Shown here: positions 1-64,000 of the stretch, piece by piece
Layout of the letters: each line of letters starts with the position of its first letter
How positions within the stretch are numbered: position 1 is the first letter of the stretch
Source of the DNA: Acidobacteriota bacterium
GTDB taxonomy: Bacteria > Acidobacteriota > JAAYUB01
Reading direction: 5' to 3'
NCBI GenBank assembly: GCA_016935015.1
Contig: JAFGRT010000219.1
Span: 1 to 64,000, forward strand
Length of the DNA: 64,000 nt
The notes under the pieces: generated by a model
What the model saw: only the letters and a program-made list of their open reading frames with translations
What the model was told of the DNA's origin: nothing
Databases searched by the model: none
Made by a program: the position numbers and the translations under genes

Positions 1-2
1 CC

Positions 3-185
3 GCCGCCTGTGATGCCACCGGCCGTCTCATGGGCATGATGCCCCATCCGGAGCGACATTTTTTTTTCACTCAAGGCGATGACTGGACTCTGCGCCGGGA
101 AAAGGCCCGTCGTCAGGGCAAAGCGACTCCCGAGGCGGGAGAGGGCCGGATCATCTTCTCTAACGCTGTCCGTTATTTCCAGTGA
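3..185 (+). CDS. purQ: Phosphoribosylformylglycinamidine synthase, glutaminase part, C-terminal end (partial)
   Basis: Only the last 60 codons are in the window; the gene enters from the left and stops with TGA at 183-185. The visible residues include MGMMPHPERHFFF, which matches the region of the class I glutaminase domain that carries the His and Glu of the Cys-His-Glu triad, and a final SNAVRYFQ typical of the end of the FGAM synthase amidotransferase. The enzyme supplies ammonia for the fourth step of purine synthesis. The catalytic Cys lies outside the window. It could be a separate PurQ or the glutaminase end of a fused PurL; the fragment does not decide this. Confidence 0.75.
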   Translation, partial: AACDATGRLMGMMPHPERHFFFTQGDDWTLRREKARRQGKATPEAGEGRIIFSNAVRYFQ

Positions 186-233
186 AGTGATGGCGCACCG
201 CGGGGAAATCCGCGCGCCGGAATTCGTTCCACC

Positions 234-2360
234 TTAAATAAAATAATCGAAATCCTGCTCCCGGTAGGACCAGCGGCCCAGTCGAAAAATCTGGGCCGGC
301 TGGTATTCGGGGTCGACCCGAATATAGTTGCGCGCACCGGTCCAGAAAAAGTAGCGACCGCTGATGAGTTCGTGCATTTGGTACGTCTCGTCCGGTTTGA
401 GGCCGAGCTCGGCCAGCGGCAACTCCACGGTGGCTTCGTGCGCCTCGAAGGGATCGAGGTTGACAGCCATCAGGATGATGTTTTTCAGATCGGCGGTATG
501 CTTGCCGTAAAACAGGAGATTGTCGTTGTCGGCCGTGTAGAATCGGAGATTGCGGTATTGTTGCAGGGCCGGTTGCTCGCGGCGGATCTGGTTGAGACGA
601 CGGATGAAATCCTTGATGTTACCAGGGCGGTTCCAGTCCCACACCTTGTGCTCGTATTTCTCCGAATGGAGATATTCCTCCGTACCCGGTACCGGCGTGC
701 CTTCACACAACTCGAAGCCGTTATACATCCCCCAGACGGAACTGAGCGTCGCGGCCAGTGCCGCCCGCATCTTGAACGCCTGGCGCGGCGCGTTTTGCAG
801 GACCTTGGGTAGGATATCGGGAGTATTGGTGAACAGGTTCCCGCGCATGTATTCGGCCACGTCCGTCTGCGTCAATTCGGTAAAATAATCAGTGATCTCC
901 TGCTTGAAATTTCGCCAGGTGAAATAGGTGTAGCTCTGGCTGAATCCTGCCTTGGCCAGTGCCTTCATCATCTTGGGCCGGGTAAAGGCTTCGGAAAGAA
1001 AGAGCACATCCGGATCGGTGGCCTGAATGCGGCGGAGCAGCCACTCCCAAAAAAACACGGGTTTGGTATGGGGATTGTCGACGCGGAAAATCCGCACGCC
1101 CTGGTCCATCCAGAAGCGAATCACCCGCTCGATCTCCTGCCACAGCCCGGTTCGATCCGTAGTATTGAAATCCAATGGATAGATGTCCTCGTACTTTTTG
1201 GGGGGGTTTTCCGCGAATTTGACGGAGCCGTCGGGTCGTTTGCAGAACCATTCGGGGTGTTCAGTGACCCAGGGGTGATCCGGAGACGTCTGGAGGGCCA
1301 GATCCAACGCCACTTCCATGCCCTGCGCCCGGCACGCCCGCTCGAAGCGATGAAAATCCTCCAGGGTGCCCAGTCCGGGTTCGATGGCGGTGTGGCCGCC
1401 CTGTTCGTTGCCGATGGCATAGGGACAGCCGGGGCTGCCCGGCGGGCAGATGAGACTGTTGTTGGGTCCCTTGCGGTTGGTGCGACCGATGGGATGAATG
1501 GGGGCCAGATACACTACATCGAAGCCCAGATCCTGAATCTCGGGCAGCCGCTTCTCCATGTCGGCGAACGTGGCACTGCGGCCCTCCCTTGTGCCTTGGG
1601 AACGCGGCCACATTTCGTACCAGGCGCCGAACTCGGCCTGAGGCCGATCCACGACAACTTCCAGGATTCGCTGGTATTGCCCGCAAGCGGTCCGATCCGG
1701 GTATTTGGCTAGCAGAGCTCGCAACTCGGGGCCGAGTATCACCTCTTCGACAACATCCCCGGCCCAGGTTCGCATCCGGGCGGCGGTTCCCAGCTGGTGC
1801 AAAATGTCTTTCAGCTCGGTCACCAGTTTCTCCACCGGTGACCGGTCTTGGGCCTTGACCACGATGTCGTCCACCAGTTCCACCGCGTGGTCGAGACGTT
1901 CGTCCGGATTGGGTCGCCCTTCGAAGGTTCGCCGGATCTCGGCCCAGCGACGACGATCCGTCTCCGAAGCATCGCACAGCAAGTGGTCAATCAGCTGACG
2001 GCCTTCCAGCAGGTCGCTGCTCAGATCCATGCCGGCGGCGTGTTTCTTGGCCAGGTCCTGGGCCCAAGACAGGAACTTGTCACGCCAGCCGAAGATGGTG
2101 TATTCATACACCGTGTTGGCTTCCAGGGGGAAGGACCCGGCCCAGCGGTCATTCTCCAGCGGCTGCAGCGGGGATTCCTGCCAGGAGTCTTCCCCGTGGC
2201 GACGATACCGGACCACCGCCCGCACGATGTCGTGGCCGTGCGTCAGGATGTCGGCCTCCACCGCCAGAATGTCGCCGACAATCCGTTTCACGGGAAAGCG
2301 CCCGCCGTCGATCTCCGGCGTGACGTTCAGTATGACCACCGTGTCAATTGCTGGAATCAT
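234..2360 (-). CDS. glgE: Alpha-1,4-glucan:maltose-1-phosphate maltosyltransferase (GlgE, GH13_3)
   Basis: This cytoplasmic enzyme extends alpha-1,4-glucans with maltose from maltose 1-phosphate. The 708-residue length fits the family. The N-terminal beta-sandwich (residues 1-100, with VTPEIDGGRFPVKR) and a helical insert precede the GH13 barrel. The probable nucleophile is D428 in FRVDNPHTK and the acid/base is E457 in LFLSEAF; the 29-residue spacing is that known for GlgE. The reading frame runs upstream to 2438, but I chose the ATG at 2358-2360 because an AGGTGAAGAG ribosome site precedes it and the GlgE N-terminus begins there. No treS, pep2 or glgB is adjacent, so the source of maltose 1-phosphate is elsewhere. 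Confidence 0.93.
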   Translation of the reverse strand: MIPAIDTVVILNVTPEIDGGRFPVKRIVGDILAVEADILTHGHDIVRAVVRYRRHGEDSWQESPLQPLENDRWAGSFPLEANTVYEYTIFGWRDKFLSWAQDLAKKHAAGMDLSSDLLEGRQLIDHLLCDASETDRRRWAEIRRTFEGRPNPDERLDHAVELVDDIVVKAQDRSPVEKLVTELKDILHQLGTAARMRTWAGDVVEEVILGPELRALLAKYPDRTACGQYQRILEVVVDRPQAEFGAWYEMWPRSQGTREGRSATFADMEKRLPEIQDLGFDVVYLAPIHPIGRTNRKGPNNSLICPPGSPGCPYAIGNEQGGHTAIEPGLGTLEDFHRFERACRAQGMEVALDLALQTSPDHPWVTEHPEWFCKRPDGSVKFAENPPKKYEDIYPLDFNTTDRTGLWQEIERVIRFWMDQGVRIFRVDNPHTKPVFFWEWLLRRIQATDPDVLFLSEAFTRPKMMKALAKAGFSQSYTYFTWRNFKQEITDYFTELTQTDVAEYMRGNLFTNTPDILPKVLQNAPRQAFKMRAALAATLSSVWGMYNGFELCEGTPVPGTEEYLHSEKYEHKVWDWNRPGNIKDFIRRLNQIRREQPALQQYRNLRFYTADNDNLLFYGKHTADLKNIILMAVNLDPFEAHEATVELPLAELGLKPDETYQMHELISGRYFFWTGARNYIRVDPEYQPAQIFRLGRWSYREQDFDYFI

Positions 2361-2672
2361 CTCTTCACCTCGTGTCGCCCTGATTATCCTGACCCGGTCC
2401 CGCTGCCGGAGAAAACCGGGCACCGGGCCGGCCGCCAACGGAATGGGAAATCGTATCTTACCGATTCCCAGGTTATAAATTCAACTGCTTTCTCCAGAGT
2501 CGTGCCGCCGGAAGGCCGGGCGAACATTATTTCGCCTGCCACCCTGAAAATACGGCCTCCCGGCCACAGCCCGCTGCATCCAACAAACAACGACAAAATA
2601 CATTCTCATCGACCAAGGGTTATGCTAAACTGAAGTATCATTCCACCGACGCATGAACCATAGGGAGGCGCT
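2361..2672. other. Intergenic region between divergent glgE and the protease-FHA gene
   Basis: These 312 bases hold no convincing gene. The left part carries the probable glgE promoter. On the right, the protease gene is preceded by a GGGAGG ribosome site at about 2661-2666 and by a weak -10-like TATGCTAAACT at 2621-2631 without a clear -35 box. Confidence 0.5.
2455..2484 (-). promoter_or_regulatory. Probable glgE promoter
   Basis: On the minus strand TTGAAT (2479-2484) is followed after 18 bases by TAAGAT (2455-2460), about 95 bases before the glgE start. The -10 box is imperfect. Confidence 0.4.
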
Positions 2673-4316
2673 ATGAGCAGAAAGTTTTATCCTGTGTTGT
2701 GCATTATCCTGGTCTGCCTGGGGCTGGTACATTCGTTGGCTGTGGACCCCAACCGGGAACGCATGACCCTTCTGGTCAAACCGGCGGTCGTGTTCGTTTA
2801 TTCCGACATCCAGGTCGGGGTGACTTTGCACACCACGGACGGCCCCATTGAATTCGATCCGGTCCCCATGAACAGCATGGGGTCGGGTTTCATCGTCAAT
2901 TCGGACGGGTACATCGTTACCAACGGGCATGTGGTGGAGCGCTACCACAGCAAGGATAACAACAAGCTGAAACAGGAAGCCGTCGTCTTCATCCTGGAGC
3001 AGTATATTTTCCCTGAATTTGCCCGTAAAAATGGGCGACCGCCCACTCAGGAGGAAATGGTTCAAATCTACCAGAACCTGCTCCCTAACTTTTCTTTCAA
3101 GATCGCCAAACAGCTCTTTGTTTTTCTGTCCAACTGGGAAAAATACCCCGCTGAGATCAAGCAGTTCAGCCCGCCCATCACGTTCATGTCGGGGAAAACG
3201 GAAGGCATCGTCAGCTACGAGGAGGAGGAGGCCGGTAAGGATATCGCCATTCTCAAAATCGAGAAAGGCGATCTACCCACGGTGACGCTGGGTGATTCGG
3301 ATGACGTCCGGCTCCAGGAACCGGCGTTTCCGGCCGGCTATCCCGGGGTAGTGACCGAGCACAATTATCTCAGCTCGTCCACGATGCTGGAATCATCCTT
3401 TACCTCCGGACATGTGTCCAGTCTGAAAGTGGATGTCAAGGGCACGCCCGTCATCCAGTTCGACGCGTCGGTCACCTGGGGCAACTCCGGCGGTCCGGTG
3501 TTCAATGATCGGGGCGAGGTCATCGGTATTGCCACGTTCATCAGTCTCAAGTCCTCCGGCCAGGGAGCCATGCCCATCCAGGGTTTCAATTTTGCCGTGC
3601 CCATCAACACCGCCAAGGAATTCATCCGTTCAGCCGGCGTCGTGCCCAACAGCGGACATTTCAACAATTTGTGGCGGGATGCCCTGGATTTGTATTTTGA
3701 CGAGGATTACGAAGCGCTGGTCACCAAGTGCGACGAGATTCTGCGGTTGTATCCCAATCAGCCGGATGTCCGGCGCATCCAGGTCAAGGCGCAGAAGGAG
3801 CTGCTGACCAATCCGCCCTCCGTCCTCAAAAAAATCGGTCGTTACTGGTGGATCCTGCTGATTGCCGCTATCGTCGTCCTGGGTCTGATCCTCGCCGTTG
3901 TCATGGTAGGCAAGGCCGGCCGCGGCAAGGCGGCCCCGCCGCAACGGGCGGCCGGGGGTGATCTCAAGGCGACAACGGTGGATGTCCATGCTTCCCGACA
4001 GCGGGTGGGAAGCTTCGGTCGTCTGGTTTGTGAAAAGGGACCGATACAGGGCAAGACCTGGGAAGTGCCCCAGACCGGCCTGAGTATCGGCCGGGATCCA
4101 TCACAAAACAATGTGGTAGTGCCCGATGATCATGTGTCCAAAGTGCATGCGATTGTGACGCCGACGTCCCAGGGATTGATGATCGAGGACAAAAATTCCA
4201 CCAACGGCACGTTTATCAACGAGGTCGGTGCCCAGAGTATCCGCCAGCAGGTTGTCAAGAGTGGGGATCGAATTATCCTGGGTAGCAAACAGGCGGCTAT
4301 TTTCCGCATCGAATAA
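2673..4316 (+). CDS. Exported trypsin-like (S1C/HtrA-type) serine protease with transmembrane segment and C-terminal FHA domain
   Basis: The 547-residue protein starts with a signal sequence (1-23). A trypsin-like domain follows with H86 in TNGHVV, D190 in GKDIAIL and S272 in WGNSGGP, so the triad is intact. There are 104 residues between H86 and D190, much more than in DegP-type proteases, including a charged helical-looking insert. No PDZ domain is evident; residues 325-380 look helical. A hydrophobic helix at 391-412 and a linker with KATTVD (432-437) lead to an FHA domain at about 447-545 with SIGRD, S489-x-x-H492 and NSTNGTF. The likely topology is protease outside and FHA inside the cytoplasm. 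It heads a block with a second FHA protein and a membrane Ser/Thr kinase, so the FHA probably reads that kinase's phosphorylation. The substrate is unknown. Confidence 0.88.
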   Translation: MSRKFYPVLCIILVCLGLVHSLAVDPNRERMTLLVKPAVVFVYSDIQVGVTLHTTDGPIEFDPVPMNSMGSGFIVNSDGYIVTNGHVVERYHSKDNNKLKQEAVVFILEQYIFPEFARKNGRPPTQEEMVQIYQNLLPNFSFKIAKQLFVFLSNWEKYPAEIKQFSPPITFMSGKTEGIVSYEEEEAGKDIAILKIEKGDLPTVTLGDSDDVRLQEPAFPAGYPGVVTEHNYLSSSTMLESSFTSGHVSSLKVDVKGTPVIQFDASVTWGNSGGPVFNDRGEVIGIATFISLKSSGQGAMPIQGFNFAVPINTAKEFIRSAGVVPNSGHFNNLWRDALDLYFDEDYEALVTKCDEILRLYPNQPDVRRIQVKAQKELLTNPPSVLKKIGRYWWILLIAAIVVLGLILAVVMVGKAGRGKAAPPQRAAGGDLKATTVDVHASRQRVGSFGRLVCEKGPIQGKTWEVPQTGLSIGRDPSQNNVVVPDDHVSKVHAIVTPTSQGLMIEDKNSTNGTFINEVGAQSIRQQVVKSGDRIILGSKQAAIFRIE

Positions 4317-4345
4317 TATTCGGTTGAAGAAGGGATGTGACTCCC

Positions 4346-4939
4346 ATGACCAAATATTGCCCCAATGGTCATCCCATGGAAGACTGGATGACGGAGTGCC
4401 CGTTCTGTACCCGGGCCGGCGAGGGCGTGCGCAAGGTACTGGGCGATCAGACCGAAGCGGAAACCGCGGCCAAAACGGAGGCGGAGGCGATGGCGGGGCT
4501 GAAGGCGACGGTAGTGGACGGGTACACGGAATTCTACGAAACGCCCCTGAAAGCGACGGTAGTGGACGGCGTCGCTGTCAAGGCGACAAAGGTGATGGGC
4601 GCGGATGTTCCCGCGGGTCGAAAGCCCCGCCAGCAATTGCCCCTCATGGGCTGGCTGGTCATCATGAACGGTGACAGGAAGTGGCAGGATTTTCGCATCG
4701 ACACCGAGCGGCTGACCATCGGTCAGGGAGAGGAATGCGAAATCCGGATTCCGGACGATGCCGTCTCCACCCGTCACGCCAGTCTGCGCCGTGCCCCCGA
4801 GGGCCTTTTGCTGACGGATTTGGATTCCACGAACGGTACGTTCATCAACAACGATCCGGACAGGATTTCCCGGGTAGTGCTCAAGGATGAGGACCTGATC
4901 CGGGTGGGCACAACCTATTTAAAATTCCGCCGACTGTAA
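4346..4939 (+). CDS. Zinc-ribbon-like FHA-domain protein
   Basis: The 197-residue cytoplasmic protein has an N-terminal C5-x3-H9-x8-C18-x2-C21 pattern that looks like a zinc ribbon. A linker carries KATVVD twice (residues 53-58 and 69-74) and a variant KATKVM. An FHA domain (about 100-195) has LTIGQGEE, S141-x-x-H144 and DSTNGTF. T55 and T71 have Asp at +3, the spacing preferred by many FHA domains for phosphothreonine, so these are candidate kinase sites. This resembles the logic of GarA/OdhI, but the targets are unknown. A GTG at 4337 is in frame; ATG 4346 is preferred because the AAGAAGGG ribosome site lies 11 bases before it but only 2 bases before the GTG. The kinase gene starts 12 bases downstream. 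Confidence 0.88.
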   Translation: MTKYCPNGHPMEDWMTECPFCTRAGEGVRKVLGDQTEAETAAKTEAEAMAGLKATVVDGYTEFYETPLKATVVDGVAVKATKVMGADVPAGRKPRQQLPLMGWLVIMNGDRKWQDFRIDTERLTIGQGEECEIRIPDDAVSTRHASLRRAPEGLLLTDLDSTNGTFINNDPDRISRVVLKDEDLIRVGTTYLKFRRL

Positions 4940-4951
4940 TGGGAGTCGACC

Positions 4952-7000
4952 ATGATCGGACAAGTGATCGGTCAGTATCGCATCTTGGAGAAAATCGGCC
5001 AGGGCGGCATGGGTGAGGTCTACAAGGCCGTCGATGTCAACCTGGATCGGGTCGTGGCCATCAAGATGCTGTCCAAGGATCTTACCCAAGATGAGACCCT
5101 GATCCAACGTTTCCGCTCCGAGGCCAAGACTCAGGCACAGCTGAATCACCCCAATATCTGTACCCTCTACAGCCTCCTCAAACACCAGGACAACCTTTTT
5201 ATGGTCATGGAGTTCGTGGAAGGGCAAACCTTCGAGCAGCTGATCAAATCGCGCGGGCCACTCCCCTTTCAGGAGATCGTTCCGCTCTTTCAGCAGGCGC
5301 TGTTCGGGCTGAGTCGGGCCCATCGCATGGGCATCATCCACCGCGATATCAAGCCGGCCAATGTCATCGTCAACCGGGAAGGTGTGGTCAAAGTGATGGA
5401 TTTCGGCATCGCCCGCGTGGTGGGTGAGTCACGGCTGACCCGCACCGGACTGGCGGTGGGTACCTTGTTCTACATGCCGCCGGAACAAATTCAAGGCAAG
5501 GAGGTGGACTATCGCGCCGACATTTATGCCCTCGGACTGACCATTTACGAGCTGCTGACGGGCACACTGCCGTTCCGGGCCACCACGGAATTCGAAATCA
5601 TGCAGGCCCACGTCAAGGAAATTCCAAAGCCCCCCTCCAAGGTTTATCCTTACTTGCCCAAGGTATTCGACAAGGTCGTTCTGCGGGCGCTGGAAAAAGA
5701 CCCGGCCCGGCGATACCAGACTGTGGAGGAATTCTCCCAGGCACTGGGACAGGCCATGCAGGAAGCCATGCGAGCGGCACCCCAGACAACCCTGGGGCAG
5801 ACGGTGGCCACGCCCACCGCCGCCCCGCTCGGGCAGACGGTGGCCCAGACGACCATGGCTCCCGTGGTTATGCCGAGCCCGGGCTGGCTGGGATTGACCA
5901 AAAAGCAGCTGCTAATGATTGGCGGCAGTGTCTTCGGGGTGATCGCCATCGGTCTGATCATTATCCTGGGACTGGTTCTTTTCAGCGGCAAGAAAGACCT
6001 CCCATCCTCCGGTTCGACCCTTGCTGACGCCAGCTCCGTTACGAGTACGACCACCAGCGGCACGCCGTCGACGCCGGCACCGCGGGATGTCGTTGGACCG
6101 TCCAAATCCAAGGTGGATCTTGGCGGGAAAAATATCCCCGGGCTGGAAACCAAGAAGTCGGAACCTGAACCGCCATCATCCACCCGCACCCAACCGAAGG
6201 AATCCCGACCCAGTTCCAAGCCGGCCGGCGAGAAGCAGGTCGAGACTCCGTCCCCGCCGAAAAAGGAAGAGTCTGACCCCTGGGCGGAGGAACAAGGCAA
6301 GAGCGCCGATCCCGGCGGCGCCATTGTACTGCCGGGTGGCGGCGGCAGTCCGAGCGATCCGGCGACGGAACAGGTGCGGGAACTGGAGCGCCGGGCCCAG
6401 GCGGCCTTCAATCAGGGGAATTACGCGTTTCCGCAGAACGACTGCGCCTTCTACTACGTGGCGGAAATCCTGAAGCGGGATCCGGGGAATGCGACGGCCG
6501 CCAACCTGTTCCAACAGATGGTACCCCTGCTGGAATCGCAAATGAATACGCTGGTCAGCCGGGGCGATTATGCCGGGGCACGAAATCTGGTGGGCGCGGT
6601 GCTGACCTACTTTCCCAATGACCCTGACTTGCGTGAGGCTTACAATTCCTTGCAGGGGATGGAGGAACAGGCCGCTCAAACCGAGGAGGCCGAGACTTTC
6701 CTGGTGAGCCATGATCACACGGGCAGTTTCATGGGCTTCTGCGTGGGATACCTTCACATCTACCCGGACCGGTTGGTCTTCCAGGTCATCCAGACAAACG
6801 ACGGGCAGCAACATGGTTTCGATGTCAGTCGCGGGCAGATCAAGGAATTTGAAACCAACGTCTGGCCCATTGGCGGGTATTCCTGTTTTCATATTAAACT
6901 GCGGGACGGGCGTAATTTCAATTTTGCCTACATCGACCAGAACGGGACCAATATGGATCCGTCCATCGTGGTGGCGGCCTATGAAGACGCCGGAGAATAA
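4952..7000 (+). CDS. Transmembrane Ser/Thr protein kinase (PknB-type) with TPR-like and unknown C-terminal domain
   Basis: The 682-residue protein has a complete N-terminal kinase domain: glycine loop IGQGGMGEV (15-23), K38 in VAIK, H130-R131-D132, D150-F-G and the MPPEQ motif near 175-179. Thr-rich juxtamembrane repeats LGQTVA occur at 281-286 and 293-298. A membrane helix follows at about 320-345. A Ser/Pro/Lys-rich linker (350-470) leads to a helical TPR-like stretch (475-590) and a terminal domain of about 90 residues beginning FLVSHDHTGSFMGF that I do not recognise; it may be a PH-like beta fold. The catalytic part should be cytoplasmic and the tail extracytoplasmic, as in PknB-type receptors, but without PASTA domains. 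The two upstream FHA genes are the obvious first substrates. Confidence 0.93.
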   Translation: MIGQVIGQYRILEKIGQGGMGEVYKAVDVNLDRVVAIKMLSKDLTQDETLIQRFRSEAKTQAQLNHPNICTLYSLLKHQDNLFMVMEFVEGQTFEQLIKSRGPLPFQEIVPLFQQALFGLSRAHRMGIIHRDIKPANVIVNREGVVKVMDFGIARVVGESRLTRTGLAVGTLFYMPPEQIQGKEVDYRADIYALGLTIYELLTGTLPFRATTEFEIMQAHVKEIPKPPSKVYPYLPKVFDKVVLRALEKDPARRYQTVEEFSQALGQAMQEAMRAAPQTTLGQTVATPTAAPLGQTVAQTTMAPVVMPSPGWLGLTKKQLLMIGGSVFGVIAIGLIIILGLVLFSGKKDLPSSGSTLADASSVTSTTTSGTPSTPAPRDVVGPSKSKVDLGGKNIPGLETKKSEPEPPSSTRTQPKESRPSSKPAGEKQVETPSPPKKEESDPWAEEQGKSADPGGAIVLPGGGGSPSDPATEQVRELERRAQAAFNQGNYAFPQNDCAFYYVAEILKRDPGNATAANLFQQMVPLLESQMNTLVSRGDYAGARNLVGAVLTYFPNDPDLREAYNSLQGMEEQAAQTEEAETFLVSHDHTGSFMGFCVGYLHIYPDRLVFQVIQTNDGQQHGFDVSRGQIKEFETNVWPIGGYSCFHIKLRDGRNFNFAYIDQNGTNMDPSIVVAAYEDAGE

Positions 7001-7065
7001 AAAAGCGAACAACAAACGCGGGGATCTCCCGATAATTGAGATGAGTTCAAACAAGGAGAAATGAC

Positions 7066-7398
7066 ATGACCATTCAGAATGTAAATAATGTCAGCCAGAC
7101 TTTTTCACTGCAGGACATCTCCAACATTACCCAGCCGAAGCCCAGCGGCTGGAGCAAGTTCAAGAGCGTGCTGGGCGGCATCGCCGGCGCGGCCTCATCA
7201 TTTATTCCCGGGGCCGGGATTATCAGCGGTCTGCTGGGCGGCGGCGGAGTCGGCGGAACCGGCTCCAACCAGCAGTGGGAGTTGCTGCAGCAACAGTACC
7301 AGATCCAGCAGGAGACCCAGATGTTCAATATGATGACCAATGTCTCCAAGACCAAGCACGATGCGGCCATGTCGGCCATTCGGAACATGAAGGCGTAA
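7066..7398 (+). CDS. Small glycine-rich protein of unknown function
   Basis: This 110-residue protein starts at an ATG 7 bases after AAGGAG, 65 bases downstream of the kinase gene. It has a polar N-terminus (1-34), a hydrophobic Gly/Ala-rich segment (36-66, GGIAGAAS and IISGLLGGGG) and a Gln-rich amphipathic C-terminal helix ending VSKTKHDAAMSAIRNMKA. It has no cleavable signal peptide. The final helix resembles in pattern the C-terminal helix of type III secretion needle proteins (Ser/Lys, Lys-Asp, then Ile-x-Asn), but that is a visual similarity only. It may be an exported or membrane-active small protein. The function is unknown. Confidence 0.75.
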   Translation: MTIQNVNNVSQTFSLQDISNITQPKPSGWSKFKSVLGGIAGAASSFIPGAGIISGLLGGGGVGGTGSNQQWELLQQQYQIQQETQMFNMMTNVSKTKHDAAMSAIRNMKA

Positions 7399-7431
7399 AC
7401 ACGGCGAACCCTATTTTCGTATAGATGGCTC

Positions 7432-7827
7432 ATGAAGATTGATCCGAAGCACCATTCATTTCAAGTGCCCCCGGACCAGCCGCGAATCGACTCGGCGCCG
7501 GAAACCGACCGTTCCGCTCAAACCGCCGCTTTCTCGGAAAAGGTTCAAACCGGTACCGAAGGCGGGATGCAGGTGGAAGTCGATCCGCTGCAGTCCCGGT
7601 TGACCGAGATGATCCGGAACAAGAATCTGGATGATCCCAAGGAGAAGCTGGAAGTGAGCTTGCTGGTCATGCGCGAAACATTGCTGTCGGTATTCGGCGA
7701 GTCTTTTTTGCAGGGACTGGACATGGAAACCATGCTGGACACGTTTCGCGAGTTTGTGGAAAGCGATCCCTCGTTGCAGGAAATGTTCGACCACTTGCTC
7801 CATTCACTGGCCAATACATCCGAGTGA
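7432..7827 (+). CDS. Small acidic helical protein of unknown function
   Basis: This 131-residue protein starts 33 bases after the 110-residue gene and is probably in the same operon. Residues 1-45 look disordered and contain FSEKV; residues 50-128 look all-helical and acidic (LTEMIRNK, VSLLVMRETLLSVF, MFDHLLHSL). It has no signal peptide, membrane helix or motif that I recognise. The size and acidity would suit a partner or chaperone of the preceding small protein, but this rests on position alone. No clear ribosome site precedes the ATG. Confidence 0.7.
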   Translation: MKIDPKHHSFQVPPDQPRIDSAPETDRSAQTAAFSEKVQTGTEGGMQVEVDPLQSRLTEMIRNKNLDDPKEKLEVSLLVMRETLLSVFGESFLQGLDMETMLDTFREFVESDPSLQEMFDHLLHSLANTSE

Positions 7828-7943
7828 ACAGCCGGCGCCGTCAGGGTAATGAAATGAAGACGTATTTCTTCCGAACGGATGGGGTTACCGGTCTTCCCTC
7901 CGCATCCTTCCAATCCTGACCAATCCAATCATTTTATCCGTCC

Positions 7944-7980
7944 GCCGGTCTGAACGTTGACCGGCCGATGTTGTTTTTCC
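7944..7980 (+). terminator. Possible rho-independent terminator after the kinase/FHA block
   Basis: GCCGGTC (7944-7950) pairs with GACCGGC (7959-7965) around an 8-base loop. A T-rich stretch TGTTGTTTTT follows at 7969-7978. It sits between the block and the convergent phzF gene. Confidence 0.45.
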
Positions 7981-8009
7981 ATCTTCCGGCGGTGGAGGAA
8001 CTGTCGTCG

Positions 8010-8801
8010 TCAAGGAACAGGTACTTCTATCTTTCCTTCGAGATAGGTGACCGCCCGGCCACCGATTTTCACCCGGTCACCCGACAGCCGGCAGAACAGC
8101 TCTCCGCCGCGGGGCGACAGCTGACGGGCGTACAGTTCGGTCTTCCCCAACCGCTCCGCCCAGAAGGGGGCCAGGGTGCAGTGGGCCGATCCAGTGACGG
8201 GATCTTCGGGAATCCCTTCCCGGGGAGCGAAAAAGCGGGAAACGAAATCAGACTCGCGTCCGGGTGCGGTGACGATGATGCCCGTCACATCCACGCGGGA
8301 CAGGGCCCCATAATCCGGTACCAGGGTTGCGATCTGGTCTTCATGGTCGTACAGGGCGAGATAATCCCGGGACAGGAACACCTGGCGTGGTTTCGGCGCC
8401 AGACCCGCCAGCAGGGAGGCCGGCGGTTTCGTCGCCACGGGCGCCCAGGCCGGAAAGTCCAACACCAGCCGGTCACCGCTGCGCTCGACATGAACCCGGC
8501 CCCGCTGCCGGGTGCGGAAGGGGATAAGGTCCCGGTCGAAACCGAGATGCCGGAACAGAACATGGGCGGTGGCCAGGGTGGCGTGGCCACAGAGATCCAC
8601 TTCGCTGACCGGCGTGAACCAGCGCAGTTCAAACTCTTGATCCGCCGGCACAAAAAAAGCGGTTTCCGACAGGTTGTTCTCGGCGGCGATCTGCCGCAGG
8701 ATTTCATCGGGCAGCCACTCGTCCAGCGGACAAACCGCGGCCGGGTTCCCTGCGAAAAGCCGATCGGTGAATGCATCCACTTGGAACATGGTGATTCTCA
8801 T
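8010..8801 (-). CDS. PhzF-family isomerase/epimerase
   Basis: The 263-residue protein begins MRITMFQVDAFTDRLFAGNPAAVC and contains NNLSETAFF and EVDLCGHATLA, the hallmarks of the PhzF fold; the Glu in NNLSETAFF is at the position of the PhzF catalytic Glu. A second-half signature DPVTGSAHCTL is also present. PhzF itself isomerises trans-2,3-dihydro-3-hydroxyanthranilate, but there are no phenazine genes here and most relatives have unassigned substrates. The gene stands alone, divergent from iorAB. No ribosome site stands out before the ATG beyond GGGGAGATACC. Confidence 0.9.
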   Translation of the reverse strand: MRITMFQVDAFTDRLFAGNPAAVCPLDEWLPDEILRQIAAENNLSETAFFVPADQEFELRWFTPVSEVDLCGHATLATAHVLFRHLGFDRDLIPFRTRQRGRVHVERSGDRLVLDFPAWAPVATKPPASLLAGLAPKPRQVFLSRDYLALYDHEDQIATLVPDYGALSRVDVTGIIVTAPGRESDFVSRFFAPREGIPEDPVTGSAHCTLAPFWAERLGKTELYARQLSPRGGELFCRLSGDRVKIGGRAVTYLEGKIEVPVP

Positions 8802-8928
8802 GGTATCTCCCCTGGGATCATCACTGCTGACGCGATCATGAATATCTTACCACGGGAGCCCCGGTTTGACCAATGCCACCCTGGCGGCGGCGTGCTCTGT
8901 GATTCGGGAAAATTCCCCGCCGGGCATA

Positions 8929-8957
8929 TTGAATTTGCGTCTGTGATGCAGTATAGT
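8929..8957 (+). promoter_or_regulatory. Probable iorAB promoter
   Basis: TTGAAT (8929-8934) and TATAGT (8952-8957) are separated by 17 bases. Transcription would start near 8964, which rules out the in-frame ATG at 8946 as the iorA start and supports the TTG at 9006. Confidence 0.6.
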
Positions 8958-9005
8958 AATCCATTTCCGATCCATAGGAACGATTTTCAACCATGGGAGG
9001 TTGAT

Positions 9006-10616
9006 TTGCGTAACCAAAAGCTATTATTGTTAGGTGACGAAGCCATCGCCCAGGGAGCGCTGGACGCCGGCTTGTCGGGCATTTACGCCTATCCGGGTAC
9101 GCCGTCGACGGAGATCACCGAATATGTCCAGCGTTCGGCCGAATCGGCGGCGCGCTACATTCACTGCCGCTGGTCGGCCAACGAGAAAACGGCGGTGGAG
9201 GCGGCCCTTGGCATGTCGTACGGTGGCAAGCGCGCCATGGCCTGCATGAAGCATGTGGGCCTGAACGTGGCGGCGGATCCGTTCATCAACTCTGGCATTA
9301 CCGGCGCCAATGGCGGACTCCTCATCACCGTCGCCGATGATCCATCCATGCATTCATCCCAGGACGAACAGGATTCGCGTTTTTACGGCAAGTTTGCGCT
9401 GGTACCCATGCTCGAGCCGGCCAACCAGCAGGAGGCCTACGACATGTGCTTCCGCGGGTTCGAGCTTTCGGAAAAATACCGGCTTCCCGTCATGCTGCGC
9501 ATCACCACTCGCCTGGCCCACAGCCGCGCCGGCGTGGTCCGGCGGGAACCGCTGCCGGAGAACTCCTTGCAGCTGCCGCAGGACATGCGCCAATTCGTGC
9601 TGCTGCCGGCCATCTCCCGGCGGCGGTACAAAAAATTGCTGGAAACACAGCACGCCTTGCTGGCGGAGTCCGAAAATTCACTTTTCAACCAGTATGTGGA
9701 CGGTCCGGACAAGAGCCGCGGCCTCATCGTCTGCGGCATCGCCTACAACTATCTGATGGAAAATTTCTTGGATGGCCCATGTCCCCATCCGGTGCTGAAG
9801 ATCGGCCAATACCCCGCACCGCGTTCGATGGTGGCGCGCCTGGTGGATGAGGTGGCCGAGGTCCTGGTGATCGAGGAAGGCATGCCCTTCGTGGAGGAAT
9901 ATCTGCGCGGTCTGCTGGATCGGGGTATCCGAGTGAGAGGCCGGATGGACGGCACCTTGCCGCGTGACGGCGAACTGAATCCCAACCTGGTCCGGCTGGC
10001 GTTGGGCATGAATGACGAGGCCGGTCCAGCGGTGCCCGAAATCGTGGCCGGCCGGCCGCCGGCGCTGTGCCAGGGATGCGGTCACGCCGATACGTACGAT
10101 GCCATGAACGCGGCCATCAAGGCGGTCTTTGGCGACGGGCACGTGTTCTCCGATATCGGCTGCTATACCCTGGGTGCTCTTTCGCCTTACCAGGCCATCA
10201 ACAGCTGCGTGGACATGGGCGCCTCCATCACCATGGCGAAAGGGGCGGCCGACGCCGGATTGTTCCCCGCCATCGCCGTCATCGGTGATTCAACCTTCAC
10301 CCACAGCGGCATGACCGGTCTGCTGGACGCGGTGGTAGAAAACGCCAACATCGTGGTCTTCATTCTGGACAACTCCACCACGGCCATGACCGGCGGTCAG
10401 AAATCACACGCCGAAGGCCGGCTGGCGCAGATTTGCCGAGGTCTGGGCGTGCCTGAGGAACACATTCATGTCATCGTGCCCTTGCGCAAGAACCACGAGG
10501 AATTCGTGCGGATCATCAAACAGGAGATCGAGTACAAGGGGGTTTCGGTGATCATCCCCACCCGAGAGTGCATCCAGACTTTTCGCAAGAAAGCCAAGGC
10601 GAAGAAAGAGCAATAG
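9006..10616 (+). CDS. iorA: Indolepyruvate ferredoxin oxidoreductase alpha subunit, short form lacking the C-terminal ferredoxin domain
   Basis: IorA with IorB oxidatively decarboxylates aryl pyruvates from aromatic amino acids to aryl acetyl-CoA, using thiamine diphosphate and ferredoxin. The N-terminus (LLLLGDEAIAQGALDAG, YPGTPSTEITE) is the pyrimidine-binding part. The C-terminal half has CQGCGHADTY, SDIGCYTLG and GDSTFTHSG...DNSTTAMTGGQ, the thiamine diphosphate site. At 536 residues it is shorter than typical IorA: it ends ECIQTFRKKAKAKKEQ and lacks the two Cys-rich 4Fe-4S motifs normally at the end. The start is TTG at 9006, five bases after GGGAGG. An open frame extends back to 7968 but is antisense to phzF. 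iorB follows after 12 bases. Confidence 0.92.
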   Translation: MRNQKLLLLGDEAIAQGALDAGLSGIYAYPGTPSTEITEYVQRSAESAARYIHCRWSANEKTAVEAALGMSYGGKRAMACMKHVGLNVAADPFINSGITGANGGLLITVADDPSMHSSQDEQDSRFYGKFALVPMLEPANQQEAYDMCFRGFELSEKYRLPVMLRITTRLAHSRAGVVRREPLPENSLQLPQDMRQFVLLPAISRRRYKKLLETQHALLAESENSLFNQYVDGPDKSRGLIVCGIAYNYLMENFLDGPCPHPVLKIGQYPAPRSMVARLVDEVAEVLVIEEGMPFVEEYLRGLLDRGIRVRGRMDGTLPRDGELNPNLVRLALGMNDEAGPAVPEIVAGRPPALCQGCGHADTYDAMNAAIKAVFGDGHVFSDIGCYTLGALSPYQAINSCVDMGASITMAKGAADAGLFPAIAVIGDSTFTHSGMTGLLDAVVENANIVVFILDNSTTAMTGGQKSHAEGRLAQICRGLGVPEEHIHVIVPLRKNHEEFVRIIKQEIEYKGVSVIIPTRECIQTFRKKAKAKKEQ

Positions 10617-10628
10617 GAGGCAACGAAC

Positions 10629-11207
10629 ATGAAAATCGATATCATCCTGGCAGGCGTCGGCGGGCAAGGCATTCTCTCCATCGCCACGGTGATCGGGTAT
10701 GCGGCGGTAGAATCCGGTCTCTTCCTGAAACAGGCCGAAGTGCACGGCATGTCGCAGCGCGGTGGTGATGTGCAGTCCCATCTGCGGATCGCCGACCGGG
10801 ACATCTATTCCGATCTGATTCCCGCCGGCAACGCCGACATGATCCTGTCGGTGGAGCCCATGGAATCCCTGCGCTACCTGCCATACCTGGCGAAAAACGG
10901 CTGGCTGATCAGCAACACCACACCTTTTGTGAATATTCCGGATTATCCCCCCGAAGAACAGGTCCTAGCCGAGATCCGTAAACAAACCCATCATCTCCTG
11001 TTGCCGGCCGATGAGATTGCACGGGAAGTGGGCAATCCGCGGGGGATGAACATGGTGATGGCCGGGGCGGCGTCCCGATTCATCGATATCCCCTTTGAAA
11101 AGATGGAGGAAGGTATCCGCTTCATCTTCAGAGGCAAGGGTGAGGCCATCGTGGCCAGCAATATTGCCGCCCTGCAGGCCGGCCGTAAATACGCCATCGA
11201 AAACTGA
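10629..11207 (+). CDS. iorB: Indolepyruvate ferredoxin oxidoreductase beta subunit
   Basis: The 192-residue protein has the gamma/beta-subunit fold of the 2-oxoacid:ferredoxin oxidoreductases: IILAGVGGQGILS at the N-terminus, then EVHGMSQRGGDVQSHLRI. It pairs with IorA to form the enzyme. An AGGAGG ribosome site lies just after the iorA stop, and the two genes are 12 bases apart. A strong terminator follows, so iorAB is a two-gene operon. Confidence 0.95.
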   Translation: MKIDIILAGVGGQGILSIATVIGYAAVESGLFLKQAEVHGMSQRGGDVQSHLRIADRDIYSDLIPAGNADMILSVEPMESLRYLPYLAKNGWLISNTTPFVNIPDYPPEEQVLAEIRKQTHHLLLPADEIAREVGNPRGMNMVMAGAASRFIDIPFEKMEEGIRFIFRGKGEAIVASNIAALQAGRKYAIEN

Positions 11208-11238
11208 CCGTTCGTCAAGACATAGGAGCAGCAGGGAT

Positions 11239-11263
11239 CCCGGTTCAACAACCGGGTTTTTTT
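11239..11263 (+). terminator. Rho-independent terminator of iorAB
   Basis: CCCGGTT (11239-11245) and AACCGGG (11250-11256) form a perfect 7-bp stem with a CAAC loop, followed by seven T residues. Confidence 0.9.
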
Positions 11264-11276
11264 ATGCCCGGCGGCC

Positions 11277-12017
11277 TTATTGGATATTGACGACCAGGGC
11301 CAGGGCAAGCACGGTGTCCGTTTTTTCCAGTGTGTCCGGGATGGGGCGGTTGTTGAATTTTACCTCGTAACTCCCTTTGAGTGAGAGGTAATTGTTCAGG
11401 GCGGAGATGATGGCGGTCACCGAATGGACGTAATACTTATCGCTGTTCTCGAAATCGATCATGAAGGTAACCTGTTGGGTGAACTTGCTGGTTTCCGTGA
11501 TGGCCAGTTCGTAGTGGCCCCCGGCGCGACCACCGGCAAAGCTGTCCTGGGTATCCGTCACATAATTTTCCCGGACATAATCGACACCCCCCTCGGCGTT
11601 GAGAAAATGACGGGGACCGATGAGAATCTTGTAGCCAGCCGTAGGCCCGAGATAATAACGGGAATTGAAACCGGCGAATTCATCCTTCAGCCAGCCGCCG
11701 CCGATGCTGACATAGAAACGCTCACTGACATTGTAATTCAGCCGGAGATCCGTGAAGTAACTTTCGGCGTTGGTCTCGCCGTCGCTGGTGCCGTAGAGGG
11801 CACCGATTTTCCAAGAGGCGTTTATCTTTTCGGAGAATGTATACGTGAACAGGTTCTTAAACGCCAGGGTCAGAACGTCGGTATTACCGGCCGTGTCCAC
11901 GAAAGAGAATTCCGCCTCGTCGCTCCATTTTCTTTTGTTTTCGTCCTGGGAGAAGCAGCTCCCCGCGAGCACCAGCAGTGCCAGCAGCAAGGCCATCAAT
12001 CTGTGGATCGTCATCAT
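11277..12017 (-). CDS. DUF481-family outer-membrane beta-barrel protein
   Basis: The 246-residue protein has a signal peptide (MMTIHRLMALLLALLVLAGSCFS is split here as a hydrophobic 1-23 segment) and then alternating amphipathic strands rich in Tyr/Gly, with GNTDVLTLAFKN and the late KGSYEVKFNNRPIP-KTDTVLALALVV strands typical of the YdiY/DUF481 family. It should form a small barrel in the outer membrane; the role in this family is poorly defined. AGGAAGG precedes the tandem ATG pair. The nearby mscS is separated by a terminator, so this is a single-gene unit. Confidence 0.85.
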   Translation of the reverse strand: MMTIHRLMALLLALLVLAGSCFSQDENKRKWSDEAEFSFVDTAGNTDVLTLAFKNLFTYTFSEKINASWKIGALYGTSDGETNAESYFTDLRLNYNVSERFYVSIGGGWLKDEFAGFNSRYYLGPTAGYKILIGPRHFLNAEGGVDYVRENYVTDTQDSFAGGRAGGHYELAITETSKFTQQVTFMIDFENSDKYYVHSVTAIISALNNYLSLKGSYEVKFNNRPIPDTLEKTDTVLALALVVNIQ

Positions 12018-12047
12018 TCACCTTCCTGTCATTCAGATTCACGAACG

Positions 12048-12073
12048 AAAAAAAACAACAGCGGCACGCCGCT
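12048..12073 (-). terminator. Rho-independent terminator of mscS
   Basis: On the minus strand AGCGG/CCGCT (within 12060-12073) closes a CGTG loop and is followed by GTTGTTTTTTTT (12048-12059). It separates mscS from the DUF481 gene. Confidence 0.75.
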
Positions 12074-12124
12074 CCGCCGGCAATGTATTCCGCGTTCCCT
12101 TGGGTCGGCCGTTGGCGGTGGATG

Positions 12125-12943
12125 TCAGCCGGCGTGCCGATAAATATGCACATCATGTTGCGGGAAAGGAATATGGATGCCGGCCGCGTCGAAGCGTTTC
12201 TTGACGGTCTCGGTGACATCCATCAGCACGTTGAAATATTCCGAAGCGTTTACCCACGGCCGGACGGCGATATTCACGCAACTCTCGGCCAGTGCCAGTA
12301 CCCCGATGGTGAAAGGCGGATCTTTCAGCACGCGATCGTCCTGCTCCAGGATTTCGGTGAGGACGGCTTTGGCCCGGTCGATATCGTCGGCGTATGCGAT
12401 GCCGAAGACCATATCCACACGGCGGGTGCCCTTGCTGGTGTAGTTGATAATGGTGTTGTTCATCAGGTTGGAATTGGGGATGATGACCGTCCGGTTGTCG
12501 GGGGTGTTGAGTTGGGTAGTGAACAGTTTGACCTCTTCCACTGTCCCGCTCATCCCTGCGGCTTCGACGTAATCACCCACGACGAACGGCCGGAAGATGA
12601 TCATCATGAAACCGGCGGCAAAGTTGGACAGGGATCCTTGCAGGGCCAGGCCGATGGCCAGTCCGGCGGCACCGATTACGGCGATGAAGGAAGTGGTTTG
12701 GACGCCCAGCTGGTTCAAGGCAGCCAGAACCGCGAAGGTCAGCAGGGCGATGTAGGACAGATTGGCCACAAAAGAGATGATGATCGGGTCCGCCTGGCCG
12801 CGCGCCATGACTCGCTCCATTAGTTTCCGGAGCATTTTGGCCAGCCAGCGACCGATGAGCAGAATCACCAGGGCTGCCAGAATTTTCAAGCCGAATTCCG
12901 GCAGGATCTCCCAAGCCGTGGCCAGAAGTTTCTCCATCTCCAT
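12125..12943 (-). CDS. mscS: Small-conductance mechanosensitive channel (MscS family)
   Basis: This 272-residue inner-membrane channel releases solutes on hypo-osmotic shock. There are three hydrophobic helices in the first 120 residues; the third contains GLALQGSLSNFAAG, the Gly/Ala-packed pore helix of MscS. A beta domain with GDYVEAAGMSGTVEEV and RTVIIPNSNLMNNTIINY follows. The open frame reaches 13084, but ATG 12943 is chosen because AAGGAG lies just upstream and the MscS N-terminus begins there. It is a single gene ended by a terminator. Confidence 0.93.
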   Translation of the reverse strand: MEMEKLLATAWEILPEFGLKILAALVILLIGRWLAKMLRKLMERVMARGQADPIIISFVANLSYIALLTFAVLAALNQLGVQTTSFIAVIGAAGLAIGLALQGSLSNFAAGFMMIIFRPFVVGDYVEAAGMSGTVEEVKLFTTQLNTPDNRTVIIPNSNLMNNTIINYTSKGTRRVDMVFGIAYADDIDRAKAVLTEILEQDDRVLKDPPFTIGVLALAESCVNIAVRPWVNASEYFNVLMDVTETVKKRFDAAGIHIPFPQHDVHIYRHAG

Positions 12944-13192
12944 CGTATTTCTCCTTATCTTCGATTGCGGTCTTCCATTAAACCTGATGCGGATTGGAGC
13001 CGCTTCAATGAATTGATTACAATTAGGATAATTATTTTGGATGCAGGTATGATGACCTGGATTCTCTCCGGTCGACGGGATCATGTTTTTTGGCGGGAAG
13101 GTGTGCTACAATTTTCCTTCCGCTTGGGCGACAGAAGGCGATTCGCTCGTGCCGGCACGGCGAATCATCGCATCGGCTTCGGGGAGGCGGCA

Positions 13193-14452
13193 ATGAACAC
13201 GGGCAGAAAAATCCATCAGCCTCAGCGGCAACGGTGGTGCCGGCTGGTGCTGCTGGCGGGACTCTTCCTCGTGGGCAGCAGTCGGGCCACGCCGGCGGAG
13301 GGTACGGCGGCGGAGCGCGGCCGTGCCCGGGATTTCGGGATTGTGGTGGGGATTTTATCGCCGGGACCCGCCAACAGCATCACCGATGTCACTGGGGTCA
13401 AAGTGGGCCACGTCACTCTTCGCCAGGGCGAGACGGTGCGAACCGGGGTGACGGCGGTGCTGCCGCATGACGGGAATATCTTTCGAGCAAAGGTGCCGGC
13501 GGCCATTCATGTGGGCAACGGCTTCGGCAAGCTGGCCGGTTTGTCCCAGGTGAACGAGCTCGGTGAACTGGAAACGCCGGTTGTCCTGACCAACACCCTG
13601 GCGGTGGGACGGGCGGTGGAGGGGGTGGTGACATACACCCTTGCCCGCTCCGGCAACGAAGGGGTCCATTCCGTCAACGCGGTGGTGGGTGAGACCAACG
13701 ACCGCTGGCTGAACGACATCCGGAGTATGCCCGTCACCAAAGAACATGTCGTCCAGGCCATCAGCGCCGCTTCGGCTGGACCGGCGGCCGAAGGCTGTGT
13801 CGGCGCCGGTACGGGGACCGTCTGTTTCGGCTTCAAGGGCGGCATCGGGACCGCCTCGCGCCGTCTGCCCGGCACTCGCGGCGGATGGACCGTCGGTGTA
13901 ATCGTGCAGACCAATTTCGGCGGTGTCTTGCAGGTTAACGGGGCGCCCGTCGGACGGGAATTGGGTGAATATTACATGCAGACGGAACTTTTCAGCCAGG
14001 AATCCGGGTCCTGCATGGTGGTGGTGGCTACAGATGCGCCGTTGTTGCATCGCAACCTGCAACGGCTGGCCGCCCGCGCCCTCCAGGGATTAACGCGCAC
14101 CGGCGGCTTCGGCAGCAACGGCAGCGGCGATTATGTCATCGCATTTTCCACATTTCGGGACAACAGGATTGCCGTGACGGCTACCGGCGTCCAGACCCGG
14201 AAAGAGCTGCCCAATCACGAACTTTCGCCTCTGTTTCTGGCGGTGGTGGAAGCCACGGAGGAGGCGGTGCTGAATTCCCTGTTCCGGGCGGAAACCACCC
14301 GCGGCGTTTCCGGCCGGACCGTCGAGGCCCTGCCCATTCAAAAAGTGCTGGAAATCTGTCGGCGGTATGGCGTGATCGGCTGGGATCGCCGCCTGCCGCC
14401 CGGCGCCGGCAGCGCGCCGGACGACAGCTCCGAAGGCCATGAAAATCGGTAG
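13193..14452 (+). CDS. P1-family peptidase (DmpA-like L-aminopeptidase/D-esterase), exported
   Basis: The 419-residue protein has a basic, hydrophobic N-terminal signal (11-33). The mature part begins ARDFGIVVGILSPGPANSITDVTGVKVGH, split in the family's usual way, and contains SVNAVVGETNDRWLND. The self-cleavage site of this N-terminal nucleophile family is at G-S in FGSNGSGDYV, with the Ser becoming the nucleophile. DmpA relatives remove N-terminal D- or L-residues from small peptides. ATG 13193 follows GGGGAGG by five bases, while the frame extends to 12965. A racemase gene begins 50 bases downstream, which hints at D-amino acid or peptide recycling in the envelope. Confidence 0.9.
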   Translation: MNTGRKIHQPQRQRWCRLVLLAGLFLVGSSRATPAEGTAAERGRARDFGIVVGILSPGPANSITDVTGVKVGHVTLRQGETVRTGVTAVLPHDGNIFRAKVPAAIHVGNGFGKLAGLSQVNELGELETPVVLTNTLAVGRAVEGVVTYTLARSGNEGVHSVNAVVGETNDRWLNDIRSMPVTKEHVVQAISAASAGPAAEGCVGAGTGTVCFGFKGGIGTASRRLPGTRGGWTVGVIVQTNFGGVLQVNGAPVGRELGEYYMQTELFSQESGSCMVVVATDAPLLHRNLQRLAARALQGLTRTGGFGSNGSGDYVIAFSTFRDNRIAVTATGVQTRKELPNHELSPLFLAVVEATEEAVLNSLFRAETTRGVSGRTVEALPIQKVLEICRRYGVIGWDRRLPPGAGSAPDDSSEGHENR

Positions 14453-14502
14453 GTTCTGAACCGGTCCGCGCGGTGACGGTTTTTCATCGATGGGGTGAGG
14501 CG

Positions 14503-15252
14503 ATGAACGATGGCGAAGACATTCTTGGCATTCTGGGCGGCATGGGGCCGCATGCCACGGCCTATTTCTTCCAAACGTTGCTGAATATGGTGCCGGCTCG
14601 GACCGACCAGCAATATCCCCGGATTCTGATCGACTGCCACAGCGCCATTCCGGACCGGACCCGTGCCATACTGGGACAGGGGCCATCGCCGGTACCGGCC
14701 ATGCTCGATTCCGCCAGACGACTGGCGGTCGCCGGCGTGCGCTGGGTCGTCATGCCGTGCATCACGGCACATTTTTTTCTGCCTGAGGTGCGGCGCCAGG
14801 CGGCGGTGGACTTTGTGGACCTGCTGGAAGAAACTGCCCGTTGGCTCGATGAGCGTCAGTACCAGCACGTCGGTGTGCTGACCACCACCGGCTCCCGCGA
14901 ATCGGGGATCTTTCAACGTTATTTCCAGCGGTTTTATTTGACCTTCCCCCCGGCGGATTTGCAGGAAAACAGTGTCATGGCGGCCATATACGGCGAGCGA
15001 GGAGCCAAGTCAGGTGATCTCCGGGAAGCGGCCAGCCTGCTGGCCCCGGCGGTGGACCGGCTCATAACAGCCCGGCCTCAAGTCCTGCTCATGGGTTGCA
15101 CCGAAATCCCGCTCATTCTCCGTTCGGAACGGGTAGGTGTGCCACTGGTGGACCCCATGGTTATCGGTGCCGCGGCGGCGTTGCAACGGATGGGTGTGCC
15201 CGCGGTGGAGATACGGTGGGGCGCGGCCGGCTGGGCGGAGGTGAAGCCATGA
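14503..15252 (+). CDS. Aspartate/glutamate racemase family protein
   Basis: The 249-residue protein starts with GILGGMGPHATAYFF, typical of the aspartate racemase family. The two catalytic cysteines are present: one in VMPCITAHFF, the other in LLMGCTEIPLIL. The usual PCNTAH motif reads PCITAH here, so the conserved Asn is Ile. The enzyme would interconvert L- and D-acidic amino acids, without a cofactor. ATG 14503 follows GGGGTGAGG; a GTG ten codons upstream is less likely. The stop overlaps the epimerase start by four bases (ATGA), so the two are translationally coupled. Confidence 0.85.
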   Translation: MNDGEDILGILGGMGPHATAYFFQTLLNMVPARTDQQYPRILIDCHSAIPDRTRAILGQGPSPVPAMLDSARRLAVAGVRWVVMPCITAHFFLPEVRRQAAVDFVDLLEETARWLDERQYQHVGVLTTTGSRESGIFQRYFQRFYLTFPPADLQENSVMAAIYGERGAKSGDLREAASLLAPAVDRLITARPQVLLMGCTEIPLILRSERVGVPLVDPMVIGAAAALQRMGVPAVEIRWGAAGWAEVKP

Positions 15253-16217
15253 CCATCCTGGTGACCGGCACAGCCGGATTTATCGGTTATCACGTAGCCC
15301 GCGTTCTTCTCGAACGCGGCCGGCAGGTGATCGGTTACGACAATCTCAATGATTATTACAGTGTCCGTCTGAAGCGGGACCGACACGGCCGCCTGACCGA
15401 GTGGGACCGTTTCACGGCGGTGGAGGCAGACCTGTGTGACGCGGATCGCCTGGCATCTCTCTTCGGTGCCCACGAGATCCGCCAGGTATGCCATCTGGCC
15501 GCCCAGGCCGGTGTTCGATATTCGCTGGTCAATCCGGGCGCCTACCAGAGATCGAACCTGGAAGGTTTCCTCAACATCATGGAGATGGCCCGCCGGCACC
15601 AGGTGGAACGATTTGTCTACGCTTCCAGTTCATCCGTTTACGGCGGCCAGCCAAAAGTGCCTTTCGCCGAAAGCGATCCGGTGGACCGGCCGGTCAGCCT
15701 CTACGCCGCCACCAAGAAAGCCAACGAACTGATGGCGCATACCTATACCCATCTGTATGGAATGCCCACCATCGGCTTGCGGTTTTTTACGGTGTATGGT
15801 CCGTGGGGCCGGCCGGATATGGCCGTCTGGCTGTTTGCCCGCGCCATCCTGCAAAATGAACCCATTCGGATTTTCAATTACGGCCGGATGCACCGCGATT
15901 TTACCTACATCGAGGACATCCTCGCCGGTGTGCTGGCGGCACTGGATACTACCGGGCTGGAGCCGTACGAACTGATCAACTTGGGCAACAATCATCCGGA
16001 GAACCTGCTGGACATGGTGGATTTGCTGGAAGAACTTCTGGCCGTGCCGGCCCGCAAGGAAATGCTGCCCATGCAGCCGGGCGACGTCCCGGCCACCTGG
16101 GCCGATATCACCCGGGCCCGGGCAAAGTTGGGATATGAGCCGCAGATTTCCCTGAAAGAAGGACTTACACTGTTTGTGGACTGGTTTGTTCGCGAAGGGA
16201 TCACCTACGTCGACTAA
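15249..16217 (+). CDS. NAD-dependent sugar epimerase, UDP-glucuronate 4-epimerase type
   Basis: This 322-residue short-chain dehydrogenase has the Rossmann motif GTAGFIGYHVA and the SSSSVYGG and Y-A-A-T-K-K catalytic motifs. GYDNLNDYYSVRLKRDR, YSLVNPGAYQRSN and RFFTVYGPWGRPDMA are close to UDP-glucuronate 4-epimerases (CapI/GAE), which make UDP-galacturonate for surface polysaccharide. The start ATG overlaps the racemase stop. The rfb genes converge on it, so it sits at the edge of a sugar-nucleotide region. Another UDP-sugar epimerase activity is possible. Confidence 0.85.
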   Translation: MTILVTGTAGFIGYHVARVLLERGRQVIGYDNLNDYYSVRLKRDRHGRLTEWDRFTAVEADLCDADRLASLFGAHEIRQVCHLAAQAGVRYSLVNPGAYQRSNLEGFLNIMEMARRHQVERFVYASSSSVYGGQPKVPFAESDPVDRPVSLYAATKKANELMAHTYTHLYGMPTIGLRFFTVYGPWGRPDMAVWLFARAILQNEPIRIFNYGRMHRDFTYIEDILAGVLAALDTTGLEPYELINLGNNHPENLLDMVDLLEELLAVPARKEMLPMQPGDVPATWADITRARAKLGYEPQISLKEGLTLFVDWFVREGITYVD

Positions 16218-16257
16218 CCGGCGGATGAACCAACGGGGCCTTCCGGCCGGGGATGTC

Positions 16258-16821
16258 TCAGCCGGTCGCGGGGAATCGCGGCAGCCGATCCGCCGGGATG
16301 TCGCGCAGGCGGGGCAAATTCTGATCTTTTGCTGAAAGAAAGGATTGCCGGATCGGCCATTGGATGGCAAGCGCCGGATCGTTCCAGACGATGCCACCTT
16401 CGTCACCGGGGGCATAGAATTCGGTGCATTTGTAACTGACCAGGGCCGTGTCGCCGAGAACGCAATAGCCATGCGCAAACCCTTCCGGAATATACAGCAG
16501 CCGCCGGTTTTGGGCCGATAGACGGAAAGCCTCCCACTTCCCAAAGGTGGGGGAACCGGTCCGGATGTCCACTGCCACGTCGAAGATCTCTCCTCGCAAG
16601 GTTTGCACCAGTTTTCCCTGCTGACGGGGATATTGGTAATGGAGGCCTCGCAGCACATGGGGGCGGGACTCCGCCAGGTTGTCCTGGACGAAAGTCACAT
16701 CAAGTCCGAGACCGGCGAAGGTGAGGCGGTGCCATGTTTCCATGAAGAAACCGCGCGAGTCGGCATGAATGACGGGTTCCAGCAACACGACGCCGGGCAG
16801 GGCGGTGGTCTGGAGTTTCAT
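16258..16821 (-). CDS. rfbC: dTDP-4-dehydrorhamnose 3,5-epimerase
   Basis: The 187-residue cupin converts dTDP-4-dehydro-6-deoxyglucose to the L-lyxo form. Family motifs are [30 protein letters not shown] (with the catalytic His), [11 protein letters not shown] and [11 protein letters not shown]. The ATG at 16821 is chosen because it overlaps the rfbA stop (ATGA) and follows AGAGGAAA; the frame is open to 16950 within rfbA. It is the last gene of rfbBAC. Confidence 0.95.
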
Positions 16822-17702
16822 GTCTGTTTCCTCTGAGCCAGCAGATTCAAGAGATAGTGGCCGTAGTGGCTGTTGCGGCATGCTTCGGCCTGGCGGCGCA
16901 GGTCGTCGGCCGGCAGCCAACCGTGGGCAAAAGCGATTTCCTCGGGACACGAAATCTTGAGGCCCTGGCGTTGTTCGATGGTCTCGATAAAATTGGATGC
17001 CTGCAGCAGAGATTCCTGGGTGCCGGTATCCAGCCAGGCATAGCCCCGCCCCAGTCGCTCCACGTGGATCTCCCCCTGCCGGAGATAGAGGTTATTTAAA
17101 TCGGTGATTTCCAGTTCGCCGCGGGCCGAAGGACGCAGGTCAGCGGCCAGTTCCGTGACCCGGGCGTCGAAAAAGTAAAGACCCGTCACCGCCCAGTTGG
17201 ACTGTGGCTGGGTTGGTTTTTCCACGATGGCCAAGGGTTTTCCCTGGCCGTCGAACTCAACGACGCCGTACCGTTCCGGATCCTTGACCCAGTAGGCGAA
17301 GATGGTGGCGCCGCGCGTCCGAGCGACGGCCCGCTGGAGATGAAGCGGCAGGCCGTGCCCGTAGAAGATATTATCCCCCAGGATCAAGGCGCATCCGTCG
17401 CTACCGATAAAGTCCCGGCCGATGAGGAACGCCTGGGCGATCCCTTCCGGCGCCGGTTGTACGGCATAATGGATCTCCACCCCCCACTGCTGCCCGTCGG
17501 CGAGCAACTTCCGGAACAGTTCCTGATCTTGCGGCGTGGTAATGACCAGCATGTGGCGGATGCCGGCCAGCATCAGCGTGCATAGGGGGTAATAAATCAT
17601 GGGTTTGTCGTAGACCGGCAACAGTTGCTTGCTGATGGCTGTGGTTACGGGGTAGAGTCGGGTGCCGGCGCCGCCGGCCAGAATGATGCCTTTTCTGATC
17701 AT
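16818..17702 (-). CDS. rfbA: Glucose-1-phosphate thymidylyltransferase
   Basis: The 294-residue enzyme joins dTTP and glucose 1-phosphate to dTDP-glucose, the first step to dTDP-rhamnose. The nucleotide-binding [33 protein letters not shown] and [14 protein letters not shown] motifs are all present. Its length is normal. It lies 72 bases after rfbB and overlaps rfbC by four bases, so the three are one operon. Confidence 0.97.
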
Positions 17703-17774
17703 GTTCCTCGTTCCTCTCCTGGGCCCGCCGGGGAGTGATGGGTGCTGAAATCGGGCGGACCGCCCTGGCGGGGA

Positions 17775-18833
17775 TTAATGGCCACCGGGACGCTGGTCGT
17801 AGTTGCGGGTGATCCATTGTCGATATTCGCCGGACCGGACCATGTCCACCCAGGTTCTGTTTCCCATGTACCAGCGCACCGTCCGCCGCAGACCGCTTTC
17901 AAAACTCTCGCGCGGTCGCCAGCCGAGCTCCGTCTGCAGTTTGCGCGAATCGATGGCATAACGCCGGTCGTGTCCGGGCCGGTCGGTCACATAGGTGACG
18001 AGCGCTTCCAGTTCCCCTGCCGCACGCCCGGTCTGGGCCGCCACTTCCCGGCAGATGAGCCGAACCACCTCGTTGTTTTCCCGTTCGCCGAAGCCGCCGA
18101 TATTGTAGGTCTCGCCCAGGCGGCCGCGTTCCATTATCAGCCAGACGGCCTCGCAATGGTCGGTTACATACAGCCAATCCCGGACATTCCGGCCATCGCC
18201 GTAAACGGGCAGCGGCTTCCCTTCCAGCGCGTTCAGAATCATGAGGGGGATCAGTTTTTCGGGAAACTGGTAGGGACCGAAATTGTTGGAGCAGTTGGAT
18301 ATCTTGATGGGCAGACCGTAGGTTTTGCCATAGGCGTTGACCAGGTGATCGCTGGCCGCCTTGGACGCCGAGTAGGGACTGCTGGGGGCGTAGCGGCTGG
18401 TTTCGATGAAATACCCGGCCGGGCCGAGGGAGCCGAAGACCTCGTCTGTGCTGATGTGATGGAAAAGTTTTCCGGTGGAAACCGTCCAGATCGCCCGGCA
18501 GGCCTCCAGCAGGTTGAATGTGCCCACTACGTTGGACTGAATGAAATCGGCCGGCCCCAGAATGCTGCGATCCACATGGCTTTCGGCGGCGAAATGTACC
18601 ACCTGGTCGGGATTGATCTGCTGTAGCAGAGCCGTGACGGCGTCGCTTTCGGCTAGATCCACCCGGTGGAAGCTGTAGTTGGGGCAAGATTCGATATCCT
18701 GGAGGCTGAGCAGGTTGGCGGCGTACGTCAGTTTGTCCAGGTTATAAAAATGATGCTGGGGATAGCGCGGCACCATCAGGCGGAGAAAGTTGGCGCCGAT
18801 GAATCCTGCACCGCCGGTGACGATTATGCGCAT
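17775..18833 (-). CDS. rfbB: dTDP-glucose 4,6-dehydratase
   Basis: The 352-residue extended short-chain dehydrogenase has TGGAGFIGANFLR for NAD binding, HISTDEVFGSLG with the Thr-Asp-Glu catalytic residues, and YSASKAASDHLV with the Tyr-x3-Lys pair. It makes dTDP-4-dehydro-6-deoxyglucose. It heads rfbBAC; rfbD, the final reductase, is not in the window, so the end product may be rhamnose made with a distant rfbD or another deoxysugar. Confidence 0.96.
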   Translation of the reverse strand: MRIIVTGGAGFIGANFLRLMVPRYPQHHFYNLDKLTYAANLLSLQDIESCPNYSFHRVDLAESDAVTALLQQINPDQVVHFAAESHVDRSILGPADFIQSNVVGTFNLLEACRAIWTVSTGKLFHHISTDEVFGSLGPAGYFIETSRYAPSSPYSASKAASDHLVNAYGKTYGLPIKISNCSNNFGPYQFPEKLIPLMILNALEGKPLPVYGDGRNVRDWLYVTDHCEAVWLIMERGRLGETYNIGGFGERENNEVVRLICREVAAQTGRAAGELEALVTYVTDRPGHDRRYAIDSRKLQTELGWRPRESFESGLRRTVRWYMGNRTWVDMVRSGEYRQWITRNYDQRPGGH

Positions 18834-18955
18834 TCCTGACCTCGGTGAATCCGCCGCCCGGCCTGAAATCAGCCGACCGCACGGCGTGAAAATAGAAATA
18901 TACTACAGGCCGCAGGAGATTGAAACGGGAAATCGGCCGGCATCGGGAGAGGGGC

Positions 18956-18983
18956 TTTGTTTGGCGCCCGGAAGGGGTATAAT
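18956..18983 (+). promoter_or_regulatory. Possible promoter of the S9 peptidase gene
   Basis: A perfect TATAAT lies at 18978-18983, with a poor -35 candidate TTTGTT at 18956-18961 (16-base gap). The GGAGG ribosome site is 10 bases downstream, so the leader would be short. Confidence 0.4.
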
Positions 18984-19003
18984 GGTCCTCCAGGAGGTAA
19001 ACC

Positions 19004-21145
19004 ATGATGTGTACCACCACGTATGCCCTGATTATGGGTCAACGTCACGATCTCATCCCGCCGGTCCGCGGCCGGGCCTTGCTCCGACTGATGTGTCTGC
19101 TGCTTTGTCTGGGCTGGCTCTGGATGTCGCTGCCCGAAGCCACCGCGGCGGTGTTCACTCCCGAGGATGTCGGCCGGGTTCGGCAGGTCAATGACGCCGC
19201 CATCAGTCCGGATGGACGTTGGATCGCCTACACCGTTACCCGCCAGCGCCCGGCGACCGATCAGGCAGGCGGGAATTACACGGAACTCCATGTGATCAAT
19301 CGGGCCACCGGTGAATCGCGGCCTTTTGTCACCGGCGAAGTGAACGTCTCGGCGGTGCAATGGCGTCCCGATTCCCGGCGGATCACCTTTCTGAGCAGCC
19401 GGGGCGACAAGGCCAAAACGCAGGTTTGGGCCATACCAGTGGATGGCGGGGAGGCCGTGGCGCTGACCCATGCGCCGGAAAACATACGGGACTATCTGTG
19501 GCATCCGGCCGGCCGGCGACTTTTCTACGTCGCCGCTGCGCCGCCGTCACCGCGGGAAATGGCCCTTCAGAAGAAAGGGTACGACTTCGTGTATTATGAA
19601 GAGGATTTCCGTCACAACAATTTGTATCGGCAGACGGTGAACGTGGACGGTCCCGCGGGGGAGGCGGAGCCACTCACCGAGAATATCACCGTGGTGGATA
19701 TGGCCCTGGATGCGTCCGGGCAGCAGATGCTGCTCCAGTTTATCGAGAAGAACCTGGTGGATTACCGTTACATGTTCAAGAAGATGGCCCTGCTGGACCT
19801 GGCGACGGGGCAGCGCCGCCTCATCTGGGACGATCCCCGCAAACTCGGCCGGGCCGAGTTGAGTCCGGACGGCCGGCGGGTGGCGTTCACCGCCGCCCGG
19901 GACATTCGGGATCATGCCGTCAGCCAGGTCTATGTCATGCCGCTGGACGGCGGAGAACCACGCAACCTCACCCCGCCGGATTTTTTGGGGCACCTCGAAC
20001 GGATGACCTGGCGGGACGACGAAACTCTCCTGGTCCTGGCGGGCGAGGGCGTGTGGAATACCCTGAGTACCATGCCGGCCGGCGGCGGGGATCGGACGGT
20101 GATTTTCGACGGCCGGACGACCGGGCTGGTGGTCCATTTCCCGTCATTTGCCACTGATTTCAAATGTTTCGTGATGATCGGCGAGACACCGGAAATACCG
20201 GGTGATATCTTTCTGTGGCAACCGGGCGGTGAGCCGCAGCGACTGACCGAGCTGAATCCGTGGCTGAAAGAAAAGAACCTGGGCCGCCAGGAGGTTATCC
20301 GCTATAGGGCGCGCGACGGATTAGAGATCGAGGGACTTCTGGTCTATCCGGTGGATTATCAGCCAGGTACCCGTTATCCGTTGGTGGTGACGGTCCATGG
20401 CGGACCGGAGGCCCACTATTCCAACGGGTGGTTGAACCGCTACCTCAATCCGGCCCAGGTCCTGGCCGGCAAAGGCTACCTGGTCTTCCACCCCAATTAC
20501 CGCAGCAGCACCGGATACGGTGTGGAACGGGTCATGTCGACCTACGCTGATCCGGCCGGGACGGAATTCGACGACGTGGCCGACGGGATCACTTATCTCA
20601 TCGACCAGGGCCTCGCCGACGAGCAACGGGTCGGACTGGGCGGCGGTTCCTATGGTGGCTACGCCGCGGCCTGGTTCTCCTCCTACTACACCCGGCTGGT
20701 GCGGGCCGTCTGCATGTTTGTCGGCATCAGCAACGTGGCCAGCAAGCGGGGCACGACGGATATCCCGTACGAAGAGCTGTATGTGCATTCGGGTGAAAAA
20801 CTGGAGAAAATGTGGCGGCTGAGCCTGGAACGCAGCCCGGTGTACTATGCCCATCAGAGCAAGACCGCCGTCCTGATCCTGGGTGGGACCGAGGACACCC
20901 GGGTGCATCCGTCCCAGAGCTTCGAGTACTACCGGCGCCTGAAGATGAACGACCACCCGGCGGTTCGGCTGGTGCAGTATCCGGGCGAGGGGCATGGCAA
21001 CCGCCGCCAGCCGGGGCGAATCGACGTCTTGTACCGGACGCTGCAATGGTACGACTGGTATGTGCGCGATCGGAAACCGCTGGACGGCCCCATGCCGCCC
21101 CTGAACATCAGCGACCGGTACGGTCTCGACCTTCCTGCGGAATAA
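19004..21145 (+). CDS. S9-family (prolyl oligopeptidase-like) serine peptidase, exported
   Basis: The 713-residue protein has an N-terminal hydrophobic signal near residues 27-48 ending ATAA. A beta-propeller follows, built of WD-like repeats such as SPDGRWIAYTV, RPDSRRITFLS and SPDGRRVAFTA. The C-terminal alpha/beta-hydrolase carries Ser in GGGSYGGYAAAW, Asp in GGTEDTRVHPSQ and His in GEGHGNRR. Such dipeptidyl-peptidase or acylaminoacyl-peptidase-like enzymes degrade short peptides in the periplasm. GGAGGTAAACC precedes ATG 19004. The long pre-signal part leaves open a start at the ATG of residue 11, but that has no clear ribosome site. Confidence 0.93.
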   Translation: MMCTTTYALIMGQRHDLIPPVRGRALLRLMCLLLCLGWLWMSLPEATAAVFTPEDVGRVRQVNDAAISPDGRWIAYTVTRQRPATDQAGGNYTELHVINRATGESRPFVTGEVNVSAVQWRPDSRRITFLSSRGDKAKTQVWAIPVDGGEAVALTHAPENIRDYLWHPAGRRLFYVAAAPPSPREMALQKKGYDFVYYEEDFRHNNLYRQTVNVDGPAGEAEPLTENITVVDMALDASGQQMLLQFIEKNLVDYRYMFKKMALLDLATGQRRLIWDDPRKLGRAELSPDGRRVAFTAARDIRDHAVSQVYVMPLDGGEPRNLTPPDFLGHLERMTWRDDETLLVLAGEGVWNTLSTMPAGGGDRTVIFDGRTTGLVVHFPSFATDFKCFVMIGETPEIPGDIFLWQPGGEPQRLTELNPWLKEKNLGRQEVIRYRARDGLEIEGLLVYPVDYQPGTRYPLVVTVHGGPEAHYSNGWLNRYLNPAQVLAGKGYLVFHPNYRSSTGYGVERVMSTYADPAGTEFDDVADGITYLIDQGLADEQRVGLGGGSYGGYAAAWFSSYYTRLVRAVCMFVGISNVASKRGTTDIPYEELYVHSGEKLEKMWRLSLERSPVYYAHQSKTAVLILGGTEDTRVHPSQSFEYYRRLKMNDHPAVRLVQYPGEGHGNRRQPGRIDVLYRTLQWYDWYVRDRKPLDGPMPPLNISDRYGLDLPAE

Positions 21146-21162
21146 ACGGCGTGAGCGGCAGG

Positions 21163-24100
21163 TCACCCTGTCGACGGCGGCTGGAATGTACCGTCGACGA
21201 TCCGGATGATCCGGGCGGGTGGAGAAAGATCCCCGAACAGTTCAAGGATATGGGGGTGACACGTAAAGAACAGGACCTGGTTGTGTATGGATAACCGGGC
21301 GATGGCGGCGGCTGTCGCCTGCGCCCGCGGAGGATCGAAATTGACCAGGATGTCGTCCATGATCACGGGCAACGGCTCGTTGTGCCGGCCGTGGTTGGCG
21401 ATATACCCGAAGCGGATCGCCAAATAGAGCTGTTCCCGCGTGCCGCGGCTCAGCTGGTGGGGTTCTTTCCAGGCGCCGGTCCGGCTGATGACGTGGATTT
21501 GTTGCCGGGACTCACCGATGGGGATTTTGACGGCCGGGTAGCGGCCGCCGGTAATTTCCCCGAACAGGGCGGATGCCTGCTGGATGACCGCCGGCTGGTG
21601 TTTGCGCTCGAATTCCTGGCGGGCCTGGTCGATGAGAGTGTCCGCCACCCTGATCACCGCCCATTGGCGGGCCTGTTCGTTCAGTTCCGCCAGGATCGCC
21701 TCCTCTTCACTACGCAATTCCGCCACGGTGCCGGCGTCACTCAACCGGCGAATGATCTCTCCCAGGCGAACCTTTTCCTCGCGTTGTCGTTCCAACAGCT
21801 CTTGCAGCTCCCTTTCCTCCTGCTGCAGGTCAAGGATGCCAGTCGCCAGCCGGTCCGGGTCCGTGTTGCCAAAAAGTTCGCGGATTTCGCTCTCCTGTTC
21901 CAGGCCGGACAGGGCCTTCAGCTTTTGCAGGAGCATTTCGCGACGGCGGGCGCTCTCCCGGGCGGTGGCCTCTTCGGCCAGGCGGCGACGGAATTCCTCG
22001 ACGGACCCACAGCCGAGAGTGGACAAGAGTTCCTGCAGCTGCTGATTGAGGGCGGCATGGCTCTGATCCAGCCGTCGGTGGCGGGTCGTTTCCAGCTCTT
22101 TCTGCTTGTCCAGGCGATCACGATCTTCACGTTCTTGTTCAGCCTTCGCCAAGCGTTGCAACAGCACTTCTATTTCCGCCGGCAGGCGGTCCGAATCGAC
22201 ATCCGGCTGGCCCAGGGTGCTGAATACAGCAACGGCCTTATCCTCAAATACCTTCAGTTCCTGACGGATTCGTTGATCCTGCTGGATCAAATTGCTTCTG
22301 GTATCGACGGCCTGACGATATTCAAGGATGCGCTCCAACGCCTCGGTGGCGGTGACCGGATCCAGGTCGGAATCCAGTCCCTGTCCGGCAAGCCAGTTCC
22401 GCCAGTCTGCCTGCAGCTTCTTCAAATCCGCCCCCACGGCGTCGGACCGGCGCTGCATTTCTTCGCGGCGCGTTTGCCATTCCGTCAGTTTCTGCTCGGT
22501 CCGTTTCCGCTCATTCTCCAGAACAGACCGTTTTTCGAGAAGATCTAACTGGTCGTCGAAGCGCTGCAAAACTTCGTTCATGGCCGGCACAAGGTCAATG
22601 GACGGGGCCAGGGCGGCCAGTTCGCCGAGACCGGCGGTGGCCGCTTTTCCCCGAAACTGGTCCATTCGTCGCTGCAGTTCCTGAAGTTGGGCCTGCAGGC
22701 GCTGCCAGTCGTTCATCTTTAACCGGACTGTTTCCGCCCGGGAGATGATCTCCAGTGCCATTTCAGGCGTGATCTCGGCCGGCAGGTGATTGTGCCGGGT
22801 CCAGTCGTCCCAGCGGGCGGTCGCCTGTTCTTCGCACGCCTGGTAGCGGGCCAGAGCGGCTTCGCCCTCGGCCATGACGGTTTGCAATTCCTGTCGCCGG
22901 CTCTCCTCCCGTTTCATCTCGGCCTGGAGGCGCCGGCGGTCCACGGACTGGGCGCGAGCCGTCTCCAGCTCTTCCTCCAGTTCGTCCAGTTGCGCCGGAT
23001 CCGGCTCCGCATCGGGCAGATCCAGGTCTTCCACCAGCGCGCCGATGTCACTTTCCATGGCCGCCAAATGGGCCTGTGCTGCGGCCAGCTCCGTTTGCAG
23101 CGCCGCATGCCGTTCTTCCATCTCCATTGAGGACGGATCAACAGTGGGCAGAAAACGGCGACCGGTAAACAACAGCAGGGAAACGACGAGCAACCCGCCA
23201 CCCATCAGGCCACCGGCCATGGGTAGGCCCAGCCCCAGCAGCACGCTGGCGACGGCCGGTGCGGCCACCAAGAGGATCACCGCCAGCCGGGTGAGAAAAC
23301 GGCGGCTGCGCCGGATACCGCCGGCGGGGGATGCGGCGTGCATGTGCTGCAGATCAGCCGCCCGCTGATCCAAATGAAGGCACCGCTCCCGGCTTTGACG
23401 AGCTTCGTACAGCTGTCGCCGCAGTCGGCGCAGCGTGGATTGGCGGGATTGCAGGCTATTTTCGTCGGGCAGGGAATCGTATCGTTGAAGCTCTTCCCCG
23501 AGCCGGTGCACCGCCGTCTCTTTCTCCCTGATTTCGGCTGCCGTGGCTCCAAGTTTCGATTCCCCCTGGAGGCAGGATTGGCGAGCCTGTTCGAGCTCTT
23601 GCTTCAGACTCACGACCCGGCGGCGGGCGGCGGTGCTGGTATCGAAATTCCGCAGGTCCTCTTCTGTCCAGGCGGGTTGGATGTTCCGGAGCAGCTGCCG
23701 AAACTCCTGCTCCGCGTGGCGGTAACGTTCCTCCACCCGCGGCAGTTCTTCCACAGTGTCCGTGATTTTAGGCCGCTCGCGCTGCAACCACTGGCGGATC
23801 TCCGGATCCGGAGGCGGGTCGGTCGCTGGAAACTGGTCCAGCTGCTGCCGGAGGCTCCGGATCTCCTCTTCCAGCTCCCGGACGCTGGTCTCGTTATGCT
23901 CGAGGAGGTTGGCGGCCGCTGCCTGCTCTGTCCGCAGGCGGTTCAGCTGGACCTCGAAATCCCGGATCCTTTGCCGGGTGAACAGGCCCAGGTCGATCTG
24001 CGCCAGGCGCTCGCCCGGCCATTCGCGGCCCAGCCGTGCCCGGACGCGTTCAGCTTGCTGCGCCAGCTCGGCTGCCTCCACTTCCAGGGCAACGCGGCGT

Positions 24101-25098
24101 CGATGTTTTTCCTGGTAGCTCTGCAGACCGTTGCGCAGTTCGATCACCGCCACCCGCTGGTTCAATAGGGGCTCCTCCGGCCGGATCTGGCGGATCTGAT
24201 CCTCGAAGCGGCGGATTGCGTCATCGGCATCTTGCCGCTCCGCCGCCAGAGACTCCAGCCGGGTAAGCAGCCCATCCATCTGGTCCTTGTGCGGCAGACA
24301 CACGGGTGTTTCGCCGTCTGGCACCGGCTCACCGAACGACTCCAGGACCAACCATTCCTGCCAGGTCTCCCAGGCCGATTGAATTCGTTTGGAGCGGGCA
24401 AGGAGCGTCGACAGCTCATTCCGGCGCCCGTGCCCGGCAGTGATTTCCTTCGCCAGGATCTGCCGAGCCTCCACCGTCTCTTCAAAGCGATCCATCTCGC
24501 GTTTGGCCTCCGCAAGACGGCGGTGAACGTCCTCGAACTGACGAGCCAGATCGTTGATCAGTGGTTTCTGACCCCGGTTTTTGAAAAGTTCATCGAGACG
24601 TTTGCTCAAGGCGGTGCGGGCCCGGGGCAGGGCCTTGACGCTGGTGCCCAGGGTCAAACCATACAGGGCGGTGGTCAGTTCGTCGCTGCGGATGCCGTCC
24701 ATGGACTGCAATTCGTCCAGACTGAACGCGAAAAGCTGATGGAAAGCCTCGGCGGTTGCACCCCTTAGCAGGCGTTGCAGGGCACTCTCACCGACGTCCC
24801 GGCCGTCGGCGTCCCGGAAGCGGGCGGTTTTTTCGCCGTCCTCCCGCCCTAGTGTGAATGGTTCGCCGGCGGCGGTGAGAAGTTCCAATTGGCCGGCGCG
24901 GTGGGTCCCACTGAGGGACGGCAGATAATCGGCGTCGCGCGGCCGGGCAAAACCGAAGAATAGCTGGCGCAGAAAAGCCAGCAGGGTGGATTTGCCGGCC
25001 TCGTTGTCGCCCAGGAACAGGACCAGGTCGCTCAGCTCCGGCAGGACGGCCTCGTGAAACAACCCAAAGTCATGGATGATGCCGCTTCGGATCTTCAT
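21163..25098 (-). CDS. yhaN: Rad50/SbcC-like ATPase of the YhaN type with mid-protein membrane helices
   Basis: The 1311-residue protein has Walker A GDNEAGKST (31-39) at the N-terminus and a Walker B region PVIMDDILVNFDP near residue 1240, flanking long coiled coils (about 180-580 and 670-1130). A hydrophobic stretch at about 600-650 (LAVILLVAAPAVASVLLG and LMGGGLLVVSLLLF) sits where Rad50 would have its zinc hook; YhaN proteins typically have such membrane helices. No CxxC hook is seen there. It probably works with YhaO in DNA end processing near the membrane. The start overlaps the yhaO stop by four bases. Its gene converges on the S9 peptidase gene with 17 bases between. Confidence 0.9.
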   Translation of the reverse strand: MKIRSGIIHDFGLFHEAVLPELSDLVLFLGDNEAGKSTLLAFLRQLFFGFARPRDADYLPSLSGTHRAGQLELLTAAGEPFTLGREDGEKTARFRDADGRDVGESALQRLLRGATAEAFHQLFAFSLDELQSMDGIRSDELTTALYGLTLGTSVKALPRARTALSKRLDELFKNRGQKPLINDLARQFEDVHRRLAEAKREMDRFEETVEARQILAKEITAGHGRRNELSTLLARSKRIQSAWETWQEWLVLESFGEPVPDGETPVCLPHKDQMDGLLTRLESLAAERQDADDAIRRFEDQIRQIRPEEPLLNQRVAVIELRNGLQSYQEKHRRRVALEVEAAELAQQAERVRARLGREWPGERLAQIDLGLFTRQRIRDFEVQLNRLRTEQAAAANLLEHNETSVRELEEEIRSLRQQLDQFPATDPPPDPEIRQWLQRERPKITDTVEELPRVEERYRHAEQEFRQLLRNIQPAWTEEDLRNFDTSTAARRRVVSLKQELEQARQSCLQGESKLGATAAEIREKETAVHRLGEELQRYDSLPDENSLQSRQSTLRRLRRQLYEARQSRERCLHLDQRAADLQHMHAASPAGGIRRSRRFLTRLAVILLVAAPAVASVLLGLGLPMAGGLMGGGLLVVSLLLFTGRRFLPTVDPSSMEMEERHAALQTELAAAQAHLAAMESDIGALVEDLDLPDAEPDPAQLDELEEELETARAQSVDRRRLQAEMKREESRRQELQTVMAEGEAALARYQACEEQATARWDDWTRHNHLPAEITPEMALEIISRAETVRLKMNDWQRLQAQLQELQRRMDQFRGKAATAGLGELAALAPSIDLVPAMNEVLQRFDDQLDLLEKRSVLENERKRTEQKLTEWQTRREEMQRRSDAVGADLKKLQADWRNWLAGQGLDSDLDPVTATEALERILEYRQAVDTRSNLIQQDQRIRQELKVFEDKAVAVFSTLGQPDVDSDRLPAEIEVLLQRLAKAEQEREDRDRLDKQKELETTRHRRLDQSHAALNQQLQELLSTLGCGSVEEFRRRLAEEATARESARRREMLLQKLKALSGLEQESEIRELFGNTDPDRLATGILDLQQEERELQELLERQREEKVRLGEIIRRLSDAGTVAELRSEEEAILAELNEQARQWAVIRVADTLIDQARQEFERKHQPAVIQQASALFGEITGGRYPAVKIPIGESRQQIHVISRTGAWKEPHQLSRGTREQLYLAIRFGYIANHGRHNEPLPVIMDDILVNFDPPRAQATAAAIARLSIHNQVLFFTCHPHILELFGDLSPPARIIRIVDGTFQPPSTG

Positions 25099-26351
25099 GA
25101 GGGTTCCTCCAGCAGGTCATGGCAGAGGTAGGCGGCTTCACGCAGGACGTTCTCCACGACCTCGTCGGCGAGAGGATGCAGATACCGGCCGATACGGGCA
25201 TGGCCATACAATTCCGCCAGGTTCTCCCGCACGAGGTCCTGGTTCTCCGCCCGGCGCCACTCCTCGGCCAGGTGCAAAGCCAGGGCGAGCAGATCGTCGC
25301 CCTCCGCCCGGCGGGTGAGATCCACCAGGGGGCGGGTATCGGCCACCAGTTTTTCCACCCAGATGAAGGGTTGTCGGGTGGCAAATGCCTGATGAAGGGT
25401 ATCCATGAGTTCGACCGTAAAATCCGGTCGGCGCAGGGTATAGTGCAGGGCCGTGCGGCCTTCCAGCCGGACCCGAACGATCACGGATCGATCGCCGCTC
25501 GCCGGCAGGAGCTGGTCGAGGTGTTCCTCGAGGCGCTGGCGCAGCACCACTTCGTCGTCCGTTTCTTCCAATGGGACCGCCAGGTCCAGCCAGCGGACGG
25601 TGTCTGTCGCCACGAATTCCAGTACCATGTGGTCGGGGGCGTGGGCGCGGACCACGACGCAGCCGCGGGATCCCGTCTCGCGGATGTTCCGTCCCTGGGG
25701 CGTGCCCGGATAGACGACGGCCGGCCGTCGATGCAGAACCTGGTGCTGGTGCACATGCCCCAGGGCCATATAGTCGAGACCGGTGGCCAGAAGGTCTTCC
25801 AGTTTGCAGGGCGCGTAATTGTCATGCCCCGGCTGGTCGCCGACGTTGGCGTGGAGGAGTCCGATGCGCGGCACGTCCACACGCCCTTCGGCCCGGTAAC
25901 GGCCGGCTAGGTTTTCCGTGACGTTGCGGGTGGGATAGCTGATGCCCCGGATTTCGGCGATCATTTCACCGTCCCGCAGAACCGGTTGGATTTCCAGTTC
26001 CGGTCCAAACAGGGTGGCGGAAGCGGGGAAATCCAGTGAGGACGCCCAGCTGTTAAGGGGATCATGGTTGCCGACGGCGACGAAGGTGCGGATGCCGGCC
26101 TTTTCCAGACGGAGCAGGCTGTCCCGGAAGAAAAACTGGGCGCGGAGGCTGCGGTCCTCACCGTCGAACACGTCGCCGGCGATGAGCAGAAAGTCGGCCT
26201 GCCGCTCGATACATAGATTGACGATATTCCCGAACGCATCAAAGGTGGCCCGGCGCAGCTGTTCGGCGATGGTGGGCGCCACCTGGCCCAGACCCTGAAA
26301 CGGGCTGTCCAGGTGCAGGTCGGCGGTATGCACAAAGGTGACGGGTTTCAT
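25095..26351 (-). CDS. yhaO: Mre11/SbcD-like DNA exonuclease (YhaO type)
   Basis: The 418-residue metallophosphoesterase carries the five Mre11 motifs: HTADLHLD, AGDVFDGED, VAVGNHDPL, LLHANVG and ALGHVHQHQ, which bind the two metal ions. A cap-like C-terminal part follows. It should be the nuclease partner of the YhaN ATPase encoded directly downstream, with overlapping ATGA. Its own promoter lies just upstream. Confidence 0.92.
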   Translation of the reverse strand: MKPVTFVHTADLHLDSPFQGLGQVAPTIAEQLRRATFDAFGNIVNLCIERQADFLLIAGDVFDGEDRSLRAQFFFRDSLLRLEKAGIRTFVAVGNHDPLNSWASSLDFPASATLFGPELEIQPVLRDGEMIAEIRGISYPTRNVTENLAGRYRAEGRVDVPRIGLLHANVGDQPGHDNYAPCKLEDLLATGLDYMALGHVHQHQVLHRRPAVVYPGTPQGRNIRETGSRGCVVVRAHAPDHMVLEFVATDTVRWLDLAVPLEETDDEVVLRQRLEEHLDQLLPASGDRSVIVRVRLEGRTALHYTLRRPDFTVELMDTLHQAFATRQPFIWVEKLVADTRPLVDLTRRAEGDDLLALALHLAEEWRRAENQDLVRENLAELYGHARIGRYLHPLADEVVENVLREAAYLCHDLLEEPS

Positions 26352-26391
26352 GGCGCCTCCGGCCCTTTTTCTGAAGCGTGGCTACCGCGCC

Positions 26392-26420
26392 ATTATAGCA
26401 GCCTTGTGGCCGCCGGACAA
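26392..26420 (-). promoter_or_regulatory. Promoter of yhaO-yhaN
   Basis: On the minus strand TTGTCC (26415-26420) and TATAAT (26392-26397) are 17 bases apart, and TGC before the -10 box makes it an extended -10. It lies 40 bases before the yhaO ATG. Confidence 0.7.
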
Positions 26421-26563
26421 TCTGCGGTTCACTGCCATTCAGTTCGCCGACAGGCAAATATGCCGACGGCCCGGTGATATACTGTGGATTCATCCTGGTG
26501 GAATTGTTCTTTCCATGACGATCTCGGAATCTTGCTTGACGATGAGGGTCGGATGTTATATAG

Positions 26564-26587
26564 TATAATTTCTATAAAATCTATAGA
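26564..26587 (+). promoter_or_regulatory. Promoter -10 box and palindromic operator of the Rrf2 regulator gene
   Basis: A perfect TATAAT (26564-26569) is followed directly by the 17-bp inverted repeat TCTATA-AAATC-TATAGA (26571-26587). The operator covers the predicted start point, a repressor arrangement. The same palindrome recurs after the gene. The -35 region is weak (TTGACG at 26536-26541 is 22 bases away). Confidence 0.65.
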
Positions 26588-26603
26588 CTTTTGGGTGTTT
26601 GAG

Positions 26604-27050
26604 ATGCTGTCCCGCAAAGCCAAGTACGGATTGCTCGCCATGCTGGCCCTGGCCCGGCGCTACGGCCAGGGACCGGTTCTGATCGCCGATCTGGTGACCG
26701 AGGAGGAGCTGCCACGCAAGTTCCTGGAGTCCATCCTGCTGGAACTCAAGAAACAGGGGCTGCTGCACAGCCGGCGCGGCCGGCAGGGCGGGTACCTGCT
26801 CAGCCGCGCCCCGCACCTCATCTTCGTCGGCCAGATCATCCGGGTGCTGGACGGTCCCCTCGCCCCCGTCTCCTGCGTCAGCCAGACGGCCTACCGGCCC
26901 TGTGACGAGTGTCGGGACGAGCGGCGCTGTGGCATCCGCATGGTCATGCAGGACGTGCGGGATGCCATGGCCGCCATTCTGGACGGGAGATCCCTGCAGG
27001 ACGTTGTCGCGATGGTGGCGGCCCGGGAAAGGACAGATCCGGGCAGCTAA
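26604..27050 (+). CDS. Rrf2-family transcriptional regulator with four conserved-looking cysteines
   Basis: The 148-residue protein begins MLSRKAKYGLLAMLALA, with the Rrf2 winged-helix (LPRKFLESILLELKKQGLL, RRGRQGGYLL). The ligand loop has C91-x8-C100-x2-C103-x5-C109, which could hold an Fe-S cluster or sense redox, as in IscR, NsrR or RsrR; the spacing differs from IscR. The open frame starts at 26484, but that part overlaps the promoter and operator, so ATG 26604 is preferred; the upstream GTTTGAG is a weak ribosome site. The twin palindromes on either side suggest autoregulation and control of the pst operon downstream. Confidence 0.88.
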   Translation: MLSRKAKYGLLAMLALARRYGQGPVLIADLVTEEELPRKFLESILLELKKQGLLHSRRGRQGGYLLSRAPHLIFVGQIIRVLDGPLAPVSCVSQTAYRPCDECRDERRCGIRMVMQDVRDAMAAILDGRSLQDVVAMVAARERTDPGS

Positions 27051-27067
27051 AATTTTTTTCCTTAATC

Positions 27068-27084
27068 TCTATAAAGTCTATAGG
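27068..27084 (+). promoter_or_regulatory. Second Rrf2-type operator, before pstSCAB
   Basis: TCTATA-AAGTC-TATAGG matches the first operator in 15 of 17 positions and keeps the 6-5-6 inverted repeat with one mismatch. It lies 17 bases after the regulator stop and about 93 bases before the pstS start. Confidence 0.65.
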
Positions 27085-27176
27085 AAATAAGGAGTAAGTT
27101 TCCCAGTACCTGCACAAGCGGAACGATGGCGGCCGGTGCAGTGACGACAGATGGGCAGACATCGGGGAGGCGTACC

Positions 27177-28160
27177 GTGAAAACAATCTCTATGCCATGG
27201 TGGGGGATCAGCCTAGCGGTGAGTCTGTTGCTAAGCGGTTGCGGTGGACCGGAGCCGGCCGGATCGGCGGCGAGGGATTCCCGGCGGATGGTGATTTCGG
27301 GCGCCTGGGCCCTGTATCCCCTGGTGGTGCGGTGGGCCGAGGAATATCAGCGGCTTCACCCCGCTGTGGCGGTGGACGTATCGGCTGGCGGGGCCGGTAA
27401 GGGGATGACGGACGCCCTGGCGGGCGCAGTGGATCTGGGCATGATTTCCCGTGAGATCCGACCCGAGGAACTGGCCCGGGGCGTGTGGTGGGTGTCCGTC
27501 GCCAGGGACGCCGTGGTGGTGACCATCAACGCCGCTCATCCCCGGCGGGCGGCGTTGCAGGCGCGCGGTGTGCGGCGGGGGGAACTGGTCCGGATCTGGA
27601 TCACCGGTGAATGGCGCAGCTGGAACCCGTTGATGCCGGGATCATCGAACCTGCCCATCCGGCTCTATACCCGCTCCGACGCCTGCGGGGCGGCCCAGAC
27701 CTGGGCGGCGTACCTGGGAGGCCAGCAGGAGGACCTGGCCGGGGTAGGCGTATACGGTGATCCCGGTCTGGCCGAGGCGGTGCGGGCGGACGAGCTGGGC
27801 ATGGGGTACAACAATATCAATTTTGTCTACGACCGGCACTCGGGGCGGCTGCTGCCGGGCCTGGCGCTGCTGCCGCTGGATCAGGACGAGAACGGCTCCA
27901 TCACGGCGGACGAGGACGTGTACGACACCCTGGCCTCGCTGACGGCGGCCATCGGCGCGGGGAGTTACCCATCGCCGCCGGCCCGCGACTTGCACCTGGT
28001 TTCCGCTGGACCGCCGCGGCGGCCGGTGGTTCGGGCATTTCTGTGCTGGATACTAACTGCCGGCCAGACACTGATCACCGAGTCGGGCTATATCAGCGTG
28101 GGTGAGGAAAAAATCCGCGTCGAGCTGGCCAAACTCGAGGAGATTCCGGCTGAACAGTAA
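27177..28160 (+). CDS. pstS: Phosphate ABC transporter substrate-binding lipoprotein (PstS-like)
   Basis: The 327-residue protein has a lipoprotein signal with lipobox LLLSGC, so it is anchored to the periplasmic face of a membrane. The binding domain shows SGAWALYPLVVRWAEEY, SAGGAGKGMTDALAG and DLGMISREI, the PstS-like phosphate site pattern. The start is GTG at 27177, after GGGGAGG; an ATG at 27126 in the same frame would give a longer, less convincing signal. pstC follows after 39 bases. A divergent PstS family member with another anion specificity is possible, but the rest of the operon is clearly Pst. Confidence 0.88.
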   Translation: MKTISMPWWGISLAVSLLLSGCGGPEPAGSAARDSRRMVISGAWALYPLVVRWAEEYQRLHPAVAVDVSAGGAGKGMTDALAGAVDLGMISREIRPEELARGVWWVSVARDAVVVTINAAHPRRAALQARGVRRGELVRIWITGEWRSWNPLMPGSSNLPIRLYTRSDACGAAQTWAAYLGGQQEDLAGVGVYGDPGLAEAVRADELGMGYNNINFVYDRHSGRLLPGLALLPLDQDENGSITADEDVYDTLASLTAAIGAGSYPSPPARDLHLVSAGPPRRPVVRAFLCWILTAGQTLITESGYISVGEEKIRVELAKLEEIPAEQ

Positions 28161-28199
28161 TCCGGCGGGGATCTCAAGAATACAGGGTGAGCGGTTCAT

Positions 28200-29093
28200 A
28201 TGTTGCGCTGGCGCCAATGGCAAGAGCGAATCGGACGACATCTCCTGCAGGGGATCACCCTGGGCTGCGTTCTGCTGGCCGGGCTGATGATCCTGGGCTT
28301 GTTGCTGAAATCGTGGCCCCTGCTGCAGGAGCAGAATCTGTGGTCCATGTTGGTCTCCCGGGATTGGCGTCCTCACCGCGGTGAGTTCGGCTATTTCCCT
28401 TTCCTGGCCGGCACTCTCTGGGTGACCGGCGGGGCCATGCTGCTGGCCGTGCCGCTGGCCCTGCTGACAGCCACTTATCTGTCCGAATATGCCTCCCACC
28501 GGGTCTGTACCCTTTTCAAACCGCTGATCGACTTGCTGGCGGGCATTCCTTCGGTGGTGTATGGTGTTTGGGGGGTGCTGACCATCGTGCCGCTGGTGAA
28601 GAACGAGGTGGCGCCGTGGTTCGGCCGATTCACGTCGGGTTATTGTATCCTCTCCGCCAGCCTGGTCCTGGCGGTCATGACCCTGCCCGTCATCATTCAC
28701 GTTTCGCTGGAAGTCATGCAGGCCGTGCCCCGGGAATTACGTGAATCCGCCCTGTCCCTGGGGGCGACGCGCTGGCAGACGGTCAAGAAGGTGGTTCTGC
28801 GCAAGGCTCTACCTGGTCTGCTGGCAGCCAATGTCCTCGGCTTCGCCAGGGCCTTCGGCGAGACCATGGCCGTCATCATGGTGGCCGGCAATGTGGCCCG
28901 GGTGCCCGGCTCCATCTTTGATCCGGCCTATCCCTTGCCGGCTCTCATCGCCAACAATTACGGCGAAATGATGTCCGTCCCCCGCTACGATGCGGCCCTC
29001 ATGCTGGCCGCGCTGCTCCTGCTGGGGGTGGTTCTGGGTTTTAGTGTGCTGTCGCGGCTGGTGCTGCAGCGTTTGCAACGGAGGTGGAGATGA
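28200..29093 (+). CDS. pstC: Phosphate ABC transporter permease PstC
   Basis: The 297-residue inner-membrane permease has six hydrophobic helices and the PstC core IDLLAGIPSVVYGVWG, followed by the cytoplasmic coupling loop PRELRESALSLGATRWQT (the EAA-type motif). It forms the channel with PstA. Its stop overlaps the pstA start by four bases (ATGA). Confidence 0.95.
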   Translation: MLRWRQWQERIGRHLLQGITLGCVLLAGLMILGLLLKSWPLLQEQNLWSMLVSRDWRPHRGEFGYFPFLAGTLWVTGGAMLLAVPLALLTATYLSEYASHRVCTLFKPLIDLLAGIPSVVYGVWGVLTIVPLVKNEVAPWFGRFTSGYCILSASLVLAVMTLPVIIHVSLEVMQAVPRELRESALSLGATRWQTVKKVVLRKALPGLLAANVLGFARAFGETMAVIMVAGNVARVPGSIFDPAYPLPALIANNYGEMMSVPRYDAALMLAALLLLGVVLGFSVLSRLVLQRLQRRWR

Positions 29094-29947
29094 GGTGGTC
29101 CTGGCGGAAGGTGGAAGAGACATTCTTCCGGTGCCTGATGATGGCGGCGGTGGTGCTGGTGATGCTCATCCTGTTGTGGATTCTGTTGACGATCCTGGTC
29201 CGGGGGGTGCCGGCGCTGGACTGGGAGATGGTCTCCCGTACCCCCCGCGGCGGTTTCTACCTGGGGAAAAGCGGGGGTATTCTCAACGCCATCCTGGGCT
29301 CCCTTTTCCTGACCCTGGGGGCGACCCTGGCCGCTTTCGTTGCCGGTTTGCCGGTGGCACTTTACCTCACCTGTTTTCGGGGTGATTCATCGAGAACCGC
29401 GGCCTTCATCCGGACGGTGCTCGACGTGCTGTGGGGCATCCCGTCCATCGTCTATGGCGCCTTTGGTTTTGTGCTGATGATCTGGCTCGGCCTGCGGGCC
29501 AGCCTGCTGGGCGGGATGCTGGCCGTGGCGTTACTTATCCTGCCCATCATGATTCGCGGCATGGACGAGGTGATCCGGCTGGTGCCGCGGGAGTTGTACG
29601 ATTCGGCCTATGCCCTCGGAGCGACAAAAATGGAAACGGCATTCCGGGTGGTCATTCGGCAAGCGGCGCCGGGCATCCTGAGCACGGTACTCATCGCGTT
29701 GGGCCGCGGGATGGGCGACGCGGCCTCGGTGCTGTTCACCGCCGGTTACACGGATGCCCTCCCCTCCTCCCTGCTGGAACCGGTGGCCACGTTGCCGCTG
29801 GCCATCTTTTTCCAGCTGGGTACGCCGTTTCCTGAAGTGCAGGAACGGGCCTATGCCAGTGCGTTACTGCTGACGATCCTGATCCTGGTTATCAGCGGTG
29901 TGGCCCGCTGGCTGATTCGGCGGTACGCACGCCAGGTCGTCCGCTGA
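29090..29947 (+). CDS. pstA: Phosphate ABC transporter permease PstA
   Basis: The 285-residue permease partner of PstC has VLDVLWGIPSIVYGAFGF and the EAA-type loop PRELYDSAYALGATKMET. ATG 29090 is chosen because GGAGG ends five bases upstream and it overlaps the pstC stop; a GTG at 29084 is also in frame. pstB begins 13 bases after the stop. Confidence 0.95.
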   Translation: MRWSWRKVEETFFRCLMMAAVVLVMLILLWILLTILVRGVPALDWEMVSRTPRGGFYLGKSGGILNAILGSLFLTLGATLAAFVAGLPVALYLTCFRGDSSRTAAFIRTVLDVLWGIPSIVYGAFGFVLMIWLGLRASLLGGMLAVALLILPIMIRGMDEVIRLVPRELYDSAYALGATKMETAFRVVIRQAAPGILSTVLIALGRGMGDAASVLFTAGYTDALPSSLLEPVATLPLAIFFQLGTPFPEVQERAYASALLLTILILVISGVARWLIRRYARQVVR

Positions 29948-29960
29948 GCGGAGGTATGGT

Positions 29961-30722
29961 ATGACCGGTGAACATGTGATTCACGCCCGAGACCTGAATG
30001 TGTATTATGGGCAGCTCCATGTGCTCAAAGACATCACAGTGGCCATTCCCCGCAGCAAGATCACAGCCATCATCGGTCCGTCGGGCTGCGGCAAGTCCAC
30101 CCTGTTGCGCTCCTTCAACCGGCTGCTCGAAACCATGGACAACGTCCGTCTTGCCGGTTCGGTGCGGCTGGGGCCGCAAGATGTCTATGCGCCGGGGGTG
30201 GACGTCACTCTGATCCGGAAAAAGATGGGTTTGCTGGCCCAGCGGCCCTTCCCCCTGCCTATGTCCATCTATGAGAATGTGGCCTTCGGCCCCCGCCTGC
30301 ACGGGATCCGGAACCGGCGCGCCCTGGACCGGCTCGTCGAAGACAATCTGCAACTCACCGGTTTGTGGTCCGAAGTACGTGATCGGTTGCACACCCCGGC
30401 CGTGGAGCTTTCCATCGGCCAGCAGCAACGGCTTTGTCTGGCCCGCGGGCTGGCTGTGGAACCGGAGGTCATCCTGGCGGACGAGCCTACGTCAGCGCTG
30501 GATCCACAGTCGAGCCGGCGGATCGAGGAATGCTTCCGGCATCTCAAGGACCGGTATTCCATCGTCATGGTGACGCATATTCTCCGTCAGGCCCGGCGGC
30601 TGGCCGATTATATCCTGTTTCTGTACATGGGGGAACTCGTGGAACACGGTCCGGCGGAACAGATGTTCAACGCGCCCCGCCGGGAATTAACCCGCGAATA
30701 CGTGCAGGGTGTCATCAGCTAG
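29961..30722 (+). CDS. pstB: Phosphate ABC transporter ATP-binding protein PstB
   Basis: The 253-residue ATPase energises uptake through PstCA. Walker A is GPSGCGKST, Walker B is VILADEPTSALDP, and the switch His is in MVTHILRQA. PstB-specific FPLPMSIYENVAFG is present. The ABC signature reads LSIGQQQRL rather than the usual LSGGQ; the Gly to Ile change is unusual because this loop contacts ATP in the dimer. There is no phoU after it. Confidence 0.94.
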   Translation: MTGEHVIHARDLNVYYGQLHVLKDITVAIPRSKITAIIGPSGCGKSTLLRSFNRLLETMDNVRLAGSVRLGPQDVYAPGVDVTLIRKKMGLLAQRPFPLPMSIYENVAFGPRLHGIRNRRALDRLVEDNLQLTGLWSEVRDRLHTPAVELSIGQQQRLCLARGLAVEPEVILADEPTSALDPQSSRRIEECFRHLKDRYSIVMVTHILRQARRLADYILFLYMGELVEHGPAEQMFNAPRRELTREYVQGVIS

Positions 30723-30763
30723 AGGTCGCGCCAAAAATGGAAGTACGGCCCAGACCGTCTGTC

Positions 30764-32062
30764 TCAGCGAAAGTCGAAGATCAGGGTCTCCCATACGTGA
30801 ACAAACCGCCCCCCGCTCTGAGCCGGTTCATAGCGGCAGCGACGGGCCGCTTCCAGTGCCGCCTCGCCGAAACCGAAGCCGGTGGGGCGCTCCAGGATCA
30901 GGGTGGCGGTTTCCACCCGCCCGGTGTCCGTGATCAGAACTCGAACGACGACCCGTCCTTTCTTGTTCATCCGCTGGGCGTTCCAGGGACGGACGGGCCG
31001 GATTTCCCCCACGAGGACGGGTTTGCGGCTGCAGTCACTCAAGGCGACGACTCGGCGGGCGTTTTCCTGGGCGAGGACGGGTGGGGAAGGGATGGGTGAA
31101 GTTTTCTCCGCCGCTGACCCCACCGGCCGAAGGGGTGTCTTCTCCGCTGGCGCTGCGACCGGCTCAGGTTGTGGCGGAGGATCGCTGACGGGGCATTCGT
31201 CGCTGGCCCGCGATGACGGCGGGCCCGGATCGCCGGCGTTGCCATCATCTGCGGAGGGGACGTATTCCCGGGGTGGCCGGTGAGGGGATGGCAAATCGTC
31301 ATGGCCGGTCGGAATTTCGTTACGGGTGGTCTGTTGTGCTCTGTGGATCGCCGCCGGGCCAGTGATTCCATTCGGGGAGGAGATGGTGGGGGAGGGTATG
31401 GCAGTGAAGGATGGGAATCGGATCGCCACGAGATCCATTTCAGCCGCTGGAGAAGAGGCCGGGTGATTCATCGCATCGGCCTGCTTTACCCTGGCTGATG
31501 GGGTCACACGTGAAAATGGACGATCATCAGCAGAGTGGATCAGGGCGAATTCCTGCCCCAGCGGCAAGCGACCGACGGGAGCGATCTCCTCGCCGCCCGA
31601 GGGCGGCCAGATCGATGTTCCGGTCCAGGGGAAAAACAGCAATGAAACCAGCAACACCAGACCGATAAATCCGCTACTCCAAAGGAGTTGGAAGGTAAAT
31701 GTCCGGCCATCGGGAATCTTCGACTCGGCTGGTGGGGCATGGCCCTCCGCCGCCGCCTCAGCCGGCGGCGCATGGCGGCGCAGGCGGACGGTCGGCCAAC
31801 TTTCCTCTTCCTCCGCCCGATCCGGCTCCGGCGAGAATGGGCGGTCCTGACGCAGGTCCAGACAAGTCTCGAGCACTGAATCAGGGTGACTGCAGCCTCC
31901 AATTTGCTCCTGCAGATTCAATTCGGCCAAAAAATTCTGTAATAGAAAATTGGTATATGCCTCCCAATCTTTGCTGGCCGGTGAAATATCCGGCGGATCC
32001 GTGGCTGAAAAAACCGTGGCCTGTAATGGAGCGCCGGGCGTCTGGGCAGATTCCTTCTTCAT
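30764..32062 (-). CDS. TonB-family protein with long cytoplasmic N-terminus
   Basis: The 432-residue protein has an acidic N-terminal region of about 120 residues, one membrane helix (about 126-148, LLWSSGFIGLVLLVSLLFF), a Pro/Ser/Glu-rich periplasmic linker (150-330) and a C-terminal TonB domain (about 345-432: GRVVVRVLITDTGRVETATL, FGEAALEAARRCRYEPA). It would couple the inner membrane to outer-membrane receptors or to an envelope machine. The cytoplasmic part is far longer than in classical TonB. No exbB or exbD is nearby. GGAGG precedes the ATG. Confidence 0.85.
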   Translation of the reverse strand: MKKESAQTPGAPLQATVFSATDPPDISPASKDWEAYTNFLLQNFLAELNLQEQIGGCSHPDSVLETCLDLRQDRPFSPEPDRAEEEESWPTVRLRRHAPPAEAAAEGHAPPAESKIPDGRTFTFQLLWSSGFIGLVLLVSLLFFPWTGTSIWPPSGGEEIAPVGRLPLGQEFALIHSADDRPFSRVTPSARVKQADAMNHPASSPAAEMDLVAIRFPSFTAIPSPTISSPNGITGPAAIHRAQQTTRNEIPTGHDDLPSPHRPPREYVPSADDGNAGDPGPPSSRASDECPVSDPPPQPEPVAAPAEKTPLRPVGSAAEKTSPIPSPPVLAQENARRVVALSDCSRKPVLVGEIRPVRPWNAQRMNKKGRVVVRVLITDTGRVETATLILERPTGFGFGEAALEAARRCRYEPAQSGGRFVHVWETLIFDFR

Positions 32063-32079
32063 CTTTTTGCCTCCTGTAA

Positions 32080-32122
32080 GGTTTCGAAAACCGGGCTGTC
32101 AGATTTACTGCTCGAAAACCGG
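32080..32122. repeat. Two direct repeats upstream of the tonB-type gene
   Basis: TCGAAAACCGG occurs at 32084-32094 and 32112-32122, 28 bases apart start to start. The first copy lies in the near-palindrome GGTTTCGAAAACC (32080-32092). They fill the 78-base gap between the coiled-coil gene and the tonB-type gene and may be an operator. Confidence 0.45.
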
Positions 32123-32140
32123 AACGACCGTCCAGTGGAG

Positions 32141-32653
32141 CTATTTTCGATCCCGTTCCCAGTCCTTGCGAGCCTGCCGGAAGATCACCGGTGGAATCCT
32201 GAGTTTCCGGGCTTCGGATTGCAGGTCGGACATCCGTTTGTCGATATTCCGGATCTGATCTTCCATTTCGCGGATTTGCTCCCGGGCTTGGCGCAGCGCT
32301 GCCACGCGACTGCCGCGATGAACCACCACCCGTTCGAGACTTCGCAATTTTGCCTGTTTGTTTTTCAAGACGGTTTCCCGCTTGGCCCGCTCGGTGAGCA
32401 AGGCCCGAAATTCCTTCTGCAGACGTTGAATGCTCTTTTGCTCCGCCGTCGATACCGGCTTGGCCTGCCACCAGTCCCGGACCGTGCCCGTCATGTCTGT
32501 TCGGGGCCGCGTTTTCAGATCCCGGTCGGTGATGACGATCCGGGCCTTTTTCCGGCGCTGCGCCCGGGATGGGGCTACCTTGGCCACACTCTGGGCTGGA
32601 ACCGCCGTCAGCAGGACCGACAGGCCCAGTAAAACAGCGAGGATACGGTGCAT
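32141..32653 (-). CDS. Secreted coiled-coil protein of unknown function
   Basis: The 170-residue protein has a signal peptide (MHRILAVLLGLSVLLTAVPA) and then a basic, Lys/Arg/Glu/Gln-rich region with heptads (about 75-150, for example LQKEFRALLTERAKRE and REMEDQIRNIDKRM). It should be periplasmic. ATG 32653 is preferred because GGGGAGG lies upstream; the frame extends 5 codons more. It lies 78 bases upstream of the tonB-type gene on the same strand, so the two may work together. I do not recognise a family. Confidence 0.75.
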   Translation of the reverse strand: MHRILAVLLGLSVLLTAVPAQSVAKVAPSRAQRRKKARIVITDRDLKTRPRTDMTGTVRDWWQAKPVSTAEQKSIQRLQKEFRALLTERAKRETVLKNKQAKLRSLERVVVHRGSRVAALRQAREQIREMEDQIRNIDKRMSDLQSEARKLRIPPVIFRQARKDWERDRK

Positions 32654-32963
32654 GACGAACCTCCCCATTCGGATTGTCCGGTCCTCTCCCGGAAGGCGGT
32701 CGGTGTCATCACCAGACCGGGTCCGTTCCTGACAGACCGGTTATTATCGGTTCGCTTAAATAAACGCCTGAAGGGCGGAAGGGATGAAATTTAGCTTAAA
32801 AATCCGAAAGGATCCCTGAAAATTATCTGATAAAAAATAGAAATTACGTGAGATATAATTTTTTAGTGGTGCGACAAATCAGATGAATTTGCGATACACT
32901 GCAGGGATGTCTGCCGTTTGTCACGGCCCGGGGCGCCGGTGGGCCGGCATGGCCAAGACTTGA
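32654..32963. other. AT-rich intergenic region between mrpG and the coiled-coil gene
   Basis: These 310 bases hold no supported gene. Bases 32740-32890 are clearly more AT-rich than the surroundings. On the minus strand CGCC-CTTCA-GGCG followed by TTTATTT (about 32756-32776) is a weak terminator candidate for the mrp operon, and GATAATAA nearby could be a -10 box for the coiled-coil gene. None is strong. Confidence 0.4.
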
Positions 32964-33335
32964 TCAGGAGCTGGTGGGAGGGTGGTCCCTGGGGGCGGCT
33001 TCCGGGTCGGATGACGCGGGCTCCGCCATTTCGTCCATTGCAGTCCCCGACCATTTTTCCACACCCTGCCGGTGCGCCGCCCGGCTGATGGCATGGGCGG
33101 CCACGGGAGTGGTCAGAAAAATGAAGAGCATGACCAGGAACGCCTTGACCAGGACGACCCAGCCGGCGAAATGGGCGGCCACCCCTGCCAGCATGAGGCC
33201 CATGCCCAGGGAGGTGGCCTTGGTAGCGGCGTGCATCCGGGTGTAGAAATCGGGAAAACGGAAAATGCCGATGGCGCCAATGAGCATGAACAGCGCTCCC
33301 AGCAGCAGCAGGACTCCGGCAAGCCAAGAAATCAT
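32964..33335 (-). CDS. mrpG: Na+/H+ antiporter subunit MrpG
   Basis: The 123-residue membrane protein has three helices and the MrpG signature GIFRFPDFYTRMHAATKATSLG. It is the last subunit of the Mrp complex, which exports Na+ (or other cations) in exchange for protons across the inner membrane. The start overlaps the mrpF stop (ATGA). The last 30 residues are a polar, Pro/Ala-rich tail. Confidence 0.95.
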   Translation of the reverse strand: MISWLAGVLLLLGALFMLIGAIGIFRFPDFYTRMHAATKATSLGMGLMLAGVAAHFAGWVVLVKAFLVMLFIFLTTPVAAHAISRAAHRQGVEKWSGTAMDEMAEPASSDPEAAPRDHPPTSS

Positions 33336-33607
33336 GATTGCGCCCGCCGCTGGATGTATAAGGCAAAGGATACCGTGGCGAAAAATATTACCAGGGAAAT
33401 GATGACCACTACATCCAGATAGACCGCTTCGCCGGCGAGGACGGAATGAACAAGCACCGCACCCGCCAACAGCATGCTGATCATGTCGAGGGCCATGACC
33501 CGGTCAGGCAGATGGGGGCCCTTGATCAGGCGAATCAGGGCCAGCAGCGCGGCCATGATCAGTATCCCCCAGATGGACAGGAAAAGAAAATCAGCCCCGA
33601 TGTTCAT
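33332..33607 (-). CDS. mrpF: Na+/H+ antiporter subunit MrpF
   Basis: The 91-residue protein has three membrane helices and the MrpF pattern RLIKGPHLPDRVMALDMIS. It overlaps both mrpE and mrpG by four bases, so the three are translationally coupled. The length is normal for the family. Confidence 0.94.
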   Translation of the reverse strand: MNIGADFLFLSIWGILIMAALLALIRLIKGPHLPDRVMALDMISMLLAGAVLVHSVLAGEAVYLDVVVIISLVIFFATVSFALYIQRRAQS

Positions 33608-33939
33608 CGCAGCACCTCCAGCACACGCCGCTCCAGGTCATCCTTGATTTTCCGGCGCAGTTCCGCAACGTCTTTGATGTACATGGCATGGACGAACAGC
33701 GTGCGCCGATCGGCCGATATCTCTACGCTCAGTGAGCCGGGAGTCATGGAAATCAGGTTGGCCACGGCCAGGATTTCGACGTCGGAACGCGCGTCCAGCG
33801 GCACGGCAACAAATCCGGGACGCATGTGATGACGGGGCGTCAGTATGTCATAGGCTACCCGTAAATTCGAGACCAGCATCTCTCGCATATAGAACAGGAA
33901 AAGCACGAGCAGGCGATAGATTCGGATCAGGATGCTCAT
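33604..33939 (-). CDS. mrpE: Na+/H+ antiporter subunit MrpE
   Basis: The 111-residue protein belongs to the MrpE family: two N-terminal hydrophobic stretches around LYRLLVLFLFYMREMLVSN, then ISMTPGSLSVEISADRRTLFVHAM, the conserved core. It is somewhat shorter than the Bacillus form. The start follows GGAAGG after 9 bases. A 58-base gap separates it from mrpD, the largest gap in the operon; the other junctions overlap or leave at most two bases. Confidence 0.92.
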   Translation of the reverse strand: MSILIRIYRLLVLFLFYMREMLVSNLRVAYDILTPRHHMRPGFVAVPLDARSDVEILAVANLISMTPGSLSVEISADRRTLFVHAMYIKDVAELRRKIKDDLERRVLEVLR

Positions 33940-33997
33940 CGTACAATGCCTTCCGGTGTTGACCGGTGCGTCTCCCGAAGAGGCCGCCCGGCCGGGA

Positions 33998-35500
33998 TCA
34001 GGGGACCGGTCCCAATACCGCCCGGATGTAGGCGGTGCGGTCCATCAATTGTTCCGCCGCTTCTTGGGTCATCTGGATGAAAGATTCGGGAAACAGCCCA
34101 AGGCCGATGGTGAGAGCTGTCAGCGCCATCACCGGTGCCAGCAAAAGCCAGGGAACGCCGGCCGGAGTATTTTTCTCGCCCGACGGATATTCGGTGGGCG
34201 GCTCCTTCCAGAATGCCTCCGTCCAGATCTTGGTCATGGAATACAGGGTCAGAATCCCCACCGCCAGGGCCACCGCCACCAGGGCATACTCGCCGACGGC
34301 CAGCCCGGCCCGGATGACCATCAGCTTGGCCAAAAAGCCGGAGAGGGGCGGTACGCCTGCCTGGGAAAGGGCGGAAACCAGAAACAGAAAGGCCAGCAGC
34401 GGGTAGGCGCGATACAGTCCGCCCAGGTATTTCAGGTTGAACGTGCCTCGTAGATGGTTTACGATGCCGCCGGCCAGAAACAGGTTGGTTTTGACGATCA
34501 TGTTGTGTACGACATAGAAAATGGCGCCGGCGATTCCCGCGACGGTAAAGAAGCCGAGTCCCAGCGTCATATAGCCGATCTGGCTGATGATGTGGAAGGA
34601 AAGGATACGCCGGATGTCGAAGTGGGCGGCGGCGCCGAGCACGCCCACCACCATGGTCGCCGCCGAAACACCGAGAATCAGGCCGTGGGTCAGGGCCGTA
34701 TTCTGTATAAATACCAGGGTAAACATGCGGATCAGGGCGTACACCCCCACTTTGGTGAGAAGGGCGGCAAAAATGGCGGTGACGGCCGTGGGCGGCGTGT
34801 GATAGGAGGCCGGCAACCAGGAAAAAAGGGGGAATACGGCCGCTTTGATCCCGAAGGCCAGAAAGAGCAGCATGGCCGAGGTGAGCATCAGGCCGGAGTC
34901 GCTCTGGGAGGCCGTTTTCTGGGCCAGATCGGCCATATTCAGCGTCCCGGTCTTGCCGTAGAGGAGACCGATCCCCGTCAGGAAAAAGGATGAAGCGATG
35001 AAGTTGAGTGTCACATACTTGAATGCACCGGCCAGCTGATTCTTTTCGCCGCCAAGGGCCAGGAGCACGAAGGAGGCCATGAGCATCACTTCGAACCAGA
35101 CGTACAGGTTGAAGAGATCGCCGGTGAGAAAGGCGCCGCAGACACCCATAAGCAGGGCATGAAACAGTGGATGGAAACCGAAGGACACCCGGGCCTGGTC
35201 CACGTTGCCCAGGGCATACACCACCACCGACAGTCCCAGCAAAGACGAAGCCAGTACCATGATGGCGCTCAGCATGTCCGCCACCAGAACGATCCCGAAC
35301 GGGGCCGGCCAGGAGCCGATCTCCACGGCGATGATCCCTTCATGCCTCACCGTGGCGAGCAGGGTAACGGCCGCCGCCACCAGCCCGGCACTGCCGGCCA
35401 GGCTGAGGCCCCGTTGCAGGGTGCGATGACGGGCCATCGCCAGGGAGAGCGCGGCTGTGAGCAACGGGATGATGACGGGCAGAACGGGCAACAAGCTCAT
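33998..35500 (-). CDS. mrpD: Na+/H+ antiporter subunit MrpD
   Basis: The 500-residue polytopic protein is homologous to the NuoL/M/N proton-pumping subunits. It shows GDLFNLYVWFEVMLMASFVL with the conserved Glu of the core helix and WLPASYHTPPTAVTAIFAAL with the proton-path region, and HNMIVKTNLFLAGG. It overlaps mrpC by four bases. It is one of the two ion-translocating core subunits with MrpA. Confidence 0.96.
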   Translation of the reverse strand: MSLLPVLPVIIPLLTAALSLAMARHRTLQRGLSLAGSAGLVAAAVTLLATVRHEGIIAVEIGSWPAPFGIVLVADMLSAIMVLASSLLGLSVVVYALGNVDQARVSFGFHPLFHALLMGVCGAFLTGDLFNLYVWFEVMLMASFVLLALGGEKNQLAGAFKYVTLNFIASSFFLTGIGLLYGKTGTLNMADLAQKTASQSDSGLMLTSAMLLFLAFGIKAAVFPLFSWLPASYHTPPTAVTAIFAALLTKVGVYALIRMFTLVFIQNTALTHGLILGVSAATMVVGVLGAAAHFDIRRILSFHIISQIGYMTLGLGFFTVAGIAGAIFYVVHNMIVKTNLFLAGGIVNHLRGTFNLKYLGGLYRAYPLLAFLFLVSALSQAGVPPLSGFLAKLMVIRAGLAVGEYALVAVALAVGILTLYSMTKIWTEAFWKEPPTEYPSGEKNTPAGVPWLLLAPVMALTALTIGLGLFPESFIQMTQEAAEQLMDRTAYIRAVLGPVP

Positions 35501-35844
35501 GGGGCGCTCTCCTGCAATTCATCGACGTCATCCGTGCCGGTGACAGCGAAGGTGCGATAGGCCAACACCAGGGCGAAGGCCAAAATGCCGAAGCCGATGA
35601 CGATGGCCGTCAAAATCAGGGCCTGGGCCAGGGGGTCGGGGTAAGGGGGCGACAACCGCTCCGAGCCCGGTGGAATCAAGGGACTTCGGGAACGGACCAG
35701 GCCGGCGGCGGTGAAAATCAGCAGATTCACAGCATGCCCCACCAGCAGGAGGCCCAGAATCACCTTGGACATGCTCCGTCGCAGGAGAAGATAGATGCCT
35801 CCGGCAAATAAAATGCCGGTGATAAAGGCCAAAACGGTTTCCAT
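35497..35844 (-). CDS. mrpC: Na+/H+ antiporter subunit MrpC
   Basis: The 115-residue, three-helix protein resembles NuoK: GIYLLLRRSMSKVILGLLLVGHAVNLLIF, split by a conserved Gly-x-x-Leu stretch, and DPLAQALILTAIVIGFGILAF. ATG 35844 lies two bases after the mrpB stop with a GAAGAG ribosome site inside mrpB; the frame runs back to 35916 within mrpB and is not used. Confidence 0.95.
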   Translation of the reverse strand: METVLAFITGILFAGGIYLLLRRSMSKVILGLLLVGHAVNLLIFTAAGLVRSRSPLIPPGSERLSPPYPDPLAQALILTAIVIGFGILAFALVLAYRTFAVTGTDDVDELQESAP

Positions 35845-35846
35845 GA

Positions 35847-36266
35847 TCAACTCTCTTCCATGACATGAAAAGCGATTTCGGTGGTGATCCCCCATACCAC
35901 CAGGAACACACCGCAATCAAACAACAAAGGGGTACCCAGTTTGAGGCCGCCCATGACCGGCAAGGTAAAGTCGGGCCACCAGTGTCCGGTCATGAAGGCC
36001 GCGCCGGTGAGTGTCCCCCACAACCCGCTACTCAACGCCACCAGCAGGCCGCCGGTCATTAGCCAGCGGGGTGGAACACACATCCGCCGGCGGGCCCGGT
36101 CAACGTCGTGAGCTACAGCCAGCAACAAGAACGCCGTCGCCGCGAGCAAGCCACCGATGAATCCCCCGCCCGGCAGGTTATGACCGCGCAGCAGCGTCAG
36201 CAGGGAAAAGATCAGCTGAATCGGAACCACGATTTTCGCCGCGGCCTGCAGGAGTAGGGAATTCAT
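35847..36266 (-). CDS. mrpB: Na+/H+ antiporter subunit MrpB
   Basis: The 139-residue protein has four membrane helices and the MrpB motif [21 protein letters not shown], with [16 protein letters not shown] near the end. It overlaps the mrpA stop by four bases. Its length is normal. Confidence 0.95.
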
Positions 36267-38569
36267 GACGAAGACTCCGATTTTTGTTTTAGTTTCAACA
36301 AGGCCACTACTCCCAAGGCGGCCAGGCTCAGCACCAGGATCTCGCCCAGGGTGTCCAGAGCCCGGAAGTCCACCAAAATGACATTGACGACGTTGCGGCC
36401 ATAGGCCTCCAAGACGCTGTTCTGGGCGTAATAGCTGGAGACGGGCTCTTCGATCTGCAGGGCAACGGCTTTGAGTACCAGGACGGTTACAATGCCGCCG
36501 CAGGCCAGCGCGATGAGGGCGTCACGCAACTTGCGGCCCGGGGAGCTGAGATCCGAGAACCGCGGCATCTTGTAAAACAGGAACACGAAAAGGATAACCG
36601 CTAACATCTCCACCAGGATCTGGGTGATGGCCAGGTCCGGTGCGCTGTAAATGACCTGAATAAGGGCGATACCGAACCCGACGACACCCAACGCCACCAC
36701 GGCCGTCATGCGCGAGCGGGTTCGGGTGACGGTCAGGGTGGCCAACAGAATCACCACCGCCAGAGCGATATCCAGCAGATGAATGCCGGACAGATTCCAG
36801 CGGATGGAACCCTCTTGCATCTGCAGCAGGGAGAAGAGCAACAGCCCACCGAAGATCATCACCAACAGCAGGATATATTGCCGCAGAAAGCCATGCTGAA
36901 TGAGCCGGGTTTGCCAGCGGGCCAGTGCCATCAACGATTGCAGGCCGCGATCATACAGTCGGCTGGGATTGAGGCCCGAAAAACGGCGCAAATCATTCCC
37001 CAGACGACGAATATGATCCCGCAGCCGGAAAAGGACCACACCTCCCAGCACCGTGGCCACACTCAGCAGGAAGACAGGGTTGATTCCGTGCCAGAGCTTG
37101 AGGGTGAAGTCCACATTTTCGGCTTTGACGGCACTGACCGCCGGCTCCAACAGGGGCGTGGCCAAATCGGGGAAGAGGCCGAAAAGCAGGCCGGTGACGG
37201 CAAAGACCATTGGTCCCAGCCAGAGTGACAGCGGGGCTTCATGCGCCTCACAGCAGGCTCGGCCGGGTCGTCCCCAGAAAGGGCGGATGCCGACCTTGAC
37301 GGCCACTGCCACGTTGACCATGTTGGCCAACACGCCGATGCCCAGCAACAGGGGGGAGAGGTCCGGCGTCTGGATCTTGGCTTCATAAAGCAGTTCCTTG
37401 CTGATAAAGCCCAGCAGGGGCGGGAATCCGGACATGGAGAGGGCCGCCAGCCCGGCAGCCGCCGAGGTGATGGGCATGACGCGCACCAGCCCGCCCAGGG
37501 AGAGGACGTCCCGCGTGCCGGTCTCGTGATCCACGGCGCCGGCCACCATGAAGAGGGTCGCCTTGTAAAGGGAATGAACCAGCAGAAAGATGATGGCCGC
37601 CTTGGTGGCCAGGGTGGTACTCAGACCCAGCAAAAGCACGATGGTGCCCAGTGCGCTGACGGTGGAGTAGGCCAGGAAACGCTTCAAATCAGTCTGGGGC
37701 AGGGCCATGAGGGCGCCGACCAGCATGGTGACGGCCCCCATCAGGGTCACCAGGTAATGCCACTCGGCCGTGCCGCCCAGCACCGGATTGAGGCGAGCCA
37801 AGAGGAAGATACCGGCTTTGACCATGGTGGCCGAATGCAAGTAGGCGCTGACGGGTGTCGGGGCGGACATGGCCCCGGGCAACCAGAAATGGAACGGAAC
37901 CTGGGCCGATTTGGTGACCACACCGCCCAGAACCAGCAGCAGGATCGGCAGATAGAGCGGACTCTGACGGACGATTTCGGCCTGTTCCAGTAGCTGGATG
38001 AAAGAAAAGCTGCCGGTGATTCCACCCAGCAACAGGATGCCGGCCAGAAGCACCAGACCTCCGGCGCCGGTGATGAGCAACGCCTGCCAGGCCGCCCGGC
38101 GGGCTTCGTCATCCTGATGATTGAAGCCGATCAGCAGGTAGGACGAAACGCTGGTCATCTCCCAAAAAATGAAGAGAAGCAGCAGGTTGTCGGCCATGAC
38201 CAGACCGAGCATGGAACCCATGAAGAGCAGCAGATAGCTGTAAAATCGGCCCTGCAGGGGGTGGCCCTGCAGATAGCCGCCGCCGAACACCAGCACGGCC
38301 GCGCCGATTCCGGATACCAGCAACACGAAAAGATAGCTCAGGCCGTCGACATGGAAGGAAAAGTCCAAGCCCAGACTGGGCACCCACTCCAGGGAATACC
38401 GGATGCTCCCGCCGGCCTGAAATTCTGTGATGCGGCTCAGATAGTACAAAAATATGGTGGTCGGGATCAGGGCCAGCCACCAGCCGGTTCGCCGGCCCAG
38501 CAGACGATGCAGCATTGGGGCCAGGATCGCGGCGGCGAAAACGAGCAAAACAACGAAGGCGACTTGCAT
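36263..38569 (-). CDS. mrpA: Na+/H+ antiporter subunit MrpA
   Basis: The 768-residue core subunit has a NuoL-like N-terminal part ([20 protein letters not shown] with the key Glu, and [20 protein letters not shown] with HSATMVKAG). The extra C-terminal helices match the MbhD/MbhE-like extension typical of full MrpA ([20 protein letters not shown] and [20 protein letters not shown]). It heads the seven-gene mrpABCDEFG operon, with genes in the standard order. A tandem stress protein gene starts 10 bases upstream on the same strand and may be co-transcribed. Confidence 0.97.
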
Positions 38570-38579
38570 GACGAACCAC

Positions 38580-39497
38580 TCACCCGGTCAGGAGCGCTTC
38601 CAGCAGATTTTTGTTGGCGCCTTTCTTTTTTACCACAATCAGGGGAATCCGGGTAGTGCGGATCAGTTTTTCAGTAGTGCTTCCCAGCAACATGGCGGCC
38701 ACTGCGCTCTTGCCACGCACTCCCAGCGCCAGGAAATCGATGCCGTTATCCAAGATATATTGTTCGATAGTCCGGGTGACATCGGCACCGAGAATAATAG
38801 CCGGTTCAACCGGAATCCCTTTGCTGTCAACCCGGGATCTAAACTCGGCATGTTCCTCTTCGGCCGAGGCTCGCATCAGCTCGGTGAATTCCTCATACGA
38901 TTTGCCGGTTTTGTGATAGCCCTGCGGAACGGAATAGACGTGGAGGCAATGGATGGGCGGCTTGCGGGACGCCTCAGATGCGAAGGCGACGGCCACTTCC
39001 AGGGCCAAGGCGGAGGAGTCGGAAAAATCCGAAGGCAATAATACTCGCTGGATGACCGCCGGCGCTCCGGCCGGAACGACGAGGACGGAACAGGGCGATT
39101 TGCGGGCCACTTTTTCCGGTAAATCCCGCGAAAGCGAGTAATCGGTCCGCTTGCCGATGACGAGCAGATCAACGAGTTTTTGATTGGCGGCGCGAAGCAG
39201 CTCCGTCAGCGGATCGCCTTCCCGCACCTCAATCATGATTTCCGTGTCCGGACTGGCCTCTGCAAAATACTTTTCCACCACATCCTCGACCCGGCGCCGG
39301 GCGGTTTCATCCTTCGGCTCGGTGAGCTCGGGATACTTCCGTGCGAGATTCGCCGGTATATCCAGGGATTTGGCCACGTAAAGGAAATACGCCTTTTCGG
39401 ATTGGGCCATGCGGGTTACTTTGGCGGCATAGCCAATGGTGGACGGGTCGGTGTCCGTAAAATCCAGACCGATCAACAAGCGTCGATACCGATACAT
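38580..39497 (-). CDS. Tandem universal stress protein (two UspA domains)
   Basis: The 305-residue cytoplasmic protein has two UspA folds. The first begins [20 protein letters not shown]; the second begins [20 protein letters not shown]. The second domain keeps the ATP-binding pattern G-x2-G-x9-G-S ([16 protein letters not shown]); the first lacks it ([20 protein letters not shown]). A GGAGA ribosome site precedes the ATG. mrpA begins 10 bases after its stop, so this gene probably leads the mrp operon and may link ion balance with stress. Confidence 0.92.
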
Positions 39498-39605
39498 GTC
39501 GTTCTCCTGTTCGATTCAAATCAGAGCGAAAAAAGTTGGATGCAACATCTGGTCGGAGGAATCAGTGAAGAAGTTCGGTTAACTTAAGGACGATGGATAA
39601 AGTTG

Positions 39606-39635
39606 TTGAAAGAGGGACGGCTCACCTTTTATAAT
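39606..39635 (+). promoter_or_regulatory. Probable promoter of the 215-residue hypothetical gene
   Basis: TTGAAA (39606-39611) and TATAAT (39630-39635) are 18 bases apart, ending 48 bases before the ATG. Confidence 0.65.
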
Positions 39636-39683
39636 CTGCATATGACCTCATGATTTCCTGATGCACCGGATACAAGGAGTACG

Positions 39684-40331
39684 ATGAACCGCGTATCAGC
39701 CCGCCCAACGATGTCGGCCGCCCGGCGGAACCGCTCAGATCTTCGAGATACGGGGATCTGTGTGCTGATGATACTCCTGGTGGTGCCCTTTTTTGCGGGA
39801 ATGATGACCGCGGGCGCTCCGGTGCAAGTGGATATCACGGTGAGACAGTCAGGCGAGGACCGGCCCCGGCGGGGGGGCGTTATTCCGCTCGCCCGCGGGG
39901 AATTCGATCTTGTATTCACCCTGGACGGCCCGGCCGAGTTTCTGGTCAACGCGTCCTTCCTTCCCAAAGCGTGTGAGGCCGCCGGGTCGGGACGGCCACT
40001 CGGGGAGATCCCCGGGTATACCGGGGCGCCGTTCGAGGAGCCGACGTTCAATCAATTTCGATCCCTGCCGATGGATGACGCGGTTCCCCTGCTCTGGTAC
40101 TACCGGGATGAGACGGATTATCATTTCAACGATATCGAAGAGCAGGACGGCCGCCTGGTCTGTATGCGCACGGTCAGCAGCGTCCGCTTCCTGAACGATC
40201 CCGACCGGTTCATTCCCCTCGAGGAAATCACAGAGGACGGGTTGTTCCTGGTATTGATCCAAGTCCGGCACGGGGCGGACGGCGTTCTGGCGGAGCAGGG
40301 AAGGACCTGTCTGCACCTCGTGTTCGAATAA
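39684..40331 (+). CDS. Hypothetical exported protein
   Basis: The 215-residue protein has a basic N-terminus followed by a hydrophobic helix (about 24-44, ICVLMILLVVPFFAGMM), so it is exported or anchored. The rest is beta-rich (VQVDITVRQSG, FDLVFTLDGPAEFLVNASF, GLFLVLIQVRHGADG) and acidic. I do not recognise a family. It has its own promoter and lies 91 bases before the molybdenum hydroxylase genes, with no visible functional tie. Confidence 0.75.
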   Translation: MNRVSARPTMSAARRNRSDLRDTGICVLMILLVVPFFAGMMTAGAPVQVDITVRQSGEDRPRRGGVIPLARGEFDLVFTLDGPAEFLVNASFLPKACEAAGSGRPLGEIPGYTGAPFEEPTFNQFRSLPMDDAVPLLWYYRDETDYHFNDIEEQDGRLVCMRTVSSVRFLNDPDRFIPLEEITEDGLFLVLIQVRHGADGVLAEQGRTCLHLVFE

Positions 40332-40422
40332 GGCCCGATATTGCGGTGCCTTCCCATTAGCGGCAAAACGGGCATCGCGAAAACCGAAGGAAATATCACC
40401 TGCTGCAAGAAGGAGTCAGCGA

Positions 40423-41043
40423 ATGAGCAACGAAGAAAATGGCAATAACATTTCCCGACGGAAGTTCATCAAGGGCGTCGGGGTCGGTATCGCCGGGAGT
40501 TGTGTGCTGCCGTCGCTGGAGCAAAGCGCCATAGCCCAGGCCAAGGAAGGCGGTGATGCGGTCCATGGTGGGAAGGAATTGCTGTCGCTGACCGTCAATG
40601 GTAAACCGGTGCGTGTACTGGTGGAACCGCGGATGACCCTGGCCGAACTGCTGCGGGAAAAGCTGCAGCTCACCGGAACCAAGATCGTCTGCAACCAGGG
40701 TGCCTGCGGCGGCTGCACGGTCCTGCTGGATGGTCACGCGGTGTATTCCTGTCACATGCTGGCCCTGGATGCCGCCGAGCGGGAAGTGACTACCATTGAA
40801 GGGCTGATGACCGGTGAGGAACTGCACCCCATTCAGCAAGCCTTCGTGGACAAGGACGGCTATCAGTGCGGCTTCTGCACACCCGGTCAGGTGATGGCCG
40901 CCCAGGCGCTGCTGCTGCGGCATCCGCGCCCGACCCGCGAACAGGTATTGGAAGGGATGTCTGGAAATATCTGCCGCTGCGCCGCCTATCCCAAGATTCT
41001 CGAGTCGGCGCTGGCCGCCGCCGAGAAAATCAGGAAATCGTGA
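40423..41043 (+). CDS. Molybdenum hydroxylase 2Fe-2S subunit with Tat signal (PaoA-like)
   Basis: The 206-residue electron-transfer subunit has a twin-arginine signal (SRRKFIKGVGVGIAGS), so the complex is exported folded. The first 2Fe-2S cluster is bound by C90, C95, C98 and C110 (CNQGACGGC), the second by C149, C152, C184 and C186 (CGFCTPGQ, CRC). It passes electrons from the molybdenum site to the FAD subunit. GGAG precedes the ATG. The Tat signal on the small subunit is the hallmark of the periplasmic aldehyde oxidoreductase PaoABC; other aldehyde or CO-dehydrogenase-like substrates remain possible. Confidence 0.92.
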   Translation: MSNEENGNNISRRKFIKGVGVGIAGSCVLPSLEQSAIAQAKEGGDAVHGGKELLSLTVNGKPVRVLVEPRMTLAELLREKLQLTGTKIVCNQGACGGCTVLLDGHAVYSCHMLALDAAEREVTTIEGLMTGEELHPIQQAFVDKDGYQCGFCTPGQVMAAQALLLRHPRPTREQVLEGMSGNICRCAAYPKILESALAAAEKIRKS

Positions 41044-41135
41044 GACGACCGCCGCTCCGTTTCACAGCGTGAGTGGACGGTTGTTGAACATGGGCGCACG
41101 ATGGTGCAGGGTTGGACAGAACATGGGGAGGTAAC

Positions 41136-43433
41136 ATGGCCCGAAAAATTATCAAATCCAAATATTTCGTGGAAGAGGATTTCGTGGAAGTCCTGGCCGA
41201 GGTGCCCGCGGGAGGAAGTTCGCCGCTCCCAACCAACCAGGAGATGAAGGTCATCGGCCGGCCCGTTACCCGGCTGGACGGATACGACAAGGTCAGCGGC
41301 ACCGCCCGCTATACATTTGACATCAATCTGCCCCACCTGGCGCACGCCCGAACCTTGCGCAGCCCTTACGCCCATGCCCGGATCACGGCCATCGATGCAC
41401 GGGAGGCGGCGAAAATGCCGGGCGTTTTGGGCATCATCCACTACCAGAATGTTGACCAGATTCCCTGGTACGGCAGCAGTTTCTTGTTTGATCCGCATCT
41501 GCGGTATGTGGGGGACGAAGTGGCCTGCGTAGCGGCCGAGACCGAGGCGGCGGCGTCCGCCGCCCTGAAACGGATCAAGGTGGAATATGAGGAGCTTCCC
41601 TTCGTCGTCGATGCAGCGGCGGCCATGAAGCAGAATGCGCCGGCCATCCATGAAGGGGGTAATATCCAGGGCGGAAAACCCGCGGTATATGCCCGCGGTG
41701 ATTTCGATGCGGGGCTGGCCGAGGCGGACGTCGTAGTGGAGGAGACCTTCACCACCCAGGTGGAGGTGCACAATCCCACCGAAGTCCATTGCAGTGTCGT
41801 CAACTGGGAAGGTGATCGCCTGACGGTGTGGGACTCCACCCAGGCCATCTTCAGCGTTCGCGACACGGTGGCCCAGAGCCTCGGCCTGCCGGCCAGTCAG
41901 GTGCGGGTCATCAAACGATATATGGGCGGCGGTTTCGGGTCCAAGCTGACGACCGGCAAGTATACGGTCATGGCCGCCCTGCTGGCCCAAAGGATCGGCC
42001 GTCCCGTGCGGATCACCCTGGATCGGGAGGAGATGAACCTGGCGGTGGGTAACCGGCCCGACTCCGTACAGAAGCTGACGGTAGCGGCCAAAAAGGACGG
42101 CACGCTCAGCGCCATGTCCCACTGGTCGTACGGCGCCGTGGGCGCTTACCCCAGCGGTGCCGCCTGCAGCTGGCCTCTCCGGACCATCTATCAATGCCCC
42201 AACGTCAAGACCGAGGAATATTCCGTATTTATCAATGCCGGACCCGGCCGGCCCTTCCGTGCACCCGGCCACGTGCAGGGAACGTTCGCCCTGGAATCCA
42301 TTCTGGACGACGTTGCCGAAAAGCTGGCCATGGATCCCCTCGAATTTCGTCGAAAGAACCACGCCACCATCGATCAGGTCATGAATCTGCCCTATACCTC
42401 CAAAAAATTGCTTGAGGCTTACGACGCCGGCGCCAAGGCCATCGGCTGGGACCGCCGGCGCAAGGTGCCCGGTGCGGACAAGGGCCGCTACCAGCGTGGC
42501 CTCGGCTTCGCCAGCCAGATCTGGTGGGGTGCCGGCACCCCGCCGGCCGGTTGTATCCTCAAGTTGAACCGGGACGGGAGTGTCCGGTTGATCGCCGGAA
42601 CGCAGGATATCGGAACAGGCACGTACACCGTGATGGCCCAGGTGGCTGCGGAGATTCTGGAGATCCCCATCGAACGGATTCAGGTCAATCTCGGCGACAC
42701 CGCCGTCGGACCTTACTGTCCCCTGAGCGGGGGCAGCCTGACGACGCCTTCAGTGACGCCGGCCGTGGCAGATGCCGCGCTCCAAATGAAGGAGAAGCTG
42801 CTGTCGGCGGCGGCCGCCATTCTCGAGGTGCCTCAAGGCGAGCTGGTGTATCAGCGGGGCGAGGTCCGGCATACCGGCGACACATCGAAAAAGAAAACCA
42901 TCGTTGAAATCCTCCGGGAGATGCGCGAACAGACGCTCCTCACCTACGGAGCCCGCAACGCCAATCCGGAAGGGTACGCCATCAATTCTTTCGGCGCCCA
43001 GTTCGCCGAAGTGGAAGTGGATACCCTCACCGGTCATGTCAAGGTGATCAAGGTGGTGGCGGCCCATGACATCGGCCGTGCCGTCAACCGCCTGACGCTG
43101 GAAAACCAGTTCCATGGTGGCATCCTGCAGGGCATCGGCTTCGCCCTCATGGAGGAGCGGGTGATCGATCCGCAGACGGGGAAAGTATTGACGGTGAACT
43201 TGCACGATTACAAAATGCCCACCATCATGGACATGCCGGAGATTGAAGTCATCATCGTCAGTGAGGCGGATACGAAGATCAGCAATGTGGGCGCCAAGGG
43301 GGTGGGTGAACCGGCGATGATCCCCACGCCGGGCGCCATCGCCAACGCCATTTACAATGCCATTGGGGTTCGGCTTCACAGCCTGCCCATGACCCCGGAC
43401 AAAATACTCATGGCATTGGCGCAAAAAGGGTAG
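41136..43433 (+). CDS. Molybdenum hydroxylase large subunit (molybdopterin cytosine dinucleotide-binding, PaoC/XdhA-like)
   Basis: The 765-residue catalytic subunit belongs to the xanthine oxidase family. It begins at ATG 41136 after GGGGAGG. The N-terminal domain shows RPVTRLDGYDKVSGTARYT; cofactor-binding motifs include MGGGFGSKLTTGKY, FRAPGHVQGTFALES and GTQDIGTGTYTVMAQ; the catalytic Glu is in AKGVGEPAMIP. It has no signal peptide of its own and would be carried out by the Tat-bearing small subunit. The substrate, probably an aldehyde or N-heterocycle, cannot be read from the sequence. Confidence 0.92.
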   Translation: MARKIIKSKYFVEEDFVEVLAEVPAGGSSPLPTNQEMKVIGRPVTRLDGYDKVSGTARYTFDINLPHLAHARTLRSPYAHARITAIDAREAAKMPGVLGIIHYQNVDQIPWYGSSFLFDPHLRYVGDEVACVAAETEAAASAALKRIKVEYEELPFVVDAAAAMKQNAPAIHEGGNIQGGKPAVYARGDFDAGLAEADVVVEETFTTQVEVHNPTEVHCSVVNWEGDRLTVWDSTQAIFSVRDTVAQSLGLPASQVRVIKRYMGGGFGSKLTTGKYTVMAALLAQRIGRPVRITLDREEMNLAVGNRPDSVQKLTVAAKKDGTLSAMSHWSYGAVGAYPSGAACSWPLRTIYQCPNVKTEEYSVFINAGPGRPFRAPGHVQGTFALESILDDVAEKLAMDPLEFRRKNHATIDQVMNLPYTSKKLLEAYDAGAKAIGWDRRRKVPGADKGRYQRGLGFASQIWWGAGTPPAGCILKLNRDGSVRLIAGTQDIGTGTYTVMAQVAAEILEIPIERIQVNLGDTAVGPYCPLSGGSLTTPSVTPAVADAALQMKEKLLSAAAAILEVPQGELVYQRGEVRHTGDTSKKKTIVEILREMREQTLLTYGARNANPEGYAINSFGAQFAEVEVDTLTGHVKVIKVVAAHDIGRAVNRLTLENQFHGGILQGIGFALMEERVIDPQTGKVLTVNLHDYKMPTIMDMPEIEVIIVSEADTKISNVGAKGVGEPAMIPTPGAIANAIYNAIGVRLHSLPMTPDKILMALAQKG

Positions 43434-43509
43434 GTGGCGGGATCACAAATACGGTGCGAGGGTTTCCGTCGCTGCATGCGGCTGGAATGTCAACCATCAC
43501 AGGAGAAGC

Positions 43510-44499
43510 ATGATGAATCATTTCGAATACCTTCAGCCCACCGACCTGGCCGAGGCCAGCCGGCTGTTAGGGGATGGACCGGATGAGGCCATGATTTTCG
43601 CCGGGGGCACGGATATGTTGAGCCTGCTGAAGGATGATGTCGTCGCCCCCCGCAAACTGATCAATATCAAGGGAATTCCCGGACTGGATGACATCCGCTA
43701 CACTCCCGGAAACGGATTGGTCCTGGGGCCGTTGGTCACCATCCGTGCCATCAAGGAAAACCCGACGATTCGGGAGCATTACCCGGTACTGGCCGAGGCG
43801 GCGGATGTCCTGGCCTCACCGCAGTTGCGCAATCTGGGAACCCTGGGCGGCAATCTCTGCCAACGACCGCGCTGCTGGTATTTCAGGGGCGATTTCGATT
43901 GTCTGCGCAAAGGGGGCGCCACTTGCTACGCGCTGGAGGGCCGCAACAAATATCATTGCATCATCGGCGGCCATCCCTGCGTCATCGTTCATCCGTCGGA
44001 CATGGCGGTTGCCCTGCTGGCCCTGGACGCCAAGGTCACCATTTACACGCCGGAAGAAACGCGACAGATCCCGCTGAACGAATTTTTCGTACGTCCGGCG
44101 GAGGATTACGAACGGGAGCATGTACTGAAGCCCGGCGAGATTATGAGCCGGATCGAGGTGCCGGCGCCGCCATCGGGTATGCTGTCCGGATACCGGAAAT
44201 TTATGGAGCGGGCCGTGTGGGATTTCGCCGTCGTCAGTGTGGCGGCTGTGTTCACCCGAAGCGGCGACCGCATCACCGGCGGCCGGGTGTCCTTCGGCGG
44301 AGTGGCCCCCGTTCCCTGGCAGGATGAGGCCTTTAACCGCAAACTGTCTGGATTGCGGCTGACGAAGAGGAGCGTCACCGACGCGTGCAAGACGTTGCTT
44401 TCCGGAGCCGAACCCTTGTCCGAAAATGCGTTCAAGCTCCCCCTGGCCCGCAATCTGACGGGCAGTCTGTTGCTGGAGCTGGCGGGCGTTCCCCTCTGA
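43510..44499 (+). CDS. Molybdenum hydroxylase FAD subunit with extra 4Fe-4S loop (PaoB-like)
   Basis: The 329-residue subunit binds FAD through FAGGTDMLSLL and TLGGNLCQRP. Four cysteines C117, C122, C131 and C139 lie in an inserted loop (CQRPRCWYF, CLRKGGATC), matching the extra 4Fe-4S cluster of PaoB and of 4-hydroxybenzoyl-CoA reductase. HPSDMAVALLALDA is also shared with that group. AGGAG precedes a tandem ATG pair. The order is small-large-FAD, unlike paoABC, and no PaoD/XdhC-like maturation gene follows. Confidence 0.9.
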   Translation: MMNHFEYLQPTDLAEASRLLGDGPDEAMIFAGGTDMLSLLKDDVVAPRKLINIKGIPGLDDIRYTPGNGLVLGPLVTIRAIKENPTIREHYPVLAEAADVLASPQLRNLGTLGGNLCQRPRCWYFRGDFDCLRKGGATCYALEGRNKYHCIIGGHPCVIVHPSDMAVALLALDAKVTIYTPEETRQIPLNEFFVRPAEDYEREHVLKPGEIMSRIEVPAPPSGMLSGYRKFMERAVWDFAVVSVAAVFTRSGDRITGGRVSFGGVAPVPWQDEAFNRKLSGLRLTKRSVTDACKTLLSGAEPLSENAFKLPLARNLTGSLLLELAGVPL

Positions 44500-44614
44500 G
44501 GGGCAGGCCTTCGATCCACGGAACGGAAATTCCTGCCGAACGCCTCGACGACCCAACGCCGTCCGGACCGGTCTGACTGTTTACCTGAACATCGATTCCA
44601 CCGTATCTGAGCGG

Positions 44615-44644
44615 TTGACCTTTTTCTGGAATCCGGGGTAAACT
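44615..44644 (+). promoter_or_regulatory. Probable promoter of the HD-domain gene
   Basis: TTGACC (44615-44620) and TAAACT (44639-44644) are 18 bases apart, ending 52 bases before the ATG. The remainder of the 197-base gap (44500-44696) shows nothing else. Confidence 0.55.
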
Positions 44645-44696
44645 GATTTCAAAGGTACGTGTTTGCCAGGGAGATCCTCCAGACAGGAACGTTTTC

Positions 44697-46268
44697 ATGG
44701 ACGCCGACGTCTTTAGGCCGTCATCCCCGGACCAGGAAGCGGTGATGCGCCGCGCCGAGGAGCTGGATCCCGAGCTTTTCATACGTGAAGGTGAGGAGCA
44801 GGCCTTATCCGCCGTCATCGAGGAGATCATCAGCGCCAAGGATCTCCATCCGCCCCGGTTGGACAAGCAGAATCCGCTTGCCGGCTGGACTGAGACCTAT
44901 TACACCTACCATGGGGTGGCAACCCGTCGCCGGGCGGTGCGCGGCATCCGGGACTCCATTCTAACGCCGCCCGGTTCCAGTGCCGATACGGGTCACAAAC
45001 ACGTCCTTGACTGCCAGAATGTCCGAAAGTGGAGACTCCATACCAAGGTTCTGGACAAAATCATTCGCTACATTCTGGACTGTTTCGGCAGCTTGACCGA
45101 TGTCGGCGGCGATCCGCTGCGCATGCACATTGGCCGTCACTTTCTGGTGGAGCATTCGCTGCATGCCGCCCAGATTCTGTGCGCCCTGGTCCAACCGGTC
45201 TGTTTGGGTGCCGTTCTGGCCGCCTTAGGTCACGATTTGGTGGAGGATTATTTTCTGGCGTCGGACCGGCCCGATGCCGAGTGGCAGCTGGCCGCGTATC
45301 CGCCCAATTGGCAGACCGTTCTGGAGAGTGCCAACAAGCGGTTGCTGGCCAAGTTTTGCGTGGATGACGAAACGGTCAACCTGGAAATCGTAAGGGGTGT
45401 GGAGGCGGTGATCAAGCTCACCCGGAATCCGTTGATGGATTACGAGATGGATTTCCAGATGGCCATCGCCAGGGAGCCGGAGCTGGGTATGTTCACCGCC
45501 GGTTATGACACCCTGGTGACGGAATTGAGCCAGGAGCGCGAACGCCTGGTCGCCTATGCCGTCATGGCAAAAGCCGCCGACAAAATCAGCGGTTTGCTCA
45601 CCATCGCACCGAATTTCGAATACCGGCGCAAACTGAAGCTCTACGGAAAATCATGGCTGGTGCTCAACCAGGTGAAAAAGCTGGCCGGCCAGCGGAGCAC
45701 GGGTCGCAGCCCCCGGATCTTCGTCATGCTGGCGGACCAGATGGCCATCGAGTTGCGCCGGCAACTGCGGCGGGAATTGGAGCGGGTCCGTAAGTTGCTG
45801 CCCAAACTTTACAAGGCCGGCGGCTGGAGTCCGCCCGAGGATCCTCTGGGATTGGATATCCGCACGCGCAATGAGTACATCCGCTCCGGCGACTTTTTTC
45901 GACAGGACAGCGCCGAGACGGACATCCTACGGCGCAGCCGTGACTATGCCCGGACCATTTATTCCCTCATCCTGCTGGGTTCGAAGCTGCGACCCGATTT
46001 TGCCATCAATCCCGGCCTGATGCGGCGGGAGGAAGACGGGCGCGAGGCGCTGAACCGGCTTCGCCGGGAGCAACGGGCATTCGTGGCGGAGCTGCCCGAG
46101 CGACGGCCCTCAGACGCTGAAATTGAATCCCTCGTCAAAAACCAGGCCGGCGCCCTCCTGGAGCAGTTTCATCGCCTGAGCCGACGGCTGCTAATCCTTG
46201 ACTCCCTCATGGAATTGTATATTTTGAACGAGAGTTTCTTTCTGGACAGTGCCACGATGGGCCGGTAG
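44697..46268 (+). CDS. HD-domain protein, RelA/SpoT-hydrolase-like
   Basis: The 523-residue cytoplasmic protein has an HD metal-dependent phosphohydrolase core at about 140-310: EHSLHAAQIL, ALGHDLVEDYF (the HDxxED pair) and AYAVMAKAADKISGLL. These line up in order with the ppGpp hydrolase part of SpoT. The last motif, usually K-x-A-D-R-x-x-N, lacks the Asn. There is no synthetase, TGS or ACT domain; the C-terminal 200 residues are helical and basic and unfamiliar. It may hydrolyse a nucleotide or alarmone, but the substrate is not known. It converges on the next gene. Confidence 0.75.
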   Translation: MDADVFRPSSPDQEAVMRRAEELDPELFIREGEEQALSAVIEEIISAKDLHPPRLDKQNPLAGWTETYYTYHGVATRRRAVRGIRDSILTPPGSSADTGHKHVLDCQNVRKWRLHTKVLDKIIRYILDCFGSLTDVGGDPLRMHIGRHFLVEHSLHAAQILCALVQPVCLGAVLAALGHDLVEDYFLASDRPDAEWQLAAYPPNWQTVLESANKRLLAKFCVDDETVNLEIVRGVEAVIKLTRNPLMDYEMDFQMAIAREPELGMFTAGYDTLVTELSQERERLVAYAVMAKAADKISGLLTIAPNFEYRRKLKLYGKSWLVLNQVKKLAGQRSTGRSPRIFVMLADQMAIELRRQLRRELERVRKLLPKLYKAGGWSPPEDPLGLDIRTRNEYIRSGDFFRQDSAETDILRRSRDYARTIYSLILLGSKLRPDFAINPGLMRREEDGREALNRLRREQRAFVAELPERRPSDAEIESLVKNQAGALLEQFHRLSRRLLILDSLMELYILNESFFLDSATMGR

Positions 46269-46287
46269 ACATGCGACAGAGCATCCG

Positions 46288-47361
46288 TCACTGTCGGGAT
46301 GGCGGGGAAGCCATCCGATAACTGTGTAGATAGTTGTAGGTGGTTACCCAAAGGACATCGTCCCTGATCTCAAGGTAATCGGCAGCGGAATCGAGCGCTT
46401 GCCAGGTCAGAACCTGCCCGCTGATTTGATCCACAATATACAGAAAATCAGGCTCGCTGGTAAAGCCGTAGCCGCAGATGAGCCATGCACCGGCGGGGAT
46501 GAAGATATTGTTGCTGACCAGGTGGGGCGTCCGCCAGAGTTCTTCGCCGGTGTCGGGATGGATGGCCACCAGTTCCGAACAGCGGTCGCCCGATTCGCGG
46601 CTGTACGATGCACAGGCGGCGTTGAAGAACAGACGAGGCGGCACAAGGCGGATATCCTGAATTTCTCGAGGCTGTCCGTCGGGAAGAAAGCGGTCTAATC
46701 CGACGGACCATTGCAATGTGCCGTCCTGTCCGTAGAAGCGGGCTTCATATGTATCGTACGCCCCCGTCCCCGGCGGAGAGCGATAGAAAGCCAGCCAGCC
46801 TTCGGGGTGGTCGTCCAGGATGTTGAGCTCCAGTCCGGAGGGGAGGACATGGGGCACGGCGGCGGGTACGGCCGGGCCAATCCATTGCCCCTCGCCGGGT
46901 AGCCGGTGCGAACGCAGGCGGTAGATGCGGCCGTTGATTTTGTTGACGCCGCTCAGCCCCAGCGCTGCATAATCGCTGCCGTATGCCAGAAAACGGGATT
47001 CCATATGGATCAGGGCGGGCCGGCGGGTGCGGGGGTTCAAGGGACCAGGCCGGTTCAGCGAGACGAAATCCAGGCTGATCCAACCCGCGTCACCCGTGAC
47101 GGATTCGACCTGGCACCAGCGCGTGAACGGGGTGTCCTGTTCGGCCGTATCCCGAATGGCCAGGGCGGATAGGACCTGCCCCCGGGGTACGGTTTTCAGG
47201 GGAGCGGCACTGATGGATGGTGCGTCCCGTAATCGGACGTTCTGCAAACAAAGCGCCTGGGATCCGGACGGCAAGGAGTGGTCCGCGGTATCGCCGCGAA
47301 GGAAAACGGCCAGAATGAGCGCCAGCGTACAGATGGTCAGAGCGAACGGTTTCGGGGCCAT
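46288..47361 (-). CDS. Secreted protein with SH3-like domain and beta-propeller-like part
   Basis: The 357-residue protein has a signal peptide (about 1-27). Residues 40-115 form an SH3b-like domain (NVRLRDAPSISAAPLKTVPRGQ split in two strands, RWCQVESVTGDAGWISLDF). The remaining 240 residues repeat Trp/Gly-rich strands (DGTLQWSVGLDR, TGEELWRTPHLV, SGQVLTWQALD) like PQQ-type propellers. It is probably periplasmic and binding rather than catalytic. ATG 47361 follows GGAGAAGACCC; the frame extends back into the tRNA-Leu gene and is not used upstream. Confidence 0.78.
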   Translation of the reverse strand: MAPKPFALTICTLALILAVFLRGDTADHSLPSGSQALCLQNVRLRDAPSISAAPLKTVPRGQVLSALAIRDTAEQDTPFTRWCQVESVTGDAGWISLDFVSLNRPGPLNPRTRRPALIHMESRFLAYGSDYAALGLSGVNKINGRIYRLRSHRLPGEGQWIGPAVPAAVPHVLPSGLELNILDDHPEGWLAFYRSPPGTGAYDTYEARFYGQDGTLQWSVGLDRFLPDGQPREIQDIRLVPPRLFFNAACASYSRESGDRCSELVAIHPDTGEELWRTPHLVSNNIFIPAGAWLICGYGFTSEPDFLYIVDQISGQVLTWQALDSAADYLEIRDDVLWVTTYNYLHSYRMASPPSRQ

Positions 47362-47387
47362 GGGTCTTCTCCTCGGCCGGCGGGAAT

Positions 47388-47413
47388 AAAAAAGCCTTCC
47401 GCATGGGAAGGCT
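47388..47413 (-). terminator. Rho-independent terminator after tRNA-Leu
   Basis: On the minus strand AGCCTTCC (47406-47413) pairs with GGAAGGCT (47393-47400) around a CATGC loop, followed by TTTTT (47388-47392). It separates the tRNA from the SH3/propeller gene. Confidence 0.85.
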
Positions 47414-47424
47414 ACCTTATATGC

Positions 47425-47513
47425 TGGTGCCGAAGGGGGGACTCGAACCCCCACGTCCGCAATTGGACACTAGATCCTGAATCTAGCGTGTCTGCCAATT
47501 CCACCACTTCGGC
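47425..47513 (-). tRNA. tRNA-Leu (anticodon CAG)
   Basis: The 89-base gene folds as a class II tRNA. The acceptor GCCGAAG (47507-47513) pairs with CTTCGGC (47429-47435), followed by A and an encoded CCA (47425-47427). The anticodon stem CTAGA/TCTAG holds TTCAGGA, giving CAG. There is a short variable arm, and GGTTCGAGTCC is the T-loop region. Confidence 0.95.
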
Positions 47514-47609
47514 CCCGACTTGTCAAATACAGGCTCCAATCCGGAGCAGCGACTATTGTACAGTGAATCCCTTGATTGTCAAGCGGACAGTTTAAAAAAT
47601 ATGCCGCCG

Positions 47610-48983
47610 TCAATCACCAAAATTATACATGACGGAGGCGGCGAAATACTTGCGATATTCACCCCAGTCATAGGCCACGTCGATCTGCAGATTGCGGAAA
47701 ATGACCATGCCCACGCCGAAAGTGACGTGGTCATCATCACCCACGGCGGGATTGGACACCCTGTAAAGCAGGTCCGGCGCCGCGTCAGCCCCGCCCAGGT
47801 AATGAATGGATGGATCGGCGTCGCGGTAGTAACCGGCACGCAGGGAAAAGGAATCGGTGGCGCCGAAGGGAATGGTGTATTCGCCACCCAGCCGGATTTC
47901 GGTACCGTTTTCCCAGCCGAAGAAACGGCCGCTGTTATCCTGGCCACCCTGGGCGAGGGGATTGATGGCGGCGCGGAATTGATCGTTGAGATCCTCGTAG
48001 GTGATGTACACCACGTCCAGGTTGAAGGTGAAGGTGTCGGTGGGCGTGAGGGATACGCCGAAACCGATCCGGTCGGGGACGTCGATCTCGAATTCCTCGA
48101 TGACGGACCGCAAATCGTCATACTGACCCGTGCTGAAATTAAAACGGGACATGTTGTCGAAGAAGATGGTACTCACCTTGTGCTTTTCACCGTAACGGTA
48201 AACCCCGCCCAGGCTAAGGTAATGGGCCGGTTTGTACTGGAAGCCGGCGACGAAGGAAACCTGGTAGTCCGAATCGTCCATCAGGAGGTAGTTACCCGGG
48301 GAACCCACGGGATCAGTGCGCATGAACGACAGATCCACCTGCGGTGGCCAGGCGGCAGAATCAAAATCCACCTGCTCCCGGGCTTCGAAATCCATCTGGG
48401 CCAGCCGAACGGAGAAACCGACGCCGAATGTTTCATGCAACCGCCGGGAAATAGTGGCCCCCCAATTGATGAGCTTGAAATCCAGTTTCACTGACTGGCG
48501 GTTCATGACCCAGACGTTGTAACCCGGCGGGGGATCAGGTATCTGAAAACTCTGGTTGCTGTATTCCGACTGGAAATTGGCCAGTTCCTGCCGGTAAACC
48601 GCAAAGGCCCAGTTCTTGGTGGGATGCACGTAGCTGATGAACGTCGGGCTGTGCACGATGTCCTCGAAATCCCGGTAGATGACCTGGTTGCCATCCGCGT
48701 CATAGGCATGGGTGGACGTATTCTTGAAATACCGGTACTCGGCGAAGAGCATCGGTTTCGGAATGAACAGCAGACCGGCCGGATTGATTTCCGATCCGGT
48801 AGCGTCGTTGCCCTGGGCGATGAAGGCGTTACCCATGGCCGTGGCCCGACCGCCCGGGTTCAGAAAGTTGAAACGGAAATTGGAAATGCTGGCCGGGGTA
48901 AAAAGGTCGTCCGACTGGGCCAGGATGGGACTCACTACACAGATGGCCGCCAGAGCGATGAATACAACTCTTTTTGCACTCAT
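47610..48983 (-). CDS. Outer-membrane protein of the OmpP1/FadL-like family
   Basis: The 457-residue protein has a signal peptide (about 1-24, ending ILAQ). The N-terminal hatch-like segment NPGGRATAMGNAFIAQGNDATGSEINPAGL, in two parts, is typical of FadL/OmpP1 and related transport barrels. The rest alternates aromatic-rich strands and ends in NFGD. It would move hydrophobic or other small molecules across the outer membrane; a role like that of PorV cannot be excluded. The ATG at 48983 follows GGAGG; the frame extends to 49040. No ligand can be deduced. Confidence 0.82.
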   Translation of the reverse strand: MSAKRVVFIALAAICVVSPILAQSDDLFTPASISNFRFNFLNPGGRATAMGNAFIAQGNDATGSEINPAGLLFIPKPMLFAEYRYFKNTSTHAYDADGNQVIYRDFEDIVHSPTFISYVHPTKNWAFAVYRQELANFQSEYSNQSFQIPDPPPGYNVWVMNRQSVKLDFKLINWGATISRRLHETFGVGFSVRLAQMDFEAREQVDFDSAAWPPQVDLSFMRTDPVGSPGNYLLMDDSDYQVSFVAGFQYKPAHYLSLGGVYRYGEKHKVSTIFFDNMSRFNFSTGQYDDLRSVIEEFEIDVPDRIGFGVSLTPTDTFTFNLDVVYITYEDLNDQFRAAINPLAQGGQDNSGRFFGWENGTEIRLGGEYTIPFGATDSFSLRAGYYRDADPSIHYLGGADAAPDLLYRVSNPAVGDDDHVTFGVGMVIFRNLQIDVAYDWGEYRKYFAASVMYNFGD

Positions 48984-49198
48984 TGTTCCTCCAGTTATTG
49001 CAAACAACTTGCAGTTTCTATATTTACACGAAAAGATCAAACCAGAACCTCCGGTCCGATTGTCGGAGTCGTGTCATCATCTGGCCGGACGCCCTCGTCC
49101 GAAACTAATCCCAGTATCTACAAATAGATGCTCAGTGCGTTCTGCTGAACATTCTACAATGAAAGGCGACACCAGGCAAGCGTTAAACAATAAGAGTC

Positions 49199-52100
49199 CT
49201 ATTGGAGGGGAATCGCCGGCACGGCGGCCATGAACTGCCCGGTGTCGTCGCCGAACAACTGGAAAACCACGATGCCGGACCCGGGATTTCGGTTTTCCAC
49301 GATAATGTACCCGCCGAAGATGGAAGTCAGGTTCGGCAGAAGATCGTGAAGCAGAAAAATCAATCGGCCGCTGGCGGGGACAAAGGCGTTTTGTGACTCC
49401 AGTCGCTCGCCGGATTGCGCATAAGCGGTGATTCCCACATTGATGGGCGTGACGCGGGGATTGACGATGGCCATGCCGGTGTAGTAGTTCACTGTGCCCA
49501 GTGTCCCGTTGGCGATATGCCCCATCAGGAATTTGTCCTGTTCCGCCGGCTGGATCGGCAGGGCCGAGTAAAACTCGCCGCCGGCACGATGGATATAGGT
49601 GACGTGGCCGAGCAAGGGGGCCGGTGTTTCCGGGGTGATGATCAGGTGGCCGGTGAAGGGCTCGTCCACATTGAACAGAAGATCGGCGATGTTGCGTTCG
49701 AGTTTGCCGTGTGGGGCGATCCCATAGCCCGAAAAGGTGGCGGCGATCTGGTGACCATCGGCGTCCAGCAGGCGCAGGCCGACCTTGACGTTTTCTTCGC
49801 CCGTGTTGACGAGGGTGAGGATTGAGTCATATTCGGCGCCGAGGTTGCCCTGGGCGATATGAGCGGAATAGTAGTGATCCATGGTCCGTCCGGGGATCAT
49901 GGCCGGCAGGCAGGCGATGGAGTCGGCGGTGCCGAACACTTCGACGCCGATGATGGCCGGATCGGATCGGACGACGATGTAATCGCCGTTGGCGGCGCCG
50001 GGAAAGGTGGTGGCGACGTCGATGACCTCCCGGCCCCTTCCCACCAGCCAGAAAGTGGTCGATTCCTTCAAATTGCCGAAGCGGTGATACAGCTCCACGG
50101 TGACGCTGGCCTGCTCCTGGCGGGGGTTCATGAGATAAATTTCCGTGAAATTTTCGCCTTCGACCTGCACTCCGGTGAAGACAAATTCGAACAGCGCCTG
50201 GCGGATATCGGGCGCCTGGGTCCCGTCAAGAAACACATGCTCGTCGAAATTGTTCATCAGCCATAGCCCGTACGTTCCCGGATCGGTCAGAAAGGCCCGG
50301 ACCCAGCGTTGGGATTGGTTGGCTTCGGGTCCCAGCAGCCCGTCAAAATACCGGGCGAATTGCGAATGAATCGGGATGGATTCGGTGGCCGAGGAGTAGT
50401 ACTGCCCGCTGTCATTGAAGAGTTCCAGATTCAGCAGACAGTCACCGGCACCCCGATTCACCACTGAAAAAGAGATCTCCGCGCTGCGGGGAAAGTGGAT
50501 TACATTGAATCCGCTGCGACTGACGGCGGCGGCGCCTTCCCGTGAACTTACACCGCCAAAACCGCTCCCCCCGCCCACGGACAAGATATTGTCCTCGGGC
50601 AGGCGCACGTTGTTTTCGGGGTCCACGATGACGTCGGCCAGCGTGTCGAGTGTATCGGTCAGGCTGAGCTTCCCCGTATCGTCCGACGTACAGAGACTGA
50701 GCACGTGATGGTCGCGGTACCCGAGCAGAACATCCGGCCCGCTCCGTCCGTCCAGATTCTCCGCCAGCAACGACGCCGGGGTGTGCATGAAGAAGATGGG
50801 ATTCTGGGCGAGCTGCATGGTGAACTGCCCGTCATTGGATGCCTTGAGAATGGAGAGCGCCTTGTCCCCTTCCAGCAGAAAGGCCAGATCGTGGAATCCG
50901 TCCCGGTCGAAGTCGGCGCCGGCCAGGTCTACCGGATCACGGCCGACACCCATGAACAAGTTGGGGGTGAATGTGCCTCCCGTTTCGTTCAGGTATACGG
51001 ACAGCGAGTTGGAATCCTTATTGGCGACAGCGATGTCGGGGCGGCTGTCGCCGTTGAAATCACCGTCGGTCAGGGCCATGGGCATCGCGCCGGTGAGGTA
51101 GGAATTCGAAGCCGTGAACGAATCGCCGAAAAGAATGTTCAGCTGGCCCGCGGCGGCATCGGTGAAGATATAGTCAGCCAAACCGTCGTCGTTCAGATCC
51201 TTGACCAGCGAGTCGGACGGCCGGCCCGGCATTTTCAGCCAGCCGGAGGGCAGGGCCACGCGGGTCGATCTGGCTTCTTCGAGAAAAAGGTCTTCCCACA
51301 GATAGATGATGAGGTTGCCGGTATCATCACCGATGAGCACGTCGGGCAGCCGGTCGCCTGAGACATCGGCGACGTCTACCGTGACGGGAATGATTCCGAC
51401 CGTTTCCCGCCACTCCAGGCCGGTGAAACGTTGATCCGGCTGGCCGAAAGACCAGTACAATCGATTAGCGTTTTCGTCAATGCTCACGATATCATCCCAA
51501 CCGTCGCCGTTCAGATCAGCGGTAGCGAAGTCGGTAAGTTCGCCGCCGATGGTGGAGGTGACAAAGGTCTGTTCTTCGAGAACTCCCGAGATATGGAACA
51601 GCGCCAGTTGGGCGGGCATGAATAATGTATAGATCGGTGTGAGGCTGTACTGGTAATACGTGGTGATATTCAGTTTGACGACCGGTGCCTCCGCGGCCGG
51701 GTAATCCCGCATGTCCAGATAGAATAATGTCGAGGGCTGGGTATACATCCCTTCCGACCCCAGGTTGCTATCGGGAGTGGCGGGCCAGACATTGGCCGGC
51801 AGACCGATGGTGAAGCCATAAAAATCATACTCTGTGTTGGGCATCCAGTCCGACGTGCTCTCGGTGATTCGGATGAGGATCACGTTCTCGCCGGCGACAT
51901 AGCGGAAGAGTTGGATGGCGTGCGGTCCGGCGAAGTCAATGGCTTTGGCGGTCATCTGTCGGCCCTTTGCCGAAGAGGATTTTTCCTCTCTGTACCCGAC
52001 CAGCGCCAGATCCTGAACCACTTCTCCCCCGCTGGGCAAGGGGGACGTGGTGTTCGGCGTACCGGTGGCCAGCGTGCGGGACAAGGACGTTTCCGGCGGC

Positions 52101-52339
52101 AGCCGAATTTCGATGATGGCGGGATCGTCCGGCGAAACATACATAAAGGAATCGTGACTGATATGAAACAGAAGATAGGGTGCCGGAAGGATTTGGGACG
52201 ATGCATTCTTGTAAATCGGCGCTTCTACCGTTTCATCATAATAAATATAGACAAACCCCTGGGCCGGCAGAGGCGAAAAGCCGATCACCGCCAACCAGAG
52301 GGCCGTTAAGATACTCATAGCCATGTGGGAAAGTTTCAT
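49199..52339 (-). CDS. Large secreted FG-GAP/VCBS repeat protein
   Basis: The 1046-residue protein has a signal peptide (about 1-27). Residues about 260-560 contain six FG-GAP-type repeats with Asp-rich calcium loops, such as DLNGDGWDD, DVSGDRLPD, DLNDDGLAD, DFNGDSRPD and DFDRDGFHD, forming an integrin-like propeller. The C-terminal third has repeated beta modules, including SAHIAQGNLG and MGHIANGTLG with following VNTGEEN or VNPRVTP. It should act outside the cell or on its surface; I do not recognise an enzymatic domain. GGAGGGG precedes the ATG. It shares a promoter region with the divergent TPR gene. Confidence 0.82.
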   Translation of the reverse strand: MKLSHMAMSILTALWLAVIGFSPLPAQGFVYIYYDETVEAPIYKNASSQILPAPYLLFHISHDSFMYVSPDDPAIIEIRLPPETSLSRTLATGTPNTTSPLPSGGEVVQDLALVGYREEKSSSAKGRQMTAKAIDFAGPHAIQLFRYVAGENVILIRITESTSDWMPNTEYDFYGFTIGLPANVWPATPDSNLGSEGMYTQPSTLFYLDMRDYPAAEAPVVKLNITTYYQYSLTPIYTLFMPAQLALFHISGVLEEQTFVTSTIGGELTDFATADLNGDGWDDIVSIDENANRLYWSFGQPDQRFTGLEWRETVGIIPVTVDVADVSGDRLPDVLIGDDTGNLIIYLWEDLFLEEARSTRVALPSGWLKMPGRPSDSLVKDLNDDGLADYIFTDAAAGQLNILFGDSFTASNSYLTGAMPMALTDGDFNGDSRPDIAVANKDSNSLSVYLNETGGTFTPNLFMGVGRDPVDLAGADFDRDGFHDLAFLLEGDKALSILKASNDGQFTMQLAQNPIFFMHTPASLLAENLDGRSGPDVLLGYRDHHVLSLCTSDDTGKLSLTDTLDTLADVIVDPENNVRLPEDNILSVGGGSGFGGVSSREGAAAVSRSGFNVIHFPRSAEISFSVVNRGAGDCLLNLELFNDSGQYYSSATESIPIHSQFARYFDGLLGPEANQSQRWVRAFLTDPGTYGLWLMNNFDEHVFLDGTQAPDIRQALFEFVFTGVQVEGENFTEIYLMNPRQEQASVTVELYHRFGNLKESTTFWLVGRGREVIDVATTFPGAANGDYIVVRSDPAIIGVEVFGTADSIACLPAMIPGRTMDHYYSAHIAQGNLGAEYDSILTLVNTGEENVKVGLRLLDADGHQIAATFSGYGIAPHGKLERNIADLLFNVDEPFTGHLIITPETPAPLLGHVTYIHRAGGEFYSALPIQPAEQDKFLMGHIANGTLGTVNYYTGMAIVNPRVTPINVGITAYAQSGERLESQNAFVPASGRLIFLLHDLLPNLTSIFGGYIIVENRNPGSGIVVFQLFGDDTGQFMAAVPAIPLQ

Positions 52340-52388
52340 GGTTCCCCTCCGAAAGTGTTTTACCGGGAATGGTAAGAACGCAGATCTG

Positions 52389-52401
52389 TGCTATAATTAT
52401 A
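52389..52401. promoter_or_regulatory. Overlapping divergent -10 boxes
   Basis: On the plus strand TGCTATAAT (52389-52397) is an extended -10 for the TPR gene. On the minus strand TATAAT (52396-52401) is a -10 for the FG-GAP gene, with TTGAAT 14 bases or CTGGTT 18 bases further out. The two boxes overlap by two bases. Confidence 0.55.
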
Positions 52402-52441
52402 CGACATATTCACGAATTCAACCAGCGGGAAGGAGACGAGG

Positions 52442-54043
52442 ATGGCGGGCTGGGGCAGAGTCGGGTGGCTGCTGATTCTTCTGGTCGTCGTTTTTCCGGC
52501 CGCCGGCGCCGTTTTGCAGGCCCAGGAAGAGAAGCCGGCCGTCATGGCCGACAAAGAGCGCAAGTGGTATCTGAATTACCAGGACGCCCTGGATTTTATC
52601 AAAGAGGGCCGTTACCAGGAGGCGGCCCAGTTTCTGGAAACCACCATTTCCCAACGGACCGAACCCAAGAGTAGCATCCGTATGTACGGCAACATCCGGC
52701 GGCCCTATATCCCTTATTTCTACCTGGGTGTCGCCCAGTTCCATCTCGGCAAGTATGAGCTGGCCGAAAACAACTTCAGGAAATCGAAGCAGTTCGGAGA
52801 ATCTCTCAAACTGGACGAGGGAAAGGAGATCGGCGGCTACTTACAGCAATGTGCCACCCGGATCGCCGAACTGAAGGAACAGGGCCAGCCGTCCGTCGAT
52901 CCGGATTACGAGCGGGCCCTGGATCTGTTTACCGAGGAAAAGTATGCCCAGGCCAAACCCCTACTGGAGAAGGTGCAGGGTCAGGGTGGCCCCTTTGCCG
53001 GAAAGGCGGCGGATCTGCTGGTGAAAATCGCCGCGTTCGAAGCCGAACAGGCACGGGTGCGGCAGTTGCAGCAGGAAATCGATGACCTGGCCCGGCGGGC
53101 GCAGGCCGCGTTTGCCGAAGGCAATTTTGAGCAGGCCCGCGATCTGTATCAGGAGATTTCTCGCAAGAAGCCGGATTATCCCGATGTCTTTCCCAATTTA
53201 CAGAAGGCGGAGAATGCTGTGGAGATGAGCCGGGAGCTGGGGACAGCCCGCCGCCTGGCCAAGACTCAGCCTTCGGAAGCCGAGGAACTCGTGGAAGGCA
53301 TCCGTCAGAAAAACCCCCAGTTTCCGGGTCTGGCGGAAGTGGCCCAGTTGATCACCCAGGAAAAGCGGAAGAAGGAGTTGGCCGACAAGCGGGCCGCCAT
53401 CGTGCAGTATATGGGCGAGGGAATGGCCGCGTTTCAGGAAGGACAGTGGGCGCGGGCCAAGCGGCGCTTCGAAGATGCCCTGGGCCTGGGACCGACGTCG
53501 GATGAAACCCGGGAGATTCGCGATTTCCTGACGCAGATTGACGAGAAACTGGCCCGGGAAAGCAGGATCCGTGATCTCTTGACCCAGGGGCGGCGTGATC
53601 TCCAGAATGACCGGCGGGATGAGGCCCGGGTGGCCTTTGAACAGGTGTTGGCCCTGGAGCCGGGCCACGGCGAGGCCCGGCAGTTCCTCACACTGCTGGA
53701 CCGCATGTCCGGGGCGGATCTCACCGAAGAGGCGGTCCGGATGCTCAAGGAGGGAATCCGCCATTTTCTGCTGGGACAATACCCCGAGGCCGAAGCCAGT
53801 CTGAATCAGTACCTGGCCTTCGCCACCGAAAAAGAGTCCCTGGCCCGGTTTTTCCTTGGGGCGGCGCAAGTGAGTCAGTACTTCATCGTGCAGATGCAGG
53901 ATCAGCAGCTGCTGAGAAAGGGTCACGACAATCTGCGCCAGGCCAGGAGCGCCTCCGGTTTCCTGCTGACGGATCGCCTGCGGTCCCTCCTGTCGCCCCG
54001 AATACTCGAAATATATGAAAAAGATCATCTTGACAATCCCTGA
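52442..54043 (+). CDS. Secreted TPR-repeat protein
   Basis: The 533-residue protein has a hydrophobic signal (about 8-27) and then all-helical repeats with TPR patterns: ALDFIKEGRYQEAAQFLE, YLGVAQFHLGKYELAENNF, AQAAFAEGNFEQARDLYQE and ARVAFEQVLALEPGHGEA. It is predicted to be periplasmic and to bind other proteins; the partner is unknown. GGAGACGAGG precedes the ATG. The tRNA-Val promoter overlaps its last codons. Confidence 0.85.
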   Translation: MAGWGRVGWLLILLVVVFPAAGAVLQAQEEKPAVMADKERKWYLNYQDALDFIKEGRYQEAAQFLETTISQRTEPKSSIRMYGNIRRPYIPYFYLGVAQFHLGKYELAENNFRKSKQFGESLKLDEGKEIGGYLQQCATRIAELKEQGQPSVDPDYERALDLFTEEKYAQAKPLLEKVQGQGGPFAGKAADLLVKIAAFEAEQARVRQLQQEIDDLARRAQAAFAEGNFEQARDLYQEISRKKPDYPDVFPNLQKAENAVEMSRELGTARRLAKTQPSEAEELVEGIRQKNPQFPGLAEVAQLITQEKRKKELADKRAAIVQYMGEGMAAFQEGQWARAKRRFEDALGLGPTSDETREIRDFLTQIDEKLARESRIRDLLTQGRRDLQNDRRDEARVAFEQVLALEPGHGEARQFLTLLDRMSGADLTEEAVRMLKEGIRHFLLGQYPEAEASLNQYLAFATEKESLARFFLGAAQVSQYFIVQMQDQQLLRKGHDNLRQARSASGFLLTDRLRSLLSPRILEIYEKDHLDNP

Positions 54044-54058
54044 GCCTTTTGCTAATGT
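54030..54058 (+). promoter_or_regulatory. Promoter of tRNA-Val
   Basis: TTGACA (54030-54035) and TAATGT (54053-54058) are 17 bases apart. The -35 box lies inside the 3' end of the TPR gene, and transcription would start a few bases before the tRNA. Confidence 0.65.
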
Positions 54059-54072
54059 AACTGCCGCTGTGT

Positions 54073-54147
54073 AGGTGCGTAGCTCAGGGGGAGAGCACTT
54101 CCTTGACGCGGAAGGGGTCAGCGGTTCAATTCCGCTCGCACCTACCA
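54073..54147 (+). tRNA. tRNA-Val (anticodon GAC)
   Basis: The 75-base tRNA has acceptor AGGTGCG (54073-54079) paired with CGCACCT (54137-54143), then A and encoded CCA (54145-54147). The D arm is GCTC/GAGC, the anticodon stem CTTCC/GGAAG holds TTGACGC (anticodon GAC), and the T arm is AGCGG/CCGCT with TTCAATT. A T-run follows directly. Confidence 0.95.
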
Positions 54148-54190
54148 TTTTTTTATTTATGAAAAAAATCCATCCACGGAAAACCAAAAA

Positions 54191-55978
54191 ATGTTGAAAG
54201 TTATTGAACGTGACGGGCAGCGCCGTGTAATCGAAGAGCTGCAGCGCGCCCTGGATATTTACCGACACAGCACTTCTCACCTGATGGCCCTGGCCGTGCT
54301 GGAGCTGTTTCCCGGCACCCATCTGGGTATCGGCCCGGCTACCAGTGAGGGGTTTTACTACGATTTCGAGCTGGACCATCGGTTTACCGACGAGGATCTG
54401 CCCCGGATCGAGGAGAAGATGCGGGAGCTGGCCAAGAGCGATATCCCCTTCGAACCCACCATCATCACGGTGGACGAGGCCGAGCGGGTGTTTGCGGAGA
54501 TGGGTGAACGCCTGAAATGCGAGCTCATCGATGAACGGAAAGGGGAGACGTTGTCCTGCTACCGGCTGGGTCAGCTGTATGACTTCTGCACCGGGCCGCA
54601 TGTGGAGTCCACGGGGAAATTGAAACATTTCAAGCTCCTTTCCATCGCCGGCTCCTATTGGCGGGGCGACGAGCACCGGGAGCAGCTGCAACGGATTTAC
54701 GGAACGGCGTTTTTCAGTCGTGAGGATCTGGAAAACCATCTGGCCTTTCTGGAGGAGGCCAAACGACGCGACCATCGCCGGCTGGGCAAGGAGCTCGATC
54801 TGTTCAGTTTCCACGAAGAGGCCGGCTCCGGTTTCGTGTACTGGCATCCCCGCGGCGCCTTCATCAAGGATGTGATCGAGCGCTACTGGAAAGAGGAGCA
54901 CTTCAAGCGCGGCTACGAGCTGGTGAGTATTCCCCATGTCGCCCGTCACAACATGTGGCGGACTTCCGGCCATTACGAGTACTACAAGGAAAACATGTAC
55001 ACCCTGGACATCGATGAGGAAGAGTACGTCGTCAAACCGATGAACTGCCCGGGCCACATTCTCATTTACCAGACGCACCTCCACAGCTACCGCGAATTGC
55101 CGGTGCGTTACGCCGAGTTGGGGACGGTTTACCGTTACGAGAAGAGTGGGGTGCTGCACGGCACCTTGCGCGTGCGCGGTTTTACCCAGGACGACGCCCA
55201 TATCTTCTGCACGCCCGATCAGGTCATCGAGGAGATCGACGGTGTGCTGGATCTTTGCCAGGACCTGCTGGAGACATTCGGTTTTCATCAGTACGAGGTG
55301 GAGCTCTCAGTCCGAGATCCCCAAAACAAGGAGAAATATGCGGGTTCCGACGAGGAATGGGAGCTCGCGGAAAAATCGTTGGTCCAGGCCATGGACAAGC
55401 GCCAGATATCGTACCGGCGGATGGAGGGTGAAGCCGTCTTTTATGGCCCCAAGATCGATTTCAAGCTGGTGGACGCCATCGGCCGGAAGTGGCAGTGTTC
55501 GACGGTGCAGTTCGATTTCAACCTGCCCAAGAGATTCAATATCACCTATGTCGGCAAGGACTCCCAGGAGCACCATGTGTACATGATCCATCGGGCCATC
55601 ATGGGTTCTCTGGAGCGCTTCTTCGGAACGCTGGTGGAACATTATGCCGGGGCCTTCCCCCTCTGGCTCACCCCCGAGCAGGCCCGAGTGATTCCCGTCA
55701 GTGAAAAATTTGGCGACTATGCCGCTGAAGTGACCCGGAAACTCAAGTCCGCCGGTTTGCGGGTGCACCTGGATGACCGAAACGAAAAAGTCGGCTACAA
55801 GATTCGGGACGCCCAACTGCAAAAGATCCCCTACATGATCGTCGTCGGCGGCAGAGAGCAGGAAAGCGGCGCCATTTCCGTGCGCAATCGCTTTGACGGT
55901 GACCTCGGGAGCATGGAAATCGCACATTTTGTTGATACTGTAAAATCCCATATTGACAGTAAAAGCGTAAAACCGTAA
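54191..55978 (+). CDS. thrS: Threonyl-tRNA synthetase lacking the TGS domain
   Basis: The 595-residue enzyme charges tRNA-Thr. The editing domain starts almost at once, with RHSTSHL (His-x3-His) near residue 25-31 and DFCTGPHV. The class II core has MNCPGH (zinc-binding Cys), RYEKSGVLHGTLRVRGFTQD around motif 2 and IHRAIMGSLERF as motif 3. The anticodon-binding domain is at the end. Typical ThrS has about 640 residues; the roughly 50-60-residue TGS domain is missing, and the upstream sequence is tRNA-Val, so it is not a start-site error. The ATG at 54191 has only an A-rich leader and no strong ribosome site. Confidence 0.95.
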   Translation: MLKVIERDGQRRVIEELQRALDIYRHSTSHLMALAVLELFPGTHLGIGPATSEGFYYDFELDHRFTDEDLPRIEEKMRELAKSDIPFEPTIITVDEAERVFAEMGERLKCELIDERKGETLSCYRLGQLYDFCTGPHVESTGKLKHFKLLSIAGSYWRGDEHREQLQRIYGTAFFSREDLENHLAFLEEAKRRDHRRLGKELDLFSFHEEAGSGFVYWHPRGAFIKDVIERYWKEEHFKRGYELVSIPHVARHNMWRTSGHYEYYKENMYTLDIDEEEYVVKPMNCPGHILIYQTHLHSYRELPVRYAELGTVYRYEKSGVLHGTLRVRGFTQDDAHIFCTPDQVIEEIDGVLDLCQDLLETFGFHQYEVELSVRDPQNKEKYAGSDEEWELAEKSLVQAMDKRQISYRRMEGEAVFYGPKIDFKLVDAIGRKWQCSTVQFDFNLPKRFNITYVGKDSQEHHVYMIHRAIMGSLERFFGTLVEHYAGAFPLWLTPEQARVIPVSEKFGDYAAEVTRKLKSAGLRVHLDDRNEKVGYKIRDAQLQKIPYMIVVGGREQESGAISVRNRFDGDLGSMEIAHFVDTVKSHIDSKSVKP

Positions 55979-56014
55979 ATTACGGGCGAACTATTCTGAT
56001 TTCAGGAGGAATCT

Positions 56015-56545
56015 ATTAAATACGATCGGAATCAAGGCAAGAACCGCGTGCGCATTAATGATCAGATTCGCGCATCCGAGGTGAGATTGATTGATGATGA
56101 AGGGGCGCAGGTTGGGATTATCGACATGACCAAGGCACTGGAGCTTGCCCAGGAGAAAGGTCTTGACCTTGTCGAGGTGGCACCGGAGGGGAAGCCGCCT
56201 GTCGTAAAAATCATGGATTTCGGCAAATACCTGTATCAGCAGAAGAAAAAGTTGCAGGAAGCCAAAAAGCGACAGAAAATCATCCTGGTGAAGGAAGTGA
56301 AATTTCGACCGCGGACCGACGTCCATGATTACGAATTCAAAAAAAATCACATCAAGCGTTTTCTGGAGCAGGGGAATCGGGTCAAGTGCAGTGTTTTTTT
56401 CAGGGGACGGGAAATGACCCACCCGGAACTGGGGTATGACCTGCTGGCCAGAGTCTGCCAGGATCTGGTGGATCTGGCCGAGATCGAGAGCGCTCCCAAG
56501 ATGGAAGGGCGCAATTTGATCATGTACCTCACACCGAAAAAATAG
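56015..56545 (+). CDS. infC: Translation initiation factor IF-3, with ATT start codon
   Basis: IF-3 (176 residues here) binds the 30S subunit, prevents subunit joining and checks start-codon pairing. The protein contains RINDQIRASEVRLIDDEG and KFRPRTDVHDYEFK typical of both IF-3 domains. The start is taken as ATT at 56015, four bases after AGGAGGA (56004-56010), giving IKYDRNQGKNRVRIND. A GTG eleven codons in (56048) would cut the conserved N-terminus and has no ribosome site. A non-AUG start is a known basis for IF-3 autoregulation, for example AUU in Escherichia coli. It lies 36 bases after thrS. Confidence 0.93.
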   Translation: MKYDRNQGKNRVRINDQIRASEVRLIDDEGAQVGIIDMTKALELAQEKGLDLVEVAPEGKPPVVKIMDFGKYLYQQKKKLQEAKKRQKIILVKEVKFRPRTDVHDYEFKKNHIKRFLEQGNRVKCSVFFRGREMTHPELGYDLLARVCQDLVDLAEIESAPKMEGRNLIMYLTPKK

Positions 56546-56563
56546 CCCCCTTCTGAAAACTCA

Positions 56564-56591
56564 TTGACACATCCCAAATTATTAATATAAT
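56564..56591 (+). promoter_or_regulatory. Strong promoter before rpmI
   Basis: TTGACA (56564-56569) and TATAAT (56586-56591) are both perfect consensus boxes, 16 bases apart. They lie in the infC-rpmI gap, so rpmI-rplT can be transcribed apart from infC. Confidence 0.85.
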
Positions 56592-56668
56592 CGTTGGGTA
56601 TTTTTACGTGGAGTGTGTCCGAGCGTTTCCGGGCCAGTTCACCAACGCATGAGGAAAGGAGCAGAATC

Positions 56669-56863
56669 GTGCCCAAGCTCAAAACCAAACGAGCCGCCGC
56701 CAAGCGGTTTCGCGTTACAGCTACCGGAAAAATATTGCGCGGCAGCAGCCACAAAAGTCACATTCTGACCAAAAAGAGCCAGAAGCGGAAACGAAACTTG
56801 CGCAAGACATCCCTGGTGTCCACCGCCGATCTCGGTCGCGTGCGGGATATGCTGAATCTGTAA
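56669..56863 (+). CDS. rpmI: 50S ribosomal protein L35
   Basis: The 64-residue basic protein begins [20 protein letters not shown], the L35 signature. The start is GTG at 56669, after GAGGAAAGGAG. The frame is open back to 56594, but that part is upstream of the known L35 N-terminus. The usual infC-rpmI-rplT order is kept, and rplT follows after 21 bases. Confidence 0.97.
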
Positions 56864-56884
56864 ATCTGTGGAGAGGAGTAGGTC

Positions 56885-57235
56885 ATGCCCAGAGTACGCC
56901 GGGGAAACCGGAAATTAATTCGTCGAAAGAAAATATTGCAACTGGCCAAGGGATATCGCGGTTCCCGTCATCGTTTGTACCGAACAGCCAAGGAGACGGT
57001 CGAACGGTCGCTGGTCTATTCCTATCGGGATCGCCGGCAGCGCAAACGGCAGTTTCGTCGGTTGTGGATTGTCCGAATCAATGCGGCATCCCGTGAACAG
57101 GGATTGTCCTACAACCAGTTTATGTCCGGGTTGAAGAGGGCCGGTGTGGATTTGGACAGGAAAGTGCTGGCAGAACTGGCGGTCAATCATCCCGGAACGT
57201 TCGCCGAGCTGGCCGCCATCGCCAAGGAAGCGTAA
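56885..57235 (+). CDS. rplT: 50S ribosomal protein L20
   Basis: The 116-residue basic protein has [20 protein letters not shown] and [20 protein letters not shown], typical of L20, which is needed early in 50S assembly and often represses its own operon. GAGGAG lies before the ATG. A terminator hairpin follows, before pheS. Confidence 0.97.
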
Positions 57236-57260
57236 TCCTCTTAACCGTCTGACAATATCC

Positions 57261-57299
57261 AACCGGCTGAGCGCCTGTCCGCCCAGCCGGTTTTTTTTT
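57261..57299 (+). terminator. Terminator or attenuator between rplT and pheS
   Basis: AACCGGCTG (57261-57269) pairs perfectly with CAGCCGGTT (57284-57292), with three more inner pairs past an A-C mismatch and a six-base loop. A run of nine T (57291-57299) follows. The pheS ribosome site GAGG (57300-57303) begins at the next base. Confidence 0.9.
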
Positions 57300-57310
57300 G
57301 AGGTCATACC

Positions 57311-58348
57311 ATGCGCAAGGACTTGGAGCAGATTCTGGTTGAATTCCGGCAGGAAGTGGAACGGGTCGCTACGGATGAGCACCTGAAACAGCTGCACGGC
57401 AAGTATTTCTCCCGGGAAAAAGGGGTCCTGTCGGCCCAGTTGCGACGGATCCGGGAAATACCCGTCGCGGAACGCCCCGGTTTCGGTCAGGATGTCAATC
57501 TGCTGAAACAGGAAATGGAAGCGGAATTCGACCGCTTGACCCGCACCCTGGCCGATGAGGATTATCACCGGCGGGTCGAACAGGAGCGGCTGGACATTAC
57601 CCTGCCCGCCGTGGGTCTGCCTCGCGGTTCCTTTCATCCCATCAAGATGGTGGAACAGGAACTGTGCGGCATATTCGAGCGGATGGGCTATTCCATCGTC
57701 GAGGGGCCGGAAATCGAAACGGATTTTTATAATTTCGGCGCGCTGAATTTTCCGCCCGATCATCCCGCCCGCGACGAGCAGGATACGTTTTTTGTCGCCG
57801 GCGGCCGATATTTACTGCGCACCCACACGTCGCCGGTTCAGATCCGCACCATGCAGCAGCTGGCTCCGCCTCTCAAGATCATCGCGCCGGGCAAGGTGTT
57901 CCGGAAGGATACGCCCGATGCGACCCACTATCCCATCTTTCACCAGATCGAAGGTCTGGTCGTGGCGGAAAATGTTTCCCTGGCCGATTTGAAAGGGACG
58001 TTGCACGATTTTGCCCGGCAATTTTTTGCGCCCGATGTGCGGGTGCGCCTGCGGCCCAGTTTTTTCCCGTTTGTGGAGCCGGGGGCCGAAGTCGATATCA
58101 GCTGCATCTTCTGCGGCGGGAGCGGATGTCGAATCTGCAAGCAGTCCGGCTGGATCGAGATCCTGGGGGCCGGCATGGTGCATCCCAACGTCTTCGTCAA
58201 TTGCGGGCTCGATCCGGAAGAACACACCGGCTTCGCGTTCGGCATGGGCGTGGACCGGATGGCCATCCTGAAGTATGGGGTTCCCGATATCCGGATGTTC
58301 TGGGAAAACGACGTCCGCTTCCTGAATCAATTCTGGTACGTGCAGTAA
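57311..58348 (+). CDS. pheS: Phenylalanyl-tRNA synthetase alpha subunit
   Basis: The 345-residue catalytic subunit has an N-terminal coiled coil (about 1-100) and a class II core: FGALNFPPDHPARDEQDTFF, THTSPVQIRTM, KVFRKDTPDATH and the motif 3 region GFAFGMGVDRMAILKYG. It works as an alpha2beta2 enzyme with PheT, whose gene starts 14 bases downstream. ATG 57311 follows GAGG by seven bases. No PheM-like leader peptide is visible before it. Confidence 0.96.
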   Translation: MRKDLEQILVEFRQEVERVATDEHLKQLHGKYFSREKGVLSAQLRRIREIPVAERPGFGQDVNLLKQEMEAEFDRLTRTLADEDYHRRVEQERLDITLPAVGLPRGSFHPIKMVEQELCGIFERMGYSIVEGPEIETDFYNFGALNFPPDHPARDEQDTFFVAGGRYLLRTHTSPVQIRTMQQLAPPLKIIAPGKVFRKDTPDATHYPIFHQIEGLVVAENVSLADLKGTLHDFARQFFAPDVRVRLRPSFFPFVEPGAEVDISCIFCGGSGCRICKQSGWIEILGAGMVHPNVFVNCGLDPEEHTGFAFGMGVDRMAILKYGVPDIRMFWENDVRFLNQFWYVQ

Positions 58349-58362
58349 GGAGCAGAGAGGCT

Positions 58363-60411
58363 ATGAAAATCAGTCTCAACTGGTTGAAGGATTTCATCAT
58401 GCTGGATGAATCTTCCGTGGATCTGGCGCACGATCTCTCCATGCTGGGGCTGGCGGTGGACACCGTGGCAACGGTGGGACCGGATGAGATTCTGGAACTG
58501 GATATCACGGCCAACCGTCCCGATTGCCTGAATCACCTGGGCGTTGCGCGGGAGCTGAGCGTGGCCTACGGTGTCCCTTTGCGAAGGCCGGGTGTACCCA
58601 CGGCTCCCCTGCCGGAGGTCGCTGCCGTACCGGTAGAAATTTCCATCGCTGGCGAGGACTTGTGCTTCCGGTATTGCGGGCTGGTCATCGACGGTGTGCG
58701 CCTCCAGCCATCCCCGCAGTGGCTGCAGGAGCGGCTGGAGGCTGTCGGCCAACGGCCCATCAACAATATCGTCGACATCACGAACTATGTGCTGCAGGAA
58801 CTGGGACACCCCCTGCATGCCTTCGACTTCCGGCGTCTGAAGCAGGGCCGGATCATCGTGCGGCGGGCCCGGCGCGGGGAAAAAATCGAAACCTTGGACC
58901 GTCAGGTGCGGATTTTGACGGAGGAGATGCTGGTCATTGCCGATGCCGAGGATGCCGTCGCCCTGGCGGGCGTCATGGGGGGCGCGCATTCCGAGGTGGA
59001 TGAGGGAAGCACGTCCATCCTGCTGGAGAGCGCCTGGTTTCTGCCGACTTCCGTCCGCAAAACCGCTCGGCAGCTGGGGATGAATACCGAAGCATCTTAC
59101 CATTTCGAAAGGGGGGCCGACCTGGAGATGCCGCCCTACGCCTTGCTACGGGCAGCCACGCTGATGACAGAGTTGGCCGGGGGGGAAATTGTCTCGCCGC
59201 TCATCGATGTGTATCCACGGCGCCATCAGCCCCCGGAGATTACACTGCGCGCCAACCAGTTGCGACGTCTGATCGGCATTGATGCCATACCGGATTTTGT
59301 GGAAAAAACCTTGCAGCGACTGGAATTCCAGGTGGTCGGCTACGACGACGGAGCATGGCGGGTGCGGCCCCCCTCTTTCCGCGTGGATGTCAGCCTCGAA
59401 GCCGATCTCATCGAGGAAATCGCCCGGTTTCAAGGGTATGACCGCTTGCCGTCAACGTTGCCCGCATTCGCCGCTGCGCCGGTGACGGCCCGCCTGACTC
59501 GCCAGCGGGATCGTCTGCGGATGTATATGCGGGAAAGTGGATTTCAGGAAATCCTGACCAATTCCTTCGTGTCCACCCGGCGCGACGCGGAGTTCAGCAT
59601 GGACAACCGGGGTGCCAATATTCCGGTGGACAATCCGCTGGCCGAGGAGGAACCGTTTTTCCGGGCCAACCTGCTGGGTGGCATGGTGGAAACGTTGAAG
59701 TTCAACGAAAACAACTTCAACCAGAATGTGCGCCTGTTTGAAATCGGTGCGGCCTACCGTCTGGAGGACGAAAAAATCAACGAACGGCACCGCCTCGCCG
59801 TGGGCGCATACGGCGAGTACATCGTCCACAAATGGATGGCGCGGAACCAGCCGGTGGATTATTTCTATCTGAAAGGCGTCATCCAGGGTCTGCTGGAACG
59901 CCTGGGGGTCTCCGGTTTCACACTGGCGCCCGGTGATGACATCGCCTTTCTGCAGCCGGGCCATGCGGCCGTATTTTCTGTTGACGGCCACGTGCGGGGA
60001 GTATTCGGCTTGCTGAACCAGAAAATTTCTCGTGACTGGAAATTCCGCCAGGACATCCTGCTGGGCGAGGTCGAGCTGAACAGTTTCCTGAGTTTACCCG
60101 AACCCGCATTTGCCTTTCGGCACCTCTCCCGGTTTCCACAGGTTACCCGGGATCTATCGTTTACAGTTGACAATAAAGTCTCATTCGGTACAATAAAGAG
60201 AGGGCTTTTCGGCTTGAAAATCCCAGAGATAGTTGATGTTAAATTGCTTGATCTTTACAAGGGCGAAGATGTCCCGCAGGGACGCCGCGCCTTGACCGTC
60301 CGGCTGGTTTTCCAGGATCCGCAACGGACCTTGACGGACCGGGAAGCAGACACCTTGCGTGATCGGGTGACCGGATTCCTGGTGAAAGAATACGAGATTC
60401 GTTTTCGATAA
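58363..60411 (+). CDS. pheT: Phenylalanyl-tRNA synthetase beta subunit lacking the N-terminal tRNA-binding domain
   Basis: The 682-residue subunit begins MKISLNWLKDFI and reaches ELDITANRPDCLNHLGVARE by residue 60; in Escherichia coli this motif lies about 110 residues later because an EMAP-like domain comes first. That domain is missing here, and the total length is about 110 residues short of the usual 795. The B3/B4 editing region (NNIVDITNYVLQELGHPLHAF), the B5 and catalytic-like parts and the C-terminal FDX-ACB anticodon domain (SRFPQVTRDLSFTV) are present. AAGGAG precedes ATG 58363; the frame extends back within pheS and is not used. Confidence 0.95.
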   Translation: MKISLNWLKDFIMLDESSVDLAHDLSMLGLAVDTVATVGPDEILELDITANRPDCLNHLGVARELSVAYGVPLRRPGVPTAPLPEVAAVPVEISIAGEDLCFRYCGLVIDGVRLQPSPQWLQERLEAVGQRPINNIVDITNYVLQELGHPLHAFDFRRLKQGRIIVRRARRGEKIETLDRQVRILTEEMLVIADAEDAVALAGVMGGAHSEVDEGSTSILLESAWFLPTSVRKTARQLGMNTEASYHFERGADLEMPPYALLRAATLMTELAGGEIVSPLIDVYPRRHQPPEITLRANQLRRLIGIDAIPDFVEKTLQRLEFQVVGYDDGAWRVRPPSFRVDVSLEADLIEEIARFQGYDRLPSTLPAFAAAPVTARLTRQRDRLRMYMRESGFQEILTNSFVSTRRDAEFSMDNRGANIPVDNPLAEEEPFFRANLLGGMVETLKFNENNFNQNVRLFEIGAAYRLEDEKINERHRLAVGAYGEYIVHKWMARNQPVDYFYLKGVIQGLLERLGVSGFTLAPGDDIAFLQPGHAAVFSVDGHVRGVFGLLNQKISRDWKFRQDILLGEVELNSFLSLPEPAFAFRHLSRFPQVTRDLSFTVDNKVSFGTIKRGLFGLKIPEIVDVKLLDLYKGEDVPQGRRALTVRLVFQDPQRTLTDREADTLRDRVTGFLVKEYEIRFR

Positions 60412-60417
60412 CGGGAC

Positions 60418-60684
60418 ATGAGCGAACAGAATGTGACATCGCGGGAACGATTTTCCCATCTGGAAGACAAGATATATCGCGTCAGCGAATTTTTTAAACA
60501 GGTTTTGGAGCAGAATCACCAATTAAAGGAGGAGATAGAGGCTCTCACGAATAGATTCCACGAACTGGAAGAGCGGTGCGCCCGTCTTGAAAAAATGGTG
60601 GGTACGGTTCGTGAGGAGAAGGATCTGATCGCCGAGAAGATCAGGTCCATTCTGACGGTTCTGGATGCGCTGGAAAAAAGGTAG
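60418..60684 (+). CDS. ZapB-like coiled-coil cell-division protein
   Basis: The 88-residue protein is almost entirely one coiled coil (LEDKIYRVSEFFKQVLEQNHQ split, then IEALTNRFHELEERCARLEK), acidic and cytoplasmic. Its size and its place directly before zapA suggest a ZapB-type division factor that works with the FtsZ ring. It starts six bases after pheT. Such short coiled coils are hard to assign by sequence alone. Confidence 0.7.
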   Translation: MSEQNVTSRERFSHLEDKIYRVSEFFKQVLEQNHQLKEEIEALTNRFHELEERCARLEKMVGTVREEKDLIAEKIRSILTVLDALEKR

Positions 60685-60708
60685 CGGTGTTGACAGAGGT
60701 TTAATTCG

Positions 60709-60978
60709 GTGCAAATAAATATCTTAAATCAAACCTTCAATATACAGGGAGGCGACGACCCGGCACACATGACAGAGTTGGCCGGTTACGTCGAAGATAA
60801 GATGAAGGATATCCGGCGGGCGACAAACACGGTAGACTCCTACCGGCTGGCCATCCTGACGGCGCTGCATATTGCCGATGAACTTTTTCGCATGCAGCGC
60901 GAATATCAGGAACTGGATCGTTTTATCAACAAGAAAAGCGTGGAATTTGTCAAGATTCTTGACCAATTCACGGAATAG
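60709..60978 (+). CDS. zapA: Cell-division protein ZapA
   Basis: The 89-residue protein has the ZapA fold: a short beta part INILNQTFNIQGGDDP, AEYVEDKM-like LAGYVEDKMKDIRR, DSYRLAILTALHIADELF, and a C-terminal helix. ZapA cross-links FtsZ filaments. The start is GTG at 60709, after AGAGG. It is followed by the 6S RNA gene, a common zapA neighbour in many bacteria. Confidence 0.88.
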   Translation: MQINILNQTFNIQGGDDPAHMTELAGYVEDKMKDIRRATNTVDSYRLAILTALHIADELFRMQREYQELDRFINKKSVEFVKILDQFTE

Positions 60979-60998
60979 GGCACCGAATTATCGAGATT

Positions 60999-61165
60999 CC
61001 TGCAACGATTGTGAGGAGATAAGATTTTGAGCCTACATTTATTTGGACGGGAGTTCGGAGTTTCGTTGCCGTGAGCAGACCTTCCCTTGGAAGGGAGCCT
61101 GAAGTAACGGGCAGGACACCCACCTGGAACCCAGGCCAAATAATTGATCCTCACGTCGTTGCGGG
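60999..61165 (+). ncRNA. ssrS: Probable 6S RNA
   Basis: The 296-base gap between zapA and rny folds into a long interrupted hairpin. CCTGCAACGA (60999-61008) pairs with TCGTTGCGGG (61156-61165), GTGAGGA (61011-61017) with TCCTCAC (61148-61154), and TTATTTGG with CCAAATAA further in. The middle holds a bubble with internal short stems, for example CTTCCC-TTGG-AAGGGAG, and CACCCACCTGGAACCCAGG is like the 3' half of known 6S RNAs. 6S RNA binds RNA polymerase with sigma-70. The exact ends are approximate. Confidence 0.8.
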
Positions 61166-61274
61166 AACTTTTCTCTGACTTCCCCGACCAGCCTTGGTAA
61201 ACCTTCGGCGTTTCCATTGAAACGGTGGCATGATCTTTGATTTTACCATATATTCGGAAGAAGGAGACGTAGCG

Positions 61275-62849
61275 ATGTTGTTGTTGGATATACCTGTGGT
61301 ACCGGCATTGACTGGACTGGTTTTGGGCGTCGTGATTCTGGTGGCTTACTATTATGTAAAAACCAGGATGGTGGATCAAAAACTGGAGGCAGCACGCAAG
61401 GAAGCGGACGATATTCGGGAGCGGGCCAACAAAGATGCTGCCCAATTGAAGAAAGAGCGTCTGCTGGAAGCCAAGGATGAAATCTTTCAGCTGAAGATGG
61501 AAACGGAGAATGAATTCAAGGAAAAGAAAAAAGAGCTGGCTGTTCATGAAAAAAATCTGCTGCACAAGGAAAACGGCCTGAATCGGCGAGACGACCAGAT
61601 CTGTCGTCGCGAAAAGGAGCTGGCCACCAAGGAGAATCAGCTTATCGCCCGGGAAGTGCGGATCAAGGAGGATGAGACCAAAATTCGTGAGTTGCGCAAG
61701 CTTCAGGAGCAAAAACTCGAGCATATCGCGGCCATGACCCGGGAAGAGGCCAAACAACATCTGATCCAGATGTTCGAGGAGGAGGCCAAGCGGGATGCCA
61801 CCCAACTGGTCAAACAGATTGAGGATGATGCCCGCTTTCGCGCATCCAATGCGGCGAAGAAAGTCATCGCCACTGCCATTCAGCGTTGCGCGGCCGATCA
61901 TGTCGTTGAAACAACGGTGTCGGTGGTTGATCTGCCCAATGACGAGATGAAGGGACGCATCATCGGTCGGGAGGGACGAAATATCCGGGCCCTCGAAACC
62001 GCTACGGGCGTCGATCTAATCGTGGATGACACCCCGGAAGCGGTCATCCTGTCCGGCTACGATCCTTACCGGCGGGAGATCGCCAAGCTGGCCATCGAGG
62101 CCTTGATTTCCGACGGCCGGATTCATCCAGCCCGCATCGAAGAGGTGGTGGAAAAAGTGCGCGCCGAAATGGAACAGCGGGTGCTGGAAATCGGTGAGCA
62201 GGCCGCATTCGAACTGGGTATTCACGATTTCCATCCGGAAATCATGCGGTTGCTGGGACGCCTCAATTATCGCTCCAGTTATGGTCAGAACGTCTTGCAG
62301 CATTCCAAGGAGGTCGCCTACATTGCCGCGGCCATGGCGCAGGAAATCAAAGCCAACGATAAGGTGGCCCGGCGGGCGGCGTTGATTCACGATATCGGCA
62401 AGGCGGTGGACCGCGAGGTGGAAGGAACGCACACCCAGTTGGGCTGTGAACTGGCCCGCAAATACGGCGAGAAAGAGGATGTGATCCACTGTATCGAGGC
62501 CCATCATTTCGATGTGGATTTTCAAAGTGTGGAGGCGGTGCTGGTCCAGGCGGCGGACGCCATTTCGGCGGCACGGCCGGGTGCCCGGCGCGAAATCCTC
62601 GAATCCTACATCAAGCGTCTGGAAAAACTGGAGAATATCGCCGACAGTTTCTCCGGCGTGGCCAAGGCGTTTGCCTTGCAGGCGGGGCGAGAAATTCGCG
62701 TTATGGTGGAGAGCGACAAGATCGCCGATGAACAGGCCTTCTGGCTGGCTAAGGACCTGACCAAAAAAATCGAAAGTGACTTGCAGTATCCGGGCCAGAT
62801 CAAGGTTACCGTGATTCGCGAACGGCGCTTTATCGAATATGCCAAGTAA
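61275..62849 (+). CDS. rny: Ribonuclease Y
   Basis: The 524-residue endoribonuclease starts mRNA decay at the membrane. It has an N-terminal membrane helix (about 9-30, LTGLVLGVVILVAYYYV), a coiled coil to about 190, a KH domain with GRIIGREGRNIRALETATGV and an HD domain with LIHDIGKAVDREVEGTH. Both nucleic-acid and metal sites are intact. ATG 61275 is chosen because GAAGGAGACG precedes it; the frame extends to 61230. The next gene, ymdB-like, follows after eight bases as in many genomes. Confidence 0.97.
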   Translation: MLLLDIPVVPALTGLVLGVVILVAYYYVKTRMVDQKLEAARKEADDIRERANKDAAQLKKERLLEAKDEIFQLKMETENEFKEKKKELAVHEKNLLHKENGLNRRDDQICRREKELATKENQLIAREVRIKEDETKIRELRKLQEQKLEHIAAMTREEAKQHLIQMFEEEAKRDATQLVKQIEDDARFRASNAAKKVIATAIQRCAADHVVETTVSVVDLPNDEMKGRIIGREGRNIRALETATGVDLIVDDTPEAVILSGYDPYRREIAKLAIEALISDGRIHPARIEEVVEKVRAEMEQRVLEIGEQAAFELGIHDFHPEIMRLLGRLNYRSSYGQNVLQHSKEVAYIAAAMAQEIKANDKVARRAALIHDIGKAVDREVEGTHTQLGCELARKYGEKEDVIHCIEAHHFDVDFQSVEAVLVQAADAISAARPGARREILESYIKRLEKLENIADSFSGVAKAFALQAGREIRVMVESDKIADEQAFWLAKDLTKKIESDLQYPGQIKVTVIRERRFIEYAK

Positions 62850-62857
62850 GGCCGCAT

Positions 62858-63643
62858 ATGAACATTCTCTGCATCGGCGATGTGATGGGCCGGGTAGGAC
62901 GACGCATACTGCGCGATGGACTGGCCGAGCTTCAGAAAAAGTACAGCATTCACTTTACGGTGGCCAACGCCGAAAACGCCGCCGGCGGCTTCGGCCTGAC
63001 ACCGGAGACCGCCCGTGAGCTCCTGAGCTACAATATCGACGTCCTGACCAGCGGAAATCACATCTGGGACCGGCAGGTCATCATTCCCTATTTCGAACAA
63101 AGCCAGCGGGTATTGCGCCCCCATAATTTCCCGCCTGACTCGCCGGGTACCGGGGCAGTGGTGGTGCCGGCCGGAGCGGGCCGGCCCGTGGCGGTCCTGA
63201 ACTTGCAGGGCCGGGCCTTCATGCAGAATATCGACTGTCCTTTCCGGGCGGCGGACGAGGTGATCCCGCAGTTGCGCGAGGAAACACCCGTGGTGGTGGT
63301 GGATTTTCATGCTGAGGCCACCGCTGAAAAACTGGCCATGGGACGATACCTGGACGGGCGGGTATCGGTCGTCTTCGGCACCCATACCCATGTGCAGACC
63401 GCCGATGAACAGTTGCTGCCCGGTCTGACGGGCTATATCACGGATCTGGGCATGACCGGGCCGCATGATTCCGTGATCGGCATGGAAGTGGAAGGATCCG
63501 TCGCCCGTTTTCTCCAGCAGAGGCCGGTGCGGTTGAGTCCGGCCAAGGGCAATCCCCGTTTCAATGGGCTGGTCGTGGAAATTGACGCGGATTCGGGGAA
63601 ATGCCTGGGTGTTGAGCGGGTGAATTTTGCCGTTTCTTTCTGA
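62858..63643 (+). CDS. ymdB: YmdB-family metallophosphoesterase (TIGR00282)
   Basis: The 261-residue protein begins MNILCIGDVMGRVGRRIL and has NAENAAGG, TSGNHIWD, VDFHAEATAEK and GTHTHVQTAD, the metal ligands of the family. YmdB hydrolyses 2',3'-cyclic nucleotides in Bacillus and affects RNA turnover and biofilm choice. The pairing with rny is conserved and suggests linked RNA metabolism. The length is normal. Confidence 0.93.
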   Translation: MNILCIGDVMGRVGRRILRDGLAELQKKYSIHFTVANAENAAGGFGLTPETARELLSYNIDVLTSGNHIWDRQVIIPYFEQSQRVLRPHNFPPDSPGTGAVVVPAGAGRPVAVLNLQGRAFMQNIDCPFRAADEVIPQLREETPVVVVDFHAEATAEKLAMGRYLDGRVSVVFGTHTHVQTADEQLLPGLTGYITDLGMTGPHDSVIGMEVEGSVARFLQQRPVRLSPAKGNPRFNGLVVEIDADSGKCLGVERVNFAVSF

Positions 63644-63657
63644 GATAGATTACGGAA

Positions 63658-64000
63658 ATGACTGCGAGTGATACACATCGCGAGCACAGGATTTGCCGCG
63701 TCCTTTGGATCGTCGGTCTGCTCCTCCTCCTGGCCCTTTTTCTGGTGACGCGTTGGTGGTTGCTGGGTGAGCCGCTTATCGGCGTGGACGAGGCCATCTA
63801 TATGGTGGCGGCTGACGTCCTGGCCCGGGGTGGGACTCTGTATGTGGATGTCTGGGATCATAAACCACCCGGTATTTATCTGATATATCAGGGATTGCTT
63901 TCTTTTTACCGCTCGCCGCTGACCCTTCATCTGGCCGCCCTGCTTCTGGTCCTGACCTGTGCCGTTCTTTTGGTCTGGTACAGTCGGCGGTTCGGCGGGC
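63658..64000 (+). CDS. Membrane glycosyltransferase of the ArnT/PMT type (GT39-like), N-terminal part
   Basis: The gene runs off the right edge after 114 codons. It starts MTASDTHREHRICRVLWIVG with a membrane helix, then has PLIGVDEAIYMVAADVLARG, where the Asp-Glu pair lies in the position of the catalytic acidic residues of GT-C enzymes, and DVWDHKPPGIYLIYQ. A second helix (HLAALLLVLTCAVLL) follows. It probably moves a lipid-linked sugar in the periplasm. The start at 63658 has only a weak GA-rich ribosome site. Confidence 0.75.
   Translation, partial: MTASDTHREHRICRVLWIVGLLLLLALFLVTRWWLLGEPLIGVDEAIYMVAADVLARGGTLYVDVWDHKPPGIYLIYQGLLSFYRSPLTLHLAALLLVLTCAVLLVWYSRRFGG

Follow-up and report, generated by a model that had tools for sequence, protein, structure and literature searches.

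Five open reading frames near the start of a contig from an Acidobacteriota genome (4.75 Mb, 237 contigs) raise the question of whether a membrane kinase, FHA domains and an exported protease form one signalling unit. They lie at positions 2673–7827 of the window, which is the whole 64,000-nt stretch of DNA that was analysed, and a first-pass annotation had read them as a unit in which the kinase may tune the protease across the membrane through FHA binding. This core idea was found to be well supported genomically for three of the five genes, and the mechanism is what we infer from them. With a probability of about 0.55, the locus is read here as an envelope signalling module of Acidobacteriota that joins kinase, phosphatase, FHA and protease and in which the protease is under phospho-control.

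Gene layout and domain architecture

The five genes, announced as running in a single direction with short gaps, were verified in their coordinates, all on the forward strand and with successive gaps of 20, 12, 65 and 33 nt. The features are as follows.

2673–4316, +, protease-FHA gene, 547 aa; domain order: signal peptide (1–24), HtrA-like protease, TPR-like helices (326–380), TM helix (about 392–412), cytoplasmic linker, FHA
2880–3626, +, trypsin/HtrA-like protease domain (Pfam, PDB matches, alignment)
2928–2930, 3240–3242, 3486–3488, +, catalytic residues H86, D190 and S272
3846–3908, +, predicted TM helix of the protease (hydropathy; kept in relatives)
3972–3983, +, TTVD motif T434–D437, candidate phospho-acceptor/FHA ligand directly before the FHA domain
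4008–4313, +, cytoplasmic FHA domain of the protease, pThr-contact residues intact
4346–4939, +, NGH-zinc-ribbon FHA gene (ZR-FHA), 197 aa counted from ATG 4346; zinc ligands CPNGH...CPFC, FHA with GQ in place of GR
4508–4519, +, TVVD motif, copy 1, ZR-FHA linker
4556–4567, +, TVVD motif, copy 2, ZR-FHA linker
4952–7000, +, transmembrane Ser/Thr kinase gene, 682 aa
4976–5722, +, PknB-like kinase domain; T163 and T165 of its activation loop do not vary among relatives
5909–5980, +, predicted TM helix of the kinase, residues about 320–343 (hydropathy; TM at the matching place in homologues)
6368–6682, +, extracytoplasmic TPR-like helical region (weak Pfam TPR, structure model)
6689–6997, +, extracytoplasmic PH/GRAM-like domain, termed KCT (model, Foldseek, homologues)
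7066–7398, +, small gene s1, 110 aa, outside the module
7432–7827, +, small gene s2, 131 aa, outside the module

The description of the first gene product as an exported trypsin-like protease with a cytoplasmic FHA domain was borne out by Pfam matches to Trypsin_2 (5.5e-26) and FHA (5e-15), an N-terminal signal and one TM helix before the FHA domain. H86, D190 and S272 are all intact, and extra residues are inserted between the catalytic His and Asp. The protein shares the His/Asp/Ser triad with HtrA/Do-type proteases, but Pfam detected no PDZ domain at its C-terminus and it reached 102 bits against the degP_htrA_DO family model, for which the cut-off is 416. The pThr-contact residues of its FHA domain (GR, S..H, NG(T)) are kept in 22/22 homologues, the exceptions being one Arg for Thr and some Ser or Ala at the variable Thr before NGT. 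The linker between TM helix and FHA domain is of low complexity, yet T434 is invariant in an alignment of eight sequences (A1). The AlphaFold model of the protease (pLDDT 49) was too poor for use. A Yop-YscD_cpl match, which would place the protein in the YscD family, was rejected as a cross-match within the FHA domain (SctD model, 11.5 vs 86).

The second gene product matches FHA in Pfam (6.6e-16), as annotated; its start is probably ATG 4346 rather than the GTG at 4337 assumed before, and the canonical Arg is lost while S..H and NGT are retained, so the full GR, S..H, NG(T) signature of an FHA phosphothreonine reader is absent from the window's protein. Even more contact residues are lost in the sister genus. 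Elsewhere, GS is found in lineage f9, and f25/f39 and one f6 protein retain an intact site. Judged from these residues, the ZR-FHA protein is probably degenerate in the window's family, and the expected FHA binding by the zinc-ribbon protein is not supported there.

The kinase matches Pkinase (4.8e-58) and weakly TPR, and its K38, HRD (130–132), DFG (150–152) and T163/T165 are intact. Its catalytic domain is followed by the TM helix and an outside tail, and the protease places its catalytic domain outside and its FHA domain inside, so the complementary topologies proposed for the pair were recovered. The TPR-like character of the tail stands as a weak match; overlooked was the PH/GRAM-like KCT, modelled as a seven-strand barrel with a C-helix (pLDDT 91). 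The best structural matches of KCT in Foldseek are PH domains, with small PH-like targets giving TMt 0.49–0.63; whole-query TM-scores of the tail are low (about 0.26–0.37) because the model has two domains. One KCT homologue in another genome has a weak Pfam GRAM match, and no solved structure matched the kinase tail by sequence.

By profile search KCT was found in 18 of 297 genomes of the phylum. It is fused directly to a trypsin domain in two of them (G056 and G190), and TPR-KCT proteins with a signal-like N-terminus adjoin kinases in G164 and G014. These trypsin fusions and kinase-adjacent proteins tie KCT to proteases independently of the operon. Its role could be that of a sensor, a regulator of the protease or a substrate of it.

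Direct fusions of KCT to a secreted trypsin-like domain lie at L113 8401–9477 and L114 9823–11184. At L035 10892–11821 (contig G009:C87), close to where the contig stops, a PurC-like gene adjoins, in opposite orientation, a kinase-tail gene that is truncated, and this contig may be a chimera.

Conservation and linkage across Acidobacteriota

The relatives, whole genomes as well as named contigs, are Acidobacteriota MAGs. A search for related loci with the kinase tail as query led to four named MAGs of this phylum, and the same search with the protease gave no matches. A protease profile run over the 297 phylum genomes matched in 24. G001–G003, which belong to the window's family, have these genes arranged alike (protease, ZR-FHA, kinase), and the sister family (G004, G005) has protease followed by kinase and lacks ZR-FHA. 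In f9 the order is protease-FHA, ZR-FHA, PP2C and a TM kinase with a similar tail; in f6 (G297) it is ZR-FHA, a small FHA protein, PP2C, a TM kinase with TPR and tail, and protease-FHA; and in f51 protease-FHA stands between two kinases. The kinase stop and the protease start overlap by 4 nt on the same strand in both f6 (G297) and f51. Six genomes of f25/f39 carry protease-FHA, ZR-FHA, kinase-FHA and a TM kinase, in that order. In G164 (f32), an FHA-TM-trypsin protein precedes PP2C, a TM kinase and two TPR-KCT proteins; the domain order of this protease is permuted and its topology is the same, with FHA inside and protease outside. PP2C is linked only in f6, f9 and f32, and the window block has kinase and FHA genes without it.

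Thus the gene-order check upheld the linkage of kinase, FHA and protease genes across several Acidobacteriota families and failed for the two small genes. Of 10 lineages with protease-FHA, 5 have a same-strand kinase within 6 kb of it, where 0.39 would be expected (P=1.2e-5) from per-genome kinase densities under the assumption of uniformly placed kinases and independent lineages. G164 was left out of this count because it had been found via the kinase tail. No kinase was found near protease-FHA in f11, f21, f69, f70 and f77. On the evidence of gene order, genes 1–3 are a conserved Acidobacteriota module, and a local linked kinase is not obligatory, five lineages carrying protease-FHA with no kinase linked to it.

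The relationship among the kinases was examined in a tree of 55 kinase domains, in which ten kinases of f1 (the window's lineage), f2, f6, f51, f9 and f32 were taken as module kinases. These ten need 3 label changes compared with a shuffle mean of 9.4 (0/500 shuffles as low), a clustering that is partly expected from the close relatives among them. They fall, together with the two kinases that neighbour KCT in G014 and with four others, into a group of 16 rows whose fork has moderate support (88/92), and the remaining sampled kinases from the same genomes lie outside it. The kinases of f25/f39 are outside this group as well; therefore, that operon uses other, non-orthologous kinases.

A candidate phospho-site, natural losses and rival readings

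In the proposed mechanism, the periplasmic tail of the kinase would sense an envelope condition, upon which the kinase would autophosphorylate at T163/T165 and phosphorylate the linkers of ZR-FHA and of the protease at T-x-V-[D/E] sites. PP2C, where it is linked, would reverse these modifications. The FHA domain of the protease would bind phosphothreonine either in cis or on another molecule, be it a neighbouring protease or the kinase, and this binding would alter clustering or docking of the protease, so that periplasmic proteolysis would be switched from inside. The ZR-FHA protein would serve as a soluble relay or scaffold; it is dispensable, being missing in the sister family. A more specific claim, made tentatively and at somewhat below even odds, is that of a widespread inside-out system in Acidobacteriota: a transmembrane Ser/Thr kinase would act as the switch of a periplasmic serine protease by phosphorylating a T-x-V-[D/E] site that the FHA domain of that protease recognises.

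The motif T[VITM][VLI][DE] precedes the protease FHA domain in 12/12 genomes with a PH-tailed kinase and in 0/7 without one; the expression was picked post hoc with most sequences already seen, and the Fisher P of 0.005 (by lineage) is only descriptive. Partner FHA proteins share the spelling of their own lineage (TVVD in f1, TVLE in f6), and the motif occurs twice in the ZR-FHA linker. In f6, both the motif and the catalytic His are retained wherever the kinase tail is present (five genomes). By comparison, G049, a near-complete genome in 9 contigs, has no match to the kinase tail anywhere, only 138 nt separate its PP2C and protease genes, and its protease lacks the motif Thr and the catalytic His and Asp and retains an intact FHA domain. 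In G298 the protease has neither motif nor His and the kinase was not found; this MAG is 83% complete, and a contig end lies a short way upstream of its protease gene. Two lineages hence lack kinase, site and catalytic His together, and of these only G049 is a near-complete genome. Proteases of f25/f39 do not carry the T-x-V-[D/E] motif, and two counter-cases come from there: G068 has an intact protease without the TVE site, and in G229 the catalytic residues are lost and kinases remain. Pseudoproteases that have lost His and Asp and kept the FHA residues were recorded at L105 8945–10522 (G049) and L112 9114–10808 (G229).

The same observations can be read in the opposite direction, with the FHA domain bringing the protease to the kinase in its phosphorylated form, or to a partner, and the protease clipping the TPR-PH tail, which would end or tune the signal. 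Kinase tail and protease share a compartment, KCT-trypsin fusions exist in other genomes and the two genes overlap in f6 and f51, all of which would suit such outside-in control; but G049 keeps the protease gene with an intact FHA domain after the kinase is gone, and the T-x-V-[D/E] site sits in the linker of the protease itself and not in the kinase, so this reading is considered unlikely. It is rather improbable that the FHA domain does no more than hold the protease at complexes that several kinases phosphorylate, for example of the division or secretion machinery, with the neighbouring kinase as one among many and exerting no catalytic control. The five lineages with protease-FHA and no linked kinase, the 6–66 kinases carried by each genome and FHA domains that stay intact even where catalysis is lost would be in line with tethering, and set against it are the recurrent kinase-protease linkage, the relatedness of the module kinases to one another and a motif that tracks the presence of the kinase. 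That the genes are mere neighbours in a signalling-gene region, with no direct functional coupling, is very unlikely: kinases and FHA proteins are many in Acidobacteriota, but linkage is far above the density-based expectation and the permuted protease preserves the same topology.

The least credible alternative, given next to no weight, is that the block serves to regulate a type III or type VI secretion system and that the small genes code for secreted parts of it. It draws on the Yop-YscD_cpl matches of the FHA domains, on an SctV/FlhA-family gene that lies between two SycD/LcrH-like TPR genes in the window's own genome (L121, G000:C184:1-11572) and suggests an injectisome-type T3SS, and on the C-terminal ~45 aa of s1. 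This tail recurs in longer proteins, one of them inside a T3SS cluster of G010 (L042) with SctJ and SycD/LcrH-like neighbours and another with a weak needle-family match on the tail; s1 itself matched no NCBIfam model. However, FHIPEP was not found in G001, G002 and G005, which carry the triad or the protease-kinase core, nor was the T6SS protein VipA in G000 (the window's own genome), G004 and G005, and an accessory role of the block in T3SS or T6SS is largely refuted by this distribution. Moreover, s1 and s2 form a conserved pair on other contigs of G001–G004, away from the triad, with s2 placed after s1 in each of the four relatives possessing s2, and they adjoin the kinase in the window's genome only. 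A five-gene order as one unit is excluded on this ground: genes 1–3 (2673–7000) are what is kept together of the annotated block, and the suggestion that the small proteins are cargo, partner or output was not sustained in any relative checked. A T3SS-related function of s1 and s2 may be entertained as a lead only. The s1 tail was also seen in a 220-aa protein elsewhere in the window's own genome (L043 10608–11270).

Relation to known systems and meaning for Acidobacteriota

Preferred over these alternatives is the proposed phospho-controlled protease module, for which the best reading from sequence comparison is a variant of kinase/PP2C/FHA modules with the FHA domain placed in a protease. 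PppA is the PP2C phosphatase of the T6SS threonine phosphorylation pathway, alongside PpkA and Fha, and the module resembles that trio in combining a TM Ser/Thr kinase, an FHA protein and, in some lineages, a PP2C. In Agrobacterium, phosphorylation of the membrane protein TssL at Thr14 requires PpkA, and the phosphothreonine at this position is bound by Fha (PMC3953482). Unlike that pathway, the module has its FHA domain in a transmembrane protease and a TPR-PH tail on its kinase, and it is present in genomes where the T6SS core gene VipA was not found, including the window's own. VipA genes do occur in the sister genus (G001, G002, G003). In the GarA/OdhI-PknG/PknB system of Actinobacteria, the phospho-acceptor Thr lies directly before the FHA domain, which is the docking site for the kinase (PMC8546545). 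The candidate Thr of the module protease is likewise in the segment preceding its FHA domain, but the motif is T-x-V-[D/E] and not ETTS, and the protein is a membrane protease and not a metabolic regulator.

The protease domain is related to HtrA/DegP/DegS, as indicated by PDB matches to DegP/HtrA, and differs from them by the missing PDZ domain, the His-Asp insertion, the cytoplasmic FHA domain and scores below the family cut-offs. With PknB/PASTA kinases of the Stk1 family the module kinase shares the kinase domain and the single-TM topology, but according to Pfam it has no extracellular PASTA repeats, its tail being TPR-PH, and against NF033483 it reaches 354 bits (cut-off 450) with the match confined to residues 7–284. 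A 2008 survey had already listed a protein with both FHA and trypsin domains, Bacteroides NP_811686.1 (FHA-FHA-Tryp), as a catalogue entry only and in a main text from which the word kinase is absent (PMC2605481). In the open literature searched, outside of which most subscription papers lie, no description was found of a kinase-FHA-protease module, of an output for Ser/Thr kinases of Acidobacteriota or of a periplasmic protease governed by phospho-reading in the cytoplasm.

One kinase family thereby gains a specific and testable set of partners, namely a protease, a phosphatase, an FHA relay and a motif, and the predicted mode of control is one in which phospho-reading in the cytoplasm would govern a protease in the periplasm. 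Genomes that naturally lack the kinase together with the site and the active site allow the direction of control to be tested. The module recurs across distant families of bacteria from soil and sludge, most of them uncultured, and the way in which kinase and protease travel together across these families suggests that extracytoplasmic proteolysis may be controlled by phosphorylation inside the cell.

Follow-up and report, generated by a model that had tools for sequence, protein, structure and literature searches.

CymR of Bacillus and Staphylococcus, an Rrf2-family repressor concerned with cysteine metabolism, acts globally and is tied to sulfur supply, and IscR and NsrR are Rrf2 proteins of the Fe–S type, with a cysteine-rich loop in which three conserved cysteines hold the cluster. 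Among ABC importers, PstSCAB is accompanied by PhoU and a Pho regulator, with PstS binding phosphate through its GS(T)T, GSGxG and SGT loops, and Sbp or CysP acts with CysTWA in sulfate and thiosulfate transport. The Acidobacteriota locus described here resembles each of these systems in part. It shares with PstSCAB–PhoU the S–C–A–B gene order, matches to the PstC and PstA models and the PstS fold, but its binding protein, here called PstS*, has altered binding loops and scores below the PstS cut-offs, PhoU is missing from the operon, and an Rrf2 gene stands in front of PstS*CAB instead of a Pho regulator. With Sbp/CysP–CysTWA it has in common, as seen in relatives, a position beside the same Rrf2 gene, operator and OprP-like porin, although its permeases and binding protein are Pst-type and have no sequence membership in the sulfate–thiosulfate group. 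We propose, with a probability of roughly 0.55 and on the basis of sequence comparison, that a CymR-like, sulfur-responsive Rrf2 repressor controls an importer of Pst architecture for sulfate, thiosulfate or a similar anion. The features of the locus, numbered along the window (the whole 64-kb stretch of DNA that was analysed), are as follows.

26536–26564, plus strand: sigma-70-like promoter of the Rrf2 gene, TTGACG-17-TATAGT, 10/12 in a consensus scan, a match alone and no proof of a promoter
26571–26587, no strand assigned: putative operator 1, TCTATAAAATCTATAGA, exact TCTATA-N5-TATAGA, conserved before Rrf2 homologues
26604–27050, plus strand: Rrf2-family regulator, 148 aa, PF02082 118.3 bits (cut-off 30)
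27060–27092, no strand assigned: extended palindrome CCTTA-N23-TAAGG, symmetry centre 27076, shared with operator 2
27068–27084, no strand assigned: putative operator 2, TCTATAAAGTCTATAGG, lying after the Rrf2 gene and ahead of the transporter operon
27177–28160, plus strand: PstS*, lipoprotein substrate-binding protein (PBP_like_2), PF12849 96.8 bits, GTG start, lipobox LLSGC
28200–29093, plus strand: PstC-type permease, TIGR02138 268.1 bits (cut-off 196.45)
29084–29947, plus strand: PstA-type permease, TIGR00974 210.1 bits (cut-off 193.45)
29961–30722, plus strand: PstB-type ATPase, TIGR00972 328.1 bits (cut-off 343.2)

On the minus strand just upstream of the Rrf2 locus (21163–26351) lie genes for a large coiled-coil ATPase and for a metallophosphoesterase (PF00149), together SbcC/SbcD-like, and the minus-strand genes at 32964–36266 read as a multisubunit Na+/H+ antiporter cluster of the Mnh/Mrp type. 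No known RNA or riboswitch was found in 26200–27400 at an E value of 0.5.

The initial annotation had reported the two palindromes, an exact TCTATA-N5-TATAGA and a 15/17 copy of it, and their coordinates and matches were both confirmed. Operator 2 begins 18 bp downstream of the Rrf2 stop codon and has one arm mismatch. The further statement that the first palindrome overlaps the predicted start point also held, the promoter from the consensus scan placing the start of Rrf2 transcription at about operator 1. At up to two mismatches, three matches were observed in the window, against 0.14 in shuffles; the third overlaps operator 2 and is no separate site. A search of the 4.75-Mb genome for further copies of the 17-bp motif, which the annotation had suggested, returned operators 1 and 2 only at up to one mismatch. 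Because the genome is large and about two such sites are expected by chance (a rough estimate from base composition), rarity is no argument for operators; the evidence is their position around one regulator gene and their conservation. A wider regulon in the source genome was considered and rejected, as the remaining near-matches all have two mismatches and number 19, against 82 for a backwards-pattern control. One good palindrome among these, at C121:31413, is flanked by the converging ends of two genes. The same contig, C121, carries a small ferritin-like gene followed by an apparent encapsulin shell gene (L012:172–1364), with a palindrome near-match downstream of the pair, between converging gene ends.

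Conservation was assessed in a sample of 52 Rrf2 loci drawn from relatives and other phyla, using a strict pattern, TCTAT-N7-ATAGA, which is a shortened form of the window sites and was scored at up to one mismatch. It occurs within 110 bp before the Rrf2 start at 11 of the 52 loci (dinucleotide shuffles: mean 0.20, maximum 2, 200 runs) and within 160 bp after the Rrf2 stop at 9 of the 52 (mean 0.29, maximum 2); the sites before the gene mostly lie 19 to 53 bp from the start codon. The initial annotation had held that a palindrome frequent in relatives and unlinked to the gene there would speak against it; the palindrome is linked, far above the shuffles. When a relaxed pattern, TCKAYW-N5-WRTMGA, is also admitted at up to one mismatch, sites precede the Rrf2 gene at 13/17 Pst*-linked loci, 7/11 sulfate-linked loci and 3/24 loci in other contexts, giving 20/28 transporter-linked loci versus 3/24 others, counts that are descriptive only because the relaxed pattern was picked after seeing the data. 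The second site, after the gene, is present at 11/28 transporter-linked versus 2/24 other loci and is weak or absent at 10 of 17 Pst* loci; ten transporter-linked loci (six Pst*-linked and four sulfate-linked) have sites on both sides. The exact operator was not found in 182 kb around other Pst/PhoU loci and SulP, compared with 12 occurrences in Pst* loci, nor was it found around Sat genes. Taken with gene order, the conserved sites strongly support the autoregulation and the control of the adjacent ABC operon that the initial annotation had predicted, and on these sequence grounds the link between regulator, operator and transporter is highly probable.

The window regulator, whose start codon was chosen from the conserved N terminus of relatives, exceeds the cut-off of the superfamily model TIGR00738 (110.8 versus 73.3 bits). 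Its next-best NCBIfam match is the CymR equivalog NF047409, at 89.8 bits versus a cut-off of 195. Like CymR, it would be a repressor tied to sulfur supply; unlike CymR, which is global, it appears to have a local regulon of two sites, as far as seen, and it carries four cysteines in the Fe–S cluster loop. These residues, C91, C100, C103 and C109, lie where Fe–S members of the family hold their cluster, so that the protein shares with IscR and NsrR both the fold family and a cysteine-rich loop near residues 91–109; however, the cysteine spacing differs, the IscR model TIGR02010 gives 71.1 versus 207.55 bits, and the NsrR and RirA cut-offs are likewise unreached. The cysteines are mostly kept in the group to which the window regulator belongs, with three of them retained in the main Pst*-linked clade, and are missing in L118, L121, L122 and others, of which L118 and L122 are sulfate-linked. 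From its sequence, the regulator is a possible Fe–S sensor. In the Rrf2 tree it falls in a 16-member group (support 87) to which 9 of the 11 sulfate-linked regulators also belong; its tree partner is the Pst*-linked L048, at 62 percent identity, with L086 and L084 next nearest, and its closest named relatives include Acidobacteriota. A cysteine-free branch of Rrf2 proteins (L113, L116 and L117, with L102 and L119) lies beside DusB-like and M24 peptidase-like genes with no transporter, and no operator was found at these five loci. The Bacteroidota homologues L053, L054 and L057 adjoin a gene of the TauE/SafE-type sulfite exporter family (tested in L053), another link to sulfur.

Two types of transporter alternate beside the regulator. 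Rrf2–[porin]–PstS*CAB is found at 18 loci, the window included, and Rrf2–[porin]–Sbp–CysT–CysW–CysA, in varying orders, at 11; an OprP-like porin, identified as Porin_O_P, lies in between at 11 and 6 of these, respectively. No locus has both transporters. The transporter labels rest on tblastn because the simple gene-calling script errs in the GC-rich stretches of relatives. At the sulfate-linked locus L084, Sbp and CysT score above curated models and CysA above the sulfate subfamily model. The Rrf2 tree can be explained only if one transporter gave way to the other at least three times.

PstS* has the PstS fold: its AlphaFold2 model (mean pLDDT 83.9) finds phosphate-binding proteins as its best solved matches. 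Its scores nevertheless lie well under both PstS cut-offs (TIGR02136, 84.3 versus 206.6 bits; TIGR00975, 50.7 versus 205), whereas the same genome has a PhoU-linked PstS that scores 295.8 bits against 206.6. The first permease of the window gives 59.1 versus 246.1 bits with the CysT model TIGR02139. The 16 Rrf2-linked PstS* proteins group together in one clade, which excludes 19 PstS taken from other Pst operons of the phylum, mostly in genomes that also carry PstS*. Across the 16 aligned members, GAWA stands in place of GS(T/D)T, GAGKG in place of GSGxG, and CGA (SGA in L099) in place of SGT, and the Ser/Thr hydroxyl contacts that usually bind phosphate are lost. There is no PhoU gene within 27177–30722; PhoU adjoins another Pst set, on contig C231. 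PstS* also occurs in 11 further genomes (ten read at locus level) with no close Rrf2 homologue beside it, and the transporter is therefore not dependent on the regulator everywhere. At five loci from one genus (L236, L239, L242, L243 and L244) the gene after PstS* is not PstC, being outer-membrane-like in L236, and tblastn found no Pst permease in these stretches.

The presence or absence of phosphate, sulfur and molybdenum genes was scored in 22 to 31 selected genomes, 17 of them Pst*-linked. All 17 have a further PstC above cut-off together with PhoU, and none has CysT above cut-off. ATP sulfurylase (Sat) is encoded in 14 of the 17 and, by reading of one locus, adjoins an APS-kinase-like gene, a pair that suggests PAPS formation for sulfation. 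Assimilatory sulfate reduction was rejected as the common use, with CysH/CysD in only 2/17, as was dissimilatory sulfate reduction, with DsrA in 0/17. SulP is found in one of the 17, the source genome itself (contig C115, L280:8298–10427), where it scores 377 bits, just short of the 380 set for curated sulfate permeases; it may transport sulfate, bicarbonate or a dicarboxylate. The source genome, which is 97 percent complete, has no obvious means of using sulfate because neither Sat nor CysH/CysD was detected in it, and there the importer could carry thiosulfate or something else. With that genome excepted, the pattern agrees with a requirement for sulfate where the search, which ran outside the DASS, CysZ, PiT and TupB types, met no other known permease.

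Cargoes other than sulfur anions have to be weighed against this pattern. Import of another oxyanion, such as molybdate or tungstate, would agree with the matches to the molybdopterin family PF00384 in all 22 genomes tested, a count that includes NuoG-like proteins, with the DmsA-like enzyme encoded by the source genome, and with the absence of a CysT/ModB-like permease at 1e-20 from 15 of the 17 Pst*-linked genomes, TupB-type permeases being outside that search. It is nonetheless unlikely: one Pst*-linked genome (G311) already encodes WtpABC for tungstate, next to a MoeA-like gene, and the equivalent at the sister loci is Sbp–CysTWA, not ModABC. Somewhat less likely still is an additional phosphate importer of high affinity, governed by an Rrf2 sensor of Fe–S, redox or sulfur state. 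The PstC and PstA scores, the PstS structures at the head of the fold search and the naming of O/P-family porins as phosphate-selective all speak for phosphate; the low PstS* scores next to the PhoU-linked PstS, the loss of the phosphate-contact residues, the sulfate transporters that follow the same regulator and operator in relatives, and the ordinary Pst–PhoU system elsewhere in the genome speak against it. The initial annotation had read the locus as Rrf2 control of phosphate uptake, and of this reading the control of the adjacent ABC operon stands, on conserved sites and gene order, while the phosphate part is opposed by the divergent PstS*, the separate Pst–PhoU system and the sulfate transporters at sister loci.

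The palindromes might also be real operators that serve mainly in autoregulation, or that bind another DNA-binding protein, with the transporter expressed by read-through from the Rrf2 gene. Only 126 bp separate the Rrf2 stop from the PstS* start, no terminator was found on that strand between the two genes, and many relatives are missing the second site. Even so, this arrangement is very unlikely, given that the second site is concentrated at transporter-linked loci, and that the first site too is mostly limited to Rrf2 genes linked to a transporter.

The preferred reading, a sulfur-responsive repressor controlling a sulfur-anion importer, builds on what is observed: both sites and their conservation, a gene order in which one transporter stands in for the other, a PstS* that has diverged, and an ordinary Pst–PhoU system encoded separately. 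We infer from these that the protein binds, that it represses and does not activate, which signal it answers to and what the importer carries. A local, CymR-like Rrf2 dimer would bind the 17-bp palindrome where its own transcription starts and the second copy before the next operon; sulfur shortage, or a sulfur-derived signal, would release it and raise expression of both the Rrf2 gene and the Pst-architecture ABC importer, whose cargo would be sulfate, thiosulfate or a similar sulfur oxyanion rather than phosphate. A sulfur oxyanion is the likely substrate because PstS*CAB occupies the place of Sbp–CysTWA beside the same regulator in relatives. The preferred reading has observations against it as well: the source genome is without Sat or CysH/CysD yet has SulP; 15 of the 17 Pst*-linked genomes are without CysH/CysD and all 17 without DsrA; PstS*, PstC and PstA are, by sequence, homologous to phosphate rather than sulfate transporters; and, for the regulatory part, PstS* stands with no close Rrf2 homologue beside it in the 11 further genomes and the second site is weak or absent at 10 of 17 Pst* loci. 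More tentatively, and at slightly less than even odds, PstS*CAB importers may make up a new family, built like Pst but moving sulfur oxyanions (sulfate or thiosulfate), which has exchanged places with CysPTWA more than once, in one direction or the other, beneath a single Rrf2 regulator and operator. In that case the name ‘phosphate transporter’ would be wrong for many annotated systems of the phylum.

A literature search of incomplete coverage found no report that ties pst to an Rrf2 regulator and none of a sulfate importer of Pst type; in a Desulfovibrio phosphate paper, an Rrf2 gene appears in a fitness table only (PMC5193443). If the proposal is true, a sulfur anion is carried by a family of transporters annotated as specific for phosphate, and what is annotated as phosphate scavenging in these bacteria would have to be corrected. 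An Rrf2 group for which the operator is defined and either of two transporters can be the target would, further, make signal and substrate directly testable.
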